A stretch of 64,000 nucleotides of DNA. It comes from Flavihumibacter fluminis (GTDB lineage Bacteria; Bacteroidota; Bacteroidia; Chitinophagales; Chitinophagaceae). Below the pieces are notes generated by a model. The model made no database searches and was not told the origin of the DNA. It worked only from the letters and a program-made list of their open reading frames with translations. Positions 1 through 64,000 of the stretch are shown here, piece by piece (position 1 is the first letter of the stretch; the number at the start of each line of letters is the position of its first letter). The translations under genes and the position numbers were made by a program. The stretch is taken from assembly GCF_021491375.1 (NCBI RefSeq), contig NZ_JAKEVY010000001.1:372001-436000 (forward strand), given 5' to 3'.

Positions 1-1
1 T

Positions 2-967
2 TACAGTGATATCGATAATAATTTATGTCCGGCTAATGAAAGAGTCTACGCACTGCTCGATACCATCTTCACCGAAGTAGCAGCCCTCTTCCCAATGGAA
101 TACATCCACATGGGTGGTGATGAAGCGTACAAGGGCTGGTGGGAGAAATCGCCGGCAATAAAAGCCCTCATGCAGCGCGAGAAACTGAAAGACATGCACG
201 AAGTGCAGAGTTATTTCGTGAAGCGGGTTAGCAAGATCATCGCCTCCAAGGGCAAGAAGATGATGGGCTGGGATGAGATTATGGAAGGCGGACTCGCTCC
301 TGGTGCAGCAGTAATGAGCTGGCAGGGTGAGAAAGGTGGTATTGCTGCATCTAAAATGAAACATCCCGTAGTGATGTCTCCGAATACCTATACTTATGTG
401 GATTTGTACCAGGGTGATCCTTTGTCGGAGCCTCCTACTTATGGTATGGTTCGACTGAAAAAAACCTATGAATTTAATCCGGTTCCGGCGGGCGCTGATC
501 CGGCTTATGTATTAGGCGGACAAGCCAATCTCTGGAGTGAACGTTTGCATACGGTTCGGCATGCAGAGTACATGTTATGGCCAAGAGCTTTTGCAGTAGC
601 GGAATCAGTTTGGAGTCCGCAAACCAAAAAAGACTGGACCAGTTTTGTGAACAGAATAGAAAAACATTTTGATCGCTTTGACCAGGCAGGTATCAACTAT
701 TCCACCAGTATGTATGACCCCATAGTTTCAGTGCGTTTGAAGGATACGTCTGTGGAAGTAAGCATGCAAACAGAAGTACCCAATCTGAACATTCATTACA
801 GTTTTGATGAATTTCCGCCCGATAATTATTATCCGGAATACAAGAGTCCGATTGTTTTTCCTGCTGGTGCCAGCACCTTGCGCGTTCAAACTTATCGCAA
901 TGGAAAACCGATTGGCAAGTTGATGATCTTACCACTGGCGGAATTGCGAAAACGCATTCGTAAATAA
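2..967 (+). CDS. Beta-N-acetylhexosaminidase (GH20), C-terminal part, cut by window edge
   Basis: This is the C-terminal 321 codons of a family 20 glycoside hydrolase, which releases terminal GlcNAc or GalNAc from chitooligosaccharides and glycans. The open frame runs from base 2 without a stop, so the true start lies outside the window; an internal ATG at 95 is not the start. The catalytic Asp-Glu pair lies in HMGGDEA (ATG 95 encodes the Met shortly before it). The later MSWQGE and QANLWSE segments match tryptophans that line the GH20 active site. After about residue 235 comes a beta-rich tail like the C-terminal domain of bacterial hexosaminidases. The next gene is convergent and begins directly after this stop. 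Family assignment is secure; the natural substrate is not shown by the sequence. Confidence 0.92.
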   Translation, partial: YSDIDNNLCPANERVYALLDTIFTEVAALFPMEYIHMGGDEAYKGWWEKSPAIKALMQREKLKDMHEVQSYFVKRVSKIIASKGKKMMGWDEIMEGGLAPGAAVMSWQGEKGGIAASKMKHPVVMSPNTYTYVDLYQGDPLSEPPTYGMVRLKKTYEFNPVPAGADPAYVLGGQANLWSERLHTVRHAEYMLWPRAFAVAESVWSPQTKKDWTSFVNRIEKHFDRFDQAGINYSTSMYDPIVSVRLKDTSVEVSMQTEVPNLNIHYSFDEFPPDNYYPEYKSPIVFPAGASTLRVQTYRNGKPIGKLMILPLAELRKRIRK

Positions 968-1426
968 TCAGTCTTCAAACTGAAATTTGACGAGTCGCCA
1001 GAATTGATCAAGTGCAATGAGGCGCGCTTTGAAAAAGCTGATCAGCTCCGGCCAGTCGGCTTTGTTCAAAACCGATGCGCGTTCAAGCGCTATATAAACG
1101 CGACTGATTTCCTGTCCCGTTTGGTTGTAGCTGGTGGACTCCCAGATCCAGTCATCAAAGCCCGTGGTTTCGTTTAAAATACCCTGCAATTGCTGCAATT
1201 GTTCAAACACCTGCAAGCGCAGGAATGGATCGGGATCTGTTAAAACAAATCCAATACTGGCACCCCGATTGGGGGTATCCATGCGAATCAGCATATGTTT
1301 GACCCCGGTCTTGTAATTGATCCAGTTCTGCGGCTCCTCGTCAGCTGATAAAATGGGGGCCATATAAGTCCCAAATGCCGTGTAAAAAGCCTGTCGCAGT
1401 GCTGATGCCTGCTGTTTTGAATACAT
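968..1426 (-). CDS. DUF4268-type conserved protein
   Basis: A 152-residue soluble protein without signal peptide or membrane segment. The pattern (WINYKTG near residue 36, an RVYIAL strand, and WPELISFFKARLIALDQFW near the end) agrees with the DUF4268 family as I remember it, where it occurs alone or at the C-terminus of restriction-related proteins. No catalytic motif is visible and its function is unknown. The gene is convergent with the hexosaminidase, with no spare base between the two stops, and divergent from the small gene at 1519. The ATG start is the first in frame. Confidence 0.7.
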   Translation of the reverse strand: MYSKQQASALRQAFYTAFGTYMAPILSADEEPQNWINYKTGVKHMLIRMDTPNRGASIGFVLTDPDPFLRLQVFEQLQQLQGILNETTGFDDWIWESTSYNQTGQEISRVYIALERASVLNKADWPELISFFKARLIALDQFWRLVKFQFED

Positions 1427-1468
1427 GCCGCAAAAATAAATGCGGAAATGGGGAAAAAAAGCAGGAAA

Positions 1469-1496
1469 TTAGCACTGTGTTAGACATACTTAGCAC
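1469..1496. promoter_or_regulatory. Two direct TTAGCAC repeats in a divergent intergenic region
   Basis: The heptamer TTAGCAC occurs at 1469-1475 and again at 1490-1496, a spacing of 21 bases or about two helical turns. They sit in the 92-base gap between the divergent genes at 1426 and 1519. A dimeric regulator could bind such a spacing, but no partner is identified and chance is possible. Confidence 0.25.
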
Positions 1497-1518
1497 GGGA
1501 ATTGCTTACTGAAATCAT

Positions 1519-1785
1519 ATGCAGCAGATACAATTTGTGAAAAACATTCAATTCACCCGTTTGATCAAAGCGGAAGGACGCCTACGTGAGTTCAATTTCA
1601 GAAAAATGAGGGTGTTGCAGGAAACCTTGTTTTCCATCGATGTGGTAGATGATCGTGGCAACCGGATCATGTTTCGCATGCGTAAGGATGATCAGCACTG
1701 GACCATCATACCGCAAACCCTTCCTCAATGGGTTACTGAGCAGGAAAAACGAATGAGCGAGATGATTGAAGAGGAATTGGCCTAA
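1519..1785 (+). CDS. Small conserved-type hypothetical protein (88 aa)
   Basis: I do not recognise this family. The protein has 88 residues, is charged and has no signal peptide or membrane helix. The first two thirds look beta-rich (alternating hydrophobic strands around FSIDVVDD and RIMFRMRK) and the last 25 residues form an acidic helix ending EEELA. It is followed 40 bases later by cysM on the same strand, so the two may be cotranscribed. A larger reading frame from 1766 overlaps its end, but that frame is only an extension of cysM. The coding call rests on clean length, ATG start and spacing. Confidence 0.6.
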   Translation: MQQIQFVKNIQFTRLIKAEGRLREFNFRKMRVLQETLFSIDVVDDRGNRIMFRMRKDDQHWTIIPQTLPQWVTEQEKRMSEMIEEELA

Positions 1786-1825
1786 GTTTTATAACTTTCC
1801 AGTCTGCAAATCACAAATACAAGCA

Positions 1826-2713
1826 ATGGCTGGAATCCTGGACCTGGTGGGGAATACTCCCCTCGTTGAACTGAAGCACGTTATCGTCAATCCCAATGTA
1901 ACCATCCTCGCCAAACTCGAAGGCAATAATCCGGGTGGCAGTGTGAAAGACAGAGCCGCCTATGGTATGATCAAGGGCGCACTGGATCGCGGAGAAATCA
2001 AACCCGGCATCAAATTAATTGAAGCAACCAGTGGCAATACGGGTATTGCACTCGCCATGATTGCCAGTCTCTTTAATGTTGAAATAGAATTGGTCATGCC
2101 CGAAGATGCAACCCGCGAGCGCGTGCTCGGCATGGAAGCTTTTGGCGCCAAAGTGATACTCACACCCAAAGAAAAATCAATGGAAGGCGCGATTGATTAT
2201 GCCAATGCGCGGGTGGCAGAAGGTGGTTATCTGATGCTGAACCAATTCGCCAATCCGGATAATTACAATATGCATTATCGCACTACTGGTCCGGAGATCT
2301 GGAGAGACACCAACGGAACCGTAACCCATTTTGTTTCTGCGATGGGCACTACTGGTACCATTATGGGAGTATCCAGGTATTTGAAAGAACAAAATCCCGA
2401 TGTACAGATAGTAGGTTGTCAGCCTACGGATGGTTCCAGAATACCAGGCATTCGCAAATGGCCCGAAGCTTATCTGCCTAAAATTTTTGATCGCAGCAGA
2501 GTAGATCGCATCATAGAATTAGCTGAAACGGATGCGCGTAAAATGGCCATCCGGTTAGCAAGAGAGGAAGCCATCTTCAGTGGCATGAGCAGTGGTGGTG
2601 CAGTACATGCCGCGATTGAATTATCCAAAGAATTAAGCTCCGGAGTAATAGTTTGTATCATCTGTGATCGCGGTGATCGTTATCTCTCATCTGATCTCTT
2701 TGAAAAGAAATGA
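1826..2713 (+). CDS. cysM: Cysteine synthase B (O-acetylserine sulfhydrylase)
   Basis: A PLP-dependent enzyme of 295 residues that makes L-cysteine from O-acetylserine (or O-phosphoserine in some lineages) and a sulfur donor. The PLP lysine is K41 in NNPGGSVKDRAAYG, the substrate loop is EATSGNTGIALA at 67-78, and a GMSSGGAV phosphate-binding segment is near the C-terminus. The NPGGSVKDR form favours CysM over CysK. An in-frame frame extends to 1766, but the ATG at 1826 gives the usual family length and avoids overlapping the upstream gene. The stop overlaps the start of the SET-domain gene by four bases (ATGA), which implies translational coupling. Confidence 0.92.
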   Translation: MAGILDLVGNTPLVELKHVIVNPNVTILAKLEGNNPGGSVKDRAAYGMIKGALDRGEIKPGIKLIEATSGNTGIALAMIASLFNVEIELVMPEDATRERVLGMEAFGAKVILTPKEKSMEGAIDYANARVAEGGYLMLNQFANPDNYNMHYRTTGPEIWRDTNGTVTHFVSAMGTTGTIMGVSRYLKEQNPDVQIVGCQPTDGSRIPGIRKWPEAYLPKIFDRSRVDRIIELAETDARKMAIRLAREEAIFSGMSSGGAVHAAIELSKELSSGVIVCIICDRGDRYLSSDLFEKK

Positions 2714-3111
2714 TTCGATTTAAAGTAGAAAATCATAAAAGCAAAATTGACGGTACCGGATGTTTTGCTGCGCAACGCATTCCTGCCAGAAAAAAAATCG
2801 GTCAGCTGGGTGGTGAAATTGTTTCGGTGCGCGTAGCCCGGCAACGCATCAAACAACAAAAGAAAGTAGCGATGGTGGAATTTGGGGATGGCTATGCACT
2901 CGATGCTTCCATCAATGCCAATGCCTTACGTTATCTCAATCATTCCTGCGCGCCCAATACCTACATGCGCTGTTGTTATCAGAAAGTAGAATTTTACAGT
3001 TTGCGGCCCATCAAAAAAGGAGAAGAACTCACCTGCAATTATGGTGAAACACATCACGAAGGCAAACGCCGTTGTACCTGTGGCGCACCCAACTGTGTAG
3101 GCAAGATTTGA
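2710..3111 (+). CDS. SET-domain protein with post-SET cysteines
   Basis: A 133-residue protein consisting of a SET domain, the fold of protein-lysine methyltransferases that use S-adenosylmethionine. It shows the N-terminal GTGCFA motif (15-20), NHSC at 77-80, the GEELTCNYG segment with the conserved Tyr111, and a C-terminal CTCGAPNC (C122, C124, C129). In eukaryotic SUV39-type enzymes such post-SET cysteines plus the Cys of NHSC bind a zinc ion, and all four are present here. There is no pre-SET domain. It overlaps cysM by four bases. The substrate is unknown; a ribosomal or DNA-binding protein lysine would be an inference only. Confidence 0.88.
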   Translation: MIRFKVENHKSKIDGTGCFAAQRIPARKKIGQLGGEIVSVRVARQRIKQQKKVAMVEFGDGYALDASINANALRYLNHSCAPNTYMRCCYQKVEFYSLRPIKKGEELTCNYGETHHEGKRRCTCGAPNCVGKI

Positions 3112-3142
3112 AGAATTAACATATCCACAAGCTGTGCATAAG

Positions 3143-3150
3143 TAACTTTG
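3143..3150 (+). promoter_or_regulatory. Candidate -7 element of the phoH promoter
   Basis: TAACTTTG matches the Bacteroidota housekeeping -7 consensus TAnnTTTG and lies 47 bases before the chosen phoH start. A well-spaced -33 TTTG is not evident, so the call is tentative. Confidence 0.35.
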
Positions 3151-3197
3151 TAAGGAACCTAGGTTAGGTTAAATTGTGTATCATAAACCTTTGTGCA

Positions 3198-4169
3198 TTG
3201 ACTGAAAAAATTATCAACCTCGAAACCGTTAACCCGATTGAATTCTTTGGTGTTAACAATGGTAAACTGGATATCCTAAAAAAGAAATTTCCCCTTCTCA
3301 AAATATTATCACGCGGAACACAGATCAAATTAAGCGGCGCTCCTGAACAGGTAGATACAGCGAAAGAAAAAATTGATCTCATTGTGCAATACCTGGAGCG
3401 CAATGGACACATGAGTGAAAATTATTTTGAGCAGATTTTAGGTGGCGATGATGCTGAGACTGTAGACAATTTTGTTGACCGCAATCCCAATGATATTCTG
3501 GTATTCGGTCCGAATGGCAAAACAGTTCGTGCGCGTACAGCCAATCAGAAAAAGATGGTAATAGGCGCCGACAAGAATGATATCCTGTTTGCGATTGGTC
3601 CGGCTGGTACAGGTAAAACCTATACCGCTGTTGCCCTGGCCGTACGTGCCCTGAAAAACAAGATCGTCAAGAAAATCATTCTGACCCGTCCGGCTGTGGA
3701 AGCAGGAGAAAGCCTGGGTTTCTTACCCGGTGATCTCAAGGAAAAGATCGACCCTTACTTACGCCCATTATACGATGCCCTGGATGACATGATTCCGGCA
3801 GACAAGCTTGGTTACTACATGAGTAACAGAACCATTGAGATTGCGCCCCTCGCCTACATGCGCGGACGTACACTCGACAATGCCTTCATTATTCTGGATG
3901 AAGCCCAGAATGCCACCGACCTGCAGCTCAAAATGTTTTTGACGCGGATTGGTGCCAATGCAAAAGCTATTATTACCGGTGATTTGACCCAGGTAGATCT
4001 TCCCAAGAATCAGAAAAGCGGACTGGAAAAAGCAGTCCGCATTCTGAAAAACGTGGATGGCATCTCCCATATCGCCCTGGATGAGGAAGATGTGGTTCGT
4101 CACCGACTGGTAAAAGCCATTATCCGGGCTTATGACAGAGAAAAAGAGCGGGAACAGCAAGCTCAGTAA
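3198..4169 (+). CDS. phoH: PhoH family ATPase
   Basis: A cytoplasmic 323-residue PhoH-family ATPase, thought to act in RNA metabolism or phosphate stress. An N-terminal KH-like region (about residues 30-70) is followed by a P-loop ATPase with Walker A GPAGTGKT (about 134-141), RPAVEAGESLGFLPGD, Walker B FIILDEAQN and the sensor TGDLTQVDLP, all typical of the family. No ATG lies near the expected N-terminus. The TTG at 3198 gives TEKIINLE, the start seen in related proteins; a further upstream TTG at 3174 would add eight residues. It is followed by a strong terminator and is probably monocistronic. Confidence 0.9.
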   Translation: MTEKIINLETVNPIEFFGVNNGKLDILKKKFPLLKILSRGTQIKLSGAPEQVDTAKEKIDLIVQYLERNGHMSENYFEQILGGDDAETVDNFVDRNPNDILVFGPNGKTVRARTANQKKMVIGADKNDILFAIGPAGTGKTYTAVALAVRALKNKIVKKIILTRPAVEAGESLGFLPGDLKEKIDPYLRPLYDALDDMIPADKLGYYMSNRTIEIAPLAYMRGRTLDNAFIILDEAQNATDLQLKMFLTRIGANAKAIITGDLTQVDLPKNQKSGLEKAVRILKNVDGISHIALDEEDVVRHRLVKAIIRAYDREKEREQQAQ

Positions 4170-4176
4170 ACCTTTG

Positions 4177-4208
4177 GGCGTCAGTTTCACAACTGGCGCC
4201 TTTTCTTT
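4177..4208 (+). terminator. Rho-independent terminator after phoH
   Basis: A 10-bp stem (GGCGTCAGTT at 4177-4186 pairing with AACTGGCGCC at 4191-4200, one G-T wobble) with loop TCAC is followed by TTTTCTTT. It separates phoH from the lipoprotein-ppa operon. Confidence 0.8.
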
Positions 4209-4215
4209 ATGTTTG
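4208..4215 (+). promoter_or_regulatory. Candidate -7 element immediately before the lipoprotein gene
   Basis: TATGTTTG fits the consensus TAnnTTTG and ends five bases before the ATG at 4221. If it is used, transcription would begin at or next to the start codon, giving a nearly leaderless mRNA. Confidence 0.35.
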
Positions 4216-4220
4216 CAGCT

Positions 4221-4628
4221 ATGAAAAAAACAATCCTGGCTCAAGTTTTCATGGCCTCTGCCATTTTTATGGCAGCCTGTTCCAATGAAACCAGTTTCAC
4301 ACCGGCAGAAGATGCACAGGATGCTGGTCGCGAGTTTATCCGCGCTTCCCTGGATGGCAACATGCGCAAAGCGGAGTTTTATCTGCTGAAAGACTCTTCC
4401 AATAACATGCTGTTTGAAAAATGGAAAAAGGATTATTACAATAAACTGTCTACCGAAGAGCGGGTCTCTTTCAAGAACGCGAATATTCTGCCGATCAAGA
4501 TTGAGAATGAGAATGACTCTACGGTTCAATACTCTTTTTCCAATTCTTACAAAAGCAAAGACACTACCGTCATCAAAATTGTAAAGGTGAACGGCATCTG
4601 GCAGGTAGATCTGAAAGAATTACACTAA
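4221..4628 (+). CDS. Small lipoprotein, NTF2-like/DUF4878 type
   Basis: A 135-residue predicted lipoprotein. Its signal peptide ends in a lipobox (MAACSN), so it should be anchored in the inner or outer membrane on the periplasmic side. The mature part begins with a helical segment (AGREFIRASLDGNMRKAEFYL) and ends in strands with NGIWQVDL, the pattern of NTF2-like lipoproteins such as DUF4878. An in-frame ATG at 4209 is possible, but the ATG at 4221 gives a normal signal peptide. It is 25 bases upstream of ppa and probably cotranscribed. No enzymatic role is implied. Confidence 0.75.
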   Translation: MKKTILAQVFMASAIFMAACSNETSFTPAEDAQDAGREFIRASLDGNMRKAEFYLLKDSSNNMLFEKWKKDYYNKLSTEERVSFKNANILPIKIENENDSTVQYSFSNSYKSKDTTVIKIVKVNGIWQVDLKELH

Positions 4629-4653
4629 GCAAACCAACTGAAAAAAAAGAAAG

Positions 4654-5199
4654 ATGTTAACAGTATCACACCCCTGGCATGGTATTCCTACCGGCGAACA
4701 AGCTCCCCGTGTTGTAACTGCGGTAATTGAAATTCCCCAGGGATCAAGAGCCAAATACGAAATCGACAAAGAGAGTGGCCTTTTAAAACTCGACCGGATT
4801 ATTTATTCTTCATTCTATTACCCTTGTAACTACGGATTCATTCCCAAGACTTATGGTGATGACAAGGATCCCCTGGATATCCTGGTAATTACCAGTCAGC
4901 CTGTACAGGCCATGTGCCTGATGGAAGCCAAGGTAATTGGGGTGATGCGCATGATCGACAGCGGCGATGCAGATGATAAAATCATCGCGGTAGCGGCCAA
5001 TGATCCCAGCGTGAATTATTACAACAATATTGAAGAGCTGCCCAAACATTTCTTTGATGAACTGCGGCATTTCTTTGAAGAATACAAGCGCCTGGAGAAC
5101 AAGAGTGTGGTGGTAAATGAATTCCAGGACAAGGCAACTGCCCTGAAGATTATCCAGGACGGTATTGCTTTTTACAAAGAAACTTTCCAGAAAGGCTGA
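4654..5199 (+). CDS. ppa: Inorganic pyrophosphatase, family I
   Basis: A soluble 181-residue family I pyrophosphatase that hydrolyses PPi to two phosphates and drives biosynthetic reactions. It carries the ExxxGSRxKYE-like segment ([12 protein letters not shown]), [15 protein letters not shown] and the metal-binding signature DKDPLDILV with its three aspartates. Length is normal for the family. It follows a lipoprotein gene and its TGA overlaps the ATG of the transporter gene (ATGA-type overlap at 5197-5201), so these three genes appear to be one operon. Confidence 0.95.
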
Positions 5200-5618
5200 T
5201 GCCCGCTTCCGAACTCATATTGATAATTGGGATCGGTTTGCTGGCTGGCGTTTTAAGCGGACTGGTAGGCATCGGTGGAGGAATCGTGCTGGTGCCTGCC
5301 CTCGTTTATTTTCTCAAGTATAGCCAGCACCAGGCACAGGGTACTTCCCTCGGGGTGCTGATGTTACCCGTGGTGTTTCTAGGCTTTTATCAATACTATA
5401 AATATGCCCAGGCACAGGGCACTCCTATTGATTTGAAAGTGGTGGGACTGCTGGCAGTTGGCTTCATTTTAGGCGGACTGCTGGGAGGAAAAATTGCTAC
5501 CCGTATTGATGGTGAACTGATGAAGAAAATCTTCGCGGTGCTGATGCTGTACTCCGCAGTTAAATTACTCCATTGGGACCAGGTGGTGCTGCGCTGGATC
5601 AAATCCGTCTTTAGCTGA
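5199..5618 (+). CDS. Half-size TSUP (TauE/SafE) family membrane protein
   Basis: A 139-residue integral membrane protein with about four transmembrane helices and a C-terminal tail. The N-terminal GLLAGVLSGLVGIGGGIVLVPAL motif is the signature of the TauE/SafE sulfite-exporter family. Complete members carry two such halves (about 250 residues), so this one-repeat protein would have to dimerise. It is translationally coupled to ppa. The cargo is unknown; small anions or organosulfur compounds are transported by characterised relatives. No frameshift scar is visible downstream, where the next gene is convergent and overlaps by 8 bases. Confidence 0.82.
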   Translation: MPASELILIIGIGLLAGVLSGLVGIGGGIVLVPALVYFLKYSQHQAQGTSLGVLMLPVVFLGFYQYYKYAQAQGTPIDLKVVGLLAVGFILGGLLGGKIATRIDGELMKKIFAVLMLYSAVKLLHWDQVVLRWIKSVFS

Positions 5619-6372
5619 AATAACGTTTGATGATCCGGAGCTGGTGGGTTCTTTTCTTTTGATCGCGACTGATAATGCCCTGGTGATCGATATCATCAAT
5701 TCTTACTTTGCCGGAGGAATGAATGATTTCATGATCGTTCAGCAAAATACCTACATGGGTAATGCGACCATCCGGTTCATCGAAGAAAGCAAGGTCTCCA
5801 GGTTGTGCTTCCTGCAGAAAACCAATCGACTCTCCTTCTGTTGCCTGCATCCAGGCATCCCGTTGCATGTGGATACCGAGTTGGCGATAGACCATCTGCA
5901 CAAAACCACTGCAATCAATTCCTGCAAAGGTTCTGCCGCCCCAGAGATAAGCTGTATTCAGGTATTGCAGCGCGATCTCCTGTAGTTGGATATGTTTGTC
6001 TTCGTCGACTGTGTTTATCGTGAGCCCGGTAAAGGAAATGGAAAATACGCCTGCTTTAATTGGTTCGGGGTAAACAGGTGTGCCCATGAATACCGGCATC
6101 GGTTGTCCGTTTACGTTAGCAAAGCCCAGTTCCCGATCGTAATAGCCTGTTGGCTCGATGGGCGTTGCCAGTTCCGCGAGTTGTATGGCCTGGCACCAAC
6201 CTTCATAGCCATCGTGCAGGGATCGGATTTGCAACCAGCCATCGACACTGTTATCCAGCACGTGTACTTGCTCACCTAAGAGCAACTGGCTGGTCATTTC
6301 ACTGCGATGGTTAGGTGTTTCCCTAACGGGACAAACAGAAACAACTGGGATATAAATCGCTTGGGTAAACAT
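5611..6372 (-). CDS. NlpC/P60 (C40) peptidase with SH3-like domains
   Basis: A 253-residue cell-wall peptidase of the NlpC/P60 family, which cuts gamma-D-Glu-diaminopimelate type links in peptidoglycan peptides. An N-terminal SH3b-like segment (about residues 10-65, VRETPNHRSEMTSQLLLGEQ) precedes the catalytic domain. The nucleophile Cys is in FAGIDCSGFVQ, the His in THVGILL, and a third polar residue in HSSG. No clear signal peptide is present. A GTG at 6381 could add three residues, but the ATG at 6372 is the simpler start. It is convergent with the ppa operon and divergent from the sigma factor gene. Confidence 0.88.
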   Translation of the reverse strand: MFTQAIYIPVVSVCPVRETPNHRSEMTSQLLLGEQVHVLDNSVDGWLQIRSLHDGYEGWCQAIQLAELATPIEPTGYYDRELGFANVNGQPMPVFMGTPVYPEPIKAGVFSISFTGLTINTVDEDKHIQLQEIALQYLNTAYLWGGRTFAGIDCSGFVQMVYRQLGIHMQRDAWMQATEGESIGFLQEAQPGDLAFFDEPDGRITHVGILLNDHEIIHSSGKVRIDDIDHQGIISRDQKKRTHQLRIIKRYFS

Positions 6373-6435
6373 ATTCAACACAAATTATGGAAAACACGCC
6401 AACTGGCATCTCTATAAAAATGATAAATTGTACCA

Positions 6436-7014
6436 GTGAATAGCGACAAGTACAACCATATCAGCGAACAGGAACTACTGCGCCGGTTTTACCAGGACCG
6501 TAACAAGGAGTGGTTGGGTATCCTGTTGCAGCGGTACACACTCCTATTATTAGGTGTGTGCATGAAGTACCTGAAGAATGAAGAAGCTGCCCGTGATGCC
6601 GTGCAACAGATCTTTCTGAAAGCCATCACCGAACTGGAGAAATACGAGGTGGAATTTATCAAGTCGTGGTTGTACATGATTGCGAAAAATCATTGCTTGA
6701 TGCAGTTCCGGGATAAAAACCGGCAGCTGGTGGAATTATCGGAGCAGATGGTGCAAGTAGAAGACCAGGAAGACAAACTATCGATTAAGGAAAAAGACCA
6801 ACTGCTCGATTGGATGCATGAGAGTATAAAAAACCTGAATCCGGAGCAGCAGCAATGTGTAACTTTATTCTACCTGAAAAAAAGAAGTTACCAGGAAGTG
6901 TCGGAACTAACGGGCTACAGCATCCTGCAGGTGAAGAGCAGTATTCAGAATGGGAAACGAAACCTGCGATTGATGATACAGCGCAGGCTGAAGGAAAATG
7001 AAAGCAGCAAATGA
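6436..7014 (+). CDS. ECF-type RNA polymerase sigma factor
   Basis: A 192-residue sigma-70 family protein with region 2 (EAARDAVQQIFLKAITELEKYE and the -10 binding helix) and a region 4 helix-turn-helix near QQQCVTLFYLKKRSYQEVSELTGYS. It begins with GTG; no better ATG is available. It overlaps the next gene by four bases (ATGA), the usual arrangement with an anti-sigma partner. It would redirect RNA polymerase to a small regulon in response to a signal relayed by that partner. Confidence 0.88.
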   Translation: MNSDKYNHISEQELLRRFYQDRNKEWLGILLQRYTLLLLGVCMKYLKNEEAARDAVQQIFLKAITELEKYEVEFIKSWLYMIAKNHCLMQFRDKNRQLVELSEQMVQVEDQEDKLSIKEKDQLLDWMHESIKNLNPEQQQCVTLFYLKKRSYQEVSELTGYSILQVKSSIQNGKRNLRLMIQRRLKENESSK

Positions 7015-7367
7015 ACAATTTACTCAACATATTAACCAATAGCAATAAGGATATCGACAATCAGTTGCTGATGGACTATATCAGTGGGAAATTGTCGCAT
7101 TCCGATCGCCATCTCGTAGAAGCCTGGCTGCAGGAAAACGAGTTTGAATCCGATGCATTGGAAGGACTGGAAGCTTTTGGCAACAAGGAAGAATTGCAGC
7201 GTTATGTCAACCAGCTCAATAAGGAATTGAAGCTCTACCTGCAGAGCAAAAAACAACGCCGGGAAAAGAAAAGGATCAGGGAAAATCCCTGGACATACCT
7301 GGCGATTCTCCTGATCCTTGCCTTTCTTATTTTAGCCTATGTAGTGCTTCAATTATTGAATCGCTAA
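7011..7367 (+). CDS. Single-pass membrane protein, putative anti-sigma partner
   Basis: A 118-residue protein with a soluble N-terminal part and one C-terminal transmembrane helix (about residues 94-114), leaving almost nothing outside the membrane. The start MDYISGKLSHSDRHLVEAWL resembles the N-terminus of Bacteroidota anti-sigma proteins, which often open with a short helix that grips the sigma factor. There is no zinc-binding HxxxCxxC motif. Coupling to the sigma gene by a four-base overlap supports the assignment, but an extracytoplasmic sensor domain is absent. Its 3' end overlaps the guanine deaminase gene by four bases. Confidence 0.65.
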   Translation: MNNLLNILTNSNKDIDNQLLMDYISGKLSHSDRHLVEAWLQENEFESDALEGLEAFGNKEELQRYVNQLNKELKLYLQSKKQRREKKRIRENPWTYLAILLILAFLILAYVVLQLLNR

Positions 7368-7849
7368 TAGAGAGTTTTATTCTCCATCGCTTTCCATTTC
7401 TCAAATACGGATCCAGCTTCCGGATGAATTACATGAACAAAAGGAATCTGTCTTGCTGCATGAGGGATTGCGATCTCTTCATAAATAAAGGAATCATCAA
7501 AACCCGCGGCTGCAGCATCCTGTTTGGAAGCGGCAAATACAATGCGTTCCGGCCTAGCCCAATAGAGTGCACCCATGCACATCGGGCAGGGTTCACAGGA
7601 AGAATAGACCGTACATCCGGTTAACTGGAAATCGTTGAGTTGTTTACAGGCTTCGCGGATGGCTACCACTTCTGCATGCGCCGTGGGATCATTGGTGCAG
7701 AGCACCCGGTTATGGGCCTTTGCTAAAACCTGATTGTCTTTCACGATCACACAACCAAAGGGTCCGCCCTCTCCTGCTTCCATTCCTTTCACAGCTTCAG
7801 CAATGGCCATCTCCAGAAAAAACAGATCGTTGTTCCCGGTTTGCTCCAT
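7364..7849 (-). CDS. guaD: Guanine deaminase, cytidine-deaminase fold
   Basis: A 161-residue zinc deaminase closely resembling the Bacillus guanine deaminase, which converts guanine to xanthine. The zinc ligands and catalytic Glu are visible in TAHAEVVAI (HAE) and SSCEPCPMC (PCxxC). The C-terminal FDDSFIYEEI segment and the near-terminal W-K tail match the GuaD subfamily rather than tRNA adenosine deaminase. It starts two bases after the stop of the upstream lipoprotein gene, so the two form an operon. Nucleoside or other base deamination cannot be excluded. Confidence 0.85.
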   Translation of the reverse strand: MEQTGNNDLFFLEMAIAEAVKGMEAGEGGPFGCVIVKDNQVLAKAHNRVLCTNDPTAHAEVVAIREACKQLNDFQLTGCTVYSSCEPCPMCMGALYWARPERIVFAASKQDAAAAGFDDSFIYEEIAIPHAARQIPFVHVIHPEAGSVFEKWKAMENKTLY

Positions 7850-7851
7850 GC

Positions 7852-8904
7852 TTACTGGTATTGAATATACAACGGACGTGGTTTTAACTTCATCAATTCT
7901 TCTGCTGTGAGCAAACGGGATGGAGTTTCTTTCAGGTCGTTTTTATAGAAGATCTTGAAGCCGGTGTATTCAACCGGTTCGGTGTAGATGAAATGTTTGT
8001 AGGTACCGATCTTTCTGGCAGGCGCACCCCAACCATCCATGTGCATTACGATCTGCACTTCGGGCCTGGTTTTGATTTGCTGATAGTTCTTCACCATCGG
8101 GCGGGTAAAACGATGCACCACCAGCACTTTGGGAGGCAGGTTGTATTTTTTCACCATATTGGCCAGGTACTCGGTGGCGTAGTTGATATCGGCTGCATCA
8201 AAGGAACCGATTACTTTACCCGGTGCCTGTCCGCCTTTCATGGAGAACTCGGGATCAATACCCAGGTGCACATTCGGCATAGCGAGGTATTTCTCCAGCT
8301 CAGGGATTTCTTCCTGTAGGGTACCTAATCCTACCTGGATATCAAGGAATACGATGGCATCAATCATCTTGGCGATGTTCAATACCGAGTCGATTTGCTT
8401 GAAGGGCATGCGCAGGCGGTATTTGCCTGCAGCACCCGGACTACCCTGTGCTGTTACACAGATATAATGCAAAGCAGGTTGAACCGGTGTTTTTGGATCA
8501 GCTGCTTCCCAGTTTTTGATTTCCACTTTGAGGCGGTCGATCATTTGTTTGGGAGGTAATTCTCCCAGGATACCCATCCGGGTACTATAGAGGTTGCCAT
8601 AATAGGCAATGATGCGTTTGAAAGGAAGGATGGCTCCTGGCAGAGGGTAATCTGCTTTAACGGGCCATTTGCCGGAACTGTCTCCATTCACCATATGCTG
8701 GATATGCTCATTGTAGAGGGCAGTGTCCAGGGTAAGGACTGGAGCTGCAGGCGCTGGCTCAGGAGCCTGAGCTGTTGCCGGAACTTTGGTAGTATCACCG
8801 GTTGCTCCGATTGCAGCGGTTGTAGTGGGGGCACTATCACAGGCAAATAAGCTGGCTGCAATAGAAATACTTGCGATGGTTGTAAACAGGTTATTAGATT
8901 TCAT
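7852..8904 (-). CDS. Lipoprotein of unknown function, possible TIM-barrel
   Basis: A 350-residue predicted lipoprotein with lipobox SLFACDS and an Ala/Pro/Thr-rich linker to about residue 60. I do not recognise a named family. The mature domain shows regularly spaced short strands ending in acidic residues (IVFLDIQVG, VHLGIDPEF, KVLVVHRF, IVMHMDGWG), the pattern of a (beta/alpha)8 barrel with active-site residues at strand ends. A glycoside-hydrolase-like or phosphodiesterase-like activity is possible but unproven. The ATG at 8904 is chosen because it starts a proper signal peptide; the frame extends ten codons further. It sits directly upstream of guaD. Confidence 0.7.
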   Translation of the reverse strand: MKSNNLFTTIASISIAASLFACDSAPTTTAAIGATGDTTKVPATAQAPEPAPAAPVLTLDTALYNEHIQHMVNGDSSGKWPVKADYPLPGAILPFKRIIAYYGNLYSTRMGILGELPPKQMIDRLKVEIKNWEAADPKTPVQPALHYICVTAQGSPGAAGKYRLRMPFKQIDSVLNIAKMIDAIVFLDIQVGLGTLQEEIPELEKYLAMPNVHLGIDPEFSMKGGQAPGKVIGSFDAADINYATEYLANMVKKYNLPPKVLVVHRFTRPMVKNYQQIKTRPEVQIVMHMDGWGAPARKIGTYKHFIYTEPVEYTGFKIFYKNDLKETPSRLLTAEELMKLKPRPLYIQYQ

Positions 8905-8930
8905 AAACACTTTATTCAGGGTAATCAAAC

Positions 8931-8959
8931 ACAAGCCTTCAACGTGGTTGAAGGCTTGT
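8931..8959. terminator. Strong hairpin between the CsbD-like gene and the lipoprotein gene
   Basis: A perfect 13-bp stem (ACAAGCCTTCAAC at 8931-8943 with GTTGAAGGCTTGT at 8947-8959) closes a 3-base loop. It lies 28 bases after the stop of the minus-strand gene at 8987 and should end that transcript. The flanking T tract on the minus strand is weak, so it may work mainly as an RNA-stabilising end. Confidence 0.65.
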
Positions 8960-8986
8960 TTAGTATTTCAATAGGCGTTCTCTGTT

Positions 8987-9319
8987 TTATGCCGTGGTAC
9001 CGGGACTAGGTTCATCGCCATCGAACTTGTCCTTGAGTTTTGCCCACCAGCCACTGGCCTTGGTTTTCAGCTCTTCCCACTTTTCTTTTGCTTCATCATC
9101 CCAGGTGTCCACTTCTGCACTTAACTCATCAATTTTCGTGCTGGCTTTTGTTTTTAGCTCAGCAATTTTTTCATCACTGAAGCCGGTCTTGGTCTGGAAC
9201 TGCTTCCAGAGGGCTTCAGCTTTGTCTTCCACTTTGTCCCAGCTATCTTCTACTTTATCCTCGAATTTTTCCCAGGCATTTTCTGCCTTGTCTTTCAGGT
9301 TCTCTGCATTTGTGCTCAT
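8987..9319 (-). CDS. Amphipathic helical stress-type protein (110 aa)
   Basis: A highly charged 110-residue protein made almost entirely of predicted amphipathic helix with repeated DKxExxW-type segments (LKDKAENAWEKFEDKVEDSW and similar) at roughly 11-residue spacing. It has no signal peptide. Such composition resembles CsbD/YtxH or apolipoprotein-like stress proteins of Bacteroidota, but I would not assign a family. It appears to be monocistronic, with a strong hairpin downstream. A protective or membrane-surface role is inference. Confidence 0.65.
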   Translation of the reverse strand: MSTNAENLKDKAENAWEKFEDKVEDSWDKVEDKAEALWKQFQTKTGFSDEKIAELKTKASTKIDELSAEVDTWDDEAKEKWEELKTKASGWWAKLKDKFDGDEPSPGTTA

Positions 9320-9399
9320 AGATAATGTTTTAACGGTTACTGTTTTTGGTCTGCTTTAAGTTACTGAATTTTCGCGCGACCAACAACAATAATTAATCG

Positions 9400-9756
9400 T
9401 TAAGCACCTGTGTAAATAACCCCGGAGGTAGGGGTTTCATGCAGTTCAATTTTTGCCAGCAGGGGCAGCAGGGGTTTCACCTCATCCCAGATATACACGG
9501 CGATTCGTTCGCAGGTAGGATTTTCAAGGCCTTTGATGTTATTCAGGCATTTGTGATCCAGCCTGTTAACCACCGGCTTTACCACTTTCTTGAGGTCAGC
9601 GAAATCCATTACCCAGCCCAGCACAGGGTCCAGCGGCCCTTCTACCCAAACCCGCAGGCGATAGGTATGTCCGTGCATTTCCTTGCACTTATGTCCCTCA
9701 GGAACATTGGGCAAAAAATGAGCGGAATCAAATGTAAACTCCTTAAACAGCAACAT
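9400..9756 (-). CDS. queD: 6-carboxy-5,6,7,8-tetrahydropterin synthase (QueD)
   Basis: A 118-residue member of the 6-pyruvoyl-tetrahydropterin synthase family that converts dihydroneopterin triphosphate to 6-carboxytetrahydropterin in queuosine (7-deazaguanine) synthesis. Zinc ligands H13, H28 and H30 are in SAHF and MHGHTY. The catalytic Cys24 lies in HKCKEMHGH, the partner DH in LDHKCLN, and the terminal Glu in ELHET. The CxxxHGH spacing and the single Cys favour QueD over eukaryotic PTPS. queG, the last-step reductase of the same pathway, lies 11 kb away on the other strand. Confidence 0.9.
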   Translation of the reverse strand: MLLFKEFTFDSAHFLPNVPEGHKCKEMHGHTYRLRVWVEGPLDPVLGWVMDFADLKKVVKPVVNRLDHKCLNNIKGLENPTCERIAVYIWDEVKPLLPLLAKIELHETPTSGVIYTGA

Positions 9757-9773
9757 ATTCTTTAAATATGGCG

Positions 9774-9781
9774 CGAAGGTA
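9774..9781 (-). promoter_or_regulatory. Candidate -7 element upstream of queD
   Basis: On the minus strand TACCTTCG is one base from the TAnnTTTG consensus and ends 17 bases before the queD ATG. A matching -33 element is not clear. Confidence 0.3.
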
Positions 9782-9797
9782 CTATTTAACAGGCAAT

Positions 9798-10133
9798 CTA
9801 AATATCAAGTACAATACGTAGGTTTTTCTTAAGCAATGCGACCTGATCCTTATTGAGTTTTCCCAATTTTTTTATAAGTCTTCTATTATCAATGGCTCTA
9901 ATCTGATCAACCAGCACATCACTCAATTTGTCTAATTGTCCTTTCTGTAAATGAACCCGTAGAATTTCGGCTTCCAGTTTAACATTGGTAGTAATTTGGC
10001 AGACTATAGTGGATAAATGAATATCATTCAGTAAATCGGTTTGAACAATTACTACTGGGCGAGTTTTACCTGGCTCAGTGCCTATTGTCGGATTCAAATC
10101 AGCAAGCCAAATGTCAAATTGTTTAGCTTTCAT
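9798..10133 (-). CDS. MazF/PemK-type toxin (endoribonuclease)
   Basis: A 111-residue protein of the MazF/PemK/CcdB-like fold. The start KQFDIWLADLNPTIGTEPGKTRPVVIVQTD contains the G-x-E-x-x-K-x-R-P-V-V core, and LSTIVCQITTN and VDQIRAIDNRRL match the second conserved block with the catalytic Arg and Thr. Relatives cut mRNA at short single-stranded motifs. The gene overlaps the 3' end of the antitoxin gene by 11 bases, the standard antitoxin-toxin order. Confidence 0.88.
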   Translation of the reverse strand: MKAKQFDIWLADLNPTIGTEPGKTRPVVIVQTDLLNDIHLSTIVCQITTNVKLEAEILRVHLQKGQLDKLSDVLVDQIRAIDNRRLIKKLGKLNKDQVALLKKNLRIVLDI

Positions 10134-10353
10134 CCAGCAGCTTTTCGAATTCTTGTAATATCTCTAAAGAATCTTCTTTCGTCAGATTGGATTCTTTAGC
10201 TAACTGCTTTTTGAGCATTAGACGTTTATTAAATAAATTGTAAACACTAACTGCCTCATTGATATATCGGTTCCTGGCGATATTCATTTTAGAAATTATT
10301 TCCTCAGCCTCCTGAAAAATATCTTCGTCCAGCTTTAATGATAGTGTTTTCAT
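10123..10353 (-). CDS. Antitoxin of the MazF-like pair, ribbon-helix-helix type
   Basis: A 76-residue protein whose first 40 residues (KTLSLKLDEDIFQEAEEI, then a helix) fit a ribbon-helix-helix DNA-binding domain, with a charged C-terminal tail expected to wrap the toxin. It precedes and overlaps the toxin gene. The pair would be autoregulated through the repeats just upstream. Confidence 0.82.
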   Translation of the reverse strand: MKTLSLKLDEDIFQEAEEIISKMNIARNRYINEAVSVYNLFNKRLMLKKQLAKESNLTKEDSLEILQEFEKLLDES

Positions 10354-10367
10354 CTTTAAACTTTTTA

Positions 10368-10393
10368 CAAAGGTATATATTTTTGGTATATAC
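10368..10393 (-). promoter_or_regulatory. Promoter and candidate operator of the toxin-antitoxin operon
   Basis: On the minus strand TACCTTTG (10368-10375) matches the Bacteroidota -7 consensus 14 bases before the antitoxin ATG. It overlaps one of two direct GGTATATA repeats (plus strand 10372-10379 and 10385-10392, 13 bases apart). Repeats over the core promoter fit autorepression by the ribbon-helix-helix antitoxin. Confidence 0.5.
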
Positions 10394-10412
10394 TTGTATC
10401 AACCCTCCTAAC

Positions 10413-11099
10413 TTACTGATTCAGTGTTTTCACCATCGCTGCCATGCTTTCTGCATCCTTGGGATTGGGATTCTTGCTTTTGATGTATTCTCCCAGAGCG
10501 GGAGATAATCCGCTTACAGCCTGCGCCAGGTCTTTTTTAGATCGGGGTAACTTGATCAGTTTTCCGGCGGCCACATCATAAAGGTACCAGTCGTCCTGCT
10601 GCACAAATTTCTTTTCATACGTACCAATGCTGACCATTTCCTGGTTGACTACTTTCTCCACGAACTGTAGCAGATGAAAGCGTGCGCCATCTGCTTCGAC
10701 CCGGTAATAAAAACTGCGGGACAGATTCCCGATAGCGGGGTATTCATTTCGAAAGATGAGTTGTTTGGGTTGGCCATTCCAAAGGCCCTGGTAACTGATT
10801 TCCTTTACAGGTTCCTGAAAATTATAGAGCTGGTTGCCTTCGCGAAAAAGCGGTTTGTTACTGTACAGATCAAAATTCAATTGGCTGGATTTCTCTTTTA
10901 GCCCATTACTGAAAATGATGGTTCCTTCCTGCCAATCATCACTGACAAAAGGAGTTCCCTGCACTTCTTTGTAATTACTGATCATACCTCTGCCATCCCG
11001 ATCGGTTGCTACCACGGCCTGGGTGCCCATTATTTTTACCTGGGCCATACTGCTGGCTGAGAGCAGCAGGCATAAAAAAAGGAACCATGAATTTTTCAT
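10413..11099 (-). CDS. Secreted protein of unknown function (228 aa)
   Basis: A 228-residue protein with a clear signal peptide ending near SASSMAQ. I do not recognise the family. The mature part is strand-rich with the motif VVATDRDGRGMISNYKEV near the N-terminus, aromatic clusters (FYYRVEADG, DDWYLYDV) and a helical lysine-rich C-terminus. It could be a periplasmic or outer-membrane-associated beta protein. It stands alone between the toxin-antitoxin operon and the thioredoxin-fold gene. Confidence 0.7.
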   Translation of the reverse strand: MKNSWFLFLCLLLSASSMAQVKIMGTQAVVATDRDGRGMISNYKEVQGTPFVSDDWQEGTIIFSNGLKEKSSQLNFDLYSNKPLFREGNQLYNFQEPVKEISYQGLWNGQPKQLIFRNEYPAIGNLSRSFYYRVEADGARFHLLQFVEKVVNQEMVSIGTYEKKFVQQDDWYLYDVAAGKLIKLPRSKKDLAQAVSGLSPALGEYIKSKNPNPKDAESMAAMVKTLNQ

Positions 11100-11135
11100 G
11101 ATTCCAATATAGTTTTTTTTGATTGATCCTTCTTG

Positions 11136-11684
11136 TCAGGCTCTCTTTTTCTTGGCAGGCAGGTATTCCTGCAAATGCTTGACGAGTGCGGAATGTGTAG
11201 GCTTGCCTTCATAGCGCTCATCGTTGATAAAGATGGCAGGTACATCCCGCACGCCTTTGTCAACGCCTTCCAATAAATCAGCTCTTACTGTCCAGCCATA
11301 GACAGAATCCACCAGTTTGGGGATCAGGTTTTTGTCCATCACGCCGGCTTCCCTGGCATATTCTTTCAGGCTGATCGGTCCCAGTCTTCTGCGATGCGCA
11401 AAAAGCAGGTGATGCATCTCCCAGAATTTGCCCTCCTGCACAGCAGCTACTGCTGCCTCGGCGGCTTTATGGGAATGCTGGTGCACCCTGGTTAAAGGAA
11501 AGTGGCGGTATTGAAACCGGATCTGCTCAGGATACTGTTTCAATAACAAATCGATTGCTTCCTGTGCTTTGGCACAGGCTTCACTTTCATAATCGCCGTA
11601 CATGATGACGCGCACGGGGGCCTTTTCATTACCTATCCAGATGGTCCGGGGTTCGATAATTTCTATCTTGTTCTGTATTGACAT
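11136..11684 (-). CDS. DsbA-family thioredoxin-fold protein with SxxC active site
   Basis: A 182-residue cytoplasmic (no signal peptide) DsbA/DSBA-like protein. The fold is recognisable from APVRVIMYGDYES, the helical insertion with the HFPLTRVHQHSHKAAEAA segment, and the cis-proline loop DVPAIFIND. The usual CPxC motif after the first strand is S34-E-A-C37, so the nucleophilic N-terminal Cys is replaced by Ser while the second Cys stays. Disulfide exchange of the usual kind is therefore unlikely; a glutaredoxin- or transferase-like role is possible. The frame extends to 11747, but the ATG at 11684 gives the right N-terminus. Confidence 0.8.
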   Translation of the reverse strand: MSIQNKIEIIEPRTIWIGNEKAPVRVIMYGDYESEACAKAQEAIDLLLKQYPEQIRFQYRHFPLTRVHQHSHKAAEAAVAAVQEGKFWEMHHLLFAHRRRLGPISLKEYAREAGVMDKNLIPKLVDSVYGWTVRADLLEGVDKGVRDVPAIFINDERYEGKPTHSALVKHLQEYLPAKKKRA

Positions 11685-11736
11685 ATTGCTCCTTTTTTTT
11701 ACTGGAGCAGTTAGTTGGTATATGTATAAGACAATC

Positions 11737-12261
11737 TTACTTGTCAAATAGTTGTTTCTTGTTGGCGCGAATCATTTGGCCGTAGTCCCACTGCTTCGCC
11801 AAAGCATCCACCGCCTGGGCGATTCGTTTGGCCCGGGTGGTCTCCGTTTTGGCATCCGATATCCATTTGCTGAAATAGCGCTGGTGTCCCGGAGTCAATG
11901 AGTTAAACCATTGATTAGCAGCCGGTTCATCTTCCAAACAGGCGAGCAGATCGGGGTCTAATTCAGGATCTGCGGGGTCCCATTCCAGGTTTAGGTGGAC
12001 CGTTGCCCCTTTTTGCTTTCCCAGTTTTTTGCGAATATCGGCTTTTAAAGGGAGAATAAATGCACCTTCCCCCATGGGGATCAATGCCTGGCCAGTTATG
12101 GCCAGCTCATCCAGCTTGCCCTTTACCCGGAAAGATACCCTGCAACCCGGGTTGAGCTTTTCTGCCATCTCCTTGGAAATCAGCAGATAAGACCAGCCGG
12201 TTTTTTCTCCCTGCTGCCCGAACTTCTCAATGATTAGGCTTGCTTTGATCATGTCGTTCAT
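11737..12261 (-). CDS. YdeI/OmpD-associated family protein with DUF1905 domain
   Basis: A protein of about 174 residues with an N-terminal DUF1905 beta-barrel-like domain (WSYLLISKEMAEKLNPG through a PLKADIRKKLG segment) and a C-terminal helical YdeI-type tail (LTPGHQRYFSKWISDAKTETTRAKRI) that is characteristic of the family. Function is unknown; some homologues are named bacteriocin-protection proteins without firm evidence. ATG codons at 12261 and 12252 are both plausible. The start is abutted by a palindromic repeat element that ends three bases upstream. Confidence 0.82.
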   Translation of the reverse strand: MNDMIKASLIIEKFGQQGEKTGWSYLLISKEMAEKLNPGCRVSFRVKGKLDELAITGQALIPMGEGAFILPLKADIRKKLGKQKGATVHLNLEWDPADPELDPDLLACLEDEPAANQWFNSLTPGHQRYFSKWISDAKTETTRAKRIAQAVDALAKQWDYGQMIRANKKQLFDK

Positions 12262-12264
12262 TTT

Positions 12265-12303
12265 ACCGGTCGGGTGGCACCCGACCGGTGCCACCCGACC
12301 GGT
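12265..12303. repeat. REP-like palindromic element
   Basis: ACCGGTCGGGTGGC (12265-12278) and its exact reverse complement (12290-12303) flank ACCCGACCGGT (12279-12289), which can itself pair with the first 11 bases. The 39-base element can thus form two alternative hairpins. It fills the gap between two minus-strand genes. A related palindrome with CCACCCG core lies at 33279-33305. Confidence 0.75.
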
Positions 12304-12306
12304 GAA

Positions 12307-13047
12307 TTAAAGGGCAGGTAATCCCTCCACCTCGACAGGTTCCACGGGGTCAAGGGCCTGCCGGAAATCTTTTGAAATGGTGTATGCCTCCATCAGCCCC
12401 GGATCCAGTTGGTAATGAGTCAGCTCCTGCACGCGATGCGCTTCCAGCATGGGTTTCAGCCATTCCAGGGCCAGCTCATCCGGCAAAATCAGGGGCATTC
12501 GTTGCTTCTTATTGTGCACTTTGCTCATCAGTTCATTGGCGGCGGTGGTTACGATGGCAAAGCTTATGACATGCTCCCCGGTTTCCCGATCAGTCCAGGC
12601 TTGCCAGATTCCCGCCATATAAAACACTGACCGGTCGGGTAAAAACACAAAATAAGGCACTGCGGTTTCTTTTTTCGCACCTTCCAGCCTTACATGTCGC
12701 CATTCATAAAACCCTGAAGAAGGCACCAGGCAGCGACGTTTTATCGCCGCCTCTTTGTACAGGTTGGAGGCCAGCATGTTTTCCCCGATCGCATTGAGGG
12801 TAGTATATTTCTGGCGCGCGGTCTCCACTTCTTTCCAGCTCTTCACCCAGGGCGCCAGGAATTCCCAATGCGCCTGCACGATTTCGAGTCCGCCTGTTTC
12901 AGCTGCCCGCACAATTGGCCAGCTGCCATATTCGAACCCACTCTGCATGGCATAAATTAAGGCCGATTGATCCGGCAAGCTCAGGGTCATATCACCTATG
13001 GTGAACACCCTGCTTTCCGGAACAATCAGCCTGTTATAGTAACACAT
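12307..13047 (-). CDS. SRAP family protein (YedK/HMCES-like abasic-site protein)
   Basis: A 246-residue SOS-response-associated peptidase domain protein. Cys2 (MCYYN) becomes the catalytic N-terminal residue after Met removal and forms a thiazolidine crosslink with abasic sites in single-stranded DNA in characterised homologues. Other active-site residues are in TLNAIGE (Asn), SGFYEW (Glu) and VHNKKQRMPLIL (His). The gene begins 12 bases after clpB on the same strand, so readthrough from clpB is likely. Confidence 0.93.
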   Translation of the reverse strand: MCYYNRLIVPESRVFTIGDMTLSLPDQSALIYAMQSGFEYGSWPIVRAAETGGLEIVQAHWEFLAPWVKSWKEVETARQKYTTLNAIGENMLASNLYKEAAIKRRCLVPSSGFYEWRHVRLEGAKKETAVPYFVFLPDRSVFYMAGIWQAWTDRETGEHVISFAIVTTAANELMSKVHNKKQRMPLILPDELALEWLKPMLEAHRVQELTHYQLDPGLMEAYTISKDFRQALDPVEPVEVEGLPAL

Positions 13048-13059
13048 ACCGGAATTTAC

Positions 13060-15660
13060 TTATTCATTTCGAAATACCACCACTCCATCAAACACATCTA
13101 CCAGTACGGTTTTATTTTTCTCGATATCGCCCATCAGGATGCGCTTGCTCAACTGGTTGACAATTTCCTTCTGGATCAACCGCTTCAGGGGCCTTGCACC
13201 AAATACGGGATCAAATCCATGTTCTGCCAGGTAATCCAATGCATATTCGCTGAACTTGAGCTCAATGCCATTTTTAGCAATGAGCTGGCGCAGGTTCTCC
13301 AGTTGGATCTTGATGATGTTCCGGATATCATTGCGCATCAGGGGCTGGAACATGATGATTTCATCCACCCGGTTCAGGAACTCCGGACGTATGGTCTGCT
13401 TCAGCAATTCCATTACTTCCACCCGCGTACGATCTACTATTTCTTCTTTGTTGTCTTCATCTACAGTTTCAAAATTGTGCTGGATAATATGACTTCCAAT
13501 ATTGCTGGTCATAATGATGATGGTATTCTTGAAATCCACCACCCTGCCCTTGTTATCAGTCAGGCGGCCATCATCCAAAACCTGCAGCATCACATTCCAT
13601 ACATCCGGATGCGCTTTTTCAATTTCATCCAGCAATACCACACTGTATGGTTTACGTCTAACCGCTTCCGTTAGTTGTCCACCTTCATCGTATCCAACAT
13701 AACCGGGAGGTGCCCCCACCAGGCGGGATACCGTATGTTTCTCCTGGTATTCACTCATGTCGATGCGTGTCATCATGTGCTCATCATCGAAGAGGTAGGC
13801 TGCCAGCGCTTTTGCCAGCTCTGTTTTACCCACACCCGTAGTTCCCAGGAAGATGAAAGATCCGATTGGTTTTTTAGGATCACTCAACCCGGCCCTGCTT
13901 CTGCGGATCGCATCTGCTACTGCCGTGATGGCTTCCTCCTGTCCTACTACCCGCTCATGTAAATGATCTTCCAATTGCAGGAGTTTTTCTTTTTCACTCT
14001 GCAGCATTTTTGCTACGGGAATACCGGTTGCTTTGGCTACTGATTCAGCAATATCTTCAGCATCTACTTCCTCTTTCATCAGGCGACTGCTATGCTGGCC
14101 ATAGGCTTCGAGTTCAGCAGACAAATCAGCAATGATTTTTTCCTGCTCCTGTATCTTGCCATAGCGGATCTCTGCTACTTTTCCATAATCACCATTGCGT
14201 TCCGCCTTTTCAGCTTCGAGTTTGTAATTTTCAATGGTTGCCTTGGCAGTCTGCACTTTCTCCACCATTTCTTTTTCCTGCTGCCACTTGGCTTTCAGGG
14301 TATCGCGCTCCACACTGAGGTTACCTATTTCGATACTTAATTCTTTCAGTTTTTCTTCATCGTTTTCGCGTTTGATGGCTTCGCGTTCAATCTCCAACTG
14401 ACGAATCTGGCGATCCAATTTATCCAGCTCTTCGGGCATGGAATTCATTTCGAGGCGCAATTTGGCAGCGCTTTCATCAATCAGGTCAATTGCTTTATCC
14501 GGCAGGAACCGATCACTTATATAGCGATGCGATAATTCCACGGCCGCAATAATCGCTTCATCTTTAATTCGTACATGGTGGTGGGTTTCATACCGATCCT
14601 TGATACCACGCAAAATAGAAATCGCATCTTCCACACTGGGCTCATCAATCATCACTTTCTGGAAGCGACGTTCGAGTGCCTTATCTTTTTCAAAATATTT
14701 CTGGTATTCATTTAAGGTGGTGGCACCGATCGCACGCAGTTCTCCTCTTGCCAGGGCTGGCTTCAAAATATTCGCGGCATCCATGGCACCTTCACCACCA
14801 CCGGCTCCAATCAGGGTATGTATTTCATCAATGAAGAGAATAATCTCTCCATCACTTTTAGCAACTTCATTCACGACTCCTTTCAAGCGTTCTTCAAACT
14901 CACCTTTATATTTTGCACCTGCGATCAGTTGCCCCATATCGAGTGCAAAAATGATTTTGCTCTTGAGGTTCTCAGGTACATCGCCATTGACAATACGCAT
15001 GGCCAATCCTTCCGCGATAGCTGTTTTACCAACACCCGGTTCACCTACGAGGATGGGGTTGTTTTTACTTCTGCGGGAAAGAATATGTAAGGTTCTGCGA
15101 ATCTCTTCATCCCGGCCAATTACCGGGTCGAGTTTGCCATTGCGGCCCATCTCGTTGAGGTTCTTCGCGTATTTGCTTAAGGTATTAAACTGTGTTTCCT
15201 GTGTCTGAGAGGTGATGCTTCCTCCCTTCCTCAATTCCTTAATGGCTGCGATCAATCCCTTTTCTGTTAGTCCGGCATCCTTCAGGAGTTTGGCGCTGCT
15301 GTCATTTCCCTGCTGGATGGCCAGTAACAAATGCTCGGGAGTTACAAACTCATCACCAAATGATTTGAGGGCTGCACCAGCCCGAAGGATCACATTGTTG
15401 GCATCGCGACTAATAGACTGAGCCGGTTCACCGCCCTGGGCAGCAGGTAATTTGGATAACAGTTGCTCCAATTGCTGGCTCAACTGATTCACCGCCACTG
15501 CATTTTTTTTCAGCAGGTATTCAATGGGAGAATCCTGCTGCTCCAGCAAGGCTTTCAACAGGTGTTCTGTTTCAATATTTGTATGCTGGGCATTAAAGGC
15601 CAATTGCTGGGCCTGTTGTATGATTTCCGCGGCTTTGACGGTAAAATTGTTCAGGTTCAT
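13060..15660 (-). CDS. clpB: ATP-dependent disaggregase ClpB
   Basis: A full-length 866-residue Hsp100 chaperone that works with DnaK to dissolve protein aggregates. An N-terminal Clp_N double repeat (1-145) is followed by AAA1 with Walker A GEPGVGKT (about 205) and the [11 protein letters not shown] segment, a coiled-coil middle domain (about 410-530), and AAA2 with Walker A GTTGVGKT and [12 protein letters not shown]. The end of AAA2 includes [15 protein letters not shown], the sensor 2 segment. Two palindromes upstream may take part in heat regulation. SRAP, YdeI-like and DsbA-like genes follow on the same strand. Confidence 0.97.
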
Positions 15661-15708
15661 ATTTTTTTCTTTTCAAGGTTCTCTTCTCTCCTTCAAATCC
15701 TAATCCAT

Positions 15709-15795
15709 CCTGAAAATCAGGCAATAATGACAGTAAATTTTAATATATGCTGACGAATACGCCGGTTCTGTAGAAAAAAGCTGAAAATTTTTCAG
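15709..15795. promoter_or_regulatory. Two related palindromes upstream of clpB
   Basis: CCTGAAAATCAGG (15709-15721) and CTGAAAATTTTTCAG (15781-15795) are perfect inverted repeats with the same CTGAAAAT half. They lie about 50 and 120 bases before the clpB start, within the divergent gap shared with the serine-hydrolase gene. No CIRCE-type element was found. Confidence 0.35.
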
Positions 15796-15867
15796 GTTAT
15801 AAACTCAGAGGGGAACTTTAACGTTAAGACTTCAAATCCCTTTGATAATTTAGAGTAATTCAATTCT

Positions 15868-16926
15868 ATGCGATCCATTTTACTTTCTGCCATTGCAATT
15901 ACGTTGACAGCCTCTACCTATGCGCAAACAAAACCTGCGCAGGCAAAACCGCTCCGCAACAACCAGGTTGATATCCCTGCAATCACAGAGGGACTTGAAA
16001 AATACAAGAAAGACCTGGGCAATGATTTTGTAGTGATTGTGCACAAGGATGGCAAGGATGTTTACAGAAGAGAATTTGGCGAATTAAGAGCAGCCAGCCA
16101 GGAACCGATTGGTGCTGCCAGTCAGTGGTATACAGCCGCGCTAGTAATGAGTTATGTGGATGAAGGCAAGCTTTCCCTGGATGATAAACTGGGCGATTTC
16201 CTTCCTATTTATCAAAGTTATTCCAAGGGCTATATCACCCTGCGCATGTGTCTTTCACATACCACCACCATTGAATCTGATTTGCCGGTTTTCCGAACCG
16301 CGTTGAAGAAGAAAAAATTCGATACCCTGGAAGAGGAAGTTGCCAGTTATGCAAAAGACCGGAATATGAAAGGTCGCCAGGGCACCCAGTTTTATTATGG
16401 AAATATTGGTCCCAATATCGCGGGTCGTGTACTTGAGTTGGTGGCGAAGCGTCCTTTTGATCGCGTGATGCGCGATCGCCTGGGCAAACAGCTGGGCTGG
16501 AAAAGAACCAATTTCATGAGTGATGGTGTATATGCAGAAAACCCTTCTGCAGGTGCCAAATCATCTGCGGACGACTATATGAAGTTCCTGACCATGTTGC
16601 TCAACAATGGTAAAGTGGGCACTGTACAGGTGCTTTCTGAAACTTCGGTTAAAGAGATACTGAAAAAACAAACCGGTGCTGCCAGCATTGCTTATACCTC
16701 CCCCATTTCCCAAGGCAACGACTATGGTTTTGGTTGCTGGATACAGGAAAAAGATGCTGCCGGAAACGGGACATTGGTGAATTGTCCGGGTATCAATGGA
16801 ACCTGGCCCTGGATCAACAAATCAAAAGGCTATGCTGCCATTGTCTTCACCAAAGGAGAACTGCCCGATCAGAAGCGCATGGTCTTTGAAGAGATCCGCG
16901 AACTGATCGAGCAGCATATTAATTAA
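15868..16926 (+). CDS. Beta-lactamase-fold serine hydrolase homologue, catalytic residues lost
   Basis: A 352-residue secreted protein (signal peptide ending at about residue 19, STYAQ) with the class C beta-lactamase/serine hydrolase fold. The segment PIGAASQWYTAALVM aligns with the PIxSVSKxxTA active-site helix of relatives. Here the nucleophile is Ala83 and the general base is Gln86 in place of Ser and Lys, while the YxN motif is kept as Y176-G-N178. It probably cannot form the acyl-enzyme and may act as a binding protein. It is divergent from clpB and convergent with the next gene. Confidence 0.85.
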   Translation: MRSILLSAIAITLTASTYAQTKPAQAKPLRNNQVDIPAITEGLEKYKKDLGNDFVVIVHKDGKDVYRREFGELRAASQEPIGAASQWYTAALVMSYVDEGKLSLDDKLGDFLPIYQSYSKGYITLRMCLSHTTTIESDLPVFRTALKKKKFDTLEEEVASYAKDRNMKGRQGTQFYYGNIGPNIAGRVLELVAKRPFDRVMRDRLGKQLGWKRTNFMSDGVYAENPSAGAKSSADDYMKFLTMLLNNGKVGTVQVLSETSVKEILKKQTGAASIAYTSPISQGNDYGFGCWIQEKDAAGNGTLVNCPGINGTWPWINKSKGYAAIVFTKGELPDQKRMVFEEIRELIEQHIN

Positions 16927-16938
16927 GCTTCTTTCTTT

Positions 16939-18849
16939 TTAAGCTTCTTCCTTCACGAACACCAGTTTGGCTCTGTCTGCATTGTAGATTTTCTCGTAGA
17001 ACAGCAGGAGCTCGTTATACATTTTAGCAGGAAATCTTCCTTTCGACAATTCCAGCCGGCGGATATATAATACGGTGTTGTTCTGGATCTGTGTACTCAC
17101 TTCGTAGCTTCCAAAGGGAGTATTGAGTTGGTTCACTTTCAGATCCCGTTCAATTTTATATCCTTCCGGCAAACTGATGCGCACCGTATCGATCTCAATC
17201 TTTTCTTCATTGAGGATGATATCAAAAAGGCGGTTGGTATCGGCCGTTAGTTTGTGCTCCCACTTGTTTAATACATTGGGAACAATGAACAGGCGTTTAC
17301 CAGTCAACTGCGCATAATGGTCAGCGGTAATACTCAGCTGTTCATCAATTACAGGTATATCGCCCGGGGTTTCCTTATAATCAAAACCGCGGATGGTATA
17401 CTGGGGCAGATCCAGGGAGCGTTGGAGTACTTTTTGCTTTTCCTCATTGGAATTGGAATGTACAAAATGATGCAGATCATCTCCCAACATGGCTTTGTAC
17501 CGGTTATTGGCAGTGATGGATAACTGGCCTTCTTTGTTCAGTATTGCCTCAATTCTGGAATGATACTGGTTGGCTGTTTTATCGTACTTCGGAGTTTTTA
17601 CCAACACACCTCCATTTTCCGTAATCAGCAAGGCGTGCCGGTTGCCGGTAAAACTTCCCATATAACCAGGAGCAGTAGTCTGGCTTGTACATTCCAGCCA
17701 GGTAGTGTCTTTACCAAGGGGAACCGCACAAATAACATGATTAAACGGGGATGAAGGGAAATCAACAGGAATATCACGTTCATCCTTACCCGCACGGATC
17801 AATACATAATAGGATTTGATACCCACCTCTTTTAATACGGCCACCATATAATTACTGAGGGCCTTACAATCGCCGTATCCTTTGCTCGCAACGTATTTGG
17901 CAGGAAAAGGAACCCATCCGCCAACACCTAACTGTATACCTACATAGTGGGTTTTGGATTGCATATAGCGATACAACTTATCTACCTTTTCACGATCGGT
18001 TTTACAGGCTGCGGCGATGGCCTTTACTTTTTGCTTCTCTTCTTCCGGGAGCTCATCCTGTCCGTCTATGAGTGTTTTTATAAACTTTCCAAAGTCCTCC
18101 CAGGTAGACATATCACCTTTGAAATTCCCCAGTTTAAAGGTTGAAGCACCCAGCGAAATATAAGGAGCTACTTCATGTATGGGAGGCGCACCATATTCAG
18201 ATGGCACCGCACTCAACTGAGTCACTTCCCATTTTTCTGTTTTCTTCTTTCCATTACTGGTAGAAATTCCTTTACCTGAGATGTTCCAGGTTTTGGTACG
18301 ATAGGTATAAACCGGATCTGAAATGATTACAAAACTGCTGTTCTCAACTGCCATACCTCGCCCCCTGATCGGGCTCCAGCCTGGCAGAAACATAGTTTGA
18401 TTATTGGTTGTTTCAGAGATGTACTCAATCGTATAAGGATATTCCCGGTGTTCGAAGGAATGATATTTGAACCTGTCATCCACAATCATTTGTCCGGCTC
18501 CCTGCACAGGCAAATCCGTGATTTCTGATTTTTTCAGACTGCGGATTTTTTGTCCCATGGCATTGTACAGATTGCCTTCAATCTTGTCGATACTGGACAT
18601 TTTATCATAGGTCTCACTCCAGTACGCATACTTGCTCCCGGCTTCATTCAGCACGGTCAGTACAAAATGTTCCCGGATGGTTACTTTTTTTTCTGAGTGA
18701 ATTTCCAGGATGGTTTCCTGTTTCCGGATCACCGAATTGGCATATTTCAACAATCCTTTCGGAATGGTAAAGGAAGGATATTCATCTGCCCTTACTGTTC
18801 CTGCCAGTACCAGCTGAACCAGCAGGAAGAGAGTTAGTTTGTTTTTCAT
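16939..18849 (-). CDS. DUF3857/transglutaminase-like exported protein, intact triad
   Basis: A 636-residue exported protein with a signal peptide (to about residue 21), an N-terminal DUF3857 beta domain (about 50-230) and a transglutaminase-like cysteine domain (about 270-400), then a C-terminal beta-rich region. The triad is present: C328 in GYGDCKALSNYM, H371 in PFNHVICAV, and an acidic residue E386 in WLECTSQ. Such Bacteroidota proteins are thought to act in the periplasm on unknown peptides. It overlaps the upstream homologue by four bases. Confidence 0.88.
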   Translation of the reverse strand: MKNKLTLFLLVQLVLAGTVRADEYPSFTIPKGLLKYANSVIRKQETILEIHSEKKVTIREHFVLTVLNEAGSKYAYWSETYDKMSSIDKIEGNLYNAMGQKIRSLKKSEITDLPVQGAGQMIVDDRFKYHSFEHREYPYTIEYISETTNNQTMFLPGWSPIRGRGMAVENSSFVIISDPVYTYRTKTWNISGKGISTSNGKKKTEKWEVTQLSAVPSEYGAPPIHEVAPYISLGASTFKLGNFKGDMSTWEDFGKFIKTLIDGQDELPEEEKQKVKAIAAACKTDREKVDKLYRYMQSKTHYVGIQLGVGGWVPFPAKYVASKGYGDCKALSNYMVAVLKEVGIKSYYVLIRAGKDERDIPVDFPSSPFNHVICAVPLGKDTTWLECTSQTTAPGYMGSFTGNRHALLITENGGVLVKTPKYDKTANQYHSRIEAILNKEGQLSITANNRYKAMLGDDLHHFVHSNSNEEKQKVLQRSLDLPQYTIRGFDYKETPGDIPVIDEQLSITADHYAQLTGKRLFIVPNVLNKWEHKLTADTNRLFDIILNEEKIEIDTVRISLPEGYKIERDLKVNQLNTPFGSYEVSTQIQNNTVLYIRRLELSKGRFPAKMYNELLLFYEKIYNADRAKLVFVKEEA

Positions 18850-20873
18850 GGAGTGGCCTTTTTCAATACGATTTGTTCAGATTGCTTTTTAATAACATAG
18901 CCAAAAAACTCTCTCAGGGATTCATATTCCTCCGGCGTAAAATAAGCTTTCGCCAATACCACGCGGGTTCTCAGCTGAATCCGGCCAGGCTCTGTAGATA
19001 CCAGGTATTCAAAATAACCATCGCCATCATTCAGTCCCACTTTGGCCGACTTGGGCATTTCATCCACTTTATAACCTTCCGGAATTTCAAAATTTAGCAG
19101 GTAGGTTTCGTCGATGCGGTAAGGCATTTCAACAGGGTAAAAGCGTTTGGGCGACTGGAAGGGATTCTCTTTACTGAATGGATCCAGGACAGGGTCAATA
19201 TAGAGCACATCCGCCTCTTCATTCTTGGTTTGAAAATCGTAGGTGATTTTAATCGGCAGATCTTTTTTCTTCAGGGAATCAATATGCGTGTTACTGATTT
19301 CATATTCTGAGCCGAATCTGGTTTTAATGGAATTGAAAACCGCATCCTCTCCTTTTTCACGCACCAGGCCACGGTAATAGGTTGAACTAAAATAACCCAT
19401 GCTGGATTGTATACTTCCTTTTACATCCTGCGGTGAAGCAACCAGGGTGGCCAGTGTTACTTTTCTTTCCAGGATGGAATCAGCAGCCAGGCTGATCGGA
19501 AGCGGATCCTGCATTAACACACGTGCATGCCCGTTATAGCACCTGTTAGGAAGGCGACCAAAACCAAGGTCGGGATCTGAAGCATCCAGCAGGTAATCAC
19601 TCTCACCAATCAATACAGCACATACCACATAATTAAACCGATCCATCAACGGATAGAGTTCATGTGTATATCCCCGGCTACGGGTACTCAGAATGATTGG
19701 GTACGCCGTATAACCAAAAGATTTAAGGGCAGCAATCAGCATCAGGTTGATATCGCCAATACTTCCGGTTTTTGTTTTGATAACATTTTTAAGATTGCCA
19801 CTGGTGTAAATGCCACCATATCCGTTCCAGGTGAAATTATCCCGGAAATATTCATAAATACGAATTGCTTTTTCGGTTGGGTCGTTGATGCCTGCTACAT
19901 GCGGTTTGATCAGGTCTTCAAGACTTCCATCCACCCGCTCCATAGCCTGTCCAAAATTTTCCGACTGCATTAAGTCAGCAGTAACCTTTTGCCAGTTCTC
20001 CATGACCAACTTAGGCGCCTGGTTGGGAAATCGTATACTGGATAACTGGAACTCAATTTTACTCCTGTAATTTTCCAGCGTAGTAATGAAACTCTCGGAT
20101 TTCAGTGCCGGAACATCTTTCATTACCCAGCGTTTCATTTTGGCCAATCCGGTTAGCACAATATCATTTCTGGTTCCACCAATGAATTCTGTTCTTCCTC
20201 CATTGATCCGGTACGTACGGGAAACATCCTTATTTGTGTTTATATGATATTTTTGATATCCCTGCGTCAGGTATACATAGTCAAAATATTCCGGAATCTC
20301 CACTTCATATTCACTCCACAGGGTTGGATACTCATTCTGAAATGCCCAGTCGCGGAACTGAAACAGGTAATCTGACTTGAGCATGTAACTCAATTCAAAA
20401 ATGGAGCCTTCGCGTAAGGCGGGCATGGAGAATTTTTTATCACTCCTGTTTTTGGTAATCTTTTCGGTAAATACCTGGTTATTCTCCAGTTTGGTTTCAA
20501 CTATTTTTCCATCTTCCAGGTTATAGGTTACACCATTGAAACGCCGTACCTCTTCCTTCATATCATTGCTGGTGCTGGAGTACAAGGGGATTTCAAATTT
20601 CCCGGCATCAATACCGTTTTTATCTACAATATAAACCCGAATTTTACGCTCGAATTCATATCCAAATCCTCCTTCATTGTTAGGAACAACGCGTGAATAG
20701 CCCATATCCCCCAGGATAATGGCATGAGCGCCGGTATCAAAGGAAGGAAGGGATTGCTTGAAATCTTCGGGACTAACTTTACCGAATTTAAAGGCGACTT
20801 TATCTTGTGCAAACGCAGGAAAACAGCATAGGGATAGCACAAATAGGGCCAGATAATGGACTTTTGATAGCAT
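18846..20873 (-). CDS. DUF3857/transglutaminase-like exported protein, degenerate triad
   Basis: A 675-residue paralogue of the next gene with signal peptide (cleavage near AFAQ), DUF3857 domain and transglutaminase-like domain. At the catalytic positions the sequence reads SIGDINLM, with I375 in place of the cysteine, and FNYVVC, with Y415 in place of the histidine; the acidic D430 remains in LLDASDP. It is probably not a peptidase or transglutaminase and may form a complex with the active paralogue. Four-base overlap shows coupled expression of the two genes. Confidence 0.88.
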   Translation of the reverse strand: MLSKVHYLALFVLSLCCFPAFAQDKVAFKFGKVSPEDFKQSLPSFDTGAHAIILGDMGYSRVVPNNEGGFGYEFERKIRVYIVDKNGIDAGKFEIPLYSSTSNDMKEEVRRFNGVTYNLEDGKIVETKLENNQVFTEKITKNRSDKKFSMPALREGSIFELSYMLKSDYLFQFRDWAFQNEYPTLWSEYEVEIPEYFDYVYLTQGYQKYHINTNKDVSRTYRINGGRTEFIGGTRNDIVLTGLAKMKRWVMKDVPALKSESFITTLENYRSKIEFQLSSIRFPNQAPKLVMENWQKVTADLMQSENFGQAMERVDGSLEDLIKPHVAGINDPTEKAIRIYEYFRDNFTWNGYGGIYTSGNLKNVIKTKTGSIGDINLMLIAALKSFGYTAYPIILSTRSRGYTHELYPLMDRFNYVVCAVLIGESDYLLDASDPDLGFGRLPNRCYNGHARVLMQDPLPISLAADSILERKVTLATLVASPQDVKGSIQSSMGYFSSTYYRGLVREKGEDAVFNSIKTRFGSEYEISNTHIDSLKKKDLPIKITYDFQTKNEEADVLYIDPVLDPFSKENPFQSPKRFYPVEMPYRIDETYLLNFEIPEGYKVDEMPKSAKVGLNDGDGYFEYLVSTEPGRIQLRTRVVLAKAYFTPEEYESLREFFGYVIKKQSEQIVLKKATP

Positions 20874-20911
20874 AAGGTTTAGCGTTTAAAATCCGAAAAA
20901 TATAAATTTTA

Positions 20912-21859
20912 GTGAAAATTCAAAATAGCTGGGCAAAAATTCGTGAGATTTCTACAGAGCTGGGGTTCAGTTATTGTGGAATTTCACAAGCTAAATTTTT
21001 AAATGAGGATGCCCGCCGCTTGGAAAACTGGCTGAATAAAGGCTATCATGGCAGCATGCAGTACATGGCCAATCATTTTGACTTGCGGGTAGATCCTTCC
21101 AGACTGGTTCCTGGCGCACGGTCTGTTATCACCTTACTGATGAATTATTATCCTGCTGCGCAGCAACCTGAGCTGTTGCCGAAAGTTTCCAAATATGCTT
21201 ATGGACAGGATTATCATGAAATCATCCGGGCAAAACTGAACCTGTTCATGCAACGCATCCGGGAAGAAATTGGTGCTGTGGAAGGAAGAGGTTTTGTGGA
21301 CTCTGCCCCGGTGCTGGAAAGAGCCTGGGCCAGGGAATCCGGTATTGGCTGGATTGGTAAAAACGGGAATCTGATTACGCGGAAGGCCGGCTCCTTTTTT
21401 TTCATTGCTACCCTGATTACTGATCTGGAACTGGATCAGTACGATGATCCTTATGCGAAAGACTATTGCGGCACCTGCACCAAATGCATTGATGCCTGTC
21501 CGACTGATGCCATTGAACCGAATAAGGTCATCAATGGCAGTAAATGCATTTCTTATTTTACGATTGAATTAAAAGCAGAACTGATACCGGAAGAGCAGAA
21601 TGGCTCCTACCAGGACTGGATTTTTGGTTGTGATATCTGCCAGGATGTTTGTCCCTGGAATCGCTTCTCGGCTCCTGCTGCAGAACCTGCCTTCCAGCCC
21701 ATTCATGAATTATTCGAGCTAACTGCAAAGGATTGGGAACAATTGGGAGAAGAAAAATTCCGGACTATCTTTCGTCATTCGCCCATCAAGAGAGCAAAAT
21801 ACAAAGGCATACTCCGGAATCTTCGGTTTATCAATAACCAGGAGGATCAAAATCCATAG
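20912..21859 (+). CDS. queG: Epoxyqueuosine reductase
   Basis: A 315-residue cobalamin and iron-sulfur enzyme that reduces epoxyqueuosine to queuosine in tRNA, the last step of Q synthesis. The N-terminal DUF1730 domain includes the catalytic Asp region FVDSAPVLERAWARESG, followed by two 4Fe-4S clusters in CGTCTKCIDACP and CDICQDVCP. It starts with GTG, with no ATG at a better position. Its last 13 bases overlap the convergent LVIVD-lipoprotein gene. It lacks the C-terminal HEAT-like repeat found in some homologues. Confidence 0.95.
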   Translation: MKIQNSWAKIREISTELGFSYCGISQAKFLNEDARRLENWLNKGYHGSMQYMANHFDLRVDPSRLVPGARSVITLLMNYYPAAQQPELLPKVSKYAYGQDYHEIIRAKLNLFMQRIREEIGAVEGRGFVDSAPVLERAWARESGIGWIGKNGNLITRKAGSFFFIATLITDLELDQYDDPYAKDYCGTCTKCIDACPTDAIEPNKVINGSKCISYFTIELKAELIPEEQNGSYQDWIFGCDICQDVCPWNRFSAPAAEPAFQPIHELFELTAKDWEQLGEEKFRTIFRHSPIKRAKYKGILRNLRFINNQEDQNP

Positions 21860-23088
21860 CGGCTCAGGAAATCAAGTTTGCCATCCGCCTGAATTTTGTA
21901 CTGGTACAATCCTTTCTTTCCAACTACCAGGGCAAGGTTCTCCCGGATGATGATATCAAAAGCGTCGTCAACATCCAGTTGCTGTTTTAATTGTATCGCC
22001 TGCTTATTGGAAACATTGTAGACTTTCAATCCGGATTTTCCATCACAGATATAAATGAAGGGATCTTTTAATGCGAGTCCGTGCGGGTTGCTGAGGGGAT
22101 AGGTTTTAATCAGTTTGGGTTGCATCAGATTGCTAACATCCAGGATGTCCAACTGATTCGAATTGCCTGCGCAAAAATTACCGGTACGCAGGGTTACGTA
22201 GGCATATTTATCATCAGCTACCACCGGATCACAGGCAGTGGCGTGAGTAAACGAACCTAAGAGTTGCGGACTGGCAGGATTTTGAATATCGGTGATATAC
22301 ATGCCATTGCTGGAACCGATAAATAATTTGTCCTTGAAAGGATACAGCGTTTCAATACCCCAGCCCAGGATAAGTTCTCCCTGGAATGCCGGATCCTGGT
22401 AATTGGAGAGTGAATAGGACAAGAGTTTGCCTGTGTTTACAACAAACAGATTGTCATTTAAGATGGAGAGCCGGGCCATGGAACCGCCTTTCCCCTCGGA
22501 ACTCTTACCTGCTCCGGAATTCAGTTCAGCAAAAGAACAGTTGATACAACCGAAACCAGGCATAGGCCTTGAACCATCTTCAATATCAACGGTTGTATCT
22601 TTTTTGATCCAGTCCACAATTACCTTGGTAGAATCCAGGTAAAAACCATTTACCCAGGCTCTTTCCGGGAATACATCTTTAATTGTTTTTTTCAGCACGG
22701 GATTCAATGGATTGCTGATATCCAGCACCAGCAAATCTGTAAAGAGATCTGCATAGAGGGTATTCCCTTTCACGGCAATATCGATATTACCAGGCAGTGC
22801 GATAAATGCCTCCGGCTTGGGAGCAGCCGGATTACTGTTATTGATGATATGAATACCACGTGCAGGGTCACTCATGAAAATCCAGCTGCCCAACCAGAAT
22901 ATTTTTCCGGTTTCTTTTATCTCCCTGGCCGGCGCTGCGGAAATACCTGCCAGCACAGCAGCTTTGGAAGCAAATACCGGCGTCTGGATCGTGTAGGTCC
23001 TGGTTACTTTGTCTTTGATACAGGCGCTGAAAGACAGGCAGGCGATTAGGGCAAGGAAGATTTTTCCTTTTACCATAAGCAGTTTCAT
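21847..23088 (-). CDS. LVIVD-repeat beta-propeller lipoprotein
   Basis: A 413-residue lipoprotein (lipobox SFSACIK) built of LVIVD-type repeats, a beta-propeller found on bacterial cell surfaces. Repeat cores such as GIHIINNSNPAAP, LLVLDISNPLNPV, MYITDIQNPASPQ, LDILDVSNLMQPK and LKVYNVSNKQ are spaced about 45-60 residues apart. It is the last gene of an operon with an ECF sigma factor and an anti-sigma/barrel fusion, eight bases after the latter. The ATG at 23088 fits the signal peptide; a longer frame exists. It may be the surface partner or output of the sensing system. Confidence 0.85.
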   Translation of the reverse strand: MKLLMVKGKIFLALIACLSFSACIKDKVTRTYTIQTPVFASKAAVLAGISAAPAREIKETGKIFWLGSWIFMSDPARGIHIINNSNPAAPKPEAFIALPGNIDIAVKGNTLYADLFTDLLVLDISNPLNPVLKKTIKDVFPERAWVNGFYLDSTKVIVDWIKKDTTVDIEDGSRPMPGFGCINCSFAELNSGAGKSSEGKGGSMARLSILNDNLFVVNTGKLLSYSLSNYQDPAFQGELILGWGIETLYPFKDKLFIGSSNGMYITDIQNPASPQLLGSFTHATACDPVVADDKYAYVTLRTGNFCAGNSNQLDILDVSNLMQPKLIKTYPLSNPHGLALKDPFIYICDGKSGLKVYNVSNKQAIQLKQQLDVDDAFDIIIRENLALVVGKKGLYQYKIQADGKLDFLSRYGF

Positions 23089-23095
23089 AAGCAAT

Positions 23096-24595
23096 CTATT
23101 TTTGTTTATTGAACAGGAACCGCGCATTCAAACCAACAGTCAGCAGTCGTTTGTTGCCTGCGGTTTTATCAATATTGGAAAGCTGGTAATTCAGGAAAGG
23201 ACCGGCAGACAAGGTTCCAGTTCCCAGGTTGAATAAGCGATAATTCAAACTAGTTTGTGCACTGGTCTGGAATTTATTAACCAGGTCGTTGTTCTGGTAA
23301 TAAGCACCTGCTGCCTGATCATAATGCAGGGCATCGGTGCGAAGCAGCACGCCAAACAGGAATCCATTATTCCAGGAAAATCTTTTCCGGTTATCGAGGT
23401 ACCATCCAATTTCAACCGGCACCTGCAGGTAATGATAAGCGTTATAGTAAGCTTTTCCATCATTGCCGGCACCGGTGTAGGCAGTTGTTGCTGCTATATT
23501 CTGAAGGCGGAAATTAGAGAAAAGCGCACTGCTGTCCATTTTGCGGCCCACTTCAATCCGGTTGGAAAAATACGCATATTGAATACCGGTGATGAAATTC
23601 AGTTTGCGGTTGATGGGCTTACTAACGCCAATGCTTGCCTGGAAAGAGGGCCCTGCTTTTATATCGGAAGGTCTAGGATCCAGGGTGGTGGCAGTTCCGG
23701 GTGGTTGCAAGGCAATACTGCCGGAAAAATTTTCAGTTACCGGAGAATAGGGTGAAGTCAATCCATCTCTCATAGAACCGGATCCTCCTCCAATTTGCAT
23801 AGCCAGGTTCCAGGGCGCTCTTGTTTTAGAAGGCTTTGCAACTGCAGCCAATAAATCAGCATTCAGTTTGGTATCACCGGCCGTTTTATTATTGGGTTCT
23901 ATCTCTCCGGGTGCTGGTGCATTGTTATTGCCGGCGATTGTTTTTCCAAAGAGTTCTTTTTCAGTTGCTTCATCTATAGCAGGCGATTGAGTTGGCTGCT
24001 CAGTTGGTGCTGTTGCGATGGCAGTTTTTTTAGCTTTTTCAGCCTTTGCAATATGGCGCTGCTGCTTATTCTCGCCTTTGTTAGCATAGGATGCTTTATT
24101 TGTAGGGGCAATACGATCAGTTGGGGCAATAAGCTTTTCGCGGACGGTTGGATTTTTACTTTTGGTTTCAGTAGAAAAACTGGTATTCTCTGATTCTTTG
24201 TTGGCTGTTATAACTGGCTGCGAACTTTTTAGCGGATCACCTTTTGCAACAGATACAGTTTCCTCTTTTGCAGGCAGCTCCTGTTGTGCTGAAGCGATAT
24301 CCTTACTATTATTATTTTCTAAAGTGATTGAAACAGATGGAGTAGCATTAGAATCATTGGTAGTTGATTGGGTTACAGTAGTGGGTACAGATTGCTTGAA
24401 TAAATCCGGACTTAAAAACCAGACAGACAGTCCTCCGGCCAGCATGGCTGCAGCCAGCCAGTACCAGGCGAAACCTCTTCTCCGGTCTTTTTCCTTTATT
24501 TGCGCAGCCACCTTTTCCCAAACCTCAGGGGATGGCTCCAGGCGAAGTTCATTTGCCTTACGCTGAATGGATTTATCAAAATCACGATCGGGCAT
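23096..24595 (-). CDS. Anti-sigma-like inner membrane head fused to outer-membrane beta-barrel domain
   Basis: A 499-residue protein with three parts. Residues 1-40 (with the helix PSPEVWEKVAAQI) resemble the cytoplasmic sigma-binding region of Bacteroidota anti-sigma proteins. Residues 41-61 form one transmembrane helix. Then follows a Thr/Ser/Lys/Pro-rich linker to about residue 250, and a C-terminal domain with alternating strands and aromatic ends like an outer-membrane beta-barrel (GFLFGVLLRTDALHYDQ, LSAGPFLNYQLSN). Such a chain would span the periplasm. It overlaps the ECF sigma gene by 14 bases. Barrel assignment is by pattern only. Confidence 0.75.
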   Translation of the reverse strand: MPDRDFDKSIQRKANELRLEPSPEVWEKVAAQIKEKDRRRGFAWYWLAAAMLAGGLSVWFLSPDLFKQSVPTTVTQSTTNDSNATPSVSITLENNNSKDIASAQQELPAKEETVSVAKGDPLKSSQPVITANKESENTSFSTETKSKNPTVREKLIAPTDRIAPTNKASYANKGENKQQRHIAKAEKAKKTAIATAPTEQPTQSPAIDEATEKELFGKTIAGNNNAPAPGEIEPNNKTAGDTKLNADLLAAVAKPSKTRAPWNLAMQIGGGSGSMRDGLTSPYSPVTENFSGSIALQPPGTATTLDPRPSDIKAGPSFQASIGVSKPINRKLNFITGIQYAYFSNRIEVGRKMDSSALFSNFRLQNIAATTAYTGAGNDGKAYYNAYHYLQVPVEIGWYLDNRKRFSWNNGFLFGVLLRTDALHYDQAAGAYYQNNDLVNKFQTSAQTSLNYRLFNLGTGTLSAGPFLNYQLSNIDKTAGNKRLLTVGLNARFLFNKQK

Positions 24596-25154
24596 AGTGA
24601 GTTGATTTTACTGATTCGGATTCTTTTTGCAGCCAGGTCATCAGCAGGCTGCGGGCACGTGCATATTGAGAGCGGGAAGTTCCTTCATGGATTCCCAGCA
24701 TGGTACTGATTTCCACATGCGTATACCCTTCAATTGCATGCAGGTTAAATATTGCCTGGTATCCTGGAGGCAATTGTCTTACAAGGTCAGCGAGTTGCTT
24801 GGCATCCAGACTAACTTCCGGGTTATCAGGCGATACCGGGTGCAAATGGCCGGTTTGATCAGAGCTGAAGGACAGGTCGTATTGATAGCGACTGTTTTTC
24901 TTCAGGTAATTGATCGCCGTGGTAACCATAATTCGTCTGATCCAGGCTCCCAGGTCTCCCTCTCCCCTGAACTGCGCCAGGTAATGGAAGACCTTTACAA
25001 ATCCTTCCTGCAGAACATCTTCTGCATCACTCATGGATTTGGTGTACCGGTAACAGACCCCCAGCATTTGTGCAGCAAACTGCTCGTACAGCGCTTTTTG
25101 CGCGGCCGGCTTCCCTTTCAGGCAGTCCCTCACCAGTTGGTGTTCATTGGTCAT
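24582..25154 (-). CDS. ECF-type RNA polymerase sigma factor
   Basis: A 190-residue ECF sigma factor with region 2 (MLGVCYRYTKSMSDAEDVLQ, FVKVFHYLAQF, WIRRIMVTTAINYLKK) and a region 4 helix-turn-helix (YQAIFNLHAIEGYTHVEIST, GTSRSQYARAR). The frame extends to an ATG at 25199, but MTNEHQLVRDCLKG at 25154 gives the typical N-terminus. The gene leads the operon sigma, anti-sigma/barrel fusion, LVIVD lipoprotein. Confidence 0.92.
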   Translation of the reverse strand: MTNEHQLVRDCLKGKPAAQKALYEQFAAQMLGVCYRYTKSMSDAEDVLQEGFVKVFHYLAQFRGEGDLGAWIRRIMVTTAINYLKKNSRYQYDLSFSSDQTGHLHPVSPDNPEVSLDAKQLADLVRQLPPGYQAIFNLHAIEGYTHVEISTMLGIHEGTSRSQYARARSLLMTWLQKESESVKSTHYARS

Positions 25155-25274
25155 ATCCTTACAATAAAGCTGACAAGGTACTGTCCGCCTTCGTTGCATC
25201 CCTGTTAAAACTATTTTATCCTGTTATTCCCTACCAGGAAGGCTTTTAAAGAGGATAACCGGTTTGCCTGGAAT

Positions 25275-25300
25275 GAAAAAAGCCCCCAACTGGTGGGGGC
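25275..25300 (-). terminator. Terminator of the sppA-SRPBCC-DUF2911 operon
   Basis: GCCCCCA (25282-25288) pairs with TGGGGGC (25294-25300) around a 5-base loop, and on the minus strand it is followed by a run of T (25276-25281). It lies 21 bases after the stop of the DUF2911 gene. Confidence 0.82.
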
Positions 25301-25321
25301 CTTTCAAAAAGTTCTTGAAAA

Positions 25322-25810
25322 TCAGGAAACAGGAACGGATGCCTGGGTGCTATCCCATTCCATGATCAGCTTTCCGCCATCTATGCGGATGGTGAAATTT
25401 TCAACCGGCGCGCTGGTTTTACCCACCGGAGCATTTACTTTCAACACATCTTTGTCCTTGTGCTTCTCATATTCATAGGCACCCCACTGCTTCAGCTGGC
25501 TGTTCAGGATGATGGTCCATTCTTTTTCATTTGGTATTACAAACAGCGTATAGGTACCCGCCTTTACAGGCTGGCCACCCAGGCTGCCATCTTTCTTAAA
25601 GGTAATTTCGGTTGCTTCATCGGCACCGGCTCTCCATACTTTTCCATAAGGAACCAGGGCACCAAAAATATCTCTGCCTTTTTTGGCAGGTCTGCCATAG
25701 GTTACACTAACATTGTCTGAACTAACCGTTTCATGCGGACTTTTCCGGTTTTGTGCACAGGCGGGAAGCATAAAACTAACTGCTACCAATGCCAATAGTA
25801 AGGATCTCAT
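25322..25810 (-). CDS. DUF2911 lipoprotein
   Basis: A 162-residue predicted lipoprotein (lipobox LPACAQN) of the DUF2911 family, seen almost only in Bacteroidota and related phyla. Typical marks are SVTYGRPAKKGRDIFG, LVPYGKVWRAGADEATEI and AGTYTLFVIP. The function is not known. The ATG at 25810 fits the signal peptide; the frame extends 13 codons upstream. It is the last gene after sppA and the SRPBCC gene, with 19 bases between it and the latter, and is followed by a terminator. Confidence 0.88.
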   Translation of the reverse strand: MRSLLLALVAVSFMLPACAQNRKSPHETVSSDNVSVTYGRPAKKGRDIFGALVPYGKVWRAGADEATEITFKKDGSLGGQPVKAGTYTLFVIPNEKEWTIILNSQLKQWGAYEYEKHKDKDVLKVNAPVGKTSAPVENFTIRIDGGKLIMEWDSTQASVPVS

Positions 25811-25829
25811 AAAAATGGTTTTATTAAAA

Positions 25830-26285
25830 TTAAGGATTCGATTCCACAAGCTTTCTTAAATTTCCGAGGCTTTCTTCCATAACCGGGCCCATCTGCTTAT
25901 CATAAACAATGCTGCCCAGCTTTTCCCAGGGATACCAGGCCAGCTCAAATTCAAAAAACCATTGAACAGTGGTGGTGCCTTGTCTTACCTCGTATAACAT
26001 AAAATTACTGGAGAATTGGCGATCTCCGGCTGCCCATTGATATTGCAGACTGGAATCCGTTTGCTGCCTGAATTGTACATCTATAGCTACTGCACTATCC
26101 TGGAACCACCGATTCCATTCCGGCCAGCGTTGCTGTTCTTGTAAATAAGGCAATACCTGCTCTTTGGATGCCTGTATGTCAACCGCCCTGGAAATTCTTA
26201 CAGTCGAAGGTATCAGGCTGGTAAAAGCAGTGAGCAGCAGGAAAAAAAATACGATACTGATGATCAGTAACTTGATCAGGCGCAT
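25830..26285 (-). CDS. SRPBCC-fold membrane-anchored protein
   Basis: A 151-residue protein with one N-terminal hydrophobic helix (about 5-24) and an SRPBCC/START-like domain, the helix-grip fold that holds hydrophobic ligands. The segment VDIQASKEQVLPYLQEQQRWPEWNRWF is typical of the polyketide-cyclase/dehydrase group. No catalytic residues are evident. It lies 17 bases after sppA and is cotranscribed with it. The frame extends to 26372 inside sppA, but the ATG at 26285 is the better start. Confidence 0.78.
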   Translation of the reverse strand: MRLIKLLIISIVFFFLLLTAFTSLIPSTVRISRAVDIQASKEQVLPYLQEQQRWPEWNRWFQDSAVAIDVQFRQQTDSSLQYQWAAGDRQFSSNFMLYEVRQGTTTVQWFFEFELAWYPWEKLGSIVYDKQMGPVMEESLGNLRKLVESNP

Positions 26286-26302
26286 GCCGGAGGAAAAATT
26301 AA

Positions 26303-28060
26303 TTAATGAAAAATAAGTTCGAAAGGTAGTCTGGCCTGCACAGTTCCGATACCCTCCTGCAGCGATTGCCATTGCTCATATACCCGATGCCAATCATCCC
26401 CAATGGTTTTCCGAATCGACTGAGTGGAAACATTTTTTGAAAAATTTCCGGTGAGGCGCTCCAGCCAGTTTATGCGTTCCGGAAACTGCCGGATCCGGTA
26501 GCCATCCAGTTTTGCCAGTTTAGCTGCTGCCGCCAGCGCATCTTCCATACCCCCCATCCGATCCACCAGGCCAAGTTTGAGTGCCTGGGTACCGGTCCAG
26601 ATTCTACCCTGACCAATACTGTCTACTGATTGAATCGGCATCTTTCTGCCTTCTGCCACCCTGCTTAAAAATGTTTGATAAATACTGTCAACGCCTTCCT
26701 GGAAGAATTTTTTCTGGAGAGGACTCAAGGGTTCCGTTACAGAGGGAGAATTGGCATAAGGTCCGGTTTTCACCCCATCAAAAGTTACCCCCAGTTTATC
26801 AGAGAAAAAGCCCTGCATATTGGGTACGATGGAGAAAACACCAATAGAACCGGTGATGGTATTGGGTTGTGCAAAAATGCTGTCTGCTCCACATGCCATA
26901 TAATAACCGCCGGATGCAGCTACATCGCCAAAGCTTACAATTACCGGTTTATCCTTTTTAGCCAGTTCGATTTCTCTCCACATATTCTCACTTGCCATGG
27001 CACTGCCACCACCCGAATTGATCCGGATCACAATGGCTTTGGTTTTGGAATCCAACCTTGCCTTGCGGATATAATTCCGGAATTTGTTGCCACCGATCTG
27101 TTCCTCATCTCCTTCACCATCTACTATATTACCTTCTGCATATATTACAGTAATACGATCGGTCCCCTTACCACTTAGGGCAGATACTGCTTCAGCATAT
27201 TTTGCGAGGGATACAAATTTTATTTTGTCGATGGAAGCATCACCAGTTTTGCGCCGGATCTCTTCTTTCACGTCATCTTCATAACGCATGCCATCCAGCA
27301 AACCCAGTTTTTCAGCATCGGAAGCAGTTCTTACCAGGTTGCTATCAGCCAGGTTCCTCAACCGGGAAGTTTCCAGTTTCCTGATTTCACCAATTGATTC
27401 CAGCATATGCCCATAGATTCCTTCGAGCAACTCACGACTTTGGATTTTATTGGGCTCGGTCATCTTTTCTTCCCGGAAGGGTTCAGTAGCACTTTTGAAT
27501 TTACCGGCATAAAAAATCTGTGGTTCAATATCCAGTCTGTCCAATGCTTTTTTGAAGAACACATATTCCATTCCCAATCCTGTCCATTCCAGTCCGCCTT
27601 TAGGATGACAATACAATTTCTCAGCAGCAGATGCCACATAAAAAGCTTGTTGAGGAATTACCTCTCCATAGGCGATTACAAATTTTCCTGCTTCTTTAAA
27701 CTCCGCAATTGCTTTCCGGATTTCTGCATTGGTTGCAAAACCATTGGCATTACTACCTGCTTTCAGATAGAGTCCGTCTACCTGGTCATTACCGGCCGCA
27801 TGTTTTAACAGTTGCACCACATCATATACACCTGGCTGTGAATAGGGCTCCTCTCCTTCCAGCAATGCAAACGGATCTTCTTTGGTTTGCTCTTTCAATG
27901 CCTTGCCAAGATCAAGATACAGTACAGAATGTGCTTCCAGCTGCACCGCTTCTTTACTGGCAAGTGCACCCGCAATTCCGATCAGCATGAAAAAAGCAAT
28001 CACGCTGAAAACAAACAAGGCAAGTAATGCAGCAAAAAAGTATTTAAAGAATTGTGCCAT
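26303..28060 (-). CDS. sppA: Signal peptide peptidase SppA, 67K type
   Basis: A 585-residue membrane protease that degrades cleaved signal peptides. One N-terminal transmembrane helix (about 8-32) anchors two tandem S49 domains. The catalytic Lys189 is in YAGKFKSATEPF of the first domain and the nucleophile Ser383 in DVAASGGYYMA of the second, matching the Lys/Ser dyad of the E. coli enzyme. It heads an operon with an SRPBCC protein and a DUF2911 lipoprotein and is divergent from folK. Confidence 0.95.
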   Translation of the reverse strand: MAQFFKYFFAALLALFVFSVIAFFMLIGIAGALASKEAVQLEAHSVLYLDLGKALKEQTKEDPFALLEGEEPYSQPGVYDVVQLLKHAAGNDQVDGLYLKAGSNANGFATNAEIRKAIAEFKEAGKFVIAYGEVIPQQAFYVASAAEKLYCHPKGGLEWTGLGMEYVFFKKALDRLDIEPQIFYAGKFKSATEPFREEKMTEPNKIQSRELLEGIYGHMLESIGEIRKLETSRLRNLADSNLVRTASDAEKLGLLDGMRYEDDVKEEIRRKTGDASIDKIKFVSLAKYAEAVSALSGKGTDRITVIYAEGNIVDGEGDEEQIGGNKFRNYIRKARLDSKTKAIVIRINSGGGSAMASENMWREIELAKKDKPVIVSFGDVAASGGYYMACGADSIFAQPNTITGSIGVFSIVPNMQGFFSDKLGVTFDGVKTGPYANSPSVTEPLSPLQKKFFQEGVDSIYQTFLSRVAEGRKMPIQSVDSIGQGRIWTGTQALKLGLVDRMGGMEDALAAAAKLAKLDGYRIRQFPERINWLERLTGNFSKNVSTQSIRKTIGDDWHRVYEQWQSLQEGIGTVQARLPFELIFH

Positions 28061-28119
28061 ACGAACGCTTGGTTAAAAAACGGATTAACTGATATTTGAG
28101 CCTGTAAAGTACAGAATCT

Positions 28120-28605
28120 ATGCATACAGCCTACCTGTTGATGGGGGGGAATATTGGAAACCGGGAAGAATACCTTCAACAGGCAAGCCTATTGATCAAT
28201 CAATTGGCCGGCAGGGTGGAAAAAAGTTCCTCCATTTATGAAACAGCCGCCTGGGGAAATACCAACCAGTCTGCGTTTCTGAACCAGGCCGTACAAATCA
28301 ATACCCGTCTGACTGCACCTGAACTCATGACCACCTTATTGCTGATTGAGGAAAAAATGGGCAGAAAGCGACTCGATAAATACGGGCCCCGGGTTATTGA
28401 TATTGATATATTGTTATATGATCAGGAAGTGCATGCAACGCCGCATGTCCGGATTCCGCATCCCGAATTGCCCAACCGGCGCTTTGCCCTGGAGCCTTTA
28501 AATGAACTCGCACCCAACCTGGTGCATCCCCTTCTACATAGATCCGTAAATGAATTATTAAACAGTTGCGAGGATCCGCTGCCTGTGACTAAACTGAAGA
28601 CATGA
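28120..28605 (+). CDS. folK: 6-hydroxymethyl-7,8-dihydropterin pyrophosphokinase
   Basis: A 161-residue HPPK that transfers pyrophosphate from ATP to 6-hydroxymethyl-dihydropterin in folate synthesis. It shows the N-terminal LLMGGNIGNREEYL, SSIYETAAWG, RVIDIDILLYD (metal-binding aspartates) and IPHPELPNRRFALEPL. Length is normal. Its stop overlaps the following deoxynucleoside kinase gene by four bases. Confidence 0.95.
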   Translation: MHTAYLLMGGNIGNREEYLQQASLLINQLAGRVEKSSSIYETAAWGNTNQSAFLNQAVQINTRLTAPELMTTLLLIEEKMGRKRLDKYGPRVIDIDILLYDQEVHATPHVRIPHPELPNRRFALEPLNELAPNLVHPLLHRSVNELLNSCEDPLPVTKLKT

Positions 28606-29234
28606 AGTATCACTATATAACTATTGAAGGAAATATTGGTGCCGGGAAAACAACATTGGCGCATTTACTGGCTAAACAATACAATGCGCGACTGGTACTG
28701 GAAGAGTTTGCAGACAATCCCTTTCTGCCTAAGTTTTATGAGAATCCCGGACAATTTGCTTTTCCCCTGGAGTTGTTTTTCATGGCTGAGCGATACAAAC
28801 AATTAAAGGATTTAATTCATACCAAGGATCTCTTTCATTCCGTAACTATATCCGATTATCTATTTACCAAATGCCTGCTTTTTGCCAAGGTAAACCTGCC
28901 GGAAGAAGAGTTTCGTTTGTATCAGCGTTTGTTTGAAATCATTCACCAGCAGATGATTCAGCCGGAAATCCTGATTTATCTGCATGCGCCGGTTCAAAAA
29001 TTGCAGAAAAATATCCGCAAACGAAACCGGCCCTATGAGCAGCAGATACCGGATGAATACCTGTTTTCTATCCAGGAAACCTACACGCATTATATCAAAC
29101 AGCACAATATCAAAACACTATTTGTGGATGCTTCCAATGCGGATTTCCTGGGTAATGAAAAACATTTGAAAGCAATTCTGGATGCCCTGGATAAAGAATA
29201 TGATGAGGGACAGCATTTCATTGCATTACCCTAA
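28602..29234 (+). CDS. Deoxynucleoside kinase (dNK family)
   Basis: A 210-residue kinase of the deoxyadenosine/deoxyguanosine kinase type, which salvages deoxynucleosides by ATP-dependent phosphorylation. The P-loop GNIGAGKTTL is at about residues 9-18, followed by LVLEEFADNPFLPKFY, a DYLFTK segment and the lid RKRNRPYEQ with its arginines. Substrate preference cannot be read from the sequence. It is coupled to folK by a four-base overlap and followed nine bases later by an MFS gene. Confidence 0.9.
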   Translation: MKYHYITIEGNIGAGKTTLAHLLAKQYNARLVLEEFADNPFLPKFYENPGQFAFPLELFFMAERYKQLKDLIHTKDLFHSVTISDYLFTKCLLFAKVNLPEEEFRLYQRLFEIIHQQMIQPEILIYLHAPVQKLQKNIRKRNRPYEQQIPDEYLFSIQETYTHYIKQHNIKTLFVDASNADFLGNEKHLKAILDALDKEYDEGQHFIALP

Positions 29235-29243
29235 CAGCAGCAT

Positions 29244-30500
29244 ATGACCGAACTTCAATCCATTGAACAGGCAAAACAGGATCCACTCGCCAGCATGCGG
29301 CTACCCGAATTCAGGTTCCTGATGGCAGGGCGCTTTACTTTTATCATGGCGCTGAGAATGATGGCAACCCTGGTAGGCTGGTGGCTCTATGAACTCACCG
29401 GCGATCCCTTTGCGATAGGCCTGGTGGGATTGTCGGAAGCCATTCCTGCCATCTCACTGGCTTTGTATGCTGGTCATGTTATTGACTTGTCGGATAAACG
29501 AAGCTTGCTATTAAAAGGGGTATCCTTTTACCTGGCCTGTGGTGCAGCACTGTTAACCCTGTCCTATACCTTGGGAAGTACAGGTCAAAACAACTTATTG
29601 ATAGGAGGAATCTATGCGATTATTTTTTGTACCGGTATCATACGTTCTTTTACGGGACCTTCTTTCTCTGCGATTCTTGCCCAGATGGTGCCCCGGCCCT
29701 TACTGGCCAATGCCATCACCTGGAACCAGGGTGTTTGGCTGACTGCCTCTGTTACGGGCCATGCTGCAGGAGGCTTCATCATTGCAACGGTGCATGCCAG
29801 TGGTACGCTTTGGGTGATTTGTACCTTGATTTTCATCGCCCTTTTTTCCTTGTTTCAGCTGCTTCCCAAACCGGCTTCCATCAAAGCAGGACAGCAAAAA
29901 ACACTGGAGAGTGTAAAAGAAGGTTTGCGGTTTGTATTTCGGACCAAAGAAGTATTGGGGGCTATGACACTTGACCTGTTTGCTGTGTTGTTCGGCGGCT
30001 TGGTAGCAATGGTACCAGTATTTGCCAAAGATATTCTGAAAGTTGGTCCCATTGGCTTTGGCTGGTTGAATGCAGCCGCTGATATCGGGGCCATCATCAT
30101 TATACTTATTCTAACTTTTTTCCCGATGAAAAAGAACCAGGGACGGACCCTGTTTTTTGCAGTCGGCGGATTTGGCTTGTGTATAATTCTATTTGCCCTC
30201 TCCAGAACATTCTGGATTTCATTTACGGCATTGTTATTATCAGGTGTATTGGATGGAATTAGTGTAGTGATTCGGGGTACTATTTTGCAATTGAAAACGC
30301 CCGATGAAATGCGGGGGCGTGTGATGAGTGTGAACAGTATGTTCATCAACAGCAGCAATGAAATCGGTCAATTTGAAAGTGGAGTGGCGGCACGTTTTCT
30401 GGGAGTGGTACCCTCTGTGATTTTTGGTGGAACCATGACCTTATTGGTCGTATTCATCACCTGGTTTAAGGCACCCTCCCTTAGGAAAATGCACTATTAG
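29244..30500 (+). CDS. MFS transporter, EntS-like (MFS_3)
   Basis: A 418-residue major facilitator with about 10-12 predicted transmembrane helices. The loop GHVIDLSDKRSLLLKG after the second helix and the TPDEMRGRVMSVNSMF segment in the second half fit the MFS_3 group, which includes the enterobactin exporter EntS. No siderophore genes are nearby, so the substrate is open. It follows the folK-dNK pair and is convergent with the antiporter gene (4-base overlap). Confidence 0.85.
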   Translation: MTELQSIEQAKQDPLASMRLPEFRFLMAGRFTFIMALRMMATLVGWWLYELTGDPFAIGLVGLSEAIPAISLALYAGHVIDLSDKRSLLLKGVSFYLACGAALLTLSYTLGSTGQNNLLIGGIYAIIFCTGIIRSFTGPSFSAILAQMVPRPLLANAITWNQGVWLTASVTGHAAGGFIIATVHASGTLWVICTLIFIALFSLFQLLPKPASIKAGQQKTLESVKEGLRFVFRTKEVLGAMTLDLFAVLFGGLVAMVPVFAKDILKVGPIGFGWLNAAADIGAIIIILILTFFPMKKNQGRTLFFAVGGFGLCIILFALSRTFWISFTALLLSGVLDGISVVIRGTILQLKTPDEMRGRVMSVNSMFINSSNEIGQFESGVAARFLGVVPSVIFGGTMTLLVVFITWFKAPSLRKMHY

Positions 30501-32734
30501 GATCCGGGTTCAGCTTGAATTAATTCCATGATTTTTTCGCGTTCTCCTACGATCCAGATAATATCATCCCATTCAAATACTGTTTGGGAATCCGGGTTCA
30601 GGATACGATTGCCGGCGCGTTCAATCCCTACTACCAGTCCGTTTGTTTTTTCCCGGATGCCAGAATTGCGAATGGTTTTTCCTTTCAAAAGATTGTGTTC
30701 ATCCACACGGATTTTCATCAGGCGGATTTCTTCTTCCTCTTCAAGCTGTGGCAGGGACTCCGGTTCAACAATTGGTCTGAACAGTTGCAATTGCTGGTCG
30801 GTACCAATCACCGCCAACTTATCATAGGGATAGATTTTTTCAGTACGTTGAGGGGCCATGATTGTTTTTTTCCCTCTTTCAATTGACGCGATATTGATGC
30901 CATAGCGCTCCCGCCAGGCCAGTGTTTCCAGGTCTTTTCCGAGGCAGGCAGCTTCCGGACTAATAGTGAAATAAGCGAGGTGCGCATCCCAGGGACTAAG
31001 GGTACTGGTGGCACCGGTATTGGCCACCATTTCACGATGATTCAGGTTGGTCATAAAGCGGCGTTCAATCCGGGCATAAAAAGATTGCAATCGTTTTGAA
31101 AAAATAAACAATACCACTGCTAATACAAGGATGGCACCTATCAATGCAATTAATCCGGAAAACAACTGGCTCAATAACAAGAACAGATAAAAAACTGCCA
31201 GCAGGTTTCGTAACACTTCCACCATAACCAACGGACCATGGTTTACCTGTTCATTTAACCAGAGACTGGTATAGGCACCCCGCTGAGGCTTTTTGATGGT
31301 AAGCGCCCAGATAAAAGGAGAAGCAACCAATAAAGTCAGAAGAACCGTCAGGATATGCGCAGTAATTGTTTGTTCCAGCATATCGACCAGCCAGGGATCC
31401 ACAAATTTTACTGCCAGGAAAATGGCAGCCAGAATAATAACCGAATTAAGAACGATGATGTTGAAATAAGTCCGGAATACCATTTTCCAGTCGGCATCCG
31501 CTGGTATTTGTTGTGCTCCGGAACTGTATCGATTGAGGCGGTTTCTCCACCTGGGAGGCAGTGTTTGATCAATCCATTTATAGAGCGGCACTGCTGCCTT
31601 GATCATAAAGGGAGTAGAAAAGGTAGTGATGACTGAAACGCCAACAGCAATCGGGTATAAAAAATCGGAAGTCACACCCAGGCTTACCCCAAGGGTCGCA
31701 ATAATGAAGGAAAATTCACCAATCTGCGACATACTCATCCCTGCCTGCAAACTTTGTTTTAAGGGCTGACCGGAGATAAAGGAACCGATGGTAATATTGA
31801 TTGTTTTTCCGAAAATAACTGCCAGGGTAATGATCAATACGGGAATGCGATATTCCCACAACAGTTTGGGATCGATCAGCATACCAACCGATACAAAGAA
31901 CACCGCACCAAATAAGTTTTTCACCGGCTGCATCTGGTGTTCAATATCTTCCGCCTGGGTAGTTTCTGCCAGCACGGATCCCATAATGAAAGCGCCTAAG
32001 GCAGCAGAAAATCCTACATAGGTGGCGAGTATCACCATACCCAAACACATGCCGAGGGAGATTATCAGCAGGGTTTCATTATTCAGCCATCGGTTGACCC
32101 ATCTGAAAAAACTGGGAATAACCAGGATGCCAAAGAGGAACCAAAGGCTAAGGAAAAAGACCAGTTTCACCACTTCGATCATGAGGTCGAGACCTGAAAA
32201 CTGCTGACTGACAGCTACGGTAGAGAGCAATACCATTAATAGTACAGCCACAATGTCTTCTATCACCAGCATGCCCATTACCATACTGGCGAAACTGGTA
32301 GATTTGAGTCCCTGTTCTTCAAAGGCCCTTATGATAATGGTAGTAGAAGAAATGGAAATGATCCCGCCCAGAAAAATACAGTTCATGGTGGACCATCCTA
32401 AAATACTGCCGGTCGTATAACCGAGCAGAAACATACCTGTTATTTCAAAAATACCAGCAATGGAGGCCGACCCTCCTACCCGCATGAGTTTTTTAAAACT
32501 GAATTCCAGTCCCAGGTTGAACAACAATACCACCACCCCGATTTCCGCCCATATTTTGATATTGTCCAGGTCGCCAATGGTAGGAAAAAAATTAAAATTA
32601 GGACCAACAAGTAAACCGGCAATAATATAACCTAATACAAGTGGTTGTTTTAACCGTTTGAATAAAAGGGTGGTTATGGCAGCCGCCCCAAGAATCAGTG
32701 CCAGGTCTTTAATTAAAACAGGTAAATGCGCCAT
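30497..32734 (-). CDS. CPA2-type cation:proton antiporter with C-terminal RCK (TrkA-C) domains
   Basis: A 745-residue membrane protein. Residues 1 to about 390 are a Na+/H+ exchanger domain of the KefB/YbaL type, with QPLVLGYIIAGLLVGP, LGGIISISSTTIIIRAF and GMSMSQIGEFSFI. A second block of about four hydrophobic helices (about 425-550) follows, where a NAD-binding TrkA-N domain might be expected. Two TrkA-C-like domains end the chain (about 575-650 and 670-740), with an acidic LEEEEEIRLM linker between. It probably moves K+ or Na+ against H+ under ligand control. Confidence 0.9.
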   Translation of the reverse strand: MAHLPVLIKDLALILGAAAITTLLFKRLKQPLVLGYIIAGLLVGPNFNFFPTIGDLDNIKIWAEIGVVVLLFNLGLEFSFKKLMRVGGSASIAGIFEITGMFLLGYTTGSILGWSTMNCIFLGGIISISSTTIIIRAFEEQGLKSTSFASMVMGMLVIEDIVAVLLMVLLSTVAVSQQFSGLDLMIEVVKLVFFLSLWFLFGILVIPSFFRWVNRWLNNETLLIISLGMCLGMVILATYVGFSAALGAFIMGSVLAETTQAEDIEHQMQPVKNLFGAVFFVSVGMLIDPKLLWEYRIPVLIITLAVIFGKTINITIGSFISGQPLKQSLQAGMSMSQIGEFSFIIATLGVSLGVTSDFLYPIAVGVSVITTFSTPFMIKAAVPLYKWIDQTLPPRWRNRLNRYSSGAQQIPADADWKMVFRTYFNIIVLNSVIILAAIFLAVKFVDPWLVDMLEQTITAHILTVLLTLLVASPFIWALTIKKPQRGAYTSLWLNEQVNHGPLVMVEVLRNLLAVFYLFLLLSQLFSGLIALIGAILVLAVVLFIFSKRLQSFYARIERRFMTNLNHREMVANTGATSTLSPWDAHLAYFTISPEAACLGKDLETLAWRERYGINIASIERGKKTIMAPQRTEKIYPYDKLAVIGTDQQLQLFRPIVEPESLPQLEEEEEIRLMKIRVDEHNLLKGKTIRNSGIREKTNGLVVGIERAGNRILNPDSQTVFEWDDIIWIVGEREKIMELIQAEPGS

Positions 32735-32777
32735 ACGCGCAAATATCGGGTAGTGAAACCGTTTTTATATATCTGGC

Positions 32778-33260
32778 TTATTTTAATTTGAGGTAAAGAT
32801 TTTCCAATACAAAAAACACAGCCGGACAAAAACTGCTGTTCTTCAGGGTGAGTGGAATTCTTTTAAATAGCACATCTTCATCGGTATAGGGGAAGCGGGC
32901 ACAATCCGATGGCCGGTCTTCGTAAACACTGCAGGCATTGTCGGATCCCAAAAATGGACAGGGAGAAGATTTGGTTACATAATCACCGTCCTGGTCGAGC
33001 CGTAGGTACTGCTCAATAAACTGGCTTTCTTTCATTCCCAGTAATTTACTGAGCCGCTTGATATCAGTTGTTTTGAACCGGGGTGAATAGTTTTTACAAC
33101 AGGCAGCGCAATCCAGGCAATTGATTTTTTCAAATGCCTGCTCGTGTAAATCAGGAATTAATTTTAGCAGCTTGTTTTTGGGCGCGGTTTCCAGCAGGCG
33201 TTTGTATGCCTTTTGCCGCTCCGCCGATAACTTTTTCCAATTGGGCGCTATGCTGTCCAT
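32778..33260 (-). CDS. YkgJ-family cysteine cluster protein
   Basis: A 160-residue cytoplasmic protein with the cysteine cluster pattern CLDCAACCKNY, SPCPFLGSDNACSVYEDRPSDCARFP and FCPAV, which binds a zinc ion or an Fe-S cluster in this family. Function is unknown. It lies alone between the antiporter and gcvP; a palindromic element is located 18 bases upstream of its ATG. Confidence 0.85.
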   Translation of the reverse strand: MDSIAPNWKKLSAERQKAYKRLLETAPKNKLLKLIPDLHEQAFEKINCLDCAACCKNYSPRFKTTDIKRLSKLLGMKESQFIEQYLRLDQDGDYVTKSSPCPFLGSDNACSVYEDRPSDCARFPYTDEDVLFKRIPLTLKNSSFCPAVFFVLENLYLKLK

Positions 33261-33278
33261 TTGTCAAAGGTACTGCTT

Positions 33279-33305
33279 CCACCCGTCGGGTAACCAGACG
33301 GGTGG
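33279..33305. repeat. REP-like palindromic element with CCACCCG core
   Basis: CCACCCGTC (33279-33287) and GACGGGTGG (33297-33305) form a perfect 9-bp stem with a 9-base loop. The core resembles the element at 12265-12303. It lies in the divergent gap between the YkgJ gene and gcvP. Confidence 0.65.
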
Positions 33306-33370
33306 AGAAAAGGTGCACAAACGATTGAGTAATGCTTACACAAACAAGTGTTCGTCTGGTTTCCAAATTG

Positions 33371-33378
33371 TAACTTTG
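33371..33378 (+). promoter_or_regulatory. Candidate -7 element of the gcvP promoter
   Basis: TAACTTTG matches the Bacteroidota -7 consensus and ends 29 bases before the gcvP ATG. The -33 region is weak (TTCG at 33351). No glycine riboswitch is recognisable. Confidence 0.42.
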
Positions 33379-33407
33379 CCCATCCAAAAAGCTTAACCGC
33401 ACACATT

Positions 33408-36290
33408 ATGAATTTATTCCAAGCACAGTCGAATGAATTTCTTGGCCGTCATATTGGAACGCTGGCAGATACAGATAAAATGCTGGCGGCAATTGGTATG
33501 GGGTCATTGGAAGAACTTATTGATAAAACCATTCCAGGCAGTATCCGGAAAAAGGATACACTGGCTGTTCCGGATGCTGTAAGCGAAGCACAATACCTGC
33601 GTGAGCTGAAAAACACCTCCATGAAAAACCAGGTGTTCCGGAACTTTATCGGACAAGGTTACTATGATACCATCACCCCAAGTGTGATTTTACGCAACCT
33701 CTTTGAAAATCCGGGATGGTATACCCAATACACGCCTTACCAGGCGGAGATTTCTCAAGGGCGACTGGAAAGTTTGCTGAATTTTCAGACCATGGTATCG
33801 GATCTGACAGGATTGCCATTGGCAAACGCCTCCCTGCTGGATGAAGCAACTGCTGCTGCGGAAGCCATGAACATGTTTTTTCATCATGTCAACCGTACGG
33901 ATGATATTCAGAAGCCCTGCTTCTTTGTAGACAGCGCCATCTTTACCCAAACACTTGACCTGATTTACACCAGGGCATTACCCCTGGGTATTGAAGTGGT
34001 GGTAGGTGATTATAAAAAAGCAACTATAGATGACCGTTATTTCGGGGCCCTGGTGCAGTATCCGAATAACGAGGGCAGTATTGAAGATTATCGCTCCTTT
34101 ATAAATGAGATTCATTCCAAAGGCGGTTTTGTTGCAATGGCAACAGATTTATTGGCGCTGACCTTGCTAACTCCTCCCGGAGAACTGGGAGCAGATGTAG
34201 CACTTGGCTCTGCCCAACGATTTGGAGTTCCCCTCGGTTATGGTGGTCCGCATGCTGCGTTCTTCAGTACCAAAGATGAATTCAAACGCGCCCTGCCTGG
34301 AAGAATCATCGGTGTTAGTGTAGATGCCAAAGGCAATCGTGCACTTCGCATGGCACTTCAGACCAGGGAACAACACATCAAGAGAGAAAAAGCAACCTCC
34401 AATATCTGTACAGCACAGGCACTGCTCGCCAATATGGCTGCCATGTATGCGGTGTATCACGGTCCGGATGGCCTTCGCGCCATCGCTAAAAGAGTGGCAC
34501 TCTTAACCAAAACACTTGCTGAGTCTTTGTCAGAGCTGGGGTACCAGTTAAAAACAACCAGCTATTTCGACACCCTGGCAATTGCTGTGAAAGATGCTTC
34601 CGCAATTCGCGAACTGGCTGAACAACAAAACATCAATTTCCATTACCTGCCTGGCCAGGTAGGAATTTCCCTGGATGAAACTACCACGCAACATGATTTG
34701 CTGGATATTCTCCATGTATTTGCCAATGCAGCGGGGAAAGACAGTTCAAGCCTGACATTCAATTACGACAGCATCCTGGATACGATACCGGCTACGCTCA
34801 CCCGAACTTCTGAGTTTCTTACCCACCCGGTATTCAATACGCATCACAGTGAATCACAAATGATGCGTTACATGAAATCACTGGAAAACAAAGATCTTTC
34901 ACTTAATACTTCCATGATTTCTCTGGGCAGCTGTACCATGAAACTGAATGCAGCTACTGAAATGATTCCGTTGAGCTGGGCGCACTGGAGCAAGATGCAC
35001 CCCTTCGCCCCTGCAAACCAGGCAGGTGGATATCAACAGATCATAAAAGAATTGTCCGACTTCCTTTGTTCTGTTACCGGCTTTGATGCCTGCAGCATGC
35101 AACCGAACAGTGGAGCTCAAGGAGAATACGCCGGATTGCTCACCATTCGTCGTTATCACCTGGCTAACGGTGATACACATAGGAATGTTTGTCTCATTCC
35201 AATTTCTGCCCATGGAACCAACCCTGCATCTGCAGTAATGGCCGGTATGAAAGTGGTAGTAGTTAAAGCATTGGAAAACGGCTATATTGATCTGGCTGAT
35301 TTCAAAGCTAAGGCCGAACAATACAAAGATGTCTTGGCCGGCACCATGATTACCTACCCCAGCACTTACGGTGTATTTGAAGAAACTGTGAAAGAGATTT
35401 GTGATATCGTACACGCTTATGGCGGACAAGTATATATGGATGGCGCCAATATGAATGCACAGGTGGGACTTACTTCTCCCGGCTTGATTGGGGCGGATGT
35501 TTGTCACCTGAACCTGCACAAAACTTTTGCGATTCCGCATGGTGGCGGTGGTCCTGGAATGGGTCCCATTTGTGTGAAGGCACACCTGGCAAATTACCTG
35601 CCTGGACATTGGTCAACGGATACAACCAGTTCAAACAATAATGGCGCTGTTTCTGCAGCTCCCTACGGATCTGCTTCTATTCTGCTTATCAGCTACGCTT
35701 ACTGCAGAATGTTAGGTGCTCACGGATTGAAACTTGCTACTGAGTATGCTATCCTGAATGCCAATTACATGAAGGCGAGACTCGAGCAGGCTTATCCGAT
35801 TCTGTATACCGGTGAAAATGGAACCTGCGCACATGAATTCATTGTAGACCTGAGACCCTTTAAAACATCTGCCGGAATTGAAGCGGAAGATGTTGCCAAG
35901 CGCCTGATGGATTATGGATTCCATGCGCCTACCATGAGTTTCCCTGTTCCCGGTACCATCATGATTGAACCAACAGAAAGTGAAGACAAAGCAGAACTGG
36001 ATCGTTTCTGTGATGCCCTGCTTTCCATTCGCGAAGAAATTGCAGCGATCGAAGAAGGAAAAGCAGACCGTACCAGCAATGTGCTGAAGCATGCTCCGCA
36101 TACGCAGCACATTATTACAACTGATGAATGGAATCTTCCCTACAGCCGTCAGCAGGCAGCTTATCCGTTAAGCTATGTAAAAGAGAATAAATTCTGGCCT
36201 TCCGTAAGCAGGGTAAACAATACTCATGGAGACCGTAACCTGATTTGCACCTGCGAACCGGTTAGCTCCTATGCAGAAGAAACAGCCTGA
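33408..36290 (+). CDS. gcvP: Glycine dehydrogenase (P protein of the glycine cleavage system)
   Basis: A 960-residue single-chain P protein that decarboxylates glycine and passes the aminomethyl group to the H protein. Both halves are present, as in most Gram-negative bacteria. The PLP lysine is in [20 protein letters not shown] of the C-terminal half; the N-terminal half carries LGRHIGT and [13 protein letters not shown]. The frame extends to a TTG at 33348, but ATG 33408 gives the usual start. gcvH and gcvT are not in the window. It is convergent with the deacetylase gene, with no gap. Confidence 0.97.
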
Positions 36291-37151
36291 TTAAAAACCG
36301 GATCGCATTCTTGTCAGAAGCTGGGTACCTGACCAGGTACCCGGCACTATGATACGGCGGATGGTATACATTGGATCCTGTTCATCGCGGGATGTGGAAA
36401 GTATAAAAGCTGATTTCATTCCCCTGGATTTTAATTCAGGAATGGCTTCGGGGTTCCACAAACCAAACGGATAGGCAAAATGCTCCACCGGTTTTCCAAT
36501 AATTTTTTCCAGGGCAGCTTTGGGTTTTTCAATCTGTTTAACCCAATCCTCGCCCTGGTATTTTTTTACATTGTTATGATCCCAGGTATGAAGCCCGATA
36601 CTATGACCTTCATCCGATAATGCTTTTATCTGATCAGCTTTCATGTAATTAGGACGGTTGATCGCCACCGTCATGATGAAGTAGGCCGCTTTCATCTTAT
36701 AGGGATCCAGTACCTCCCTGGTAACATCAAATTGTTCATCGCAGCCATCATCAAAACTGATCAGTACGGATTTTTCAGGAAGTTCCTCCCCTGATAACAG
36801 ATAGTTTCTCAACTGGTCAGGAAGAATCGTCTGATAGCCACTGTCATGCAGGGCCTTCATCTGGTCTTTAAAGACAGATGGAGGAACGATATAGGGTTTC
36901 GCAGTAGGACTATCATCCGGTTTATACGGCCTGATCTGGTGATAGCACAAAATGGGGATTTGTTTTCTATTCAGAATGGATGCTGCACTGCTATCCAGTT
37001 TGGGAGCTGGCAAGGCTGCCGGGGCTACTGCGACTGCCGCCACCGCAGGTATATCCTGCTCCTTCGTGTCCGTTGTATTGTTTACATTAGTGCAGGCTAC
37101 TATTCCCGCAGCAGCCATACAAATACTTACTGATATCCACCAGTTCTTCAT
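36291..37151 (-). CDS. Polysaccharide deacetylase (NodB domain) lipoprotein
   Basis: A 286-residue lipoprotein (lipobox IVACTN) with an Ala/Pro-rich linker to about residue 60 and a carbohydrate esterase 4 NodB domain. Motif 1 reads SFDDGCDE with the catalytic Asp and the metal-binding Asp; motif 2 is HTWDHNN with both metal-binding histidines; YPFG follows. It would remove acetyl groups from cell-wall or exopolysaccharide sugars outside the inner membrane. It stands alone, divergent from the DnaJ-like gene. Confidence 0.9.
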   Translation of the reverse strand: MKNWWISVSICMAAAGIVACTNVNNTTDTKEQDIPAVAAVAVAPAALPAPKLDSSAASILNRKQIPILCYHQIRPYKPDDSPTAKPYIVPPSVFKDQMKALHDSGYQTILPDQLRNYLLSGEELPEKSVLISFDDGCDEQFDVTREVLDPYKMKAAYFIMTVAINRPNYMKADQIKALSDEGHSIGLHTWDHNNVKKYQGEDWVKQIEKPKAALEKIIGKPVEHFAYPFGLWNPEAIPELKSRGMKSAFILSTSRDEQDPMYTIRRIIVPGTWSGTQLLTRMRSGF

Positions 37152-37238
37152 GTTCTTGGTTTTTCATTCTCATGGATCCTAACAATAACGATTCATCCCT
37201 GTTATTCTTATCCCGGAGAATAAAAAACGGGAAACCTT

Positions 37239-37246
37239 TATCTTCG
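37239..37246 (+). promoter_or_regulatory. Candidate -7 element just before the DnaJ-like gene
   Basis: TATCTTCG is one mismatch from TAnnTTTG and ends five bases before the ATG at 37252. Use of this element would give a nearly leaderless transcript. Confidence 0.3.
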
Positions 37247-37251
37247 TTCGC

Positions 37252-37902
37252 ATGCCGGTTAAAGATTATTACCAGGTGTTGGAAATACCTTATAATGCCA
37301 GGGAAGATGAGATTAAAAAAGCCTATCGGAGACTGGCTATGCGGTATCACCCCGACAAAAATACGGGGAATCCTTTTGCTGTTCAACATTTCAGGGAGAT
37401 CCAGGAAGCCTATGATGTGTTGTCTAACCCGGTTAAAAGAAGTGAATACCACCAGTTAAGATGGCAATATACCGGTCAAACATCCCGGTTTGATTCACCT
37501 GTACCTCCCAGTCCGGAATTAATTTACCAGGAGGCTGTAAAAATTAAAAACTATGTCCGCCAACTGGATGTGTTCAGAATGAACCAGGAGGCATTGGCCA
37601 CACAGTTATCACAGTTACTCAATGAACGCCATCTGTCTATTTTAGCCGATTCCGGTAAACCGGTCCTGATCAGGGACCTGGTGGAAGTCCTCCTGTTTTC
37701 CATGCACCCGCTTGGTTTCCCCTATTGGAAAAAACTGGTGCCGGACCTGGTACGAATAGCTGGAACCAACAACCAGTTATTGCAGGAGATTCGTGGAGCA
37801 GAAAAAAATAAAAAACGGGAATTCAACTGGAACCGGTCACAACCCTGGATCATCCTGCTGATTGTGATAGTAATTTGCCTGCTCATTTATTTTATTGCCT
37901 AA
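37252..37902 (+). CDS. DnaJ-domain protein with C-terminal membrane anchor
   Basis: A 216-residue J-domain protein. The J domain covers residues 4-70 with the HPD motif in YHPDKNTG, needed to stimulate the ATPase of DnaK. There is no Gly/Phe region or zinc finger, so it is a class III J protein. One C-terminal transmembrane helix (about 197-215) would place the J domain in the cytoplasm at the membrane. It is nine bases upstream of the lactonase gene. The client is unknown. Confidence 0.88.
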   Translation: MPVKDYYQVLEIPYNAREDEIKKAYRRLAMRYHPDKNTGNPFAVQHFREIQEAYDVLSNPVKRSEYHQLRWQYTGQTSRFDSPVPPSPELIYQEAVKIKNYVRQLDVFRMNQEALATQLSQLLNERHLSILADSGKPVLIRDLVEVLLFSMHPLGFPYWKKLVPDLVRIAGTNNQLLQEIRGAEKNKKREFNWNRSQPWIILLIVIVICLLIYFIA

Positions 37903-37911
37903 ATTACCGAT

Positions 37912-39042
37912 ATGAAAAAACAGGTATTCTTTGCGTTCATCACTTTATTCCTTTCCATTATGGCAACAGCACAGAACTATTATCTTTATACGGGCACCTA
38001 TACCAAAGGAAGTAAAGATGGTATCTATATTTTCAGAATATCTGTTCCATCCGGACAAACAACCCTGGTTGATATTGTAAAGGACATAGAGAACCCATCT
38101 TACCTGGCAGTATCAAAGGATGGACGTTTTATGTATGCTGTTTCCGAAATGGCAAGTGATCACAAAGGCATGATCTATGCTTTCCAACTGGATCCGCAAA
38201 CTGGAAAAGCACAATTTCTGAATAAGAAAGAGAGTCGCGGTGAAGCACCCTGTTATATTTCCATTTCTGAAAACAGAAAATGGATTGCTGTTGGTAATTA
38301 TAGCGGGGGTAATCTAATTGCCTACGCAATTGATAAGGATGGAAAACTCACCGACCAGTATCAGCTGGTGCACCATGAAGGAAAAGGGATCAATCCCAGG
38401 CGGCAGGAAAAACCACATGTGCATTCAACCGTCTTTACTCCAGACAACAAACACTTGCTTGTTCCGGACCTGGGCACTGATAAGGTGATGATTTATTCTT
38501 TCAATGAGAAAAAAAATCTCCCAATTGGTGGCACGCAGCAAGGGTTTGCAAAAATCACCGATGGAAGTGGTCCAAGGCATTTGGATTTTCATCCCAATGG
38601 AAAATGGGTGTATGTAATTGAAGAGATGGGAGGAACAATCAGTGGCTGGAAATTCAATAATGGAACCATGGAGAAATTTCAGCACATTGATGCACATCCT
38701 GAAAATTACCAGGGATCCAGGGGCAGTGCAGATATTCATATTTCTCCTGATGGAAAATTTCTCTATGCCTCCAATCGCTATGAAGCCAATAACCTGGCCA
38801 TATTTTCTATTGATGCCAAAACTGGGATGCTGAAACTGGTAGGATTCCAGGATTTACCAGGTAAAAAGCCAAGGAATTTTGTTATCGACCCAACCGGGCA
38901 ACTCTTACTGGTAGCCAATCAGGATTCAGATTCGATTACCGTATTTCAACGGAACCAGGAAACTGGCCTGCTTCAGGTAGTACCTGTAGATATCAAAGCT
39001 GGAAGTCCGGTTTGCCTGAAATTTGTGCCCGCAGGTAAATAA
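37912..39042 (+). CDS. Lactonase-family seven-bladed beta-propeller protein
   Basis: A 376-residue exported protein (signal peptide ending near ATAQN) of the 6-phosphogluconolactonase/YkgB propeller family. Repeats such as NPSYLAVSKDGRFMYAVSE, GAPCYISISENRK-type and SADIHISPDGKFLYASNRYE are visible. Cytosolic relatives hydrolyse 6-phosphogluconolactone; a signal peptide makes another lactone or sugar ligand likely here. It is probably cotranscribed with the DnaJ-like gene. Confidence 0.88.
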   Translation: MKKQVFFAFITLFLSIMATAQNYYLYTGTYTKGSKDGIYIFRISVPSGQTTLVDIVKDIENPSYLAVSKDGRFMYAVSEMASDHKGMIYAFQLDPQTGKAQFLNKKESRGEAPCYISISENRKWIAVGNYSGGNLIAYAIDKDGKLTDQYQLVHHEGKGINPRRQEKPHVHSTVFTPDNKHLLVPDLGTDKVMIYSFNEKKNLPIGGTQQGFAKITDGSGPRHLDFHPNGKWVYVIEEMGGTISGWKFNNGTMEKFQHIDAHPENYQGSRGSADIHISPDGKFLYASNRYEANNLAIFSIDAKTGMLKLVGFQDLPGKKPRNFVIDPTGQLLLVANQDSDSITVFQRNQETGLLQVVPVDIKAGSPVCLKFVPAGK

Positions 39043-39043
39043 A

Positions 39044-40438
39044 CTATTGAATGGCTGTAAGAATTCTATTTACAAAAGTTTCCGTATCAAACCACTGACT
39101 GTTGGCTGTTTGACCCAGCCGAACAATTACCAGTTCTTTGGAGGGGATCATTAACACCTGTTGTCCTTCATATCCGCTGAAATAATACAGATCTGCAGGC
39201 AGGCTTGGATATTTCCGGTTAGAGGAGCCTATGGGATTGCCAGCATTCAGCCAGATCTGAAAACCGTATTCCCCGGCAGGTGCTGCGGCAACCGGCTCAG
39301 TGGCCATTTTAACCCAATTCTCCGGAAGTAGTTGTTCATTGTTCCAGTTTCCATTTTGCAGGTACAACAATCCAAGTCGTGCCCAGTCGCGCGGGGTTGC
39401 ATAAACATAAGAAGAACCTACAAAATTTCCGGATGCATCAGTTTCCATAACGGCACTGTACATGCCCAATTTATAAAACAGCTTTTCATAAGGATACTTG
39501 TGATAAAGGGAATCACCCAACGTAGATCTGAGTATGCCGGAAAGAATATTACTGTTTCCACTGCTGTAATAAAAGGTTGATCCAGGCTGCACCTTTAAAG
39601 CATGAGAAGCAGTGTAACCTGCCATATCGGCTTTGCGAAACAGCATATTGGTGGCGTCGGTTGGCTTACTGTAATTCTCGTCAAAATCCAGCCCGCTTGT
39701 TTGCTGAAGCAACTGCCGAACTGTAATGGCAGCTCTGCCATCTGTAGAAGTTTTCCAGGAAGCTACAGGAGCCGGTTGATCCAAAGAAAGTTTTCCTTCC
39801 TTTACCAGCATACCAATTAAAGTGCCCGTAATGGATTTGGCCATTGACCAGCTAAGCTGCCGGTGATGCCGGTCGAATCCGGGTGCGTATTGTTCAGCCA
39901 CCAGTTCTCCTTTATGTACAACCAAAACAGCCCTGGTTCTCACGGGCTGATCTTCCCGTAGATTAACAAATGCGGCCTGAACAGCTTGAGGCAGGAGCAA
40001 TTCCCTTTGATTTGGCATCACCGAATCCAACTTCAGAACAGGAATCCGATCTCCCATCGGCCAGTCGATTGTATCGGGATTTATCTCTGGTAATACTGGC
40101 AATTGCCAAACCTGCTTTTTCAACTCCTCTTTGGAGATTTCATTAACCAGCGTACATCCTAGTCCGGGTCTGAACACTGCAGTTTGTTTTGCCATTCCGG
40201 CAACTGTAGCTACTACTGAGCTATCAGGTTGAACTTCCACCGATGCCAGTTTCAGCGGGAAGCTACCCAGCTCCTGTTCCTCAACAGATTTCAATGTCCG
40301 GTCTCCCAGGTACATACAGGAACAGGCCATTTTTGCACTGTAGCCCGTTAAGATAGGAAAGGCATTCCAGCAATAATAAACCAGGTAGGAAAGGGTAATC
40401 AATAATAAAACAGCAGCTATTCTTTTTATGCGGTTCAT
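39044..40438 (-). CDS. NylB-type serine hydrolase (class C beta-lactamase fold)
   Basis: A 464-residue protein with one N-terminal transmembrane helix or signal anchor (about 8-23), a 130-residue N-terminal extension and a serine-hydrolase domain. The nucleophile S198 and base K201 are intact in SWSMAKSITGTLIG, and YYSSGNSN supplies the tyrosine motif. The closest characterised fold relatives are 6-aminohexanoate-dimer hydrolase and esterases. The substrate is unknown. It is convergent with the lactonase gene and four bases downstream of the DUF4421 gene. Confidence 0.88.
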   Translation of the reverse strand: MNRIKRIAAVLLLITLSYLVYYCWNAFPILTGYSAKMACSCMYLGDRTLKSVEEQELGSFPLKLASVEVQPDSSVVATVAGMAKQTAVFRPGLGCTLVNEISKEELKKQVWQLPVLPEINPDTIDWPMGDRIPVLKLDSVMPNQRELLLPQAVQAAFVNLREDQPVRTRAVLVVHKGELVAEQYAPGFDRHHRQLSWSMAKSITGTLIGMLVKEGKLSLDQPAPVASWKTSTDGRAAITVRQLLQQTSGLDFDENYSKPTDATNMLFRKADMAGYTASHALKVQPGSTFYYSSGNSNILSGILRSTLGDSLYHKYPYEKLFYKLGMYSAVMETDASGNFVGSSYVYATPRDWARLGLLYLQNGNWNNEQLLPENWVKMATEPVAAAPAGEYGFQIWLNAGNPIGSSNRKYPSLPADLYYFSGYEGQQVLMIPSKELVIVRLGQTANSQWFDTETFVNRILTAIQ

Positions 40439-40441
40439 TCC

Positions 40442-41497
40442 TCATTCTTTAGGATCAAAAAATTTCAACTGGCGCTTAAACCTGCCATATGGTTTGATGC
40501 GTTTAGCCAGTGTGAAGCGATAGTTACCTGTATTAAAACGATAATCATTTTTGGAGCTCGCTCCCCGCACCAGGATTGTATTTCCAACAAATGAAAAGTT
40601 CAGATTCCAGTTATTGCCATTATACCCGGCAACACCACGGTAGATAAAATTGGGGCTGATGGTCAGTTTATCACTGCTCTGGTCGTTTTTAAATTCCCTG
40701 GATATGCCAAAATCCATATTAAGCGTTGCCGCACCTGTCACAAAAAAGTGTTTTTTCACTACCAGGGTATAGGCGTAACCTGCTCCCGGACCAAACTCCA
40801 GAAAACGGATCCGCCAGATATCACGTTGGGGATAATCAGCAGCAAGTGTAGATGGCACGATGGCTGAATCACCAGTTACGGAACCGGCATATATCTCGCC
40901 ACCAAATAAAAAAGCACCGGCTGATTTTTTTTGCCATTCACTCTGCAGGAAGGCGGCGCGATAGGAAAACTTTTCTCCGTTGCGCAGGTTGTAAACGGCC
41001 AGTCCGAATAAGGATATCCCCAGATCAGGACGTAAATAATAGGACTGCGGATCAGCATGGCCCAGTCCTTTCGGATTCAGGTAATAACCTTTGTAGAATT
41101 GTCCGAAAAAATCAATGGTCCAGTTACGGGTATAGATATGACTTTGCAAATCCAGGTATTTTGTTTTACCTCTTCCCCGCTCAGGATTTAAAAAGGGGAA
41201 ACCGTAGGCAAGGTTGAGGGTAAACCCGCGATAAGTTGCACCAACACCCATATTCAGGGTGGAATTTGGACGATACCTGAGATTGGCAAGATTCTCCGGC
41301 CCTTGTAATGAAATGGAAGTGTATTTGCGGGAAAAGAAGTAACGACCCGTGATCAGGCTATCGTAAGTTTGAATGTAATTGGTATCCGCACGTTGCGCAA
41401 TTACAAACAGTTTTGATTGTTGGGCCAGTACTGAAGGACAGGATGCAACAAACAGGAAACAACAAATACAGGTATGAAATCGGGCAATCAAGCGCAT
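40442..41497 (-). CDS. DUF4421 exported protein, probable outer-membrane beta-barrel
   Basis: A 351-residue protein with a signal peptide (to about residue 25, PSVLAQ) and a strand-rich sequence. It fits the DUF4421 family by YRPNSTLNMGVGATYRGFTLNLAYGFPF and the KTKYLDLQSHIYTRNW, FGQFYKGYYL segments. A 12-16-stranded outer-membrane barrel is likely by amphipathic strand pattern. Function is unknown. The frame extends to a TTG at 41521, but ATG 41497 gives a complete signal peptide. It is divergent from the ABC-F gene. Confidence 0.85.
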   Translation of the reverse strand: MRLIARFHTCICCFLFVASCPSVLAQQSKLFVIAQRADTNYIQTYDSLITGRYFFSRKYTSISLQGPENLANLRYRPNSTLNMGVGATYRGFTLNLAYGFPFLNPERGRGKTKYLDLQSHIYTRNWTIDFFGQFYKGYYLNPKGLGHADPQSYYLRPDLGISLFGLAVYNLRNGEKFSYRAAFLQSEWQKKSAGAFLFGGEIYAGSVTGDSAIVPSTLAADYPQRDIWRIRFLEFGPGAGYAYTLVVKKHFFVTGAATLNMDFGISREFKNDQSSDKLTISPNFIYRGVAGYNGNNWNLNFSFVGNTILVRGASSKNDYRFNTGNYRFTLAKRIKPYGRFKRQLKFFDPKE

Positions 41498-41541
41498 ACA
41501 GGAAGTACAAATTTGCAGCAATTAGTTGGTTCCCCCCTGCT

Positions 41542-41549
41542 TATCTTTG
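41542..41549 (+). promoter_or_regulatory. Candidate -7 element just before the ABC-F gene
   Basis: TATCTTTG is a full match to TAnnTTTG and ends four bases before the ATG at 41554, again suggesting a leaderless or nearly leaderless transcript. Confidence 0.38.
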
Positions 41550-41553
41550 CAAA

Positions 41554-43446
41554 ATGCATTATGTTTCAGCAGAAGGATTGGGAAAAAGTTACGGCATCAA
41601 GCCCTTGTTTGAAAATATTTCCTTTCATATAGAAGAGGGTGACAAGATCGCACTGATCGCCCGCAACGGCTCCGGAAAATCAACCTTACTTAAAATACTG
41701 GCTGGAAGGGAAACTCCGGATAACGGTACCTGCTGGATTCACAAGGATGTGACAGTAGCACTGTTTGACCAGGAACCGGAGTTCAGAGAACAAGATTCCA
41801 TCCTCGACAATATCTTCCATCATGAGCATCCAACCTTGAATGCAATCAAAGCATACGAGGCTGCCACAGAACTTGAAAATGCAGTATTACTCAATGCCGC
41901 CATCGAAAAAATGGATGAAACCGGAGGCTGGGATTTTGAAGCGAAAGTGAAACAGATACTTGGCAAGCTGAATATTCACCAGTTGAACCAGGTGGTGGGC
42001 ACCTTATCCGGCGGACAGCGGAAAAGAGTTGCCCTCGCCAGAACGCTTATTGATATAGGCTTTGATCACAAACACACTTTGCTGATCATGGACGAACCCA
42101 CCAACCACCTCGATATTCAGACAGTGGAATGGCTGGAACATTTTCTTAACCAGGAAAAAGTAACCCTGCTGCTGGTGACCCACGACCGCTATTTCCTGGA
42201 TGCAGTATGTGAAGAGATCTGGGAACTGGATGGCTCCGAATTATATACGTATAAGGGCGATTACGAAACTTACATGGAACGGAAAGCCGCCCGTATGGAA
42301 CAACAGGCAGCAAGTGTAGATAAGGCAAGAAATGTCTACCGGAAAGAACTGGAATGGATGCGCAAGCAACCAAAAGCAAGAACCACCAAATCTAAAAGCC
42401 GGATTGATGCATTTGCCGATGTGGAAGCCAAAGCCAAACAGCGATTGGAAGAGCAGGCACTGCAATTACAAATGAAAATGAATCGGCTGGGTGGAAAAGT
42501 GATTGAGTTAAAAAAAATCTATAAAAAATACGACGATAAGGAGATCCTGAAAGGGTTTGATTATACATTCAAAAAGGGAGACCGGATCGGAATTGTAGGA
42601 CCTAACGGTGTGGGTAAAACGACGTTTCTGAATATCCTGCAAGGCATTGAAGAAGCAGATAGTGGCAAGGTAAATATTGGTGAAACCATCGTATTCGGAT
42701 ATTTTTCTCAGCAGGGATTAACCTATAAGGAAGACATGCGCGTTATTGAGTATGTCAAAACCTTTGCAGAGAATTTCCCCCTTGCAAATGGCGGGAGCCT
42801 GAGCGCTGCACAGTTCCTGCAATTGTTCCTGTTTACTCCTGATCAGCAATACAGTTATATAAGCGCCCTGAGTGGTGGAGAAAAAAAGAGGTTGTTGTTG
42901 TTAACGATACTCTTTCGCAATCCAAACTTTCTGATATTGGATGAACCTACCAACGACCTGGATTTGCCCACCCTGGCCGTTTTGGAAAACTTTTTGTCAG
43001 AATTCCAGGGATGTTTACTGATCGTATCGCACGACCGGTATTTTATGGACCGGTTGGTGGACCATCTCTTCGTATTTGAAGGCAACGGACATATCCGGGA
43101 TTTTCCAGGCAACTATACCATTTACAGAATCTGGCAAAAAGAACAGGAACAGAAAACGATTACGGCAACTGTTGAGACTGCTTCCAAACAAATTGTTCAA
43201 CAGCCTGCGGCTCCACAAGCTGCAAAAAAGAAATTATCGTTTAATGAAAAGCGTGAGTTTGAACAGTTGGAGAAAGACATACCCAAACTCGAGAAAGAAA
43301 AAGCGGCATTAAGCGAAAAACTAGCCTCAGGCAAACTTGAGTTCCAGGAATTGCAGGAGATTTCCCTTAAAATTGGAAAGATTAGCGAGGAGCTGGAAGA
43401 AAAAGAAATGCGTTGGCTGGAATTAAGTGAAATGACGGGAGCCTGA
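41554..43446 (+). CDS. ABC-F ATPase, Uup type
   Basis: A 630-residue soluble protein with two ABC ATPase domains and no membrane part, the ABC-F architecture that acts on ribosomes. Walker A motifs are ARNGSGKST and GPNGVGKTT; signatures are LSGGQRKRVAL and LSGGEKKRLLL; Walker B ends in DEPTNHLD and DEPTNDLD. A linker with TKSKSRIDAF lies between. A C-terminal coiled coil (about 565-625) is typical of Uup, linked to replication-fork DNA structure and ribosome assembly. The frame extends to 41413, but ATG 41554 matches homologues. Confidence 0.93.
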   Translation: MHYVSAEGLGKSYGIKPLFENISFHIEEGDKIALIARNGSGKSTLLKILAGRETPDNGTCWIHKDVTVALFDQEPEFREQDSILDNIFHHEHPTLNAIKAYEAATELENAVLLNAAIEKMDETGGWDFEAKVKQILGKLNIHQLNQVVGTLSGGQRKRVALARTLIDIGFDHKHTLLIMDEPTNHLDIQTVEWLEHFLNQEKVTLLLVTHDRYFLDAVCEEIWELDGSELYTYKGDYETYMERKAARMEQQAASVDKARNVYRKELEWMRKQPKARTTKSKSRIDAFADVEAKAKQRLEEQALQLQMKMNRLGGKVIELKKIYKKYDDKEILKGFDYTFKKGDRIGIVGPNGVGKTTFLNILQGIEEADSGKVNIGETIVFGYFSQQGLTYKEDMRVIEYVKTFAENFPLANGGSLSAAQFLQLFLFTPDQQYSYISALSGGEKKRLLLLTILFRNPNFLILDEPTNDLDLPTLAVLENFLSEFQGCLLIVSHDRYFMDRLVDHLFVFEGNGHIRDFPGNYTIYRIWQKEQEQKTITATVETASKQIVQQPAAPQAAKKKLSFNEKREFEQLEKDIPKLEKEKAALSEKLASGKLEFQELQEISLKIGKISEELEEKEMRWLELSEMTGA

Positions 43447-43450
43447 GGAT

Positions 43451-44671
43451 TTAAAAATAAGCCCTTCGTTTTAGTTGCAGGAAGATAACTGCCACCAATA
43501 AACAAATGGCGCCATTTACAAACCAGGTAAACCGGAAACCCGCCGTTTCTGCCAGTTGGGAAGAAAGAAGTGGTCCCAGGGTTTGAGCAGCCGACCAGGC
43601 CATGGTATAAAGAGCTGCATATTGTCCCCGGTTATGTGCACTGCTTCGGTTGATCCAGAAACTATTCATAAAGGGCATAGCCAGCATCTCTCCTGCGGTA
43701 ATAATTAGGATCAATGCAAAAGCCATCGGAAGGGCTATACTTCCCAAACCCATCAGCAGGTAAAAAACTCCCACCAAACCAACCCCAATAGCGATATAGG
43801 TGAGCTGATTCCGTCGGCCTTCCAATTGATAAATCAGGATCATTTCAACAAGCACAATCAATACGCCATTGAAAGCCATCAGCATGCCAATCTGCGGCTC
43901 TGTGAAATGCAAAACCTGCTTGAAATAAACGGATAAGGTGGTGAATAGCTGGAAGAAACAGGCTGCAAACAGTGTTACAAGAAGGATAAAAACATAAAAG
44001 GGATAATCTCTGTAAACGGATGGACCTTCCGGAGAGAGATCAGTTTTTTGAACTTCTTTTCGTTCCGCAGTGTGACGGGCAGCCGCCTGCTTTAAAAATA
44101 ACACCATCAGAACCGCCGCCAGGAAATTGGAAATCCCATCTACCCAGAACAACCACTGATAACTGAATTTAGCGATGATACCCCCCATGGCACTTCCTAC
44201 AGCCCAACCCAGGTTTACTGCCAACCGGTTGAGGGAATAAGAACGGGTGCGATTCTCAGGTGTACTGTAAAAAGCGATAGCAGTGGAATTAGCCGGACGA
44301 AACGCTTCATTTACAAAACTTAGCAGGAACGTAAACAGGCAGATAAGATAAAAGGACTGAATAAAACTCAGTACAAAGAAAAGTATGGCCCCTCCACCTA
44401 AAGCAGCCAGTTGAACTTTATAAAATCCGATTTTATCGGTAAGCCTGCCACCAACAAATGCGCCGGCAAAAGCACCCGCACCAAAACAACCAAAGACCAA
44501 ACCGGCGTCACCGATGGAATACCCCATAGTCGGACTAGTAAGATAGAGTGTCAGGAAGGGAACAACCATGGTGCCACTCCTGTTGATCAGCATAATCAGG
44601 GAGAGCAGCCAGGTTTCTTTTGACAGACCTGTATAGGCAACTTTATAAGATGAAATTGTTTTGGAAAGCAT
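43451..44671 (-). CDS. MFS transporter
   Basis: A 406-residue major facilitator with about 12 transmembrane helices and the loop 2-3 motif GGRLTDKIGFYKVQ. The N-terminal NRSGTMVVPFLTLYLTSP resembles the multidrug MdtH/YdeE group. The substrate is unknown. The ATG at 44671 is the first; it is directly preceded by a strong hairpin at 44672. It follows the DUF4197 gene on the same strand and is convergent with the ABC-F gene. Confidence 0.85.
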   Translation of the reverse strand: MLSKTISSYKVAYTGLSKETWLLSLIMLINRSGTMVVPFLTLYLTSPTMGYSIGDAGLVFGCFGAGAFAGAFVGGRLTDKIGFYKVQLAALGGGAILFFVLSFIQSFYLICLFTFLLSFVNEAFRPANSTAIAFYSTPENRTRSYSLNRLAVNLGWAVGSAMGGIIAKFSYQWLFWVDGISNFLAAVLMVLFLKQAAARHTAERKEVQKTDLSPEGPSVYRDYPFYVFILLVTLFAACFFQLFTTLSVYFKQVLHFTEPQIGMLMAFNGVLIVLVEMILIYQLEGRRNQLTYIAIGVGLVGVFYLLMGLGSIALPMAFALILIITAGEMLAMPFMNSFWINRSSAHNRGQYAALYTMAWSAAQTLGPLLSSQLAETAGFRFTWFVNGAICLLVAVIFLQLKRRAYF

Positions 44672-44702
44672 AAGGCGGCACAAAATTATTCTGTGCCGCC
44701 TT
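44672..44702 (-). terminator. Hairpin between the DUF4197 gene and the MFS gene
   Basis: AAGGCGGCACA (44672-44682) pairs perfectly with TGTGCCGCCTT (44692-44702) with a 9-base loop. It lies 34 bases after the DUF4197 stop and touches the MFS start codon. It may terminate the first transcript or act as an intercistronic structure. Confidence 0.65.
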
Positions 44703-44736
44703 TCAGCAATTACCGTTTAAAAAGTTTGTAGGGAAA

Positions 44737-45471
44737 TTAACTACCAAATACTTTTTTCAGAATATCATTCACCCTTGCTGCAGGGTTGGTTCTGATTTTT
44801 TTCTCTTCTTCGGCTACATAATAAAAGATTCCATCAATGGCTTTCCCTGTTACATAACTCGACAGATCCGGATTTACTTTTTTCAGACTCACTTTGTTAT
44901 ACGCATCGAAAACAGCGGACCAATATTTCGTAGCACCGGTTTTCTCCAGGGATGATTCAATAACCGGACGAAAAGCACTGATCAATTCGGGTGAAGTTGA
45001 TTTTCTCAGGTAACCCGTTGCGGCAGTATCTGCTCCACGCAAAATCGTGAGACCATCCTGAACAGTCATTTCTTTCACTGCATTCACGAAAATCGGAGCG
45101 GCAGATTTGGAGGCATCCTCTGCAGCACGGTTGATACTCAAAATGGCATCGTCTACCAGTTTACCCATGCCCAGAGCCCTTAGTTTTTGTTCAACCTGCC
45201 GGGCTTCCTCCGGTAGTAATACTTTAACCGCAGCGTCTTTAAAAAAGCCATCGGCTGCAGACAATCTTTCTGCACTGTTTTGGGTACCAACAGCCAGCGC
45301 TTCTTTTAAACCAGCAATAATTTCGTCGGATGATAGGCCTGATCCGGATTTGTTTTTATTAAGAAGTCCACCGGCTTTTTTAAGTAACCCACCAGCACCA
45401 TTTTCATTCGTTTGTGCCTTTGCAGAGACAATAAGGGTAATAGCCAGGATAGAAAGTAAGAGTTTTCGCAT
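44737..45471 (-). CDS. DUF4197 exported protein
   Basis: A 244-residue protein with signal peptide (cleavage near SAKAQ) and the mostly helical DUF4197 domain: LSSDEIIAGLKEALAVGTQNS, FKDAAVKVLLPEEARQVEQKL, FVNAVKEMTVQDGLTILRG, TGYLRKSTSPEL. The family occurs widely in Proteobacteria and Bacteroidota; function is unknown. It is monocistronic or leads into the MFS gene through a hairpin. Confidence 0.92.
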   Translation of the reverse strand: MRKLLLSILAITLIVSAKAQTNENGAGGLLKKAGGLLNKNKSGSGLSSDEIIAGLKEALAVGTQNSAERLSAADGFFKDAAVKVLLPEEARQVEQKLRALGMGKLVDDAILSINRAAEDASKSAAPIFVNAVKEMTVQDGLTILRGADTAATGYLRKSTSPELISAFRPVIESSLEKTGATKYWSAVFDAYNKVSLKKVNPDLSSYVTGKAIDGIFYYVAEEEKKIRTNPAARVNDILKKVFGS

Positions 45472-45586
45472 AGGTGTATTTTTGATTCAGTACTGCTAAA
45501 ATAAACGTATAAGAAGAAAGAATAGGTGTATACGGCCAACAATTAATGTTAAAAAGGATAGTATTTTCGTTGTTTCAATAGAAACT

Positions 45587-46336
45587 ATGCATAAAATTCT
45601 TGTATCCTCCGCTCTACTCCTATGGACTGCCGTATCCATTGGTCAAACAACTAAAAAACCAGCGACACCTGCGCCAGCAAAAAAACCGTCGACTTCGGCA
45701 GCTGTGAAGAAACCTGCTGCTCCGGTTGCTCCGGTTTTGAAAAATGCTAAAGACAGTATGAGTTATGCCATCGGCATGAGCCTGGCCAATTTTTATAAAG
45801 ACCAGGGTATTTCAGACATCAATACCCAACTGGTTTCCAGGGCTTTGAACGATGCATTAAAGAATCAGAAAACATTACTCACGGAAGAACAAATGAATAT
45901 GAGTATTACCAATTATTTACAACAATTAAAGAAAGAGAAAGCAGCTGCTGCCAGAAAAGCAGGTGCAGAATTCCTGGCCGCCAACAAAACCAAGCCTGGC
46001 GTGATTGAATTACCAAGCGGGCTACAGTACCAGGTAATCCAGGAAGGTACAGGTCCCAAACCCGGACTGACCGATAAGGTTAAATGCCATTATCATGGAA
46101 CCCTGATTGACGGTACTGTATTCGACAGTTCCGTGGATCGTGGTCAGCCAATTGATTTTCCCGTTAATGGGGTAATTCGCGGGTGGATTGAAGCCCTGCA
46201 GTTAATGCCTGTTGGCAGTAAGTGGAAGCTGTTTATTCCAGCTGACCTGGCCTATGGTGATCAGCAGGCCGGAGCCAAAATTGCCCCGGGGTCTACGTTG
46301 ATATTTGATGTGGAGTTGATTGAGATAGTGAAGTGA
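45587..46336 (+). CDS. FKBP-type peptidyl-prolyl isomerase, exported
   Basis: A 249-residue periplasmic-type foldase. A signal peptide (1-20) and a Lys/Pro/Ala linker (about 21-50) precede an FKBP N-terminal dimerisation domain (SMSYAIGMSLANFYKDQG, then helices) and a C-terminal FKBP domain with YHGTLIDGTVFDSS, GWIEALQLMPVGSKW and FIPADLAYGDQ. The organisation is like Mip/FkpA. It accelerates proline isomerisation in exported proteins. The stop codon lies in the first unit of a heptad repeat array. Confidence 0.93.
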   Translation: MHKILVSSALLLWTAVSIGQTTKKPATPAPAKKPSTSAAVKKPAAPVAPVLKNAKDSMSYAIGMSLANFYKDQGISDINTQLVSRALNDALKNQKTLLTEEQMNMSITNYLQQLKKEKAAAARKAGAEFLAANKTKPGVIELPSGLQYQVIQEGTGPKPGLTDKVKCHYHGTLIDGTVFDSSVDRGQPIDFPVNGVIRGWIEALQLMPVGSKWKLFIPADLAYGDQQAGAKIAPGSTLIFDVELIEIVK

Positions 46337-46432
46337 GACGTGAAACGTGAGACGGCAGATGTGAGAAGTGAAATAAAGTGAAACGTGAGACGTCAGATGT
46401 GAGAAGTGAAAGGTGAAATAACGTGAAAAGTC
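46333..46432 (+). repeat. Degenerate 7-base tandem repeat array (GTGARAC-type), left arm
   Basis: About fourteen units resembling GTGAGAC or GTGAAAC, with variants GGCAGAT, GTCAGAT, GTGAGAA and GTGAAAT and two 3-base breaks. The array starts in the FKBP stop codon. A complementary array lies in inverted orientation at 46485-46537, with an intrinsic terminator between them. Confidence 0.85.
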
Positions 46433-46441
46433 AAAATAAAA

Positions 46442-46470
46442 AAAGCCCGCACTGTTGCGGGCTTTATTAT
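46442..46470. terminator. Rho-independent terminator between the two heptad arrays
   Basis: AAAGCCCGC (46442-46450) pairs with GCGGGCTTT (46457-46465), 6-base loop, flanked by an A tract on the left and T-rich sequence on the right, so it can work in both directions. It serves the FKBP gene and possibly the convergent PKD gene. Confidence 0.85.
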
Positions 46471-46484
46471 TTTAACTTTTTTCA

Positions 46485-46537
46485 GTCTCACGTTTGACGT
46501 CTGACGTCTCACATCTCACATCTCACATCTCACTTCA
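46485..46537 (-). repeat. Degenerate 7-base tandem repeat array, right arm (inverted)
   Basis: Seven to eight units of TCTCACR/TCTGACG/TTTGACG on the plus strand, the reverse complement of the left array. The array contains the minus-strand stop codon of the PKD gene at 46530-46532 and its last two codons. Confidence 0.82.
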
Positions 46538-46862
46538 CATCAATCCTCACCTCATCACTCGACACCCCACCTTTATCATCCATCACAGTGAGGCGGAAAC
46601 TGTAGGATCCTTTTTGAATATTGTTGAGGGCTGTAATGGCAGCACCCGGATTAACTATTTCTACGGGATTACCGGCGGTTTGTACCCAATGATACCTGGA
46701 TATAATACCATCTGGCTCTCTGGAGGAAGTTCCATCAAGCTGAATAAACTCTGAGCTTGATACAACTACATCCTCTCCTGCATTAGCAGTGGGGGGAATA
46801 TTGCCATTCTTTGAAAAGGCAGAAGATAATAACAGCGAAGCTGTCAGAAGGATCAGATTCAT
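46530..46862 (-). CDS. Small exported PKD-like domain protein
   Basis: A 110-residue protein with a signal peptide (to about residue 17) and one PKD/REJ-like immunoglobulin domain: PPTANAGEDVVVSSSEFIQL, DGTSSREPDGIISRYHWVQ, GSYSFRLTVMDDKGGVSSDE. In larger proteins such domains mediate binding on the cell surface; here it stands alone. Its stop codon and last codons lie in the inverted heptad array. The gene follows the glycogen phosphorylase gene in opposite sense order on the same strand, 77 bases upstream of it. Confidence 0.8.
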   Translation of the reverse strand: MNLILLTASLLLSSAFSKNGNIPPTANAGEDVVVSSSEFIQLDGTSSREPDGIISRYHWVQTAGNPVEIVNPGAAITALNNIQKGSYSFRLTVMDDKGGVSSDEVRIDVK

Positions 46863-46939
46863 AGTACGGATTTTTATCTTTAACGCCTGATCCGTTGCTA
46901 TTATTATGCCAATTCCCCGTTCACAATGCTAAAAGCTTC

Positions 46940-48604
46940 TTAATACCCGGCGTTGTACATCAGCTCGTAATATTCATGAGCCATACGGTTGCTTTCAAAC
47001 TGGTACCGAACATCGCGCATCCCATTCTTCACCACCTGTCTCCAGGTATCCCGGTTTTGATAATACAACGGAAGGATTTGCTCTTCCAGAATCCGGTATA
47101 ACATATGCAGGTCGTATTCATCCTGTTCATGGGTATTCATATTGGCATAATCCGCTTTTGGAATTACGAATCCGTTATTACCATGATTCACAAATTCCGG
47201 GATCCAGCCATCATCGGTACTAAAGTTCGCGGCTCCATTCATAGCGGCAGTCATTCCACTGGTACCGGATGCTTCCCTTGGAACACGTGGATTATTAAGC
47301 CAGCAATCTGCTGCCTGTTTCATTCTTTTGGATAGGGCCAGTTCGTACCCAACAACCACGGCCATATTTTTATGCTTCCGACTTAAATGAACCAGGTGAT
47401 TGAAATCATTGATCGCCGGATAATCCATCGGATAGGGTTTACCTGCCCAGATAATCTGTACCGGATATTTTGAATTTTCCAGCAGGCGGGTGAAACGTTC
47501 GGCATCACGGGTGATCAGATCGGCACGTTTGTATCCTGCAAAACGGCGTGCCCAAACAATGGTGAAAACATCCGGATTGAATTGCTTACCGGTCTGATCA
47601 GCCACAATCTCAAAAGCGCGATGCTTCAGGTAACGTTTCCGGTCGTCCCACATATGATCATTCCCTTCTTCCATAAAGCGATACAATTGCTTATCTGCCC
47701 AATACCTCCAGTTCTGCGCATTGGTGATGGAAATGATCTGGCAGGTTCCCGAATGTTTTTCCCACATCGCTCTGGAAACATGACCATGCAACTGGGATAC
47801 ACCATTGGCCTTCCTGGCAAACCTCAATGCCACCAGGGAGTGATTGAACTGATCATCCTGTATGCCTGTCAGATGTCTGACTTCATCCAGCGATAATCCG
47901 CAGAAATAACTCATTTTATGACAGAGATAAATATCATGCTTTTCATTTCCGGCTTCTTCCGGCGTATGGGTAGTGAAGACCAATCTTTTACGCACTTCTT
48001 CCAGGTTGTTCCCAAAACGGCGATACAGGTAAAATGCAGCGCTGATGCCATGTGCTTCATTCAGATGGTAAACATCCGGATTGAATCCGATTTCATCCAG
48101 CAGTTTTGCACCACCAACACCTAAGAGAATAAATTGTGCCACTTTGGTTGCCACATTGGCATCATACAAACGATGCGTAATGGTTTGTGAAACATAATCG
48201 TTTTCAGGAAGGTCAGTACTCAGCAGGAATAAAGGAGCTGTCTGGTAGGTATCTGGTGGCAGGTACCAAACTTTCACCCAAACCGGGTGATCATGAATGG
48301 AAATCTGAAATTTTATATGGGTATCCTGCAAGAAACTGTATTGTTTTTCCATCCAGGTAACCTGGAGGGTCTGGTCCTGGTTACGGGCCTGATCATAATA
48401 GCCGAACTTCCAGAGAATTCCGATACCGATCAGGTTCTGCCTTAACTCATAAGCACTCCGCAAATGTGAGCCCGAAAGGAAACCAAGTCCACCACTGTAA
48501 ATTTTTAACGGCTGATGAACTGCAAATTCCATGGAGAAATAGGCCACTTTCTTTGAATAACGATCATCTCCCTGGTAGGGAACACTGAAATTTCTAAAAC
48601 TCAT
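46940..48604 (-). CDS. Alpha-glucan phosphorylase-like protein (GT35 fold), PLP lysine replaced
   Basis: A 554-residue protein of the alpha-glucan phosphorylase family as found in Bacteroidota. Recognisable parts are VAYFSMEFAVHQPLKIYSGG, LNEAHGISAAF, TTHTPEEAGNEKHD, WARRFAGYKRADL and AGKPYPMD. The motif that carries the PLP-binding lysine in characterised enzymes (EASGTSxMK) reads EASGTSGMT here, with T452 in place of Lys. Without PLP, classical phosphorolysis is doubtful, so a glycosyltransferase activity or regulatory role is possible. The length is normal for this short subfamily. No other glycogen genes are adjacent. Confidence 0.85.
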   Translation of the reverse strand: MSFRNFSVPYQGDDRYSKKVAYFSMEFAVHQPLKIYSGGLGFLSGSHLRSAYELRQNLIGIGILWKFGYYDQARNQDQTLQVTWMEKQYSFLQDTHIKFQISIHDHPVWVKVWYLPPDTYQTAPLFLLSTDLPENDYVSQTITHRLYDANVATKVAQFILLGVGGAKLLDEIGFNPDVYHLNEAHGISAAFYLYRRFGNNLEEVRKRLVFTTHTPEEAGNEKHDIYLCHKMSYFCGLSLDEVRHLTGIQDDQFNHSLVALRFARKANGVSQLHGHVSRAMWEKHSGTCQIISITNAQNWRYWADKQLYRFMEEGNDHMWDDRKRYLKHRAFEIVADQTGKQFNPDVFTIVWARRFAGYKRADLITRDAERFTRLLENSKYPVQIIWAGKPYPMDYPAINDFNHLVHLSRKHKNMAVVVGYELALSKRMKQAADCWLNNPRVPREASGTSGMTAAMNGAANFSTDDGWIPEFVNHGNNGFVIPKADYANMNTHEQDEYDLHMLYRILEEQILPLYYQNRDTWRQVVKNGMRDVRYQFESNRMAHEYYELMYNAGY

Positions 48605-48673
48605 ATGGCATCAATGATTTGTCGAATGTGTATTAAGTACGCAATTTAAAGTATTCACTGGAATTAAGGTCAT

Positions 48674-49648
48674 TTACTTCTTTTTACGGGAAGCTGGGGC
48701 AGTGGTTTTTTTCTTTCGGGTATATCTTCCTTCAAAAAAACATTTGATATCCCTGTAAGAACCACAGCCTTCCAATTCTTTCATAGTAACAGTATTACCC
48801 GAGAATGTAAAATCAATAACGCAAGGACCGTTGTTTTCCGTATACCTGGCGGAATTTGCCCCCGTAATTTGTGCATCCCCCTTCAGCTCTCCAATGCACG
48901 CTCCTTTATCTTTTTCAAAATGAATAAAGAAACTAAGATATCCTTTTCTATGACTGTCGCGGAAGGAAATCAGATTACGGGTTTCACCCAAATAATCACC
49001 CGTATGTTTATGAGTAGTTGGCAGGGTATCAATCGGATTGATCAATTTTCCTTTTTTGTTTGCCTGGTCATTGGATTCCGTAAGAATTAGCATAAAAATT
49101 CCTTCCGGATTGTATATAAAGACATCTTTTTGATACAGGACCTGGCCATCAGGAGTTGTACGCTGCCGAACGGTGGTTATGGTATGGCGACTATCAATAT
49201 TGGCTACTCTCTGCTCGCTACTTGTTGGAGTGGAAGTACTGATTACCAGTGGCAGCGCAGACTTGAACGAATCCTGCTCAAAAACAAGCGCATGGGCCGC
49301 CCTTTTTGTGCCTAATACCGATTTCACCAGGATATACGTTTCAGCATCTTTTATTTCAATTTTTCCGATTGGATACAATTGGGGTTTGGTTTTTTTGCCA
49401 AAAACCGGCTGTAAAACAGAGTCTGGAACAAATTGGGAAAAGATTTTATTGCCGATTCGGAGTGAATCAGGTGACTTCTTTACCAACATTGTATCCGACA
49501 AATGGAAAGGAAGTTTGATCTCTGGAAAAAAATCAATGAATTCAGTAACGACCACCTCTTCGGTATCCAATAATTGCTTCTTTTTGGAGGTACAGGCAGC
49601 CATCCCAAGCAGTAAACAAACAATAAGCAGACGGTTTTTCCAATGCAT
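48674..49648 (-). CDS. Lipoprotein of unknown function (324 aa)
   Basis: A 324-residue lipoprotein (lipobox MAACTSK) that I cannot assign. The mature part has two strand-rich portions with hydrophobic cores (IGKIEIKDAETYILVKSVLG, YQKDVFIYNPEGIFMLILTE, GYLSFFIHFEKDKGACIG) and ends in a lysine-rich tail (RKKKTTAPASRKKK). Two cysteine pairs occur in the last third (GACIG, PCVID, GCGSY, KCFFE). It stands alone between the phosphorylase and the MntR-like gene. Confidence 0.72.
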   Translation of the reverse strand: MHWKNRLLIVCLLLGMAACTSKKKQLLDTEEVVVTEFIDFFPEIKLPFHLSDTMLVKKSPDSLRIGNKIFSQFVPDSVLQPVFGKKTKPQLYPIGKIEIKDAETYILVKSVLGTKRAAHALVFEQDSFKSALPLVISTSTPTSSEQRVANIDSRHTITTVRQRTTPDGQVLYQKDVFIYNPEGIFMLILTESNDQANKKGKLINPIDTLPTTHKHTGDYLGETRNLISFRDSHRKGYLSFFIHFEKDKGACIGELKGDAQITGANSARYTENNGPCVIDFTFSGNTVTMKELEGCGSYRDIKCFFEGRYTRKKKTTAPASRKKK

Positions 49649-49718
49649 TGGTCAGGTTTTCCTTGAGTCGCTAAAATAGTTTATTTCAAATAGCTCCCAT
49701 TTTTTGTCCTTTATTTTT

Positions 49719-49738
49719 TTTTAGTTTCGCCTAAAAAT
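49719..49738. promoter_or_regulatory. Palindromic operator over the mntR-like promoter
   Basis: TTTTTAG and CTAAAAA form a 7-base inverted repeat around a 6-base spacer (coordinates within one base). It overlaps TAGTTTCG, a near match to the -7 consensus. The symmetry and A/T-rich arms with a G/C near the centre resemble DtxR/MntR-family boxes, so metal-dependent autoregulation is likely. Confidence 0.5.
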
Positions 49739-49745
49739 TATCCCT

Positions 49746-50420
49746 TTGAAGTACTCCACCAGTAAAGAAAATTACATCAAGGCAATCTACCACCTGGAAC
49801 AGGAAGATCCGGTTGTGAGCACCAATGCACTGGCCCGGCAGCTGGCAACCAAACCGGCTTCTGTAACAGATATGCTTAAAAAATTGAATGAGCAGGAACT
49901 TATCCATTACGAACCATATAAGGGAGTAAAACTGACTGACTCGGGAAATAAACTGGCATTGCAAATCATTCGAAAACATCGCCTATGGGAATTTTTTCTG
50001 GTGGAAAAGCTGGGATTTGGCTGGGAAGAAGTGCATGAAATAGCTGAAGAGCTGGAGCATATCAGCAGTAAAAAACTGATCGACCGGCTGGATGAATTTC
50101 TTGGCAGGCCCAAAACGGATCCGCATGGTGATCCTATACCTGATGCTGCCGGTATTGTACCCAAAATAGAAAAACGCTGTTTACTGGACCTTCCGATTGG
50201 CGTTTCTGCCGATCTTATCAGCGTCTCCAACCAGTCTGCCGATATGCTTGATTTACTCAGGCATCACCAGATAGAAATAGGAACCCGTTTAAAAATTACG
50301 AACCGGTTTCGATTTGACCATTCCTTGCAGATAACAGTTCAGGGTGGCCCTCCGGTTACCATCAGCGAACAACTTGCGGCTCATTTATTTGTTGCCTGGG
50401 CCAAGGATGAAACAGACTGA
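49746..50420 (+). CDS. DtxR/MntR-family metal-dependent transcriptional regulator
   Basis: A 224-residue repressor with an N-terminal winged helix (residues 5-65, ALARQLATKPASVTDMLKKL), a dimerisation and metal-binding domain (HRLWEFFLVEKLGFGWEEVHEIAEELEHISS, then DPHGDPIP) and a C-terminal FeoA/SH3-like domain. The His/Glu ligands HRLWE, EVHEIAEELEH fit Mn2+ or Fe2+ sensing. No ATG is near, so TTG at 49746 is taken. A palindrome overlaps the promoter. No metal transporter gene is adjacent, so the regulon lies elsewhere. Confidence 0.9.
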   Translation: MKYSTSKENYIKAIYHLEQEDPVVSTNALARQLATKPASVTDMLKKLNEQELIHYEPYKGVKLTDSGNKLALQIIRKHRLWEFFLVEKLGFGWEEVHEIAEELEHISSKKLIDRLDEFLGRPKTDPHGDPIPDAAGIVPKIEKRCLLDLPIGVSADLISVSNQSADMLDLLRHHQIEIGTRLKITNRFRFDHSLQITVQGGPPVTISEQLAAHLFVAWAKDETD

Positions 50421-51032
50421 TCATTTCCGCTGGCGGACCAGGTGTTTCAATCTGCTGAAGGTTTCTGGTTTGATATTCAGATAAGATGCAATGTACTTTT
50501 GCGATACCCGCTGCATCATATCGGGGTGTTTGTGGATATATTGTAAAAATCGTTCCCTGGCTGTAAGTCGAAAATGTGATAAATCCCGTAGTTCTTTTCG
50601 TATATACATTTCCGATACCATTAGTCTTGCCAGCTTGTTCAGCACAGGAATTTCAGTATAAAGCTTTTCAAGGTCTTCTCGATGAATGGAAAGAAAGGTA
50701 CTGGCTTCGATGGCTTCAATATAGCAATCTGCCGGTTTGCCGGTATGAAAGGATAGTTCGGCATGAATGAAATGTCCTTCTGTTGATAATTGAAGGGTGA
50801 ATTCTTTCTTTCCTGCCCGCATGAATTTCCGAACCACTCCGCTCACAATAAAGTTGAAATAATGATCCACTTCTCCAGGCTGAATAAGCAGGCTTTTTTT
50901 ATCCAGTTTTCGTACAATAAAGTAACTGGTCATGATTTTAAACTCTTCCTTTGTAATGCCACAATAGGCATTCATATAAGCAAAGAGTTCCTGAATTGCC
51001 GGTTGATAGGGTTGTAAGGCTGAAGATTTCAT
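50421..51032 (-). CDS. Crp/Fnr family transcriptional regulator
   Basis: A 203-residue regulator with an N-terminal cyclic-nucleotide-binding-like barrel (about 25-120, SGVVRKFMRAG, LSTEGHFIHAELSF) and a C-terminal helix-turn-helix ending in KYIASYLNIKPETFSRLKHL. The phosphate-binding RSA motif of true cAMP sensors is not evident, so the ligand may be absent or different. It starts five bases after the stop of a paralogue and is convergent with the mntR-like gene. Confidence 0.88.
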   Translation of the reverse strand: MKSSALQPYQPAIQELFAYMNAYCGITKEEFKIMTSYFIVRKLDKKSLLIQPGEVDHYFNFIVSGVVRKFMRAGKKEFTLQLSTEGHFIHAELSFHTGKPADCYIEAIEASTFLSIHREDLEKLYTEIPVLNKLARLMVSEMYIRKELRDLSHFRLTARERFLQYIHKHPDMMQRVSQKYIASYLNIKPETFSRLKHLVRQRK

Positions 51033-51036
51033 GCAA

Positions 51037-51630
51037 TTACTCCTCTCCATTTAGGATATATTGTTTTTTAAACCGGCTGAAGGTTTCCGGTTTTACGTCT
51101 AAAAGGGATGCCAGGTATTTTTGTGGTACCCGTGAAAGAAGATCCGGATTCTCTCTAATAAACTGGGAAAATCGTTCTTTCGGACTGCTGATCATTCTAA
51201 AAGTATCAGTTTTTTCTTTCAACAACATCCATTCTAGGATGATGAGTCGGCCCATTTTTTCAAATTTGACACTGTACTCATACAAGGTTTCCATTCCGGA
51301 TTTAGTAATAAAAGCAAGGGTACAGGGCTCCATGGTTTCAATCACAAAGTCGGAAGGCACACCGGAAAGAAAGGAAACGGATGAACTGATAAGCTGACCT
51401 TCCTTCGAAATCTGAACAGTAATTTCCTCCTGGCCACGGTAGAAATACTTTCGCACCAGGCCTTTTTCAATAAAATAGGTATGTTGCTCCAGTTCTCCGA
51501 TATTGGTCAGCACCTGCTTCGGTACACAGGTCATGATTTGTATCTGTTGACGAAGTACTTTTCGCTCGGCATCAGTCAACTCCACAAACCGGTTAATATA
51601 GGCAAATACATTCGTCCCCATCAGCTTCAT
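51037..51630 (-). CDS. Crp/Fnr family transcriptional regulator (paralogue)
   Basis: A 197-residue paralogue of the following gene, with the same layout: barrel domain (GLVRKYFYRGQEEITVQISKEG, LTFI-type strands) and a C-terminal HTH (KYLASLLDVKPETFSRFKKQ). The recognition helices of the two paralogues are similar but not identical, so partly shared targets are possible. It heads the tandem pair and is divergent from icd. Confidence 0.88.
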   Translation of the reverse strand: MKLMGTNVFAYINRFVELTDAERKVLRQQIQIMTCVPKQVLTNIGELEQHTYFIEKGLVRKYFYRGQEEITVQISKEGQLISSSVSFLSGVPSDFVIETMEPCTLAFITKSGMETLYEYSVKFEKMGRLIILEWMLLKEKTDTFRMISSPKERFSQFIRENPDLLSRVPQKYLASLLDVKPETFSRFKKQYILNGEE

Positions 51631-51674
51631 AACAACACAAAATTACTGGAATCCGGCATTTGATATTTTTATCA

Positions 51675-51705
51675 TTTGAATTTTTACGCATTTGCAGTAG
51701 GTTTG
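51675..51705 (+). promoter_or_regulatory. icd promoter with both Bacteroidota consensus elements
   Basis: TTTG at 51675-51678 and TAGGTTTG at 51698-51705 are separated by 19 bases, matching the housekeeping sigma consensus TTTG-N19-TAnnTTTG of Bacteroidota. The icd ATG is 28 bases downstream. This is the best promoter in the window. Confidence 0.65.
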
Positions 51706-51733
51706 CAACCTTGCATACATAAATCAGGCAACC

Positions 51734-52969
51734 ATGACTAAAAAAATTAAAGTAGCCAACCCGGTGGTAGAACTGGATGGCGATGAAATGACCAGGATCA
51801 TCTGGCAATTTATTAAGGACAAGCTTATCCTGCCCTACCTGGAACTGGATATAAAATATTATGACCTCGGAGTTGAACACAGGGATGCAACCAATGACCA
51901 GGTTACCATCGATGCAGCAAATGCAATCAAGCAATACGGCGTAGGTATCAAATGTGCAACCATAACGCCGGATGAGGCAAGGGTGAAGGAGTTTAACCTG
52001 AAGCAGATGTGGAAGAGCCCGAATGGTACCATCCGAAATATCCTCGATGGTACGGTTTTCCGTGAGCCAATAGTTATTAATAATATTCCCAGGCTGGTTA
52101 CCAACTGGACAGCCCCGATTATTGTGGGAAGACACGCATTCGGTGATCAGTATCGGGCAACTGATACGGTGATTAAAGGAAAAGGCAAACTCACTATGAC
52201 CTTTACTCCTGAAGATGGTGGAGAACCCCAAACCTTTGAGGTATTCAATTTCAAAGGAGATGGTGTAGCCATGTCGATGTATAACACAGATGAAAGTATC
52301 AAAGGTTTTGCACGCAGCTGTTTCAATATGGCACTCAGCAAAAAATGGCCCTTATACCTTTCCACCAAGAATACCATTCTGAAAAAATACGATGGTCGGT
52401 TTAAAGATATTTTTGAAGAGATTTACCAGAATGAATTCAAAACTGCTTTCGATGCTGCTGGTATCGTGTATGAACACCGTTTGATTGACGATATGGTGGC
52501 AAGTGCATTGAAGTGGAATGGCAATTTCGTATGGGCTTGTAAAAACTACGATGGAGATGTACAAAGCGATACGGTTGCACAGGGATTTGGCTCACTCGGA
52601 CTCATGACATCCGTATTGATTACACCGGATGGCAAAACCCTGGAATCAGAAGCTGCACATGGAACAGTAACACGTCACTATCGCGACCACCAGGCTGGTA
52701 AACCAACCTCTACGAATCCAATCGCTTCGATTTTCGCATGGACCAGAGGACTTGCGTTCCGCGGTAAGCTGGATAATAACCAGGAATTGATTGATTTTGC
52801 CAACAAACTGGAAGCCGTTTGTATTGAAACAGTTGAAAGCGGTAAAATGACCAAGGACCTGGCTGTTTGTATCCATGGTAATAAAGTAAAACACGGTGAA
52901 CACTTCCTGTACACACAGGAATTCCTGGATGCTATTGATGAAAATCTTCGTAAGAAACTGGGAGCTTAA
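51734..52969 (+). CDS. icd: NADP-dependent isocitrate dehydrogenase, homodimeric type II
   Basis: A 411-residue enzyme of the eukaryote-like IDH1/2 subfamily that oxidises isocitrate to 2-oxoglutarate in the TCA cycle. Characteristic segments are [67 protein letters not shown] and [12 protein letters not shown]. The length is normal and the ends are clean. It is monocistronic with a strong promoter and terminator. The subfamily differs from the E. coli-type IDH and is common in Bacteroidota. Confidence 0.96.
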
Positions 52970-52986
52970 GTTTCTTAACCTAAAAT

Positions 52987-53018
52987 AAAAAAGCGCCTGA
53001 ATCATCAGGCGCTTTTTA
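52987..53018. terminator. Bidirectional terminator between icd and the surface operon
   Basis: AAGCGCCTGA (52991-53000) pairs with TCAGGCGCTT (53005-53014) around ATCA, flanked by A and T tracts on the two sides. It serves icd on the plus strand and the operon ending at 53031 on the minus strand. Confidence 0.88.
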
Positions 53019-53030
53019 TTTTAGTTGAAT

Positions 53031-53297
53031 TTATTCACGATTTCCAACAGACCTTTCGCGTTGCTGGAGTTCCGCTTTCATGCGTTCCTGTTTTACTTTG
53101 TTCTCACGGGCTTCCATTCTGCGCTTTGCCATTATGGCTTCAGCTTCAGCTTTGGACATCATAGGTTTTTTGTGAGGGAGGTTGGCCTGTTTCGCCTGTA
53201 ACTCAGCCCTGCTCAGGCGTCTTTTTTGCTGAGCCGAACTATCTAATGATATACTGAGAAACAGGAGCGTCCCGCTCAGAATCAGAATATTTTTCAT
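53031..53297 (-). CDS. Small basic exported protein, last gene of surface operon
   Basis: An 88-residue protein with a signal peptide (cleavage near SSAQ) and a very basic, helix-forming mature part rich in Lys, Arg, Met, Glu and Ala (KAEAEAIMAKRRMEARENKV). I do not recognise the family. It lies six bases downstream of the 1383-residue repeat protein gene and before the shared terminator. A periplasmic linker or chaperone-like role for the surface protein is only a guess. Confidence 0.65.
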   Translation of the reverse strand: MKNILILSGTLLFLSISLDSSAQQKRRLSRAELQAKQANLPHKKPMMSKAEAEAIMAKRRMEARENKVKQERMKAELQQRERSVGNRE

Positions 53298-53303
53298 ACG
53301 TTC

Positions 53304-56300
53304 TTATTTTACGCTTACTAATACATTTATTTTTCCAATACCACTGCCGGAGTAATCCTGCAGGGCTTTACCCAGCACCTGTCCAACTTTTACTTTATCA
53401 GGATCAGCTTTCATGGCAACTCCCGGAATGCTGGAGGTAACAATCAGGTCACCTCTTTTAATAGCACCGCCTTCCATACAAACCTTAGTTGGCAATACCC
53501 CTATAACGCCCATGGGTACACCAAAACTGAGGTCGCCTTCTGTTGCATTTTCTTCTGTTAGTAACAAACCAGGTTTCGTTGCGTATACTCCCGCTACCAG
53601 GGTAGAATAAGCTCCGCTGGATTTAACCATCTTACGGTCATCGGTAGTTGAAATCTCCAATACATCACCAGGCTCGTACGTATTTCTGTTTCCTACAACG
53701 GCGAATAATTCAGCAACGTCGGCACCGGAATTAGTAGTTCCACCATTAAAGAAACCACGACCATTTTCATCAATACGAGCCACATTGGCACCATTGGTTT
53801 CAAAAACTGCATGAGTGGCAGAACCAGTCTGTCCAATTACAGACTTAATACCAATACCTCCTACCCCACCTTCCACATTGGTTTCAGCTAACAGGCCAAT
53901 TCCAAATGGAGCATATCCATGTACACCTGCATAGGTGTCATCATTTCGACCCGTTACCCCAGCAGCAATATTGGATATGGTTGTACCATAAATGCCAATA
54001 CCATTTCCATAGTTTGCTCCTTCAATAGCAGGAAACTGATCAGTAAGCGTCATTGACATAATTCCTCTGCCAACATTTGAAAAAGCATTTATCCCATCAC
54101 CATTGTCGTTAGTTAATGTCAACAATTCAGCAAAATTAGAGAGATTGAAATTTTCAAATTTTGCAGCAGCCGATTCTACACTTGAAGCATATAATGCTGG
54201 TTCTTTAATACTTCTTGCAACCACACCGTAGGTATCAGTAGATTGACCATACACTCCTACCCCACCGGCAGATTCACCCATAATAGCAGTTCCGCCACCA
54301 CGATGTCTGCCAAACACAGCATATCCATTACTTGTGGTAGTACTTGAAACTTCCCCGAACAGACCAGTCGCAAGAAAACTGGGAGCAGCATTGGTGATTC
54401 TTCCAGCAATACCAATGGCTGCTGGGCCGGCTGAATTGTTCGTTCCGGCTATAGCGGTTCCATTTCCGGAATTCGTTAAACTGAACATTTCTCCAGGAAC
54501 ATTAGTAGTGTTGGTGAAAGGAAAAGTCAATCCTCCACCACCTGCATTATCCGCATCAGGGGCCCATTGGGTTCCATTATATTTAAGTACCTGGCCAACT
54601 GTGGGAGCAGTGGTTGATACAGCTACTCCATTGATCCTTCCAACAGTTGGGTTTGGATAGGTACCGGAGAGATCACCACCTGCAGTTCCACTTACCGGTA
54701 AGGAGGTTGGAATCACACCCGGTGCAAGCTTGGCAGCCGTAATCGCACCATCCTGCACATTCGCAGTGGCAATGGAATTGGTTGCCAGTTTAGCATTGGT
54801 TACTGCACTTGCAGCAATTTTATTGGAGCTGACAGCATTGTCTGCCAGTTTATTGGAGTTTACAGCCGCATCAGTAATCTTTGCAGTGCTTACTGAACCA
54901 TCAGCCAGTTTGGTATTACCAACCGCGCCATCTGCAATCTTTGCTGAGCTTACCGCACCGTCTGCAATTTTAGTTGCAACTACCGCATTGTTGGCAATAG
55001 TTGGGTTCGGATAGGTACCAGTTAAGTCACCACCTGCTGTTCCACTTACTGGTAAGGAAGATGGAATAACTCCAGGCGCAAGCTTGGCAGCGGTTATTGC
55101 ACCATCCTGCACATTGGTTGTAGCTACCGCATTGGAAGCGAGTTTGGCATTTCCAACTGCACCATCGGCAATTTTAGTTGCACCCACTGCATTATTTGCA
55201 ATAGTTGGGTTCGGATAGGTACCAGTTAAATCACCACCTGCTGTTCCACTCACTGGTAAGGAAGATGGAATCACACCAGGCGCAAGTTTGGCAGCGGTAA
55301 TTGCACCATCCTGCACATTGGCAGTGGCGATGGAATTAGTTGCCAGTTTTGCATTGGTTACTGCACTAGCAGCAATTTTATTGGAGCTGACAGCATTGTC
55401 TGCCAGTTTATTGGAGTTCACAGCCGCATCGGTAATTTTTGCAGTGCTTACAGAACCATCAGCCAGTTTGGTATTACCAACTGCACCATCTGCAATCTTT
55501 GCTGAACCTACCGCACCATCCGCAATTTTAGTTGCAACAACCGCATTGTTGGCGATAGTTGGGTTCGGATAGGTACCAGTTAAGTCACCACCTGCTGTTC
55601 CACTCACGGGAAGTGAGCTTGGTATAACACCAGGCGCAAGCTTGGCAGCCGTAATCGCACCATCTTGAACGTTGGCAGTGGCTACAGCGTTGGTTGAAAG
55701 TTTTGCATTAGTTACTGCATTGGCAGCAATTTTATTGGAGCTGACAGCATTGTCTGCCAATTTAGTATTACCTACTGCACCATCCGAGATTTTAGTTCCA
55801 ACAACCGCATTGTTTGCGATAGTAGGATTCGGATAAGTGCCTGAAAGATCACCACCTGCAGTTCCACTAACCGGCAGGGAGGATGGAATCACACCAGGAG
55901 CAAGCTTGGCAGCTGTAATCGCACCATCCTGCACATTGGTAGTAGCTACGGCGTTGGAAGCAAGTTTTGTATTTCCAACTGCACCATCGGCAATCTTAGC
56001 TGCACCTACCGCACCATCTGCGATTTTAATCGCACCCACTGCATTGTTTGCGATGGTTGGGTTTGGATAGGTACCAGTTAAGTCTCCACCTGCTGTGCCG
56101 CTTACCGGCAAGGAAGATGGAATTACACCAGGAGCAATCTTGGCAGCCGTAATTGCACCATCCTGTACGTTGGCAGTGGCTACAGCGTTGGTTGACAGTT
56201 TTGCATTGGTCACTGCATTAGCAGCAATTTTGTTGGAGCTGACAGCATTGTCAGCCAGTTTATTGGAGTTCACTGCTGCATCGGAAATCTTTGCAGTGCT

Positions 56301-57455
56301 TACAGAACCATCAGCCAGTTTGGAATTACCAACTGCACCATCCGCGATTTTAGTTGCACCCACTGCATTGTTTGCGATGGTTGGGTTTGGATAGGAACCG
56401 GTTAAGTCGCCACCTGCTGTTCCACTCACGGGAAGTGAGCTTGGTATTACACCAGGCGCAAGCTTGGCAGCCGTAATTGCACCATCCTGCACATTGGAGG
56501 TGGCTACAGCATTGTTTGCGAGTTTGGCATTGGTTACTGCATTAGCAGAAATTTTATTAGAGTTGATCGCATTGTTAGCGATGGTTGGATTGGGGTAAGT
56601 ACCGGTAAGGTCCCCTCCTGCTGTGCCACTCACTGGCAAGGAAGATGGAATCACACCCGGGGCAAGCTTGGCAGCGGTAATCGCACCATCCTGAACATTG
56701 GAAGTGGCTACTGCATTGGAAGCGAGTTTGGCATTTCCAACCGCACCATCGGCAATCTTTGCTGCCCCTACTGCTCCATCCGCAATTTTAGTCGCACCCA
56801 CTGCATTGTTTGCGATAGTTGGATTCGGGAAGGTACCTGTAAGGTCGCCACCTGCTGTTCCACTCACGGGAAGTGAGCTTGGTATTACACCAGGAGCCAG
56901 TTTAGCGGCGGTGATCGCACCATCTGCCAGTTTATCAGCGGTAATGCTGTTGTTTGCAATTTTTGATCCGGATACAGCACCGTCTTTTATAGTTGGATTG
57001 GGAAAGCTTCCATTCAGGTCCCCTCCGGCTGCTCCAACGGGATTGGCAGATTCTGCTCTGAAGGCAAAAGGTACACTGGTCAACGGACTAGTACCCATTG
57101 CCACAAACTGGCTGCCTCCTTTTGGGTCCATTTCAACCTGCAAAAACTTGGCAGTTCCAGTGGACCAGTTGATTCCATTTAATGAACCGGAAACAGAACT
57201 GGCTCCTTCACCACCTATGGCAGTTGAAAAAAGCCCAAACTGGTTGGTGGTTACGGAACGGGTTTCCTGGTAAATAACAGCTCCGCTTGCATTTGCTTCC
57301 CGGATTGTTAAACGAAGGTTGATGGTGTGATTGGATAATGCGGTACCGTACGTGTTTCTTGCGATACCCTGGTAATTGATCTGTTTTGGCACCTGTGCCA
57401 TCAGGGAACTGCACAAAAACAGGCCTACCATAAATGGCAAAACTTGTTTTATCAT
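53304..57455 (-). CDS. Large surface repeat protein (tail-fibre/collagen-like repeats)
   Basis: A 1383-residue exported protein with three parts. A signal peptide and an N-terminal domain (about 20-135, VPKQINYQGIARNTYG) common in Bacteroidota surface proteins come first. A repeat region (about 135-940) follows with ten copies of a GGDLxGxxPNPT unit, separated by varying numbers of A-V-x-x-x-K-I/L-A-x-x modules. The C-terminal part (about 940-1383) has Gly-rich VGVYGQS-type repeats and a compact end with DVAELFAVV, EPGDVLEIS. The nucleotide repeat runs from about 54640 to 57050. It is probably a fibrous adhesin; no T9SS sorting domain is evident at its end. Confidence 0.85.
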   Translation of the reverse strand: MIKQVLPFMVGLFLCSSLMAQVPKQINYQGIARNTYGTALSNHTINLRLTIREANASGAVIYQETRSVTTNQFGLFSTAIGGEGASSVSGSLNGINWSTGTAKFLQVEMDPKGGSQFVAMGTSPLTSVPFAFRAESANPVGAAGGDLNGSFPNPTIKDGAVSGSKIANNSITADKLADGAITAAKLAPGVIPSSLPVSGTAGGDLTGTFPNPTIANNAVGATKIADGAVGAAKIADGAVGNAKLASNAVATSNVQDGAITAAKLAPGVIPSSLPVSGTAGGDLTGTYPNPTIANNAINSNKISANAVTNAKLANNAVATSNVQDGAITAAKLAPGVIPSSLPVSGTAGGDLTGSYPNPTIANNAVGATKIADGAVGNSKLADGSVSTAKISDAAVNSNKLADNAVSSNKIAANAVTNAKLSTNAVATANVQDGAITAAKIAPGVIPSSLPVSGTAGGDLTGTYPNPTIANNAVGAIKIADGAVGAAKIADGAVGNTKLASNAVATTNVQDGAITAAKLAPGVIPSSLPVSGTAGGDLSGTYPNPTIANNAVVGTKISDGAVGNTKLADNAVSSNKIAANAVTNAKLSTNAVATANVQDGAITAAKLAPGVIPSSLPVSGTAGGDLTGTYPNPTIANNAVVATKIADGAVGSAKIADGAVGNTKLADGSVSTAKITDAAVNSNKLADNAVSSNKIAASAVTNAKLATNSIATANVQDGAITAAKLAPGVIPSSLPVSGTAGGDLTGTYPNPTIANNAVGATKIADGAVGNAKLASNAVATTNVQDGAITAAKLAPGVIPSSLPVSGTAGGDLTGTYPNPTIANNAVVATKIADGAVSSAKIADGAVGNTKLADGSVSTAKITDAAVNSNKLADNAVSSNKIAASAVTNAKLATNSIATANVQDGAITAAKLAPGVIPTSLPVSGTAGGDLSGTYPNPTVGRINGVAVSTTAPTVGQVLKYNGTQWAPDADNAGGGGLTFPFTNTTNVPGEMFSLTNSGNGTAIAGTNNSAGPAAIGIAGRITNAAPSFLATGLFGEVSSTTTSNGYAVFGRHRGGGTAIMGESAGGVGVYGQSTDTYGVVARSIKEPALYASSVESAAAKFENFNLSNFAELLTLTNDNGDGINAFSNVGRGIMSMTLTDQFPAIEGANYGNGIGIYGTTISNIAAGVTGRNDDTYAGVHGYAPFGIGLLAETNVEGGVGGIGIKSVIGQTGSATHAVFETNGANVARIDENGRGFFNGGTTNSGADVAELFAVVGNRNTYEPGDVLEISTTDDRKMVKSSGAYSTLVAGVYATKPGLLLTEENATEGDLSFGVPMGVIGVLPTKVCMEGGAIKRGDLIVTSSIPGVAMKADPDKVKVGQVLGKALQDYSGSGIGKINVLVSVK
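54640..57050 (-). repeat. Coding tandem repeat region of the 1383-residue surface protein
   Basis: About 2.4 kb inside the surface-protein gene is made of nine full units containing VIPSSLPVSGTAGGDL (one with PTS) plus one diverged unit. Spacing between cores varies with the number of short A-V/K-I/L modules. Units six and eight are almost identical in protein sequence but differ at synonymous sites. Confidence 0.85.
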
Positions 57456-57481
57456 GGAATTGGATTTTGCGGTTAAAGGGG

Positions 57482-58030
57482 TTAGTTGATCTTAACTATT
57501 TTATAGGAACCTTTTTTGATTTGCGATCCGGTAACTGGCTCTAATTCAACATATAAAAAATAATTACCGGCTGCTAATCGGGTCATATTGATGGTTTGGG
57601 TAAATCCATAGCCGTAATATTGAAAGCCAGCCTGGGTTAAGCGGATTCCTTTTTCATCATATAGCATACAGCGCATATAGCCAGCCTGTCTGCCAGATAA
57701 CTGAACCTGTAACAGAGATTTTACGGGGTTGGGGAGAATCTTTACCTCTCCCGGAGCAAATGTTGGATCGGAAGCGAGAATGAGCTGTCGCCCTAAATCA
57801 GGCTGAAGCAGTCCCTGCGTTAAAATGAGCGCCTTGTTTTCTGACTGCCTGGTGTCAACCCGTACCAATTCTCCCACACTCCATTCAATGACCAGTTTGT
57901 CATTGCTGAACTGACCACCACCAATATTCACAATGGCAGTGGAAAGATCCTGGCTTTTGGCCAGTTGGGAAGAACAAAGCAGTAGTCCGCATGCCGCCAC
58001 CAATGGTTTTAATTGTTTGGTGCAAAACAT
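57482..58030 (-). CDS. Exported protein with T9SS type A-like C-terminal domain
   Basis: A 182-residue protein with a signal peptide (cleavage near AKSQ), a beta-rich middle (LSTAIVNIGGGQFSND, EWSVGELVRVDT) and a C-terminal domain of about 80 residues that begins KILPNPVKSLLQVQLSG and ends GSYKIVKIN, the pattern of type IX secretion sorting signals. It lies between the larger T9SS cargo gene and the repeat-protein gene with 21-26 base gaps. Such a short cargo may decorate or anchor the neighbouring fibre. Confidence 0.78.
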   Translation of the reverse strand: MFCTKQLKPLVAACGLLLCSSQLAKSQDLSTAIVNIGGGQFSNDKLVIEWSVGELVRVDTRQSENKALILTQGLLQPDLGRQLILASDPTFAPGEVKILPNPVKSLLQVQLSGRQAGYMRCMLYDEKGIRLTQAGFQYYGYGFTQTINMTRLAAGNYFLYVELEPVTGSQIKKGSYKIVKIN

Positions 58031-58051
58031 AGTTTGGATTTCTTGAGGTCC

Positions 58052-60028
58052 TTATTTTTTACGACTCAGAATCATTTTCTGTGTCATAACCTGTTCGTCT
58101 GCGGTTACCTGGATCGGATAAATACCATTGCTCCAGTTTTCAAAACCATCCAGCAGGATCGTATTCAATCCTGCAACCAGTTGAACAGGCTTCTGTTGCA
58201 TTAACGCACCAACTGCATTAAAAATTTTAATTGTACCCAATTGATTTTTAGAAACTACTATGGATAAGCTCGTAGAAGTACGAACCGGATTGGGAAACAA
58301 TTGAAATTGGCCTTCATTTTTGGCAAGTGTCAGTTTGATGGTATTGGAATAGCGAACCGTTCCATCTTTACGTAAAATTTTAATCCTGTAAAATACCTGA
58401 CCTGAAACGATTGCACTGATATTATCATCCATTTTATAGTCAGCATATCCATTTATACTACTGGCAGACAGCAATTTGACACTGTAAAATGATTTCCCAT
58501 CTTCAGCTCTTTCAACTACCAATTGCTCAACCTGTTCATTGGATGAGAGTTCGAGACTTAGTTGTGCCTTCTCTCCCATCAACTGGCCTTTTAGCTGCAT
58601 TCGATTGACCGGAAGAATACCACAATTGGGAGTTTCCATTACCATAACCGTATCCTGGGAATAAATATTACATCCATTTAATAATTGCTGACGAACGATA
58701 TAAGTTCCTGGTGTATCAACAGTTATACTGTACCCAACAGTATCGCTAATGATGTTTCCATCCGGTGTACTCCAGGTATAAACAGATGACGGCAATGGAT
58801 TGATAACGGTCAACGTACTGACGGTTTCATCACCACATATCATAGGTATATCGGCATAGGCATCTGTAGCATCAAAATTGAAGAAATCAAATGGACCAAC
58901 AAAGTCTTTTAATTCAGCGGTAAATGAGGCTGAAGACCTGGTTTTCACTAGAATACGGCGGAATGGCATATCACACTGACTTCCACCTCCAAGCAGGTTG
59001 ATAGGGTCCAAACCCAGAGTACCCATGTTTACTGAGAACTCAAGAAACTGGTTAGCATCATAGGTATTCTGCATGCTATTATCACGACGGATTACTTTAT
59101 ACGGTCCTCCCCAGGTTGCCGCATTATTCTGAAGCCCACTGTAAAAATAATTTCCATTTTTGGGCCGGATTCCTGCATAACCATAGGTAGCACCTGAGCC
59201 ATCTCCGTCAAAAGAACCATCCCAGTTAAAATTCGGACTGTTTATCAGGAGTGCATCTTTATGAACCCAGATTTTTGCAACCAGGTCCTGCAACCCACTT
59301 CCACCAAATTCAGCTGAGAAAATAACATCCCCTGGGACAGTCACTGCTCCAGTTACAGCATCAAATTGCCAACTGGTATGACCTGCATCCGGACCATACC
59401 CAGTGAAACTCTGGGTAGCCCGATCGTAATATATATCTGTCTGATAGAGTTCAAAATCAAAATAACGGCTGCCTGAAGTAGCATCAATTGCAATTCCCCC
59501 AATAAAAAACAGTGAATCGGCCACGGTATGATAACTGGAACTACCTGCCCTTCTTACATGCACCATGATATCAAGGATATCATTTTTCTGGGGTATGTTC
59601 CCATCAACTGCTCCTGTCCAGTTCTGGGGACTACCACCATTTTTATTGGACATTGCATATACAGTGGAATCGGCTCCATGATAGTCACGGATGTAAACCG
59701 CATCAATCAACCTCCGGCCGTCCAGAATGCTTAATGCAGGATAGCGCATCGTACGGAAAAAGGGAAGACGCCTGAAGGCCATATCGGTACTACAACGTGC
59801 AACATAGTAAGCCGCACCCGTAGTATCAATCATAAAACGCTGAGTACCAGTGGAATTTGTAAACCAATCGTGACTTATTGATGGAGATAAGGGGGCTGCT
59901 CCTAAAAATGGAGCGCGCAACTCTCCATCTACACCAAAACTTGCTTTTAACCCAGCAGTGGTGATTTGAGCAGTTGTGGTAAATCTACCAACAATGCATA
60001 GCGACAATAGTAATAGTAGCTTTTTCAT
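58052..60028 (-). CDS. Large T9SS-exported surface protein with PKD-like domain
   Basis: A 658-residue protein with signal peptide (to about residue 21), a long N-terminal beta-rich region rich in Ser, Gly, Asp and aromatic residues, a PKD/Ig-like domain around TVINPLPSSVYTWSTPDGN, and a C-terminal T9SS sorting domain (FQLFPNPVRTSTSLSIVVS through MTQKMILSRKK). It would be carried across the outer membrane and attached to the surface. It is the first gene of the surface operon. The frame extends 12 codons further, but ATG 60028 starts a proper signal peptide. The ligand is unknown. Confidence 0.85.
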   Translation of the reverse strand: MKKLLLLLSLCIVGRFTTTAQITTAGLKASFGVDGELRAPFLGAAPLSPSISHDWFTNSTGTQRFMIDTTGAAYYVARCSTDMAFRRLPFFRTMRYPALSILDGRRLIDAVYIRDYHGADSTVYAMSNKNGGSPQNWTGAVDGNIPQKNDILDIMVHVRRAGSSSYHTVADSLFFIGGIAIDATSGSRYFDFELYQTDIYYDRATQSFTGYGPDAGHTSWQFDAVTGAVTVPGDVIFSAEFGGSGLQDLVAKIWVHKDALLINSPNFNWDGSFDGDGSGATYGYAGIRPKNGNYFYSGLQNNAATWGGPYKVIRRDNSMQNTYDANQFLEFSVNMGTLGLDPINLLGGGSQCDMPFRRILVKTRSSASFTAELKDFVGPFDFFNFDATDAYADIPMICGDETVSTLTVINPLPSSVYTWSTPDGNIISDTVGYSITVDTPGTYIVRQQLLNGCNIYSQDTVMVMETPNCGILPVNRMQLKGQLMGEKAQLSLELSSNEQVEQLVVERAEDGKSFYSVKLLSASSINGYADYKMDDNISAIVSGQVFYRIKILRKDGTVRYSNTIKLTLAKNEGQFQLFPNPVRTSTSLSIVVSKNQLGTIKIFNAVGALMQQKPVQLVAGLNTILLDGFENWSNGIYPIQVTADEQVMTQKMILSRKK

Positions 60029-60344
60029 GGATACAGGATTAAATGAAAAATACAGATACGACAAAAGTCGATCGTCAGATTACATAGATCCAGAAAAGCT
60101 AGTATTGAAAAAGTTGGGGGCGAATTTTATTCCCCGCTGTCGGCAAAGAGAATTGGTGTGAGGTACAGTTGTTTTCATAAGTGGACTTTTTTGGACAAAG
60201 GATCGGATATAATACTAACGCCAAACTATAGAAAATATTCTAATTATTCTACCCAATAACCATTAAATATTAGAAACTAGTATATTTTCATTTACTCCCT
60301 CGTAGATATCCGAGGACATGGAAAGCAGCTTCACATATAATCAA

Positions 60345-60376
60345 TAAAAAAGGTCGATACCCTTAGGTAACGACCT
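60345..60376 (-). terminator. Terminator of the alanine-rich lipoprotein gene
   Basis: AGGTCG (60351-60356) pairs with CGACCT (60371-60376), then after an A/A mismatch TACC pairs with GGTA around CTTA. On the minus strand a run of T (60345-60350) follows. It ends the transcript of the gene at 60451-60660. Confidence 0.75.
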
Positions 60377-60382
60377 CTTATA

Positions 60383-60432
60383 CAATCGTTTAAAGAATGC
60401 CATCCTGAGAACAGGACGGCCTCTAACGATTG
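60383..60432 (-). other. Nested hairpin in the 3' untranslated region
   Basis: An outer 8-bp stem (CAATCGTT 60383-60390 with AACGATTG 60425-60432) encloses an inner stem (GCCATCCTG 60399-60407 with CAGGACGGC 60412-60420, one mismatch) with loop AGAA. It lies between the stop codon of the lipoprotein and its terminator. It could stabilise the mRNA or be a processed small RNA. Confidence 0.45.
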
Positions 60433-60450
60433 CTTGCCATATGAAAATTC

Positions 60451-60660
60451 TTATTTTTTCAGAGAATCAACGGCGGCTTTAGCGCTGTCAACTACAGCAG
60501 CAGCAGTAGAGTCGATAGAAGCTTTAGCGCTATCAACAGTAGCTTCAACAGCAGCAGCAGCAGAATCTACAGTAGCTTCAGCAGCTTCAGTTGCAGTTTC
60601 AGCAGCATTGTTACAAGCAGCGAAAGCGGCGATAGCCAGTACGAACAGGACCTTTTTCAT
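60451..60660 (-). CDS. Small alanine-rich helical lipoprotein (69 aa)
   Basis: A 69-residue lipoprotein with lipobox AAFAACNN and a mature part made almost only of Ala, Glu, Asp, Ser, Val, Thr and Lys. It has a repeated pattern of about 10-12 residues (VDSAAAAVEAT, VDSAKASIDST, VDSAKAAVDSL). This is a regular amphipathic helix, similar in style to small outer-membrane lipoproteins such as Lpp. The frame extends to 60867, but the ATG at 60660 gives the signal peptide. It is divergent from the ECF sigma gene 137 bases away. It could be highly expressed, given its compact size and strong terminator. Confidence 0.82.
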   Translation of the reverse strand: MKKVLFVLAIAAFAACNNAAETATEAAEATVDSAAAAVEATVDSAKASIDSTAAAVVDSAKAAVDSLKK

Positions 60661-60796
60661 TTGTTCTTCGTTTTGTTTTGAATGAATGATTTGACATTTA
60701 TACGGGATTTGAAAAAAGGTAACCTGCCAACTCAAAAAAAAATCAAGATTTTTTTCAGGGTTACTATTTGTTATTTTGGGTATTAAATACTGAATA

Positions 60797-61366
60797 GTGA
60801 CTTCGGATCCGATAGAAAAAGCCTTATTGGAAGGATTGGCCAGGAATGACAGAGCCGCTACCACCACCCTTTACAGGGAGCATTTCGGAATGATTCAGGC
60901 ACTGATTCTCAATAATAACGGAACAGTGGATGATGCCCGGGATGTGTTCCAGGAGGCAATGGTAGTATTGTATGAAAAAGTAAAATCAGGTGAATTTGAA
61001 CTGAGCTGCCAGCTTAAAACATATATATATAGTATATGCAGACGGCTCTGGCTTAAAAAGCTAACTCAAAAACAGCGGTTTTTACCGGAATTGGAGGGAA
61101 CTGATTCATGGATTGCAGTAGAAGAAGATCTGGAACACTTTGAGCAGCAGGACCAGGCATTTCATTTGATGGAAAAAGCGATGAACAGCCTGGGTGAGCC
61201 CTGCCGAAGTTTACTGGATGCTTTTTATCTGCAAAAAAAATCCATGATTGAAATTGCTTCGGTATTTGGATATACCAATGCCGATAATGCCAAGACCCAG
61301 AAGTATAAATGCCTTACCCGATTGAAAAAAATATTCTTCGCCCAATATAAAAACCTGGAAGTATGA
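60797..61366 (+). CDS. ECF-type RNA polymerase sigma factor, coupled to protease fusion
   Basis: A 189-residue sigma-70 family protein: region 2 (ALILNNNGTVDDARDVFQEAMVVLYEKV, TYIYSICRRLWLKKL) and region 4 HTH (LLDAFYLQKKSMIEIASVFGYTNADNAKTQKYKCL). It begins with GTG. Region 4 resembles the sigma factors of Bacteroidota that pair with long-tailed membrane partners. The stop overlaps the next gene by four bases (ATGA). Upstream TTATTTTG is a weak -7 candidate. Confidence 0.88.
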   Translation: MTSDPIEKALLEGLARNDRAATTTLYREHFGMIQALILNNNGTVDDARDVFQEAMVVLYEKVKSGEFELSCQLKTYIYSICRRLWLKKLTQKQRFLPELEGTDSWIAVEEDLEHFEQQDQAFHLMEKAMNSLGEPCRSLLDAFYLQKKSMIEIASVFGYTNADNAKTQKYKCLTRLKKIFFAQYKNLEV

Positions 61367-62457
61367 GAGAAGACATGCAGTTACTGGAAGCCGTAGAACG
61401 TTACCTGAATCAGCAAATGAGTCAGGAGGAAAAGCTGCATTTTGAACAATTGCGTGCTTCCAATCCGGAAGTCGACCATTTGGTTGTTGAACACCAGCTC
61501 TTTCTGCAGCAGATGGAAAATTTCGGCAATCGGAAACAATTCCAGAGCTCCCTAAACGAAATCCATAATGACCTGGTTACAAAAGGTGAAATCAAAACGG
61601 TTCAACCTAAAGTAAAAGTCATTCAATTGGTTGATAAGTATAAAAAGGTATTTGCCCTGGCAGCCTCTATTGCCGGTATTACTGCACTGGCGATTTCCGG
61701 ACTGGTAACCTACTTCACGCCAAAAAGTAACCCTTCGGATATAGCTCAGCTTAAAAAAGAAATCAATACGGTTAAGATCAGCCAGAAACAAACCGAGAAT
61801 GAAATCAATACGCTGAAACATGCACCGAATCGTCCGGCTATTCCAGGAAAATTTGGAGGAACCGGATTCCTGATTGACGGAAAAGGTTACCTGGTTACCT
61901 CTGCCCATGTGGTAGCTAAAGCTGACTCCGTATACATCGTTAATACAAAAGGAGAATACTTCAAGGCAAGAACAGTTCATGTGAATGATCATACCGATAT
62001 CGCTATTCTGAAAATTGAAGATCCCCGTTTTGAGCCGGTTCGCCATCTGCCTTATGGCATCCGCAAAGCAAAAGCGGACCTGGGTGAACAGATCTTTACA
62101 TTAGGTTATCCCCGTACCGAGATCGTATACAATGAAGGATATCTGAGTGCCAAAACCGGTTACAATGGTGATACGGTTACCTATCAGATAGCTATTTCTG
62201 CCAACCCGGGTAACTCTGGTGGCCCCATCTTCAACCAGCACGGTGAAGTGATCGGTGTACTTAGCGGTAAACAGGTTACTGCGGAGGGAGTAGTTTTTAG
62301 CAGCCAGAGTAAGAACATTTTCAGAGCTCTGGACTCACTCAAACAGGATAGCAGCACCACTATCCGCATTCAGAGCAACTCCTCCGTAAAAGGAATTGAC
62401 CGGGTAATGCAGATCAAAAGAATCGAGGAGTGTATTTACAATGTAATGAGTTATTGA
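61363..62457 (+). CDS. Membrane fusion of anti-sigma-like domain and HtrA-type serine protease
   Basis: A 364-residue single-pass membrane protein. Residues 1-90 are a soluble, helical, anti-sigma-like part (LEAVERYLNQQMSQEEKLHF), residues 97-117 a transmembrane helix, residues 122-152 a coiled coil (DIAQLKKEINTVKISQKQTE), and 163-340 a trypsin-like S1C domain. The triad is complete: H182 in VTSAHVV, D212 in HTDIAIL, S285 in NPGNSGGP. There is no PDZ domain. The protease would lie in the periplasm and the N-terminus in the cytoplasm near the coupled sigma factor. Confidence 0.9.
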   Translation: MREDMQLLEAVERYLNQQMSQEEKLHFEQLRASNPEVDHLVVEHQLFLQQMENFGNRKQFQSSLNEIHNDLVTKGEIKTVQPKVKVIQLVDKYKKVFALAASIAGITALAISGLVTYFTPKSNPSDIAQLKKEINTVKISQKQTENEINTLKHAPNRPAIPGKFGGTGFLIDGKGYLVTSAHVVAKADSVYIVNTKGEYFKARTVHVNDHTDIAILKIEDPRFEPVRHLPYGIRKAKADLGEQIFTLGYPRTEIVYNEGYLSAKTGYNGDTVTYQIAISANPGNSGGPIFNQHGEVIGVLSGKQVTAEGVVFSSQSKNIFRALDSLKQDSSTTIRIQSNSSVKGIDRVMQIKRIEECIYNVMSY

Positions 62458-63173
62458 GCCGGAAGTAATTTCAGCCTGATATTACGGTACTGAACCCACA
62501 TTTGTGGTGCAACGTGCAGTTGCAATCCCAGTAACCCTTTGACTGATCTGTTGACTGAATCAGCATCCAGCAATGCGCTCATTTTTTTTCCATTGATAAA
62601 GTGCTCATATCGGAAACCTGCAGCTTTGATCACTAACTCATTCCAATCATTGGTTTTTATTGCATTCCGGAGTTCGTCCTGTGAACCAAGGCTATCCAGT
62701 ACAATTGGCCCGGCGCCTGTCTTAAATTCAACAGACTCTCCTCTTTTAGCCAAAAAGCCACGCCCTCTCTCTTCATAGTTTTGTCCTGTATAGGTATTGG
62801 CGCCATCAATATCTGCCTGATATCCTTTTAGTGCATAGCGCAAACCAGGCACTTCCTGGCTCCGGTATTGAACCCCACTATTCCCCTGCTCACTTATTCT
62901 GTATTCCAATGTCAACTCAAAGTCTGATGGTAATTCACCGGTATAAACAAGAAATGTATTGTATTCCAACGGATGTTCCGGAGTTACTTCTCCGAAAATA
63001 GAACTATCCCTGATTTTCCAGTAGCTGGTATCTCCTTCCCAATTGGTAAAACTGACTCCATCAAAGAGTACATTCGTCTTTTCCTCTTTTGCAGCTGGTG
63101 TAGCACATCCTGCCAAAGCAACCATCCCGATTATAAATCCTACAGCTGCGCACGATCCGATTCTATTGTTCAT
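62451..63173 (-). CDS. DUF1080 (3-keto-disaccharide hydrolase domain) lipoprotein
   Basis: A 240-residue lipoprotein (lipobox LAGCATP) with the DUF1080 jelly-roll domain. Marks are LFDGVSFTNWEGD, SDFELTLEYRISEQGNSGVQYRSQE and NDWNELVIKAAG, with a GYQADIDG motif. Characterised relatives hydrolyse 3-keto-glycosides or bind glycans in the periplasm. It overlaps the end of the protease fusion gene by 7 bases (convergent) and lies seven bases after the cytochrome gene, so the two form an operon. Confidence 0.88.
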   Translation of the reverse strand: MNNRIGSCAAVGFIIGMVALAGCATPAAKEEKTNVLFDGVSFTNWEGDTSYWKIRDSSIFGEVTPEHPLEYNTFLVYTGELPSDFELTLEYRISEQGNSGVQYRSQEVPGLRYALKGYQADIDGANTYTGQNYEERGRGFLAKRGESVEFKTGAGPIVLDSLGSQDELRNAIKTNDWNELVIKAAGFRYEHFINGKKMSALLDADSVNRSVKGLLGLQLHVAPQMWVQYRNIRLKLLPAQ

Positions 63174-63180
63174 CTGCCTA

Positions 63181-64000
63181 TTATTTTTTTCTGAATAAAC
63201 TATCCTCCCGGTTTCCTCCTGCTTTCAGGTACGCCAGTAAATCCTTTAATTCTTCCGGATTCAGGCGGTTTATCATATTGGGCAACATAGGAGAAATCTC
63301 CGACAACCGGGTTCGAACCACATCTGATTTGGCGAGCATCCGATGTTCCTGCGGCGCAAAAGGATTCTGTGCAATCGTGTAGCCCTTTTCATCCTCATCA
63401 ATCAATCTTCCCATTACAGTTTTGCCGGTTCGGAGATAGAAAACGGTTGCACCATACTGATCAGAGATGGATTTATTGGGTTCAATAATGGCTTCCAGCA
63501 TATCATGGTAGGAGAATCGGGTACCCAACTGCGTTAGATCGGGACCGCTTACGCCTCCCTCTCCTTTCATAGTATGACAGGAAGCGCATAAACTGGTTAC
63601 GAAGAGTCCCTGTCCTCTTTCAAAATTCCGATTGCTCATTCCGCTATCTACATACTTCATAGCATCTTCCACTGTCCAATCGCGGCCTGGTCCCTTGGGC
63701 TGCACTGCTTTTCCGGATTGCGCCACCACGGGCCGATTGGCAATAGAATCGCCGGATAAATCATTAAAGTAGGTAAATCTATTTTGAGGAACACCACTTA
63801 ATGCCTGCTTCCTGGCCAGGTTGATAAAACCAGCATAACTATGTCCGCCCTGGAACTGGAAAGCCTTTGTAAACCAGGCGAAATACTCCTTTTGCTGGGG
63901 TTCGTTCATTCCAGAACGGACCTGGCTGAGCACAGTAGCATAATAGGTTTGATTTTGCGGCGGAAATTTAGCCAGCGTACCTGCTATTCCCATTCCATAA
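63181..64000 (-). CDS. Cytochrome c domain protein, C-terminal part, cut by window edge
   Basis: The C-terminal 272 codons or so of a larger protein that continues beyond the window; the frame is open through base 64000. A c-type haem site CASCH lies in a segment LFVTSLCASCHTMKGEGGVSGPDL, and the end MINRLNPEELKDLLAYLKAGG is typical of the large haem-binding proteins found next to DUF1080 genes in Verrucomicrobia, Planctomycetes and Bacteroidota. These are linked to sugar oxidation. The start is unknown. Confidence 0.88.
   Translation of the reverse strand, partial: YGMGIAGTLAKFPPQNQTYYATVLSQVRSGMNEPQQKEYFAWFTKAFQFQGGHSYAGFINLARKQALSGVPQNRFTYFNDLSGDSIANRPVVAQSGKAVQPKGPGRDWTVEDAMKYVDSGMSNRNFERGQGLFVTSLCASCHTMKGEGGVSGPDLTQLGTRFSYHDMLEAIIEPNKSISDQYGATVFYLRTGKTVMGRLIDEDEKGYTIAQNPFAPQEHRMLAKSDVVRTRLSEISPMLPNMINRLNPEELKDLLAYLKAGGNREDSLFRKK

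Follow-up and report, generated by a model that had tools for sequence, protein, structure and literature searches.

Known surface fibres and the layout of the Flavihumibacter locus

The MAT fibres of Bdellovibrio consist of a signal peptide, a conserved base of ~130 amino acids, a long shaft and exchangeable C-terminal ends, S74 and TNF-like domains among them, and their base is expected by the authors to bind a still-unknown surface element (PMC10769870). SprB-type adhesins, which depend on the type IX secretion system (T9SS), are served by PorP/SprF as shuttles and PorE as anchor, and type A T9SS substrates rely on the PorV shuttle (PMC12618676). A third point of comparison is the phi29 gp12 tail spike, which is cut after residue 691: the models of the spike end at 691 (PMC6542822), and the structure 3gqh spans residues 692–854.

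We analysed a window of 64,000 nucleotides from Flavihumibacter fluminis (contig NZ_JAKEVY010000001.1), for which a four-gene surface operon had been predicted from the sequence alone: a T9SS cargo, a short protein with a sorting domain that may tether a fibre, the repeat fibre and a small basic exported protein (Table 1). All four frames were re-derived from the sequence, on the minus strand and at the predicted positions, and their coordinates reproduce the gaps of 21, 26 and 6 bases claimed between genes 1/2, 2/3 and 3/4. One terminator was said to serve all four genes. A single strong site was indeed found, common to the operon and to a convergent gene of 411 aa (51734–52969), probably an isocitrate dehydrogenase by its sequence; the one other minus-strand terminator-like site within 53031–60028 has 5 pairs and lies inside gene 4. 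We could assign no promoter: the pattern typical of Bacteroidota promoters is no commoner in the window than expected by chance. Amino-acid identities to a relative of the same genus (L235) are 0.84, 0.87, 0.87 and 0.71 for genes 1–4, whereas 47–54% of the four-fold sites differ. Because protein identity is high while four-fold sites have diverged, all four genes, gene 4 too, look real and under purifying selection. The N-termini of all four products are signal-like, as judged by eye only.

The 4.7 Mb genome has a T9SS, its SprA scoring 2500 bits against TIGR04189 (cut-off 200). A search of the genome with the fibre base (FibN) found one place, and a search with gene 2 matched at three places, one of them over its full length and the other two only over the sorting domain of larger frames. 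Nearby genes include two tandem Crp/Fnr-like genes with cNMP-binding domains (50424–51630, minus strand) and, at 60797–62454 on the plus strand, a gene for a sigma-70 region 2 protein and, after it, one for a trypsin-like protease with an N-terminal part that is anti-sigma-like by eye. In L065, frames with starts identical to those of the latter pair adjoin the module; L085 has a similar sigma-like start.

Table 1. Features of the fibre operon, with positions in the window
Feature	Position	Strand	Description
Four-gene operon	53031–60028	-	Coordinates and terminator; conserved module is genes 2–4 (53031–58030)
Gene 1	58052–60028	-	658 aa from ATG; predicted T9SS type A cargo, lineage-specific accessory
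Gene 2	57482–58030	-	182 aa; short head and sorting domain
Gene 2 head	57761–57952	-	~residues 27–90; N..GG..WSxGE..TxGxLQP; proposed fibre-binding part; from conserved columns
Gene 2 T9SS type A-like sorting domain	57485–57748	-	~residues 95–182; from family profile and model fold
Gene 3, fibre	53304–57455	-	1383 aa
Fibre base domain FibN	57033–57392	-	~residues 22–141; related to MAT N-domain
Repeat shaft	54486–57032	-	DUF5907 (PF19264, 6.1e-20); periods of 204–234 and 30 bases
FibC	53307–53741	-	Residues 1239–1383; predicted phi29 gp12-like self-cleaving chaperone fold; cut predicted at A1245/D1246
Gene 4	53031–53297	-	88 aa, basic, probably secreted; linked to FibC fibres
Bidirectional terminator	52988–53017	both	13-pair stem with T-runs on either strand

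Base, shaft and chaperone-like end of the fibre

FibN of the window matched NF053851 (Bdello_MAT_N) over residues 12–85 (E = 1.4e-11, 44.5 bits). Since this score lies below the curated cut-off of 60 bits, we file the domain as a relative, and not a member, of the MAT family; all 23 FibN rows matched the same profile at E ≤ 0.001. The FibN profile gave no relevant match in the PDB. Identity to the FibN of the window ranges from 37 to 96% (22 rows). As predicted, a search with family profiles found no sorting domain in the window fibre.

FibC was modelled with a pLDDT of 80, and the best PDB matches to the model were structures of the phi29 gp12 chaperone (3suc, Z 14.4, rmsd 2.5 over 122; 3gqh, Z 13.9; Foldseek E 4.2e-4). 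The viral structure library returned phage proteins, some of them named tail or pre-neck appendage proteins. The link to gp12 rests on the predicted fold, as the FibC sequence profile had no relevant match in Pfam or the PDB. FibC and gp12 share this fold and their C-terminal place, and Asp1246 of FibC aligns with gp12 residue 692, the first residue of the 3gqh fragment. However, FibC sits on a secreted bacterial fibre, and its cleavage is a prediction. The motif GADxAE is invariant (45/45 FibC rows), and together with the fold it suggests that FibC cuts itself before Asp1246. FibC of the window is 72–96% identical to that of 12 relatives, which exceeds the identities for gene 2 and FibN (the rows overlap but are not identical). 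The closest named relatives of the fibre C-terminus are from Flavihumibacter (99% for L233 and for L234, which is F. cheonanensis). One further locus (L228, 1564–14460, minus strand) holds a frame of at least 4298 aa that runs off the fetched stretch and has a FibC domain at its end.

The phage-type fold of FibC, together with PHROG tail-fibre matches in the repeat region of the window fibre, would fit a domesticated or prophage tail fibre and an operon that is a phage remnant. We judge such an origin very unlikely from comparisons of both domains with phage records and viral contigs. Among 50,697 phage records, FibN of the window had no match (E ≤ 0.01) and its FibC a single weak one; viral contigs yielded three FibC relatives at 33%. 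No phage genes were noticed beside the module in the mapped regions, an observation made in passing.

Pairing of the short sorting protein with the fibre

A type IX sorting domain had also been predicted on gene 2. For the window protein alone this was not borne out by the TIGR04183 score (13 bits, cut-off 23), but the domain is clear at the level of the family, where 20 of 24 gene 2 rows matched TIGR04183 at E ≤ 0.01. The family profile also matched 8glk (E 0.0015). In the structure model, the half at the C-terminus matches T9SS sorting domains of solved structure (8qb1, Z 10.9; 8glk, Z 10.6), a fold match that is not unique, as other Ig-like folds tie with these in Z. The head was modelled with low confidence and has no confident fold; its conserved positions are N, GG, SxGE and GxLQP. 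Identity to gene 2 of the window spans 24–87% (23 rows).

Conservation of gene order in relatives, on which the original prediction had been staked, was found for genes 2-3-4, whose order is kept widely. In regions of the same family selected by gene 2, the fibre directly follows gene 2 in 18/20; of the two exceptions, L097 ends at the contig end and L100 has no fibre. Among the genera in which the pair was found are Flavihumibacter, Pseudoflavitalea, Terrimonas, Ferruginibacter, Chryseobacterium, Epilithonimonas and Pedobacter. That the genes form no functional unit and adjoin by accident is hardly credible: gene 1 is not conserved in place, as such a reading would have it, but the order and tight gaps of genes 2–4 are kept in the named genera and across several families.

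To lessen selection by gene 2, strong FibN matches were taken from 247 genomes of the phylum and 56 fibres were counted. The rest of the 138 matches were left out: the window's own, two that share one gene 2 in L099 (G031 contig 10), a frame in L206 (G239 contig 34) that is interrupted by a stop and preceded by a gene-2-like ORF, and 78 weaker ones. A short gene-2-like ORF (≤ 262 aa) adjoined 42/56 fibres (38 upstream, 4 downstream), compared with 7/256 other same-strand neighbour pairs in the same regions (Fisher 1.5e-32, a value that ignores kinship); the FibN profile behind this count was built mainly from partnered fibres, mostly of gene-2-selected regions. The partnered loci span nine families. 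Upstream gaps range from -4 to 88 bases and are ≤ 26 in 36/38. Among the 42 partners, 17 matched both gene 2 profiles, 2 the head only and 23 the sorting domain only, and at E ≤ 0.01 the sorting domain was of type A (TIGR04183) in 40 and of type B (TIGR04131) in two.

No match to the type A or type B sorting families was found in the last 120 aa of the 56 fibres, although two fibres (L176, L192) run off their contigs and their true ends are unseen. Peptidase_S74 was found at 20/56 ends, and C1q, TNF, Lcl_C and BclA_C once each, so that these fibres combine a constant base with exchangeable C-terminal ends. Bacteroidota fibres follow the MAT plan of signal peptide, base, shaft and exchangeable ends (PMC10769870). 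They differ in having a T9SS-sorted partner, and the gp12-like end of the window fibre has no counterpart in the cited part of the MAT description (PMC10769870).

Among the 14 fibres with no adjacent partner, three (L195, L211, L219) adjoin a gene whose product carries a type B sorting domain, and three (L180, L193, L209) have a gene-2-like ORF two genes away; a sorted neighbour was not found for eight (L186, L201, L203, four in L220, and L223). L220 (G336) is a cluster of FibN fibres that stands as an exception to the pairing. Six weaker or FibC-chosen FibN matches had a gene-2-like neighbour (L226, L230), one two genes away (L225, L231) or none (L227, L232). A scan with FibC found 266 relatives, and 79 loci were retained. 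Among FibC fibres whose 5' end is complete, 58/70 had a gene-2-like ORF at most two genes upstream, and in L287 and L306 it was the third gene upstream. The samples are partly dependent because some of the named FibC loci (L235, L249, L254, L257 and others) lie on contigs already sampled for the family. Distances of gene 2 and FibN correlate (r 0.745, against a mean of 0.726 when partners were swapped within genomes); swapping lowered the correlation in 1970 of 2000 shuffles, a small effect.

Gene 2 could nevertheless be an independent T9SS cargo, merely co-regulated, with the fibre reaching the surface otherwise or having another anchor. The eight fibres for which no sorted neighbour was found, and the head without a confident fold, would fit this reading. 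We regard it as rather doubtful, given a pairing that recurs in nine families with a type A or B domain on the partner and none matched on 56 fibre ends, and given tandem fibres that share a single gene 2 (L099, L180, L193). The recurrence of a fibre with no sorting tag beside a short tagged protein suggests a role for the latter as carrier or anchor of the fibre. The conserved 2-3-4 order lends strong circumstantial support to an appendage with the short sorting protein as candidate tether.

Four Sphingobacterium loci (L258, L261, L262, L273) have FibC fibres that lack FibN and are preceded by a protein of 422–426 aa. Of these proteins two were tested, one of them as a sequence one residue too short, and both have a type B sorting domain at the end. 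Base and partner may therefore change together.

Accessory genes and possible sorting in trans

The sorting domain predicted on gene 1 is clear (TIGR04183, 1.5e-10, 40.9 bits, cut-off 23). Relatives of gene 1 occur in 19/117 genomes of the family, the window's own included, and mostly lie away from the fibre. The fibre module was beside them in only 3/20 regions (L065, L066, L067), these regions being 20 of the 22 places outside the window's genome, and gene 1 was upstream of the fibre in 12/70 FibC fibres with complete 5' ends. On these counts we rejected gene 1 as a core member of the unit. The four-gene system originally proposed is therefore upheld for genes 2-3-4, whose order is widely kept, but not for gene 1, which falls outside the conserved unit because few of its relatives adjoin the fibre module. 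Judged by this distribution, gene 1 is a lineage-specific extra T9SS cargo that probably joined the operon in some lineages.

A small same-strand ORF follows the fibre within 60 bases in 69/80 named FibC loci, most often with a gap of 6; by eye, two of the 69 are of another kind, namely a 60-aa ORF in L266 and a RuvX-like one in L306. Parapedobacter and C. niabensis have a small ORF upstream of the fibre instead. Among FibN fibres, counted together with those of the gene-2-selected regions, 11/12 FibC-positive and 4/68 FibC-negative ones were followed by a small secreted basic ORF; one of the latter four ORFs is a gene-2-like partner (L173) and another a doubtful frame of 62 aa (L182). A single gene 4 family was rejected: a phmmer search of the ORFs of 40 regions with the window protein had the L065 ORF as its sole match. 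What the counterparts have in common is their position, their charge and the short motif L[APVS]S[DEN], found in 38/52 non-redundant small ORFs (shuffled mean 1.5; L266, L287 and L306 were dropped from 70 ORFs and the first 20 residues of each removed). Gene 4 of the window does not have the motif, and LPHKKPM aligns at that place. From this linkage of the small ORF to FibC, gene 4 is predicted to go with the FibC domain.

Six related operons, picked for holding a PorV-sized ORF, contain a PorV gene (L278, L285, L293, L287, L306 and L266, from Pedobacter, Parapedobacter and C. niabensis); the operon of the window does not. PorV of three of them, one each from Pedobacter, Parapedobacter and C. 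niabensis, scored 382–402 bits against NF033710 (equivalog cut-off 250). In whole-genome searches PorV was found above this cut-off at the operon in 6/6 genomes, and a further PorV lay elsewhere in 5/6. Four Pedobacter loci read gene 2, PorV-sized ORF, fibre, small ORF.

We consider it probable that the operon encodes a MAT-like, trimeric fibre of the cell surface with its type IX sorting signal on a separate protein. All four products would enter the periplasm by the signal peptides seen by eye. The fibre would then trimerise, aided by its C-terminal gp12-like chaperone, and FibC would cut itself off before Asp1246. The head of gene 2 is proposed to bind FibN and its C-terminal domain to be recognised by SprA/PorV, so that gene 2 would carry the fibre across the outer membrane, anchor it there, or both. 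We favour gene 2 as carrier or anchor because the pairing is conserved, no sorting domain was found on the fibres examined, and related operons contain PorV genes. Gene 4, from its linkage, may assist the FibC chaperone or act on the newly exposed end of the fibre, and gene 1 would be additional T9SS cargo in some lineages. More tentatively, we propose as one possible reading that the signal acts in trans: a trimeric fibre that is encoded separately and assembles by itself is brought across the outer membrane, or onto it, by a small adaptor, some lineages have their own extra PorV, and the adaptor is the surface element to which a MAT-type base binds.

The PorV genes within related operons point to translocation itself, and gene 2 might accordingly be an escort for secretion only, the fibre crossing the T9SS with it and then being released to the medium or to vesicles, untethered. 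We think this unlikely. In other systems, type B sorting domains reportedly determine where adhesins finally reside on the surface (PMC12618676), and the base of MAT fibres probably lies at the cell surface (PMC10769870). SprB-type adhesins are likewise encoded in T9SS operons with adjoining helper genes, but there the adhesin carries its own type B sorting domain (PMC12618676), whereas here none was found on the fibre and the small partner has one. Among the matches listed for titles and abstracts of the open-access literature, there was no report of a fibre with a partner that bears the sorting domain.

For the surface element bound by the base, gene 2 offers a concrete candidate in Bacteroidota, whose base is only a relative of that of MAT fibres. 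Sorting domains are usually read at the C-terminus of the cargo itself, and annotation would therefore miss partner-sorted proteins such as these fibres. A second point of interest is the predicted presence, on a bacterial surface fibre, of a self-cleaving chaperone of phage type that is tied to a small secreted protein.
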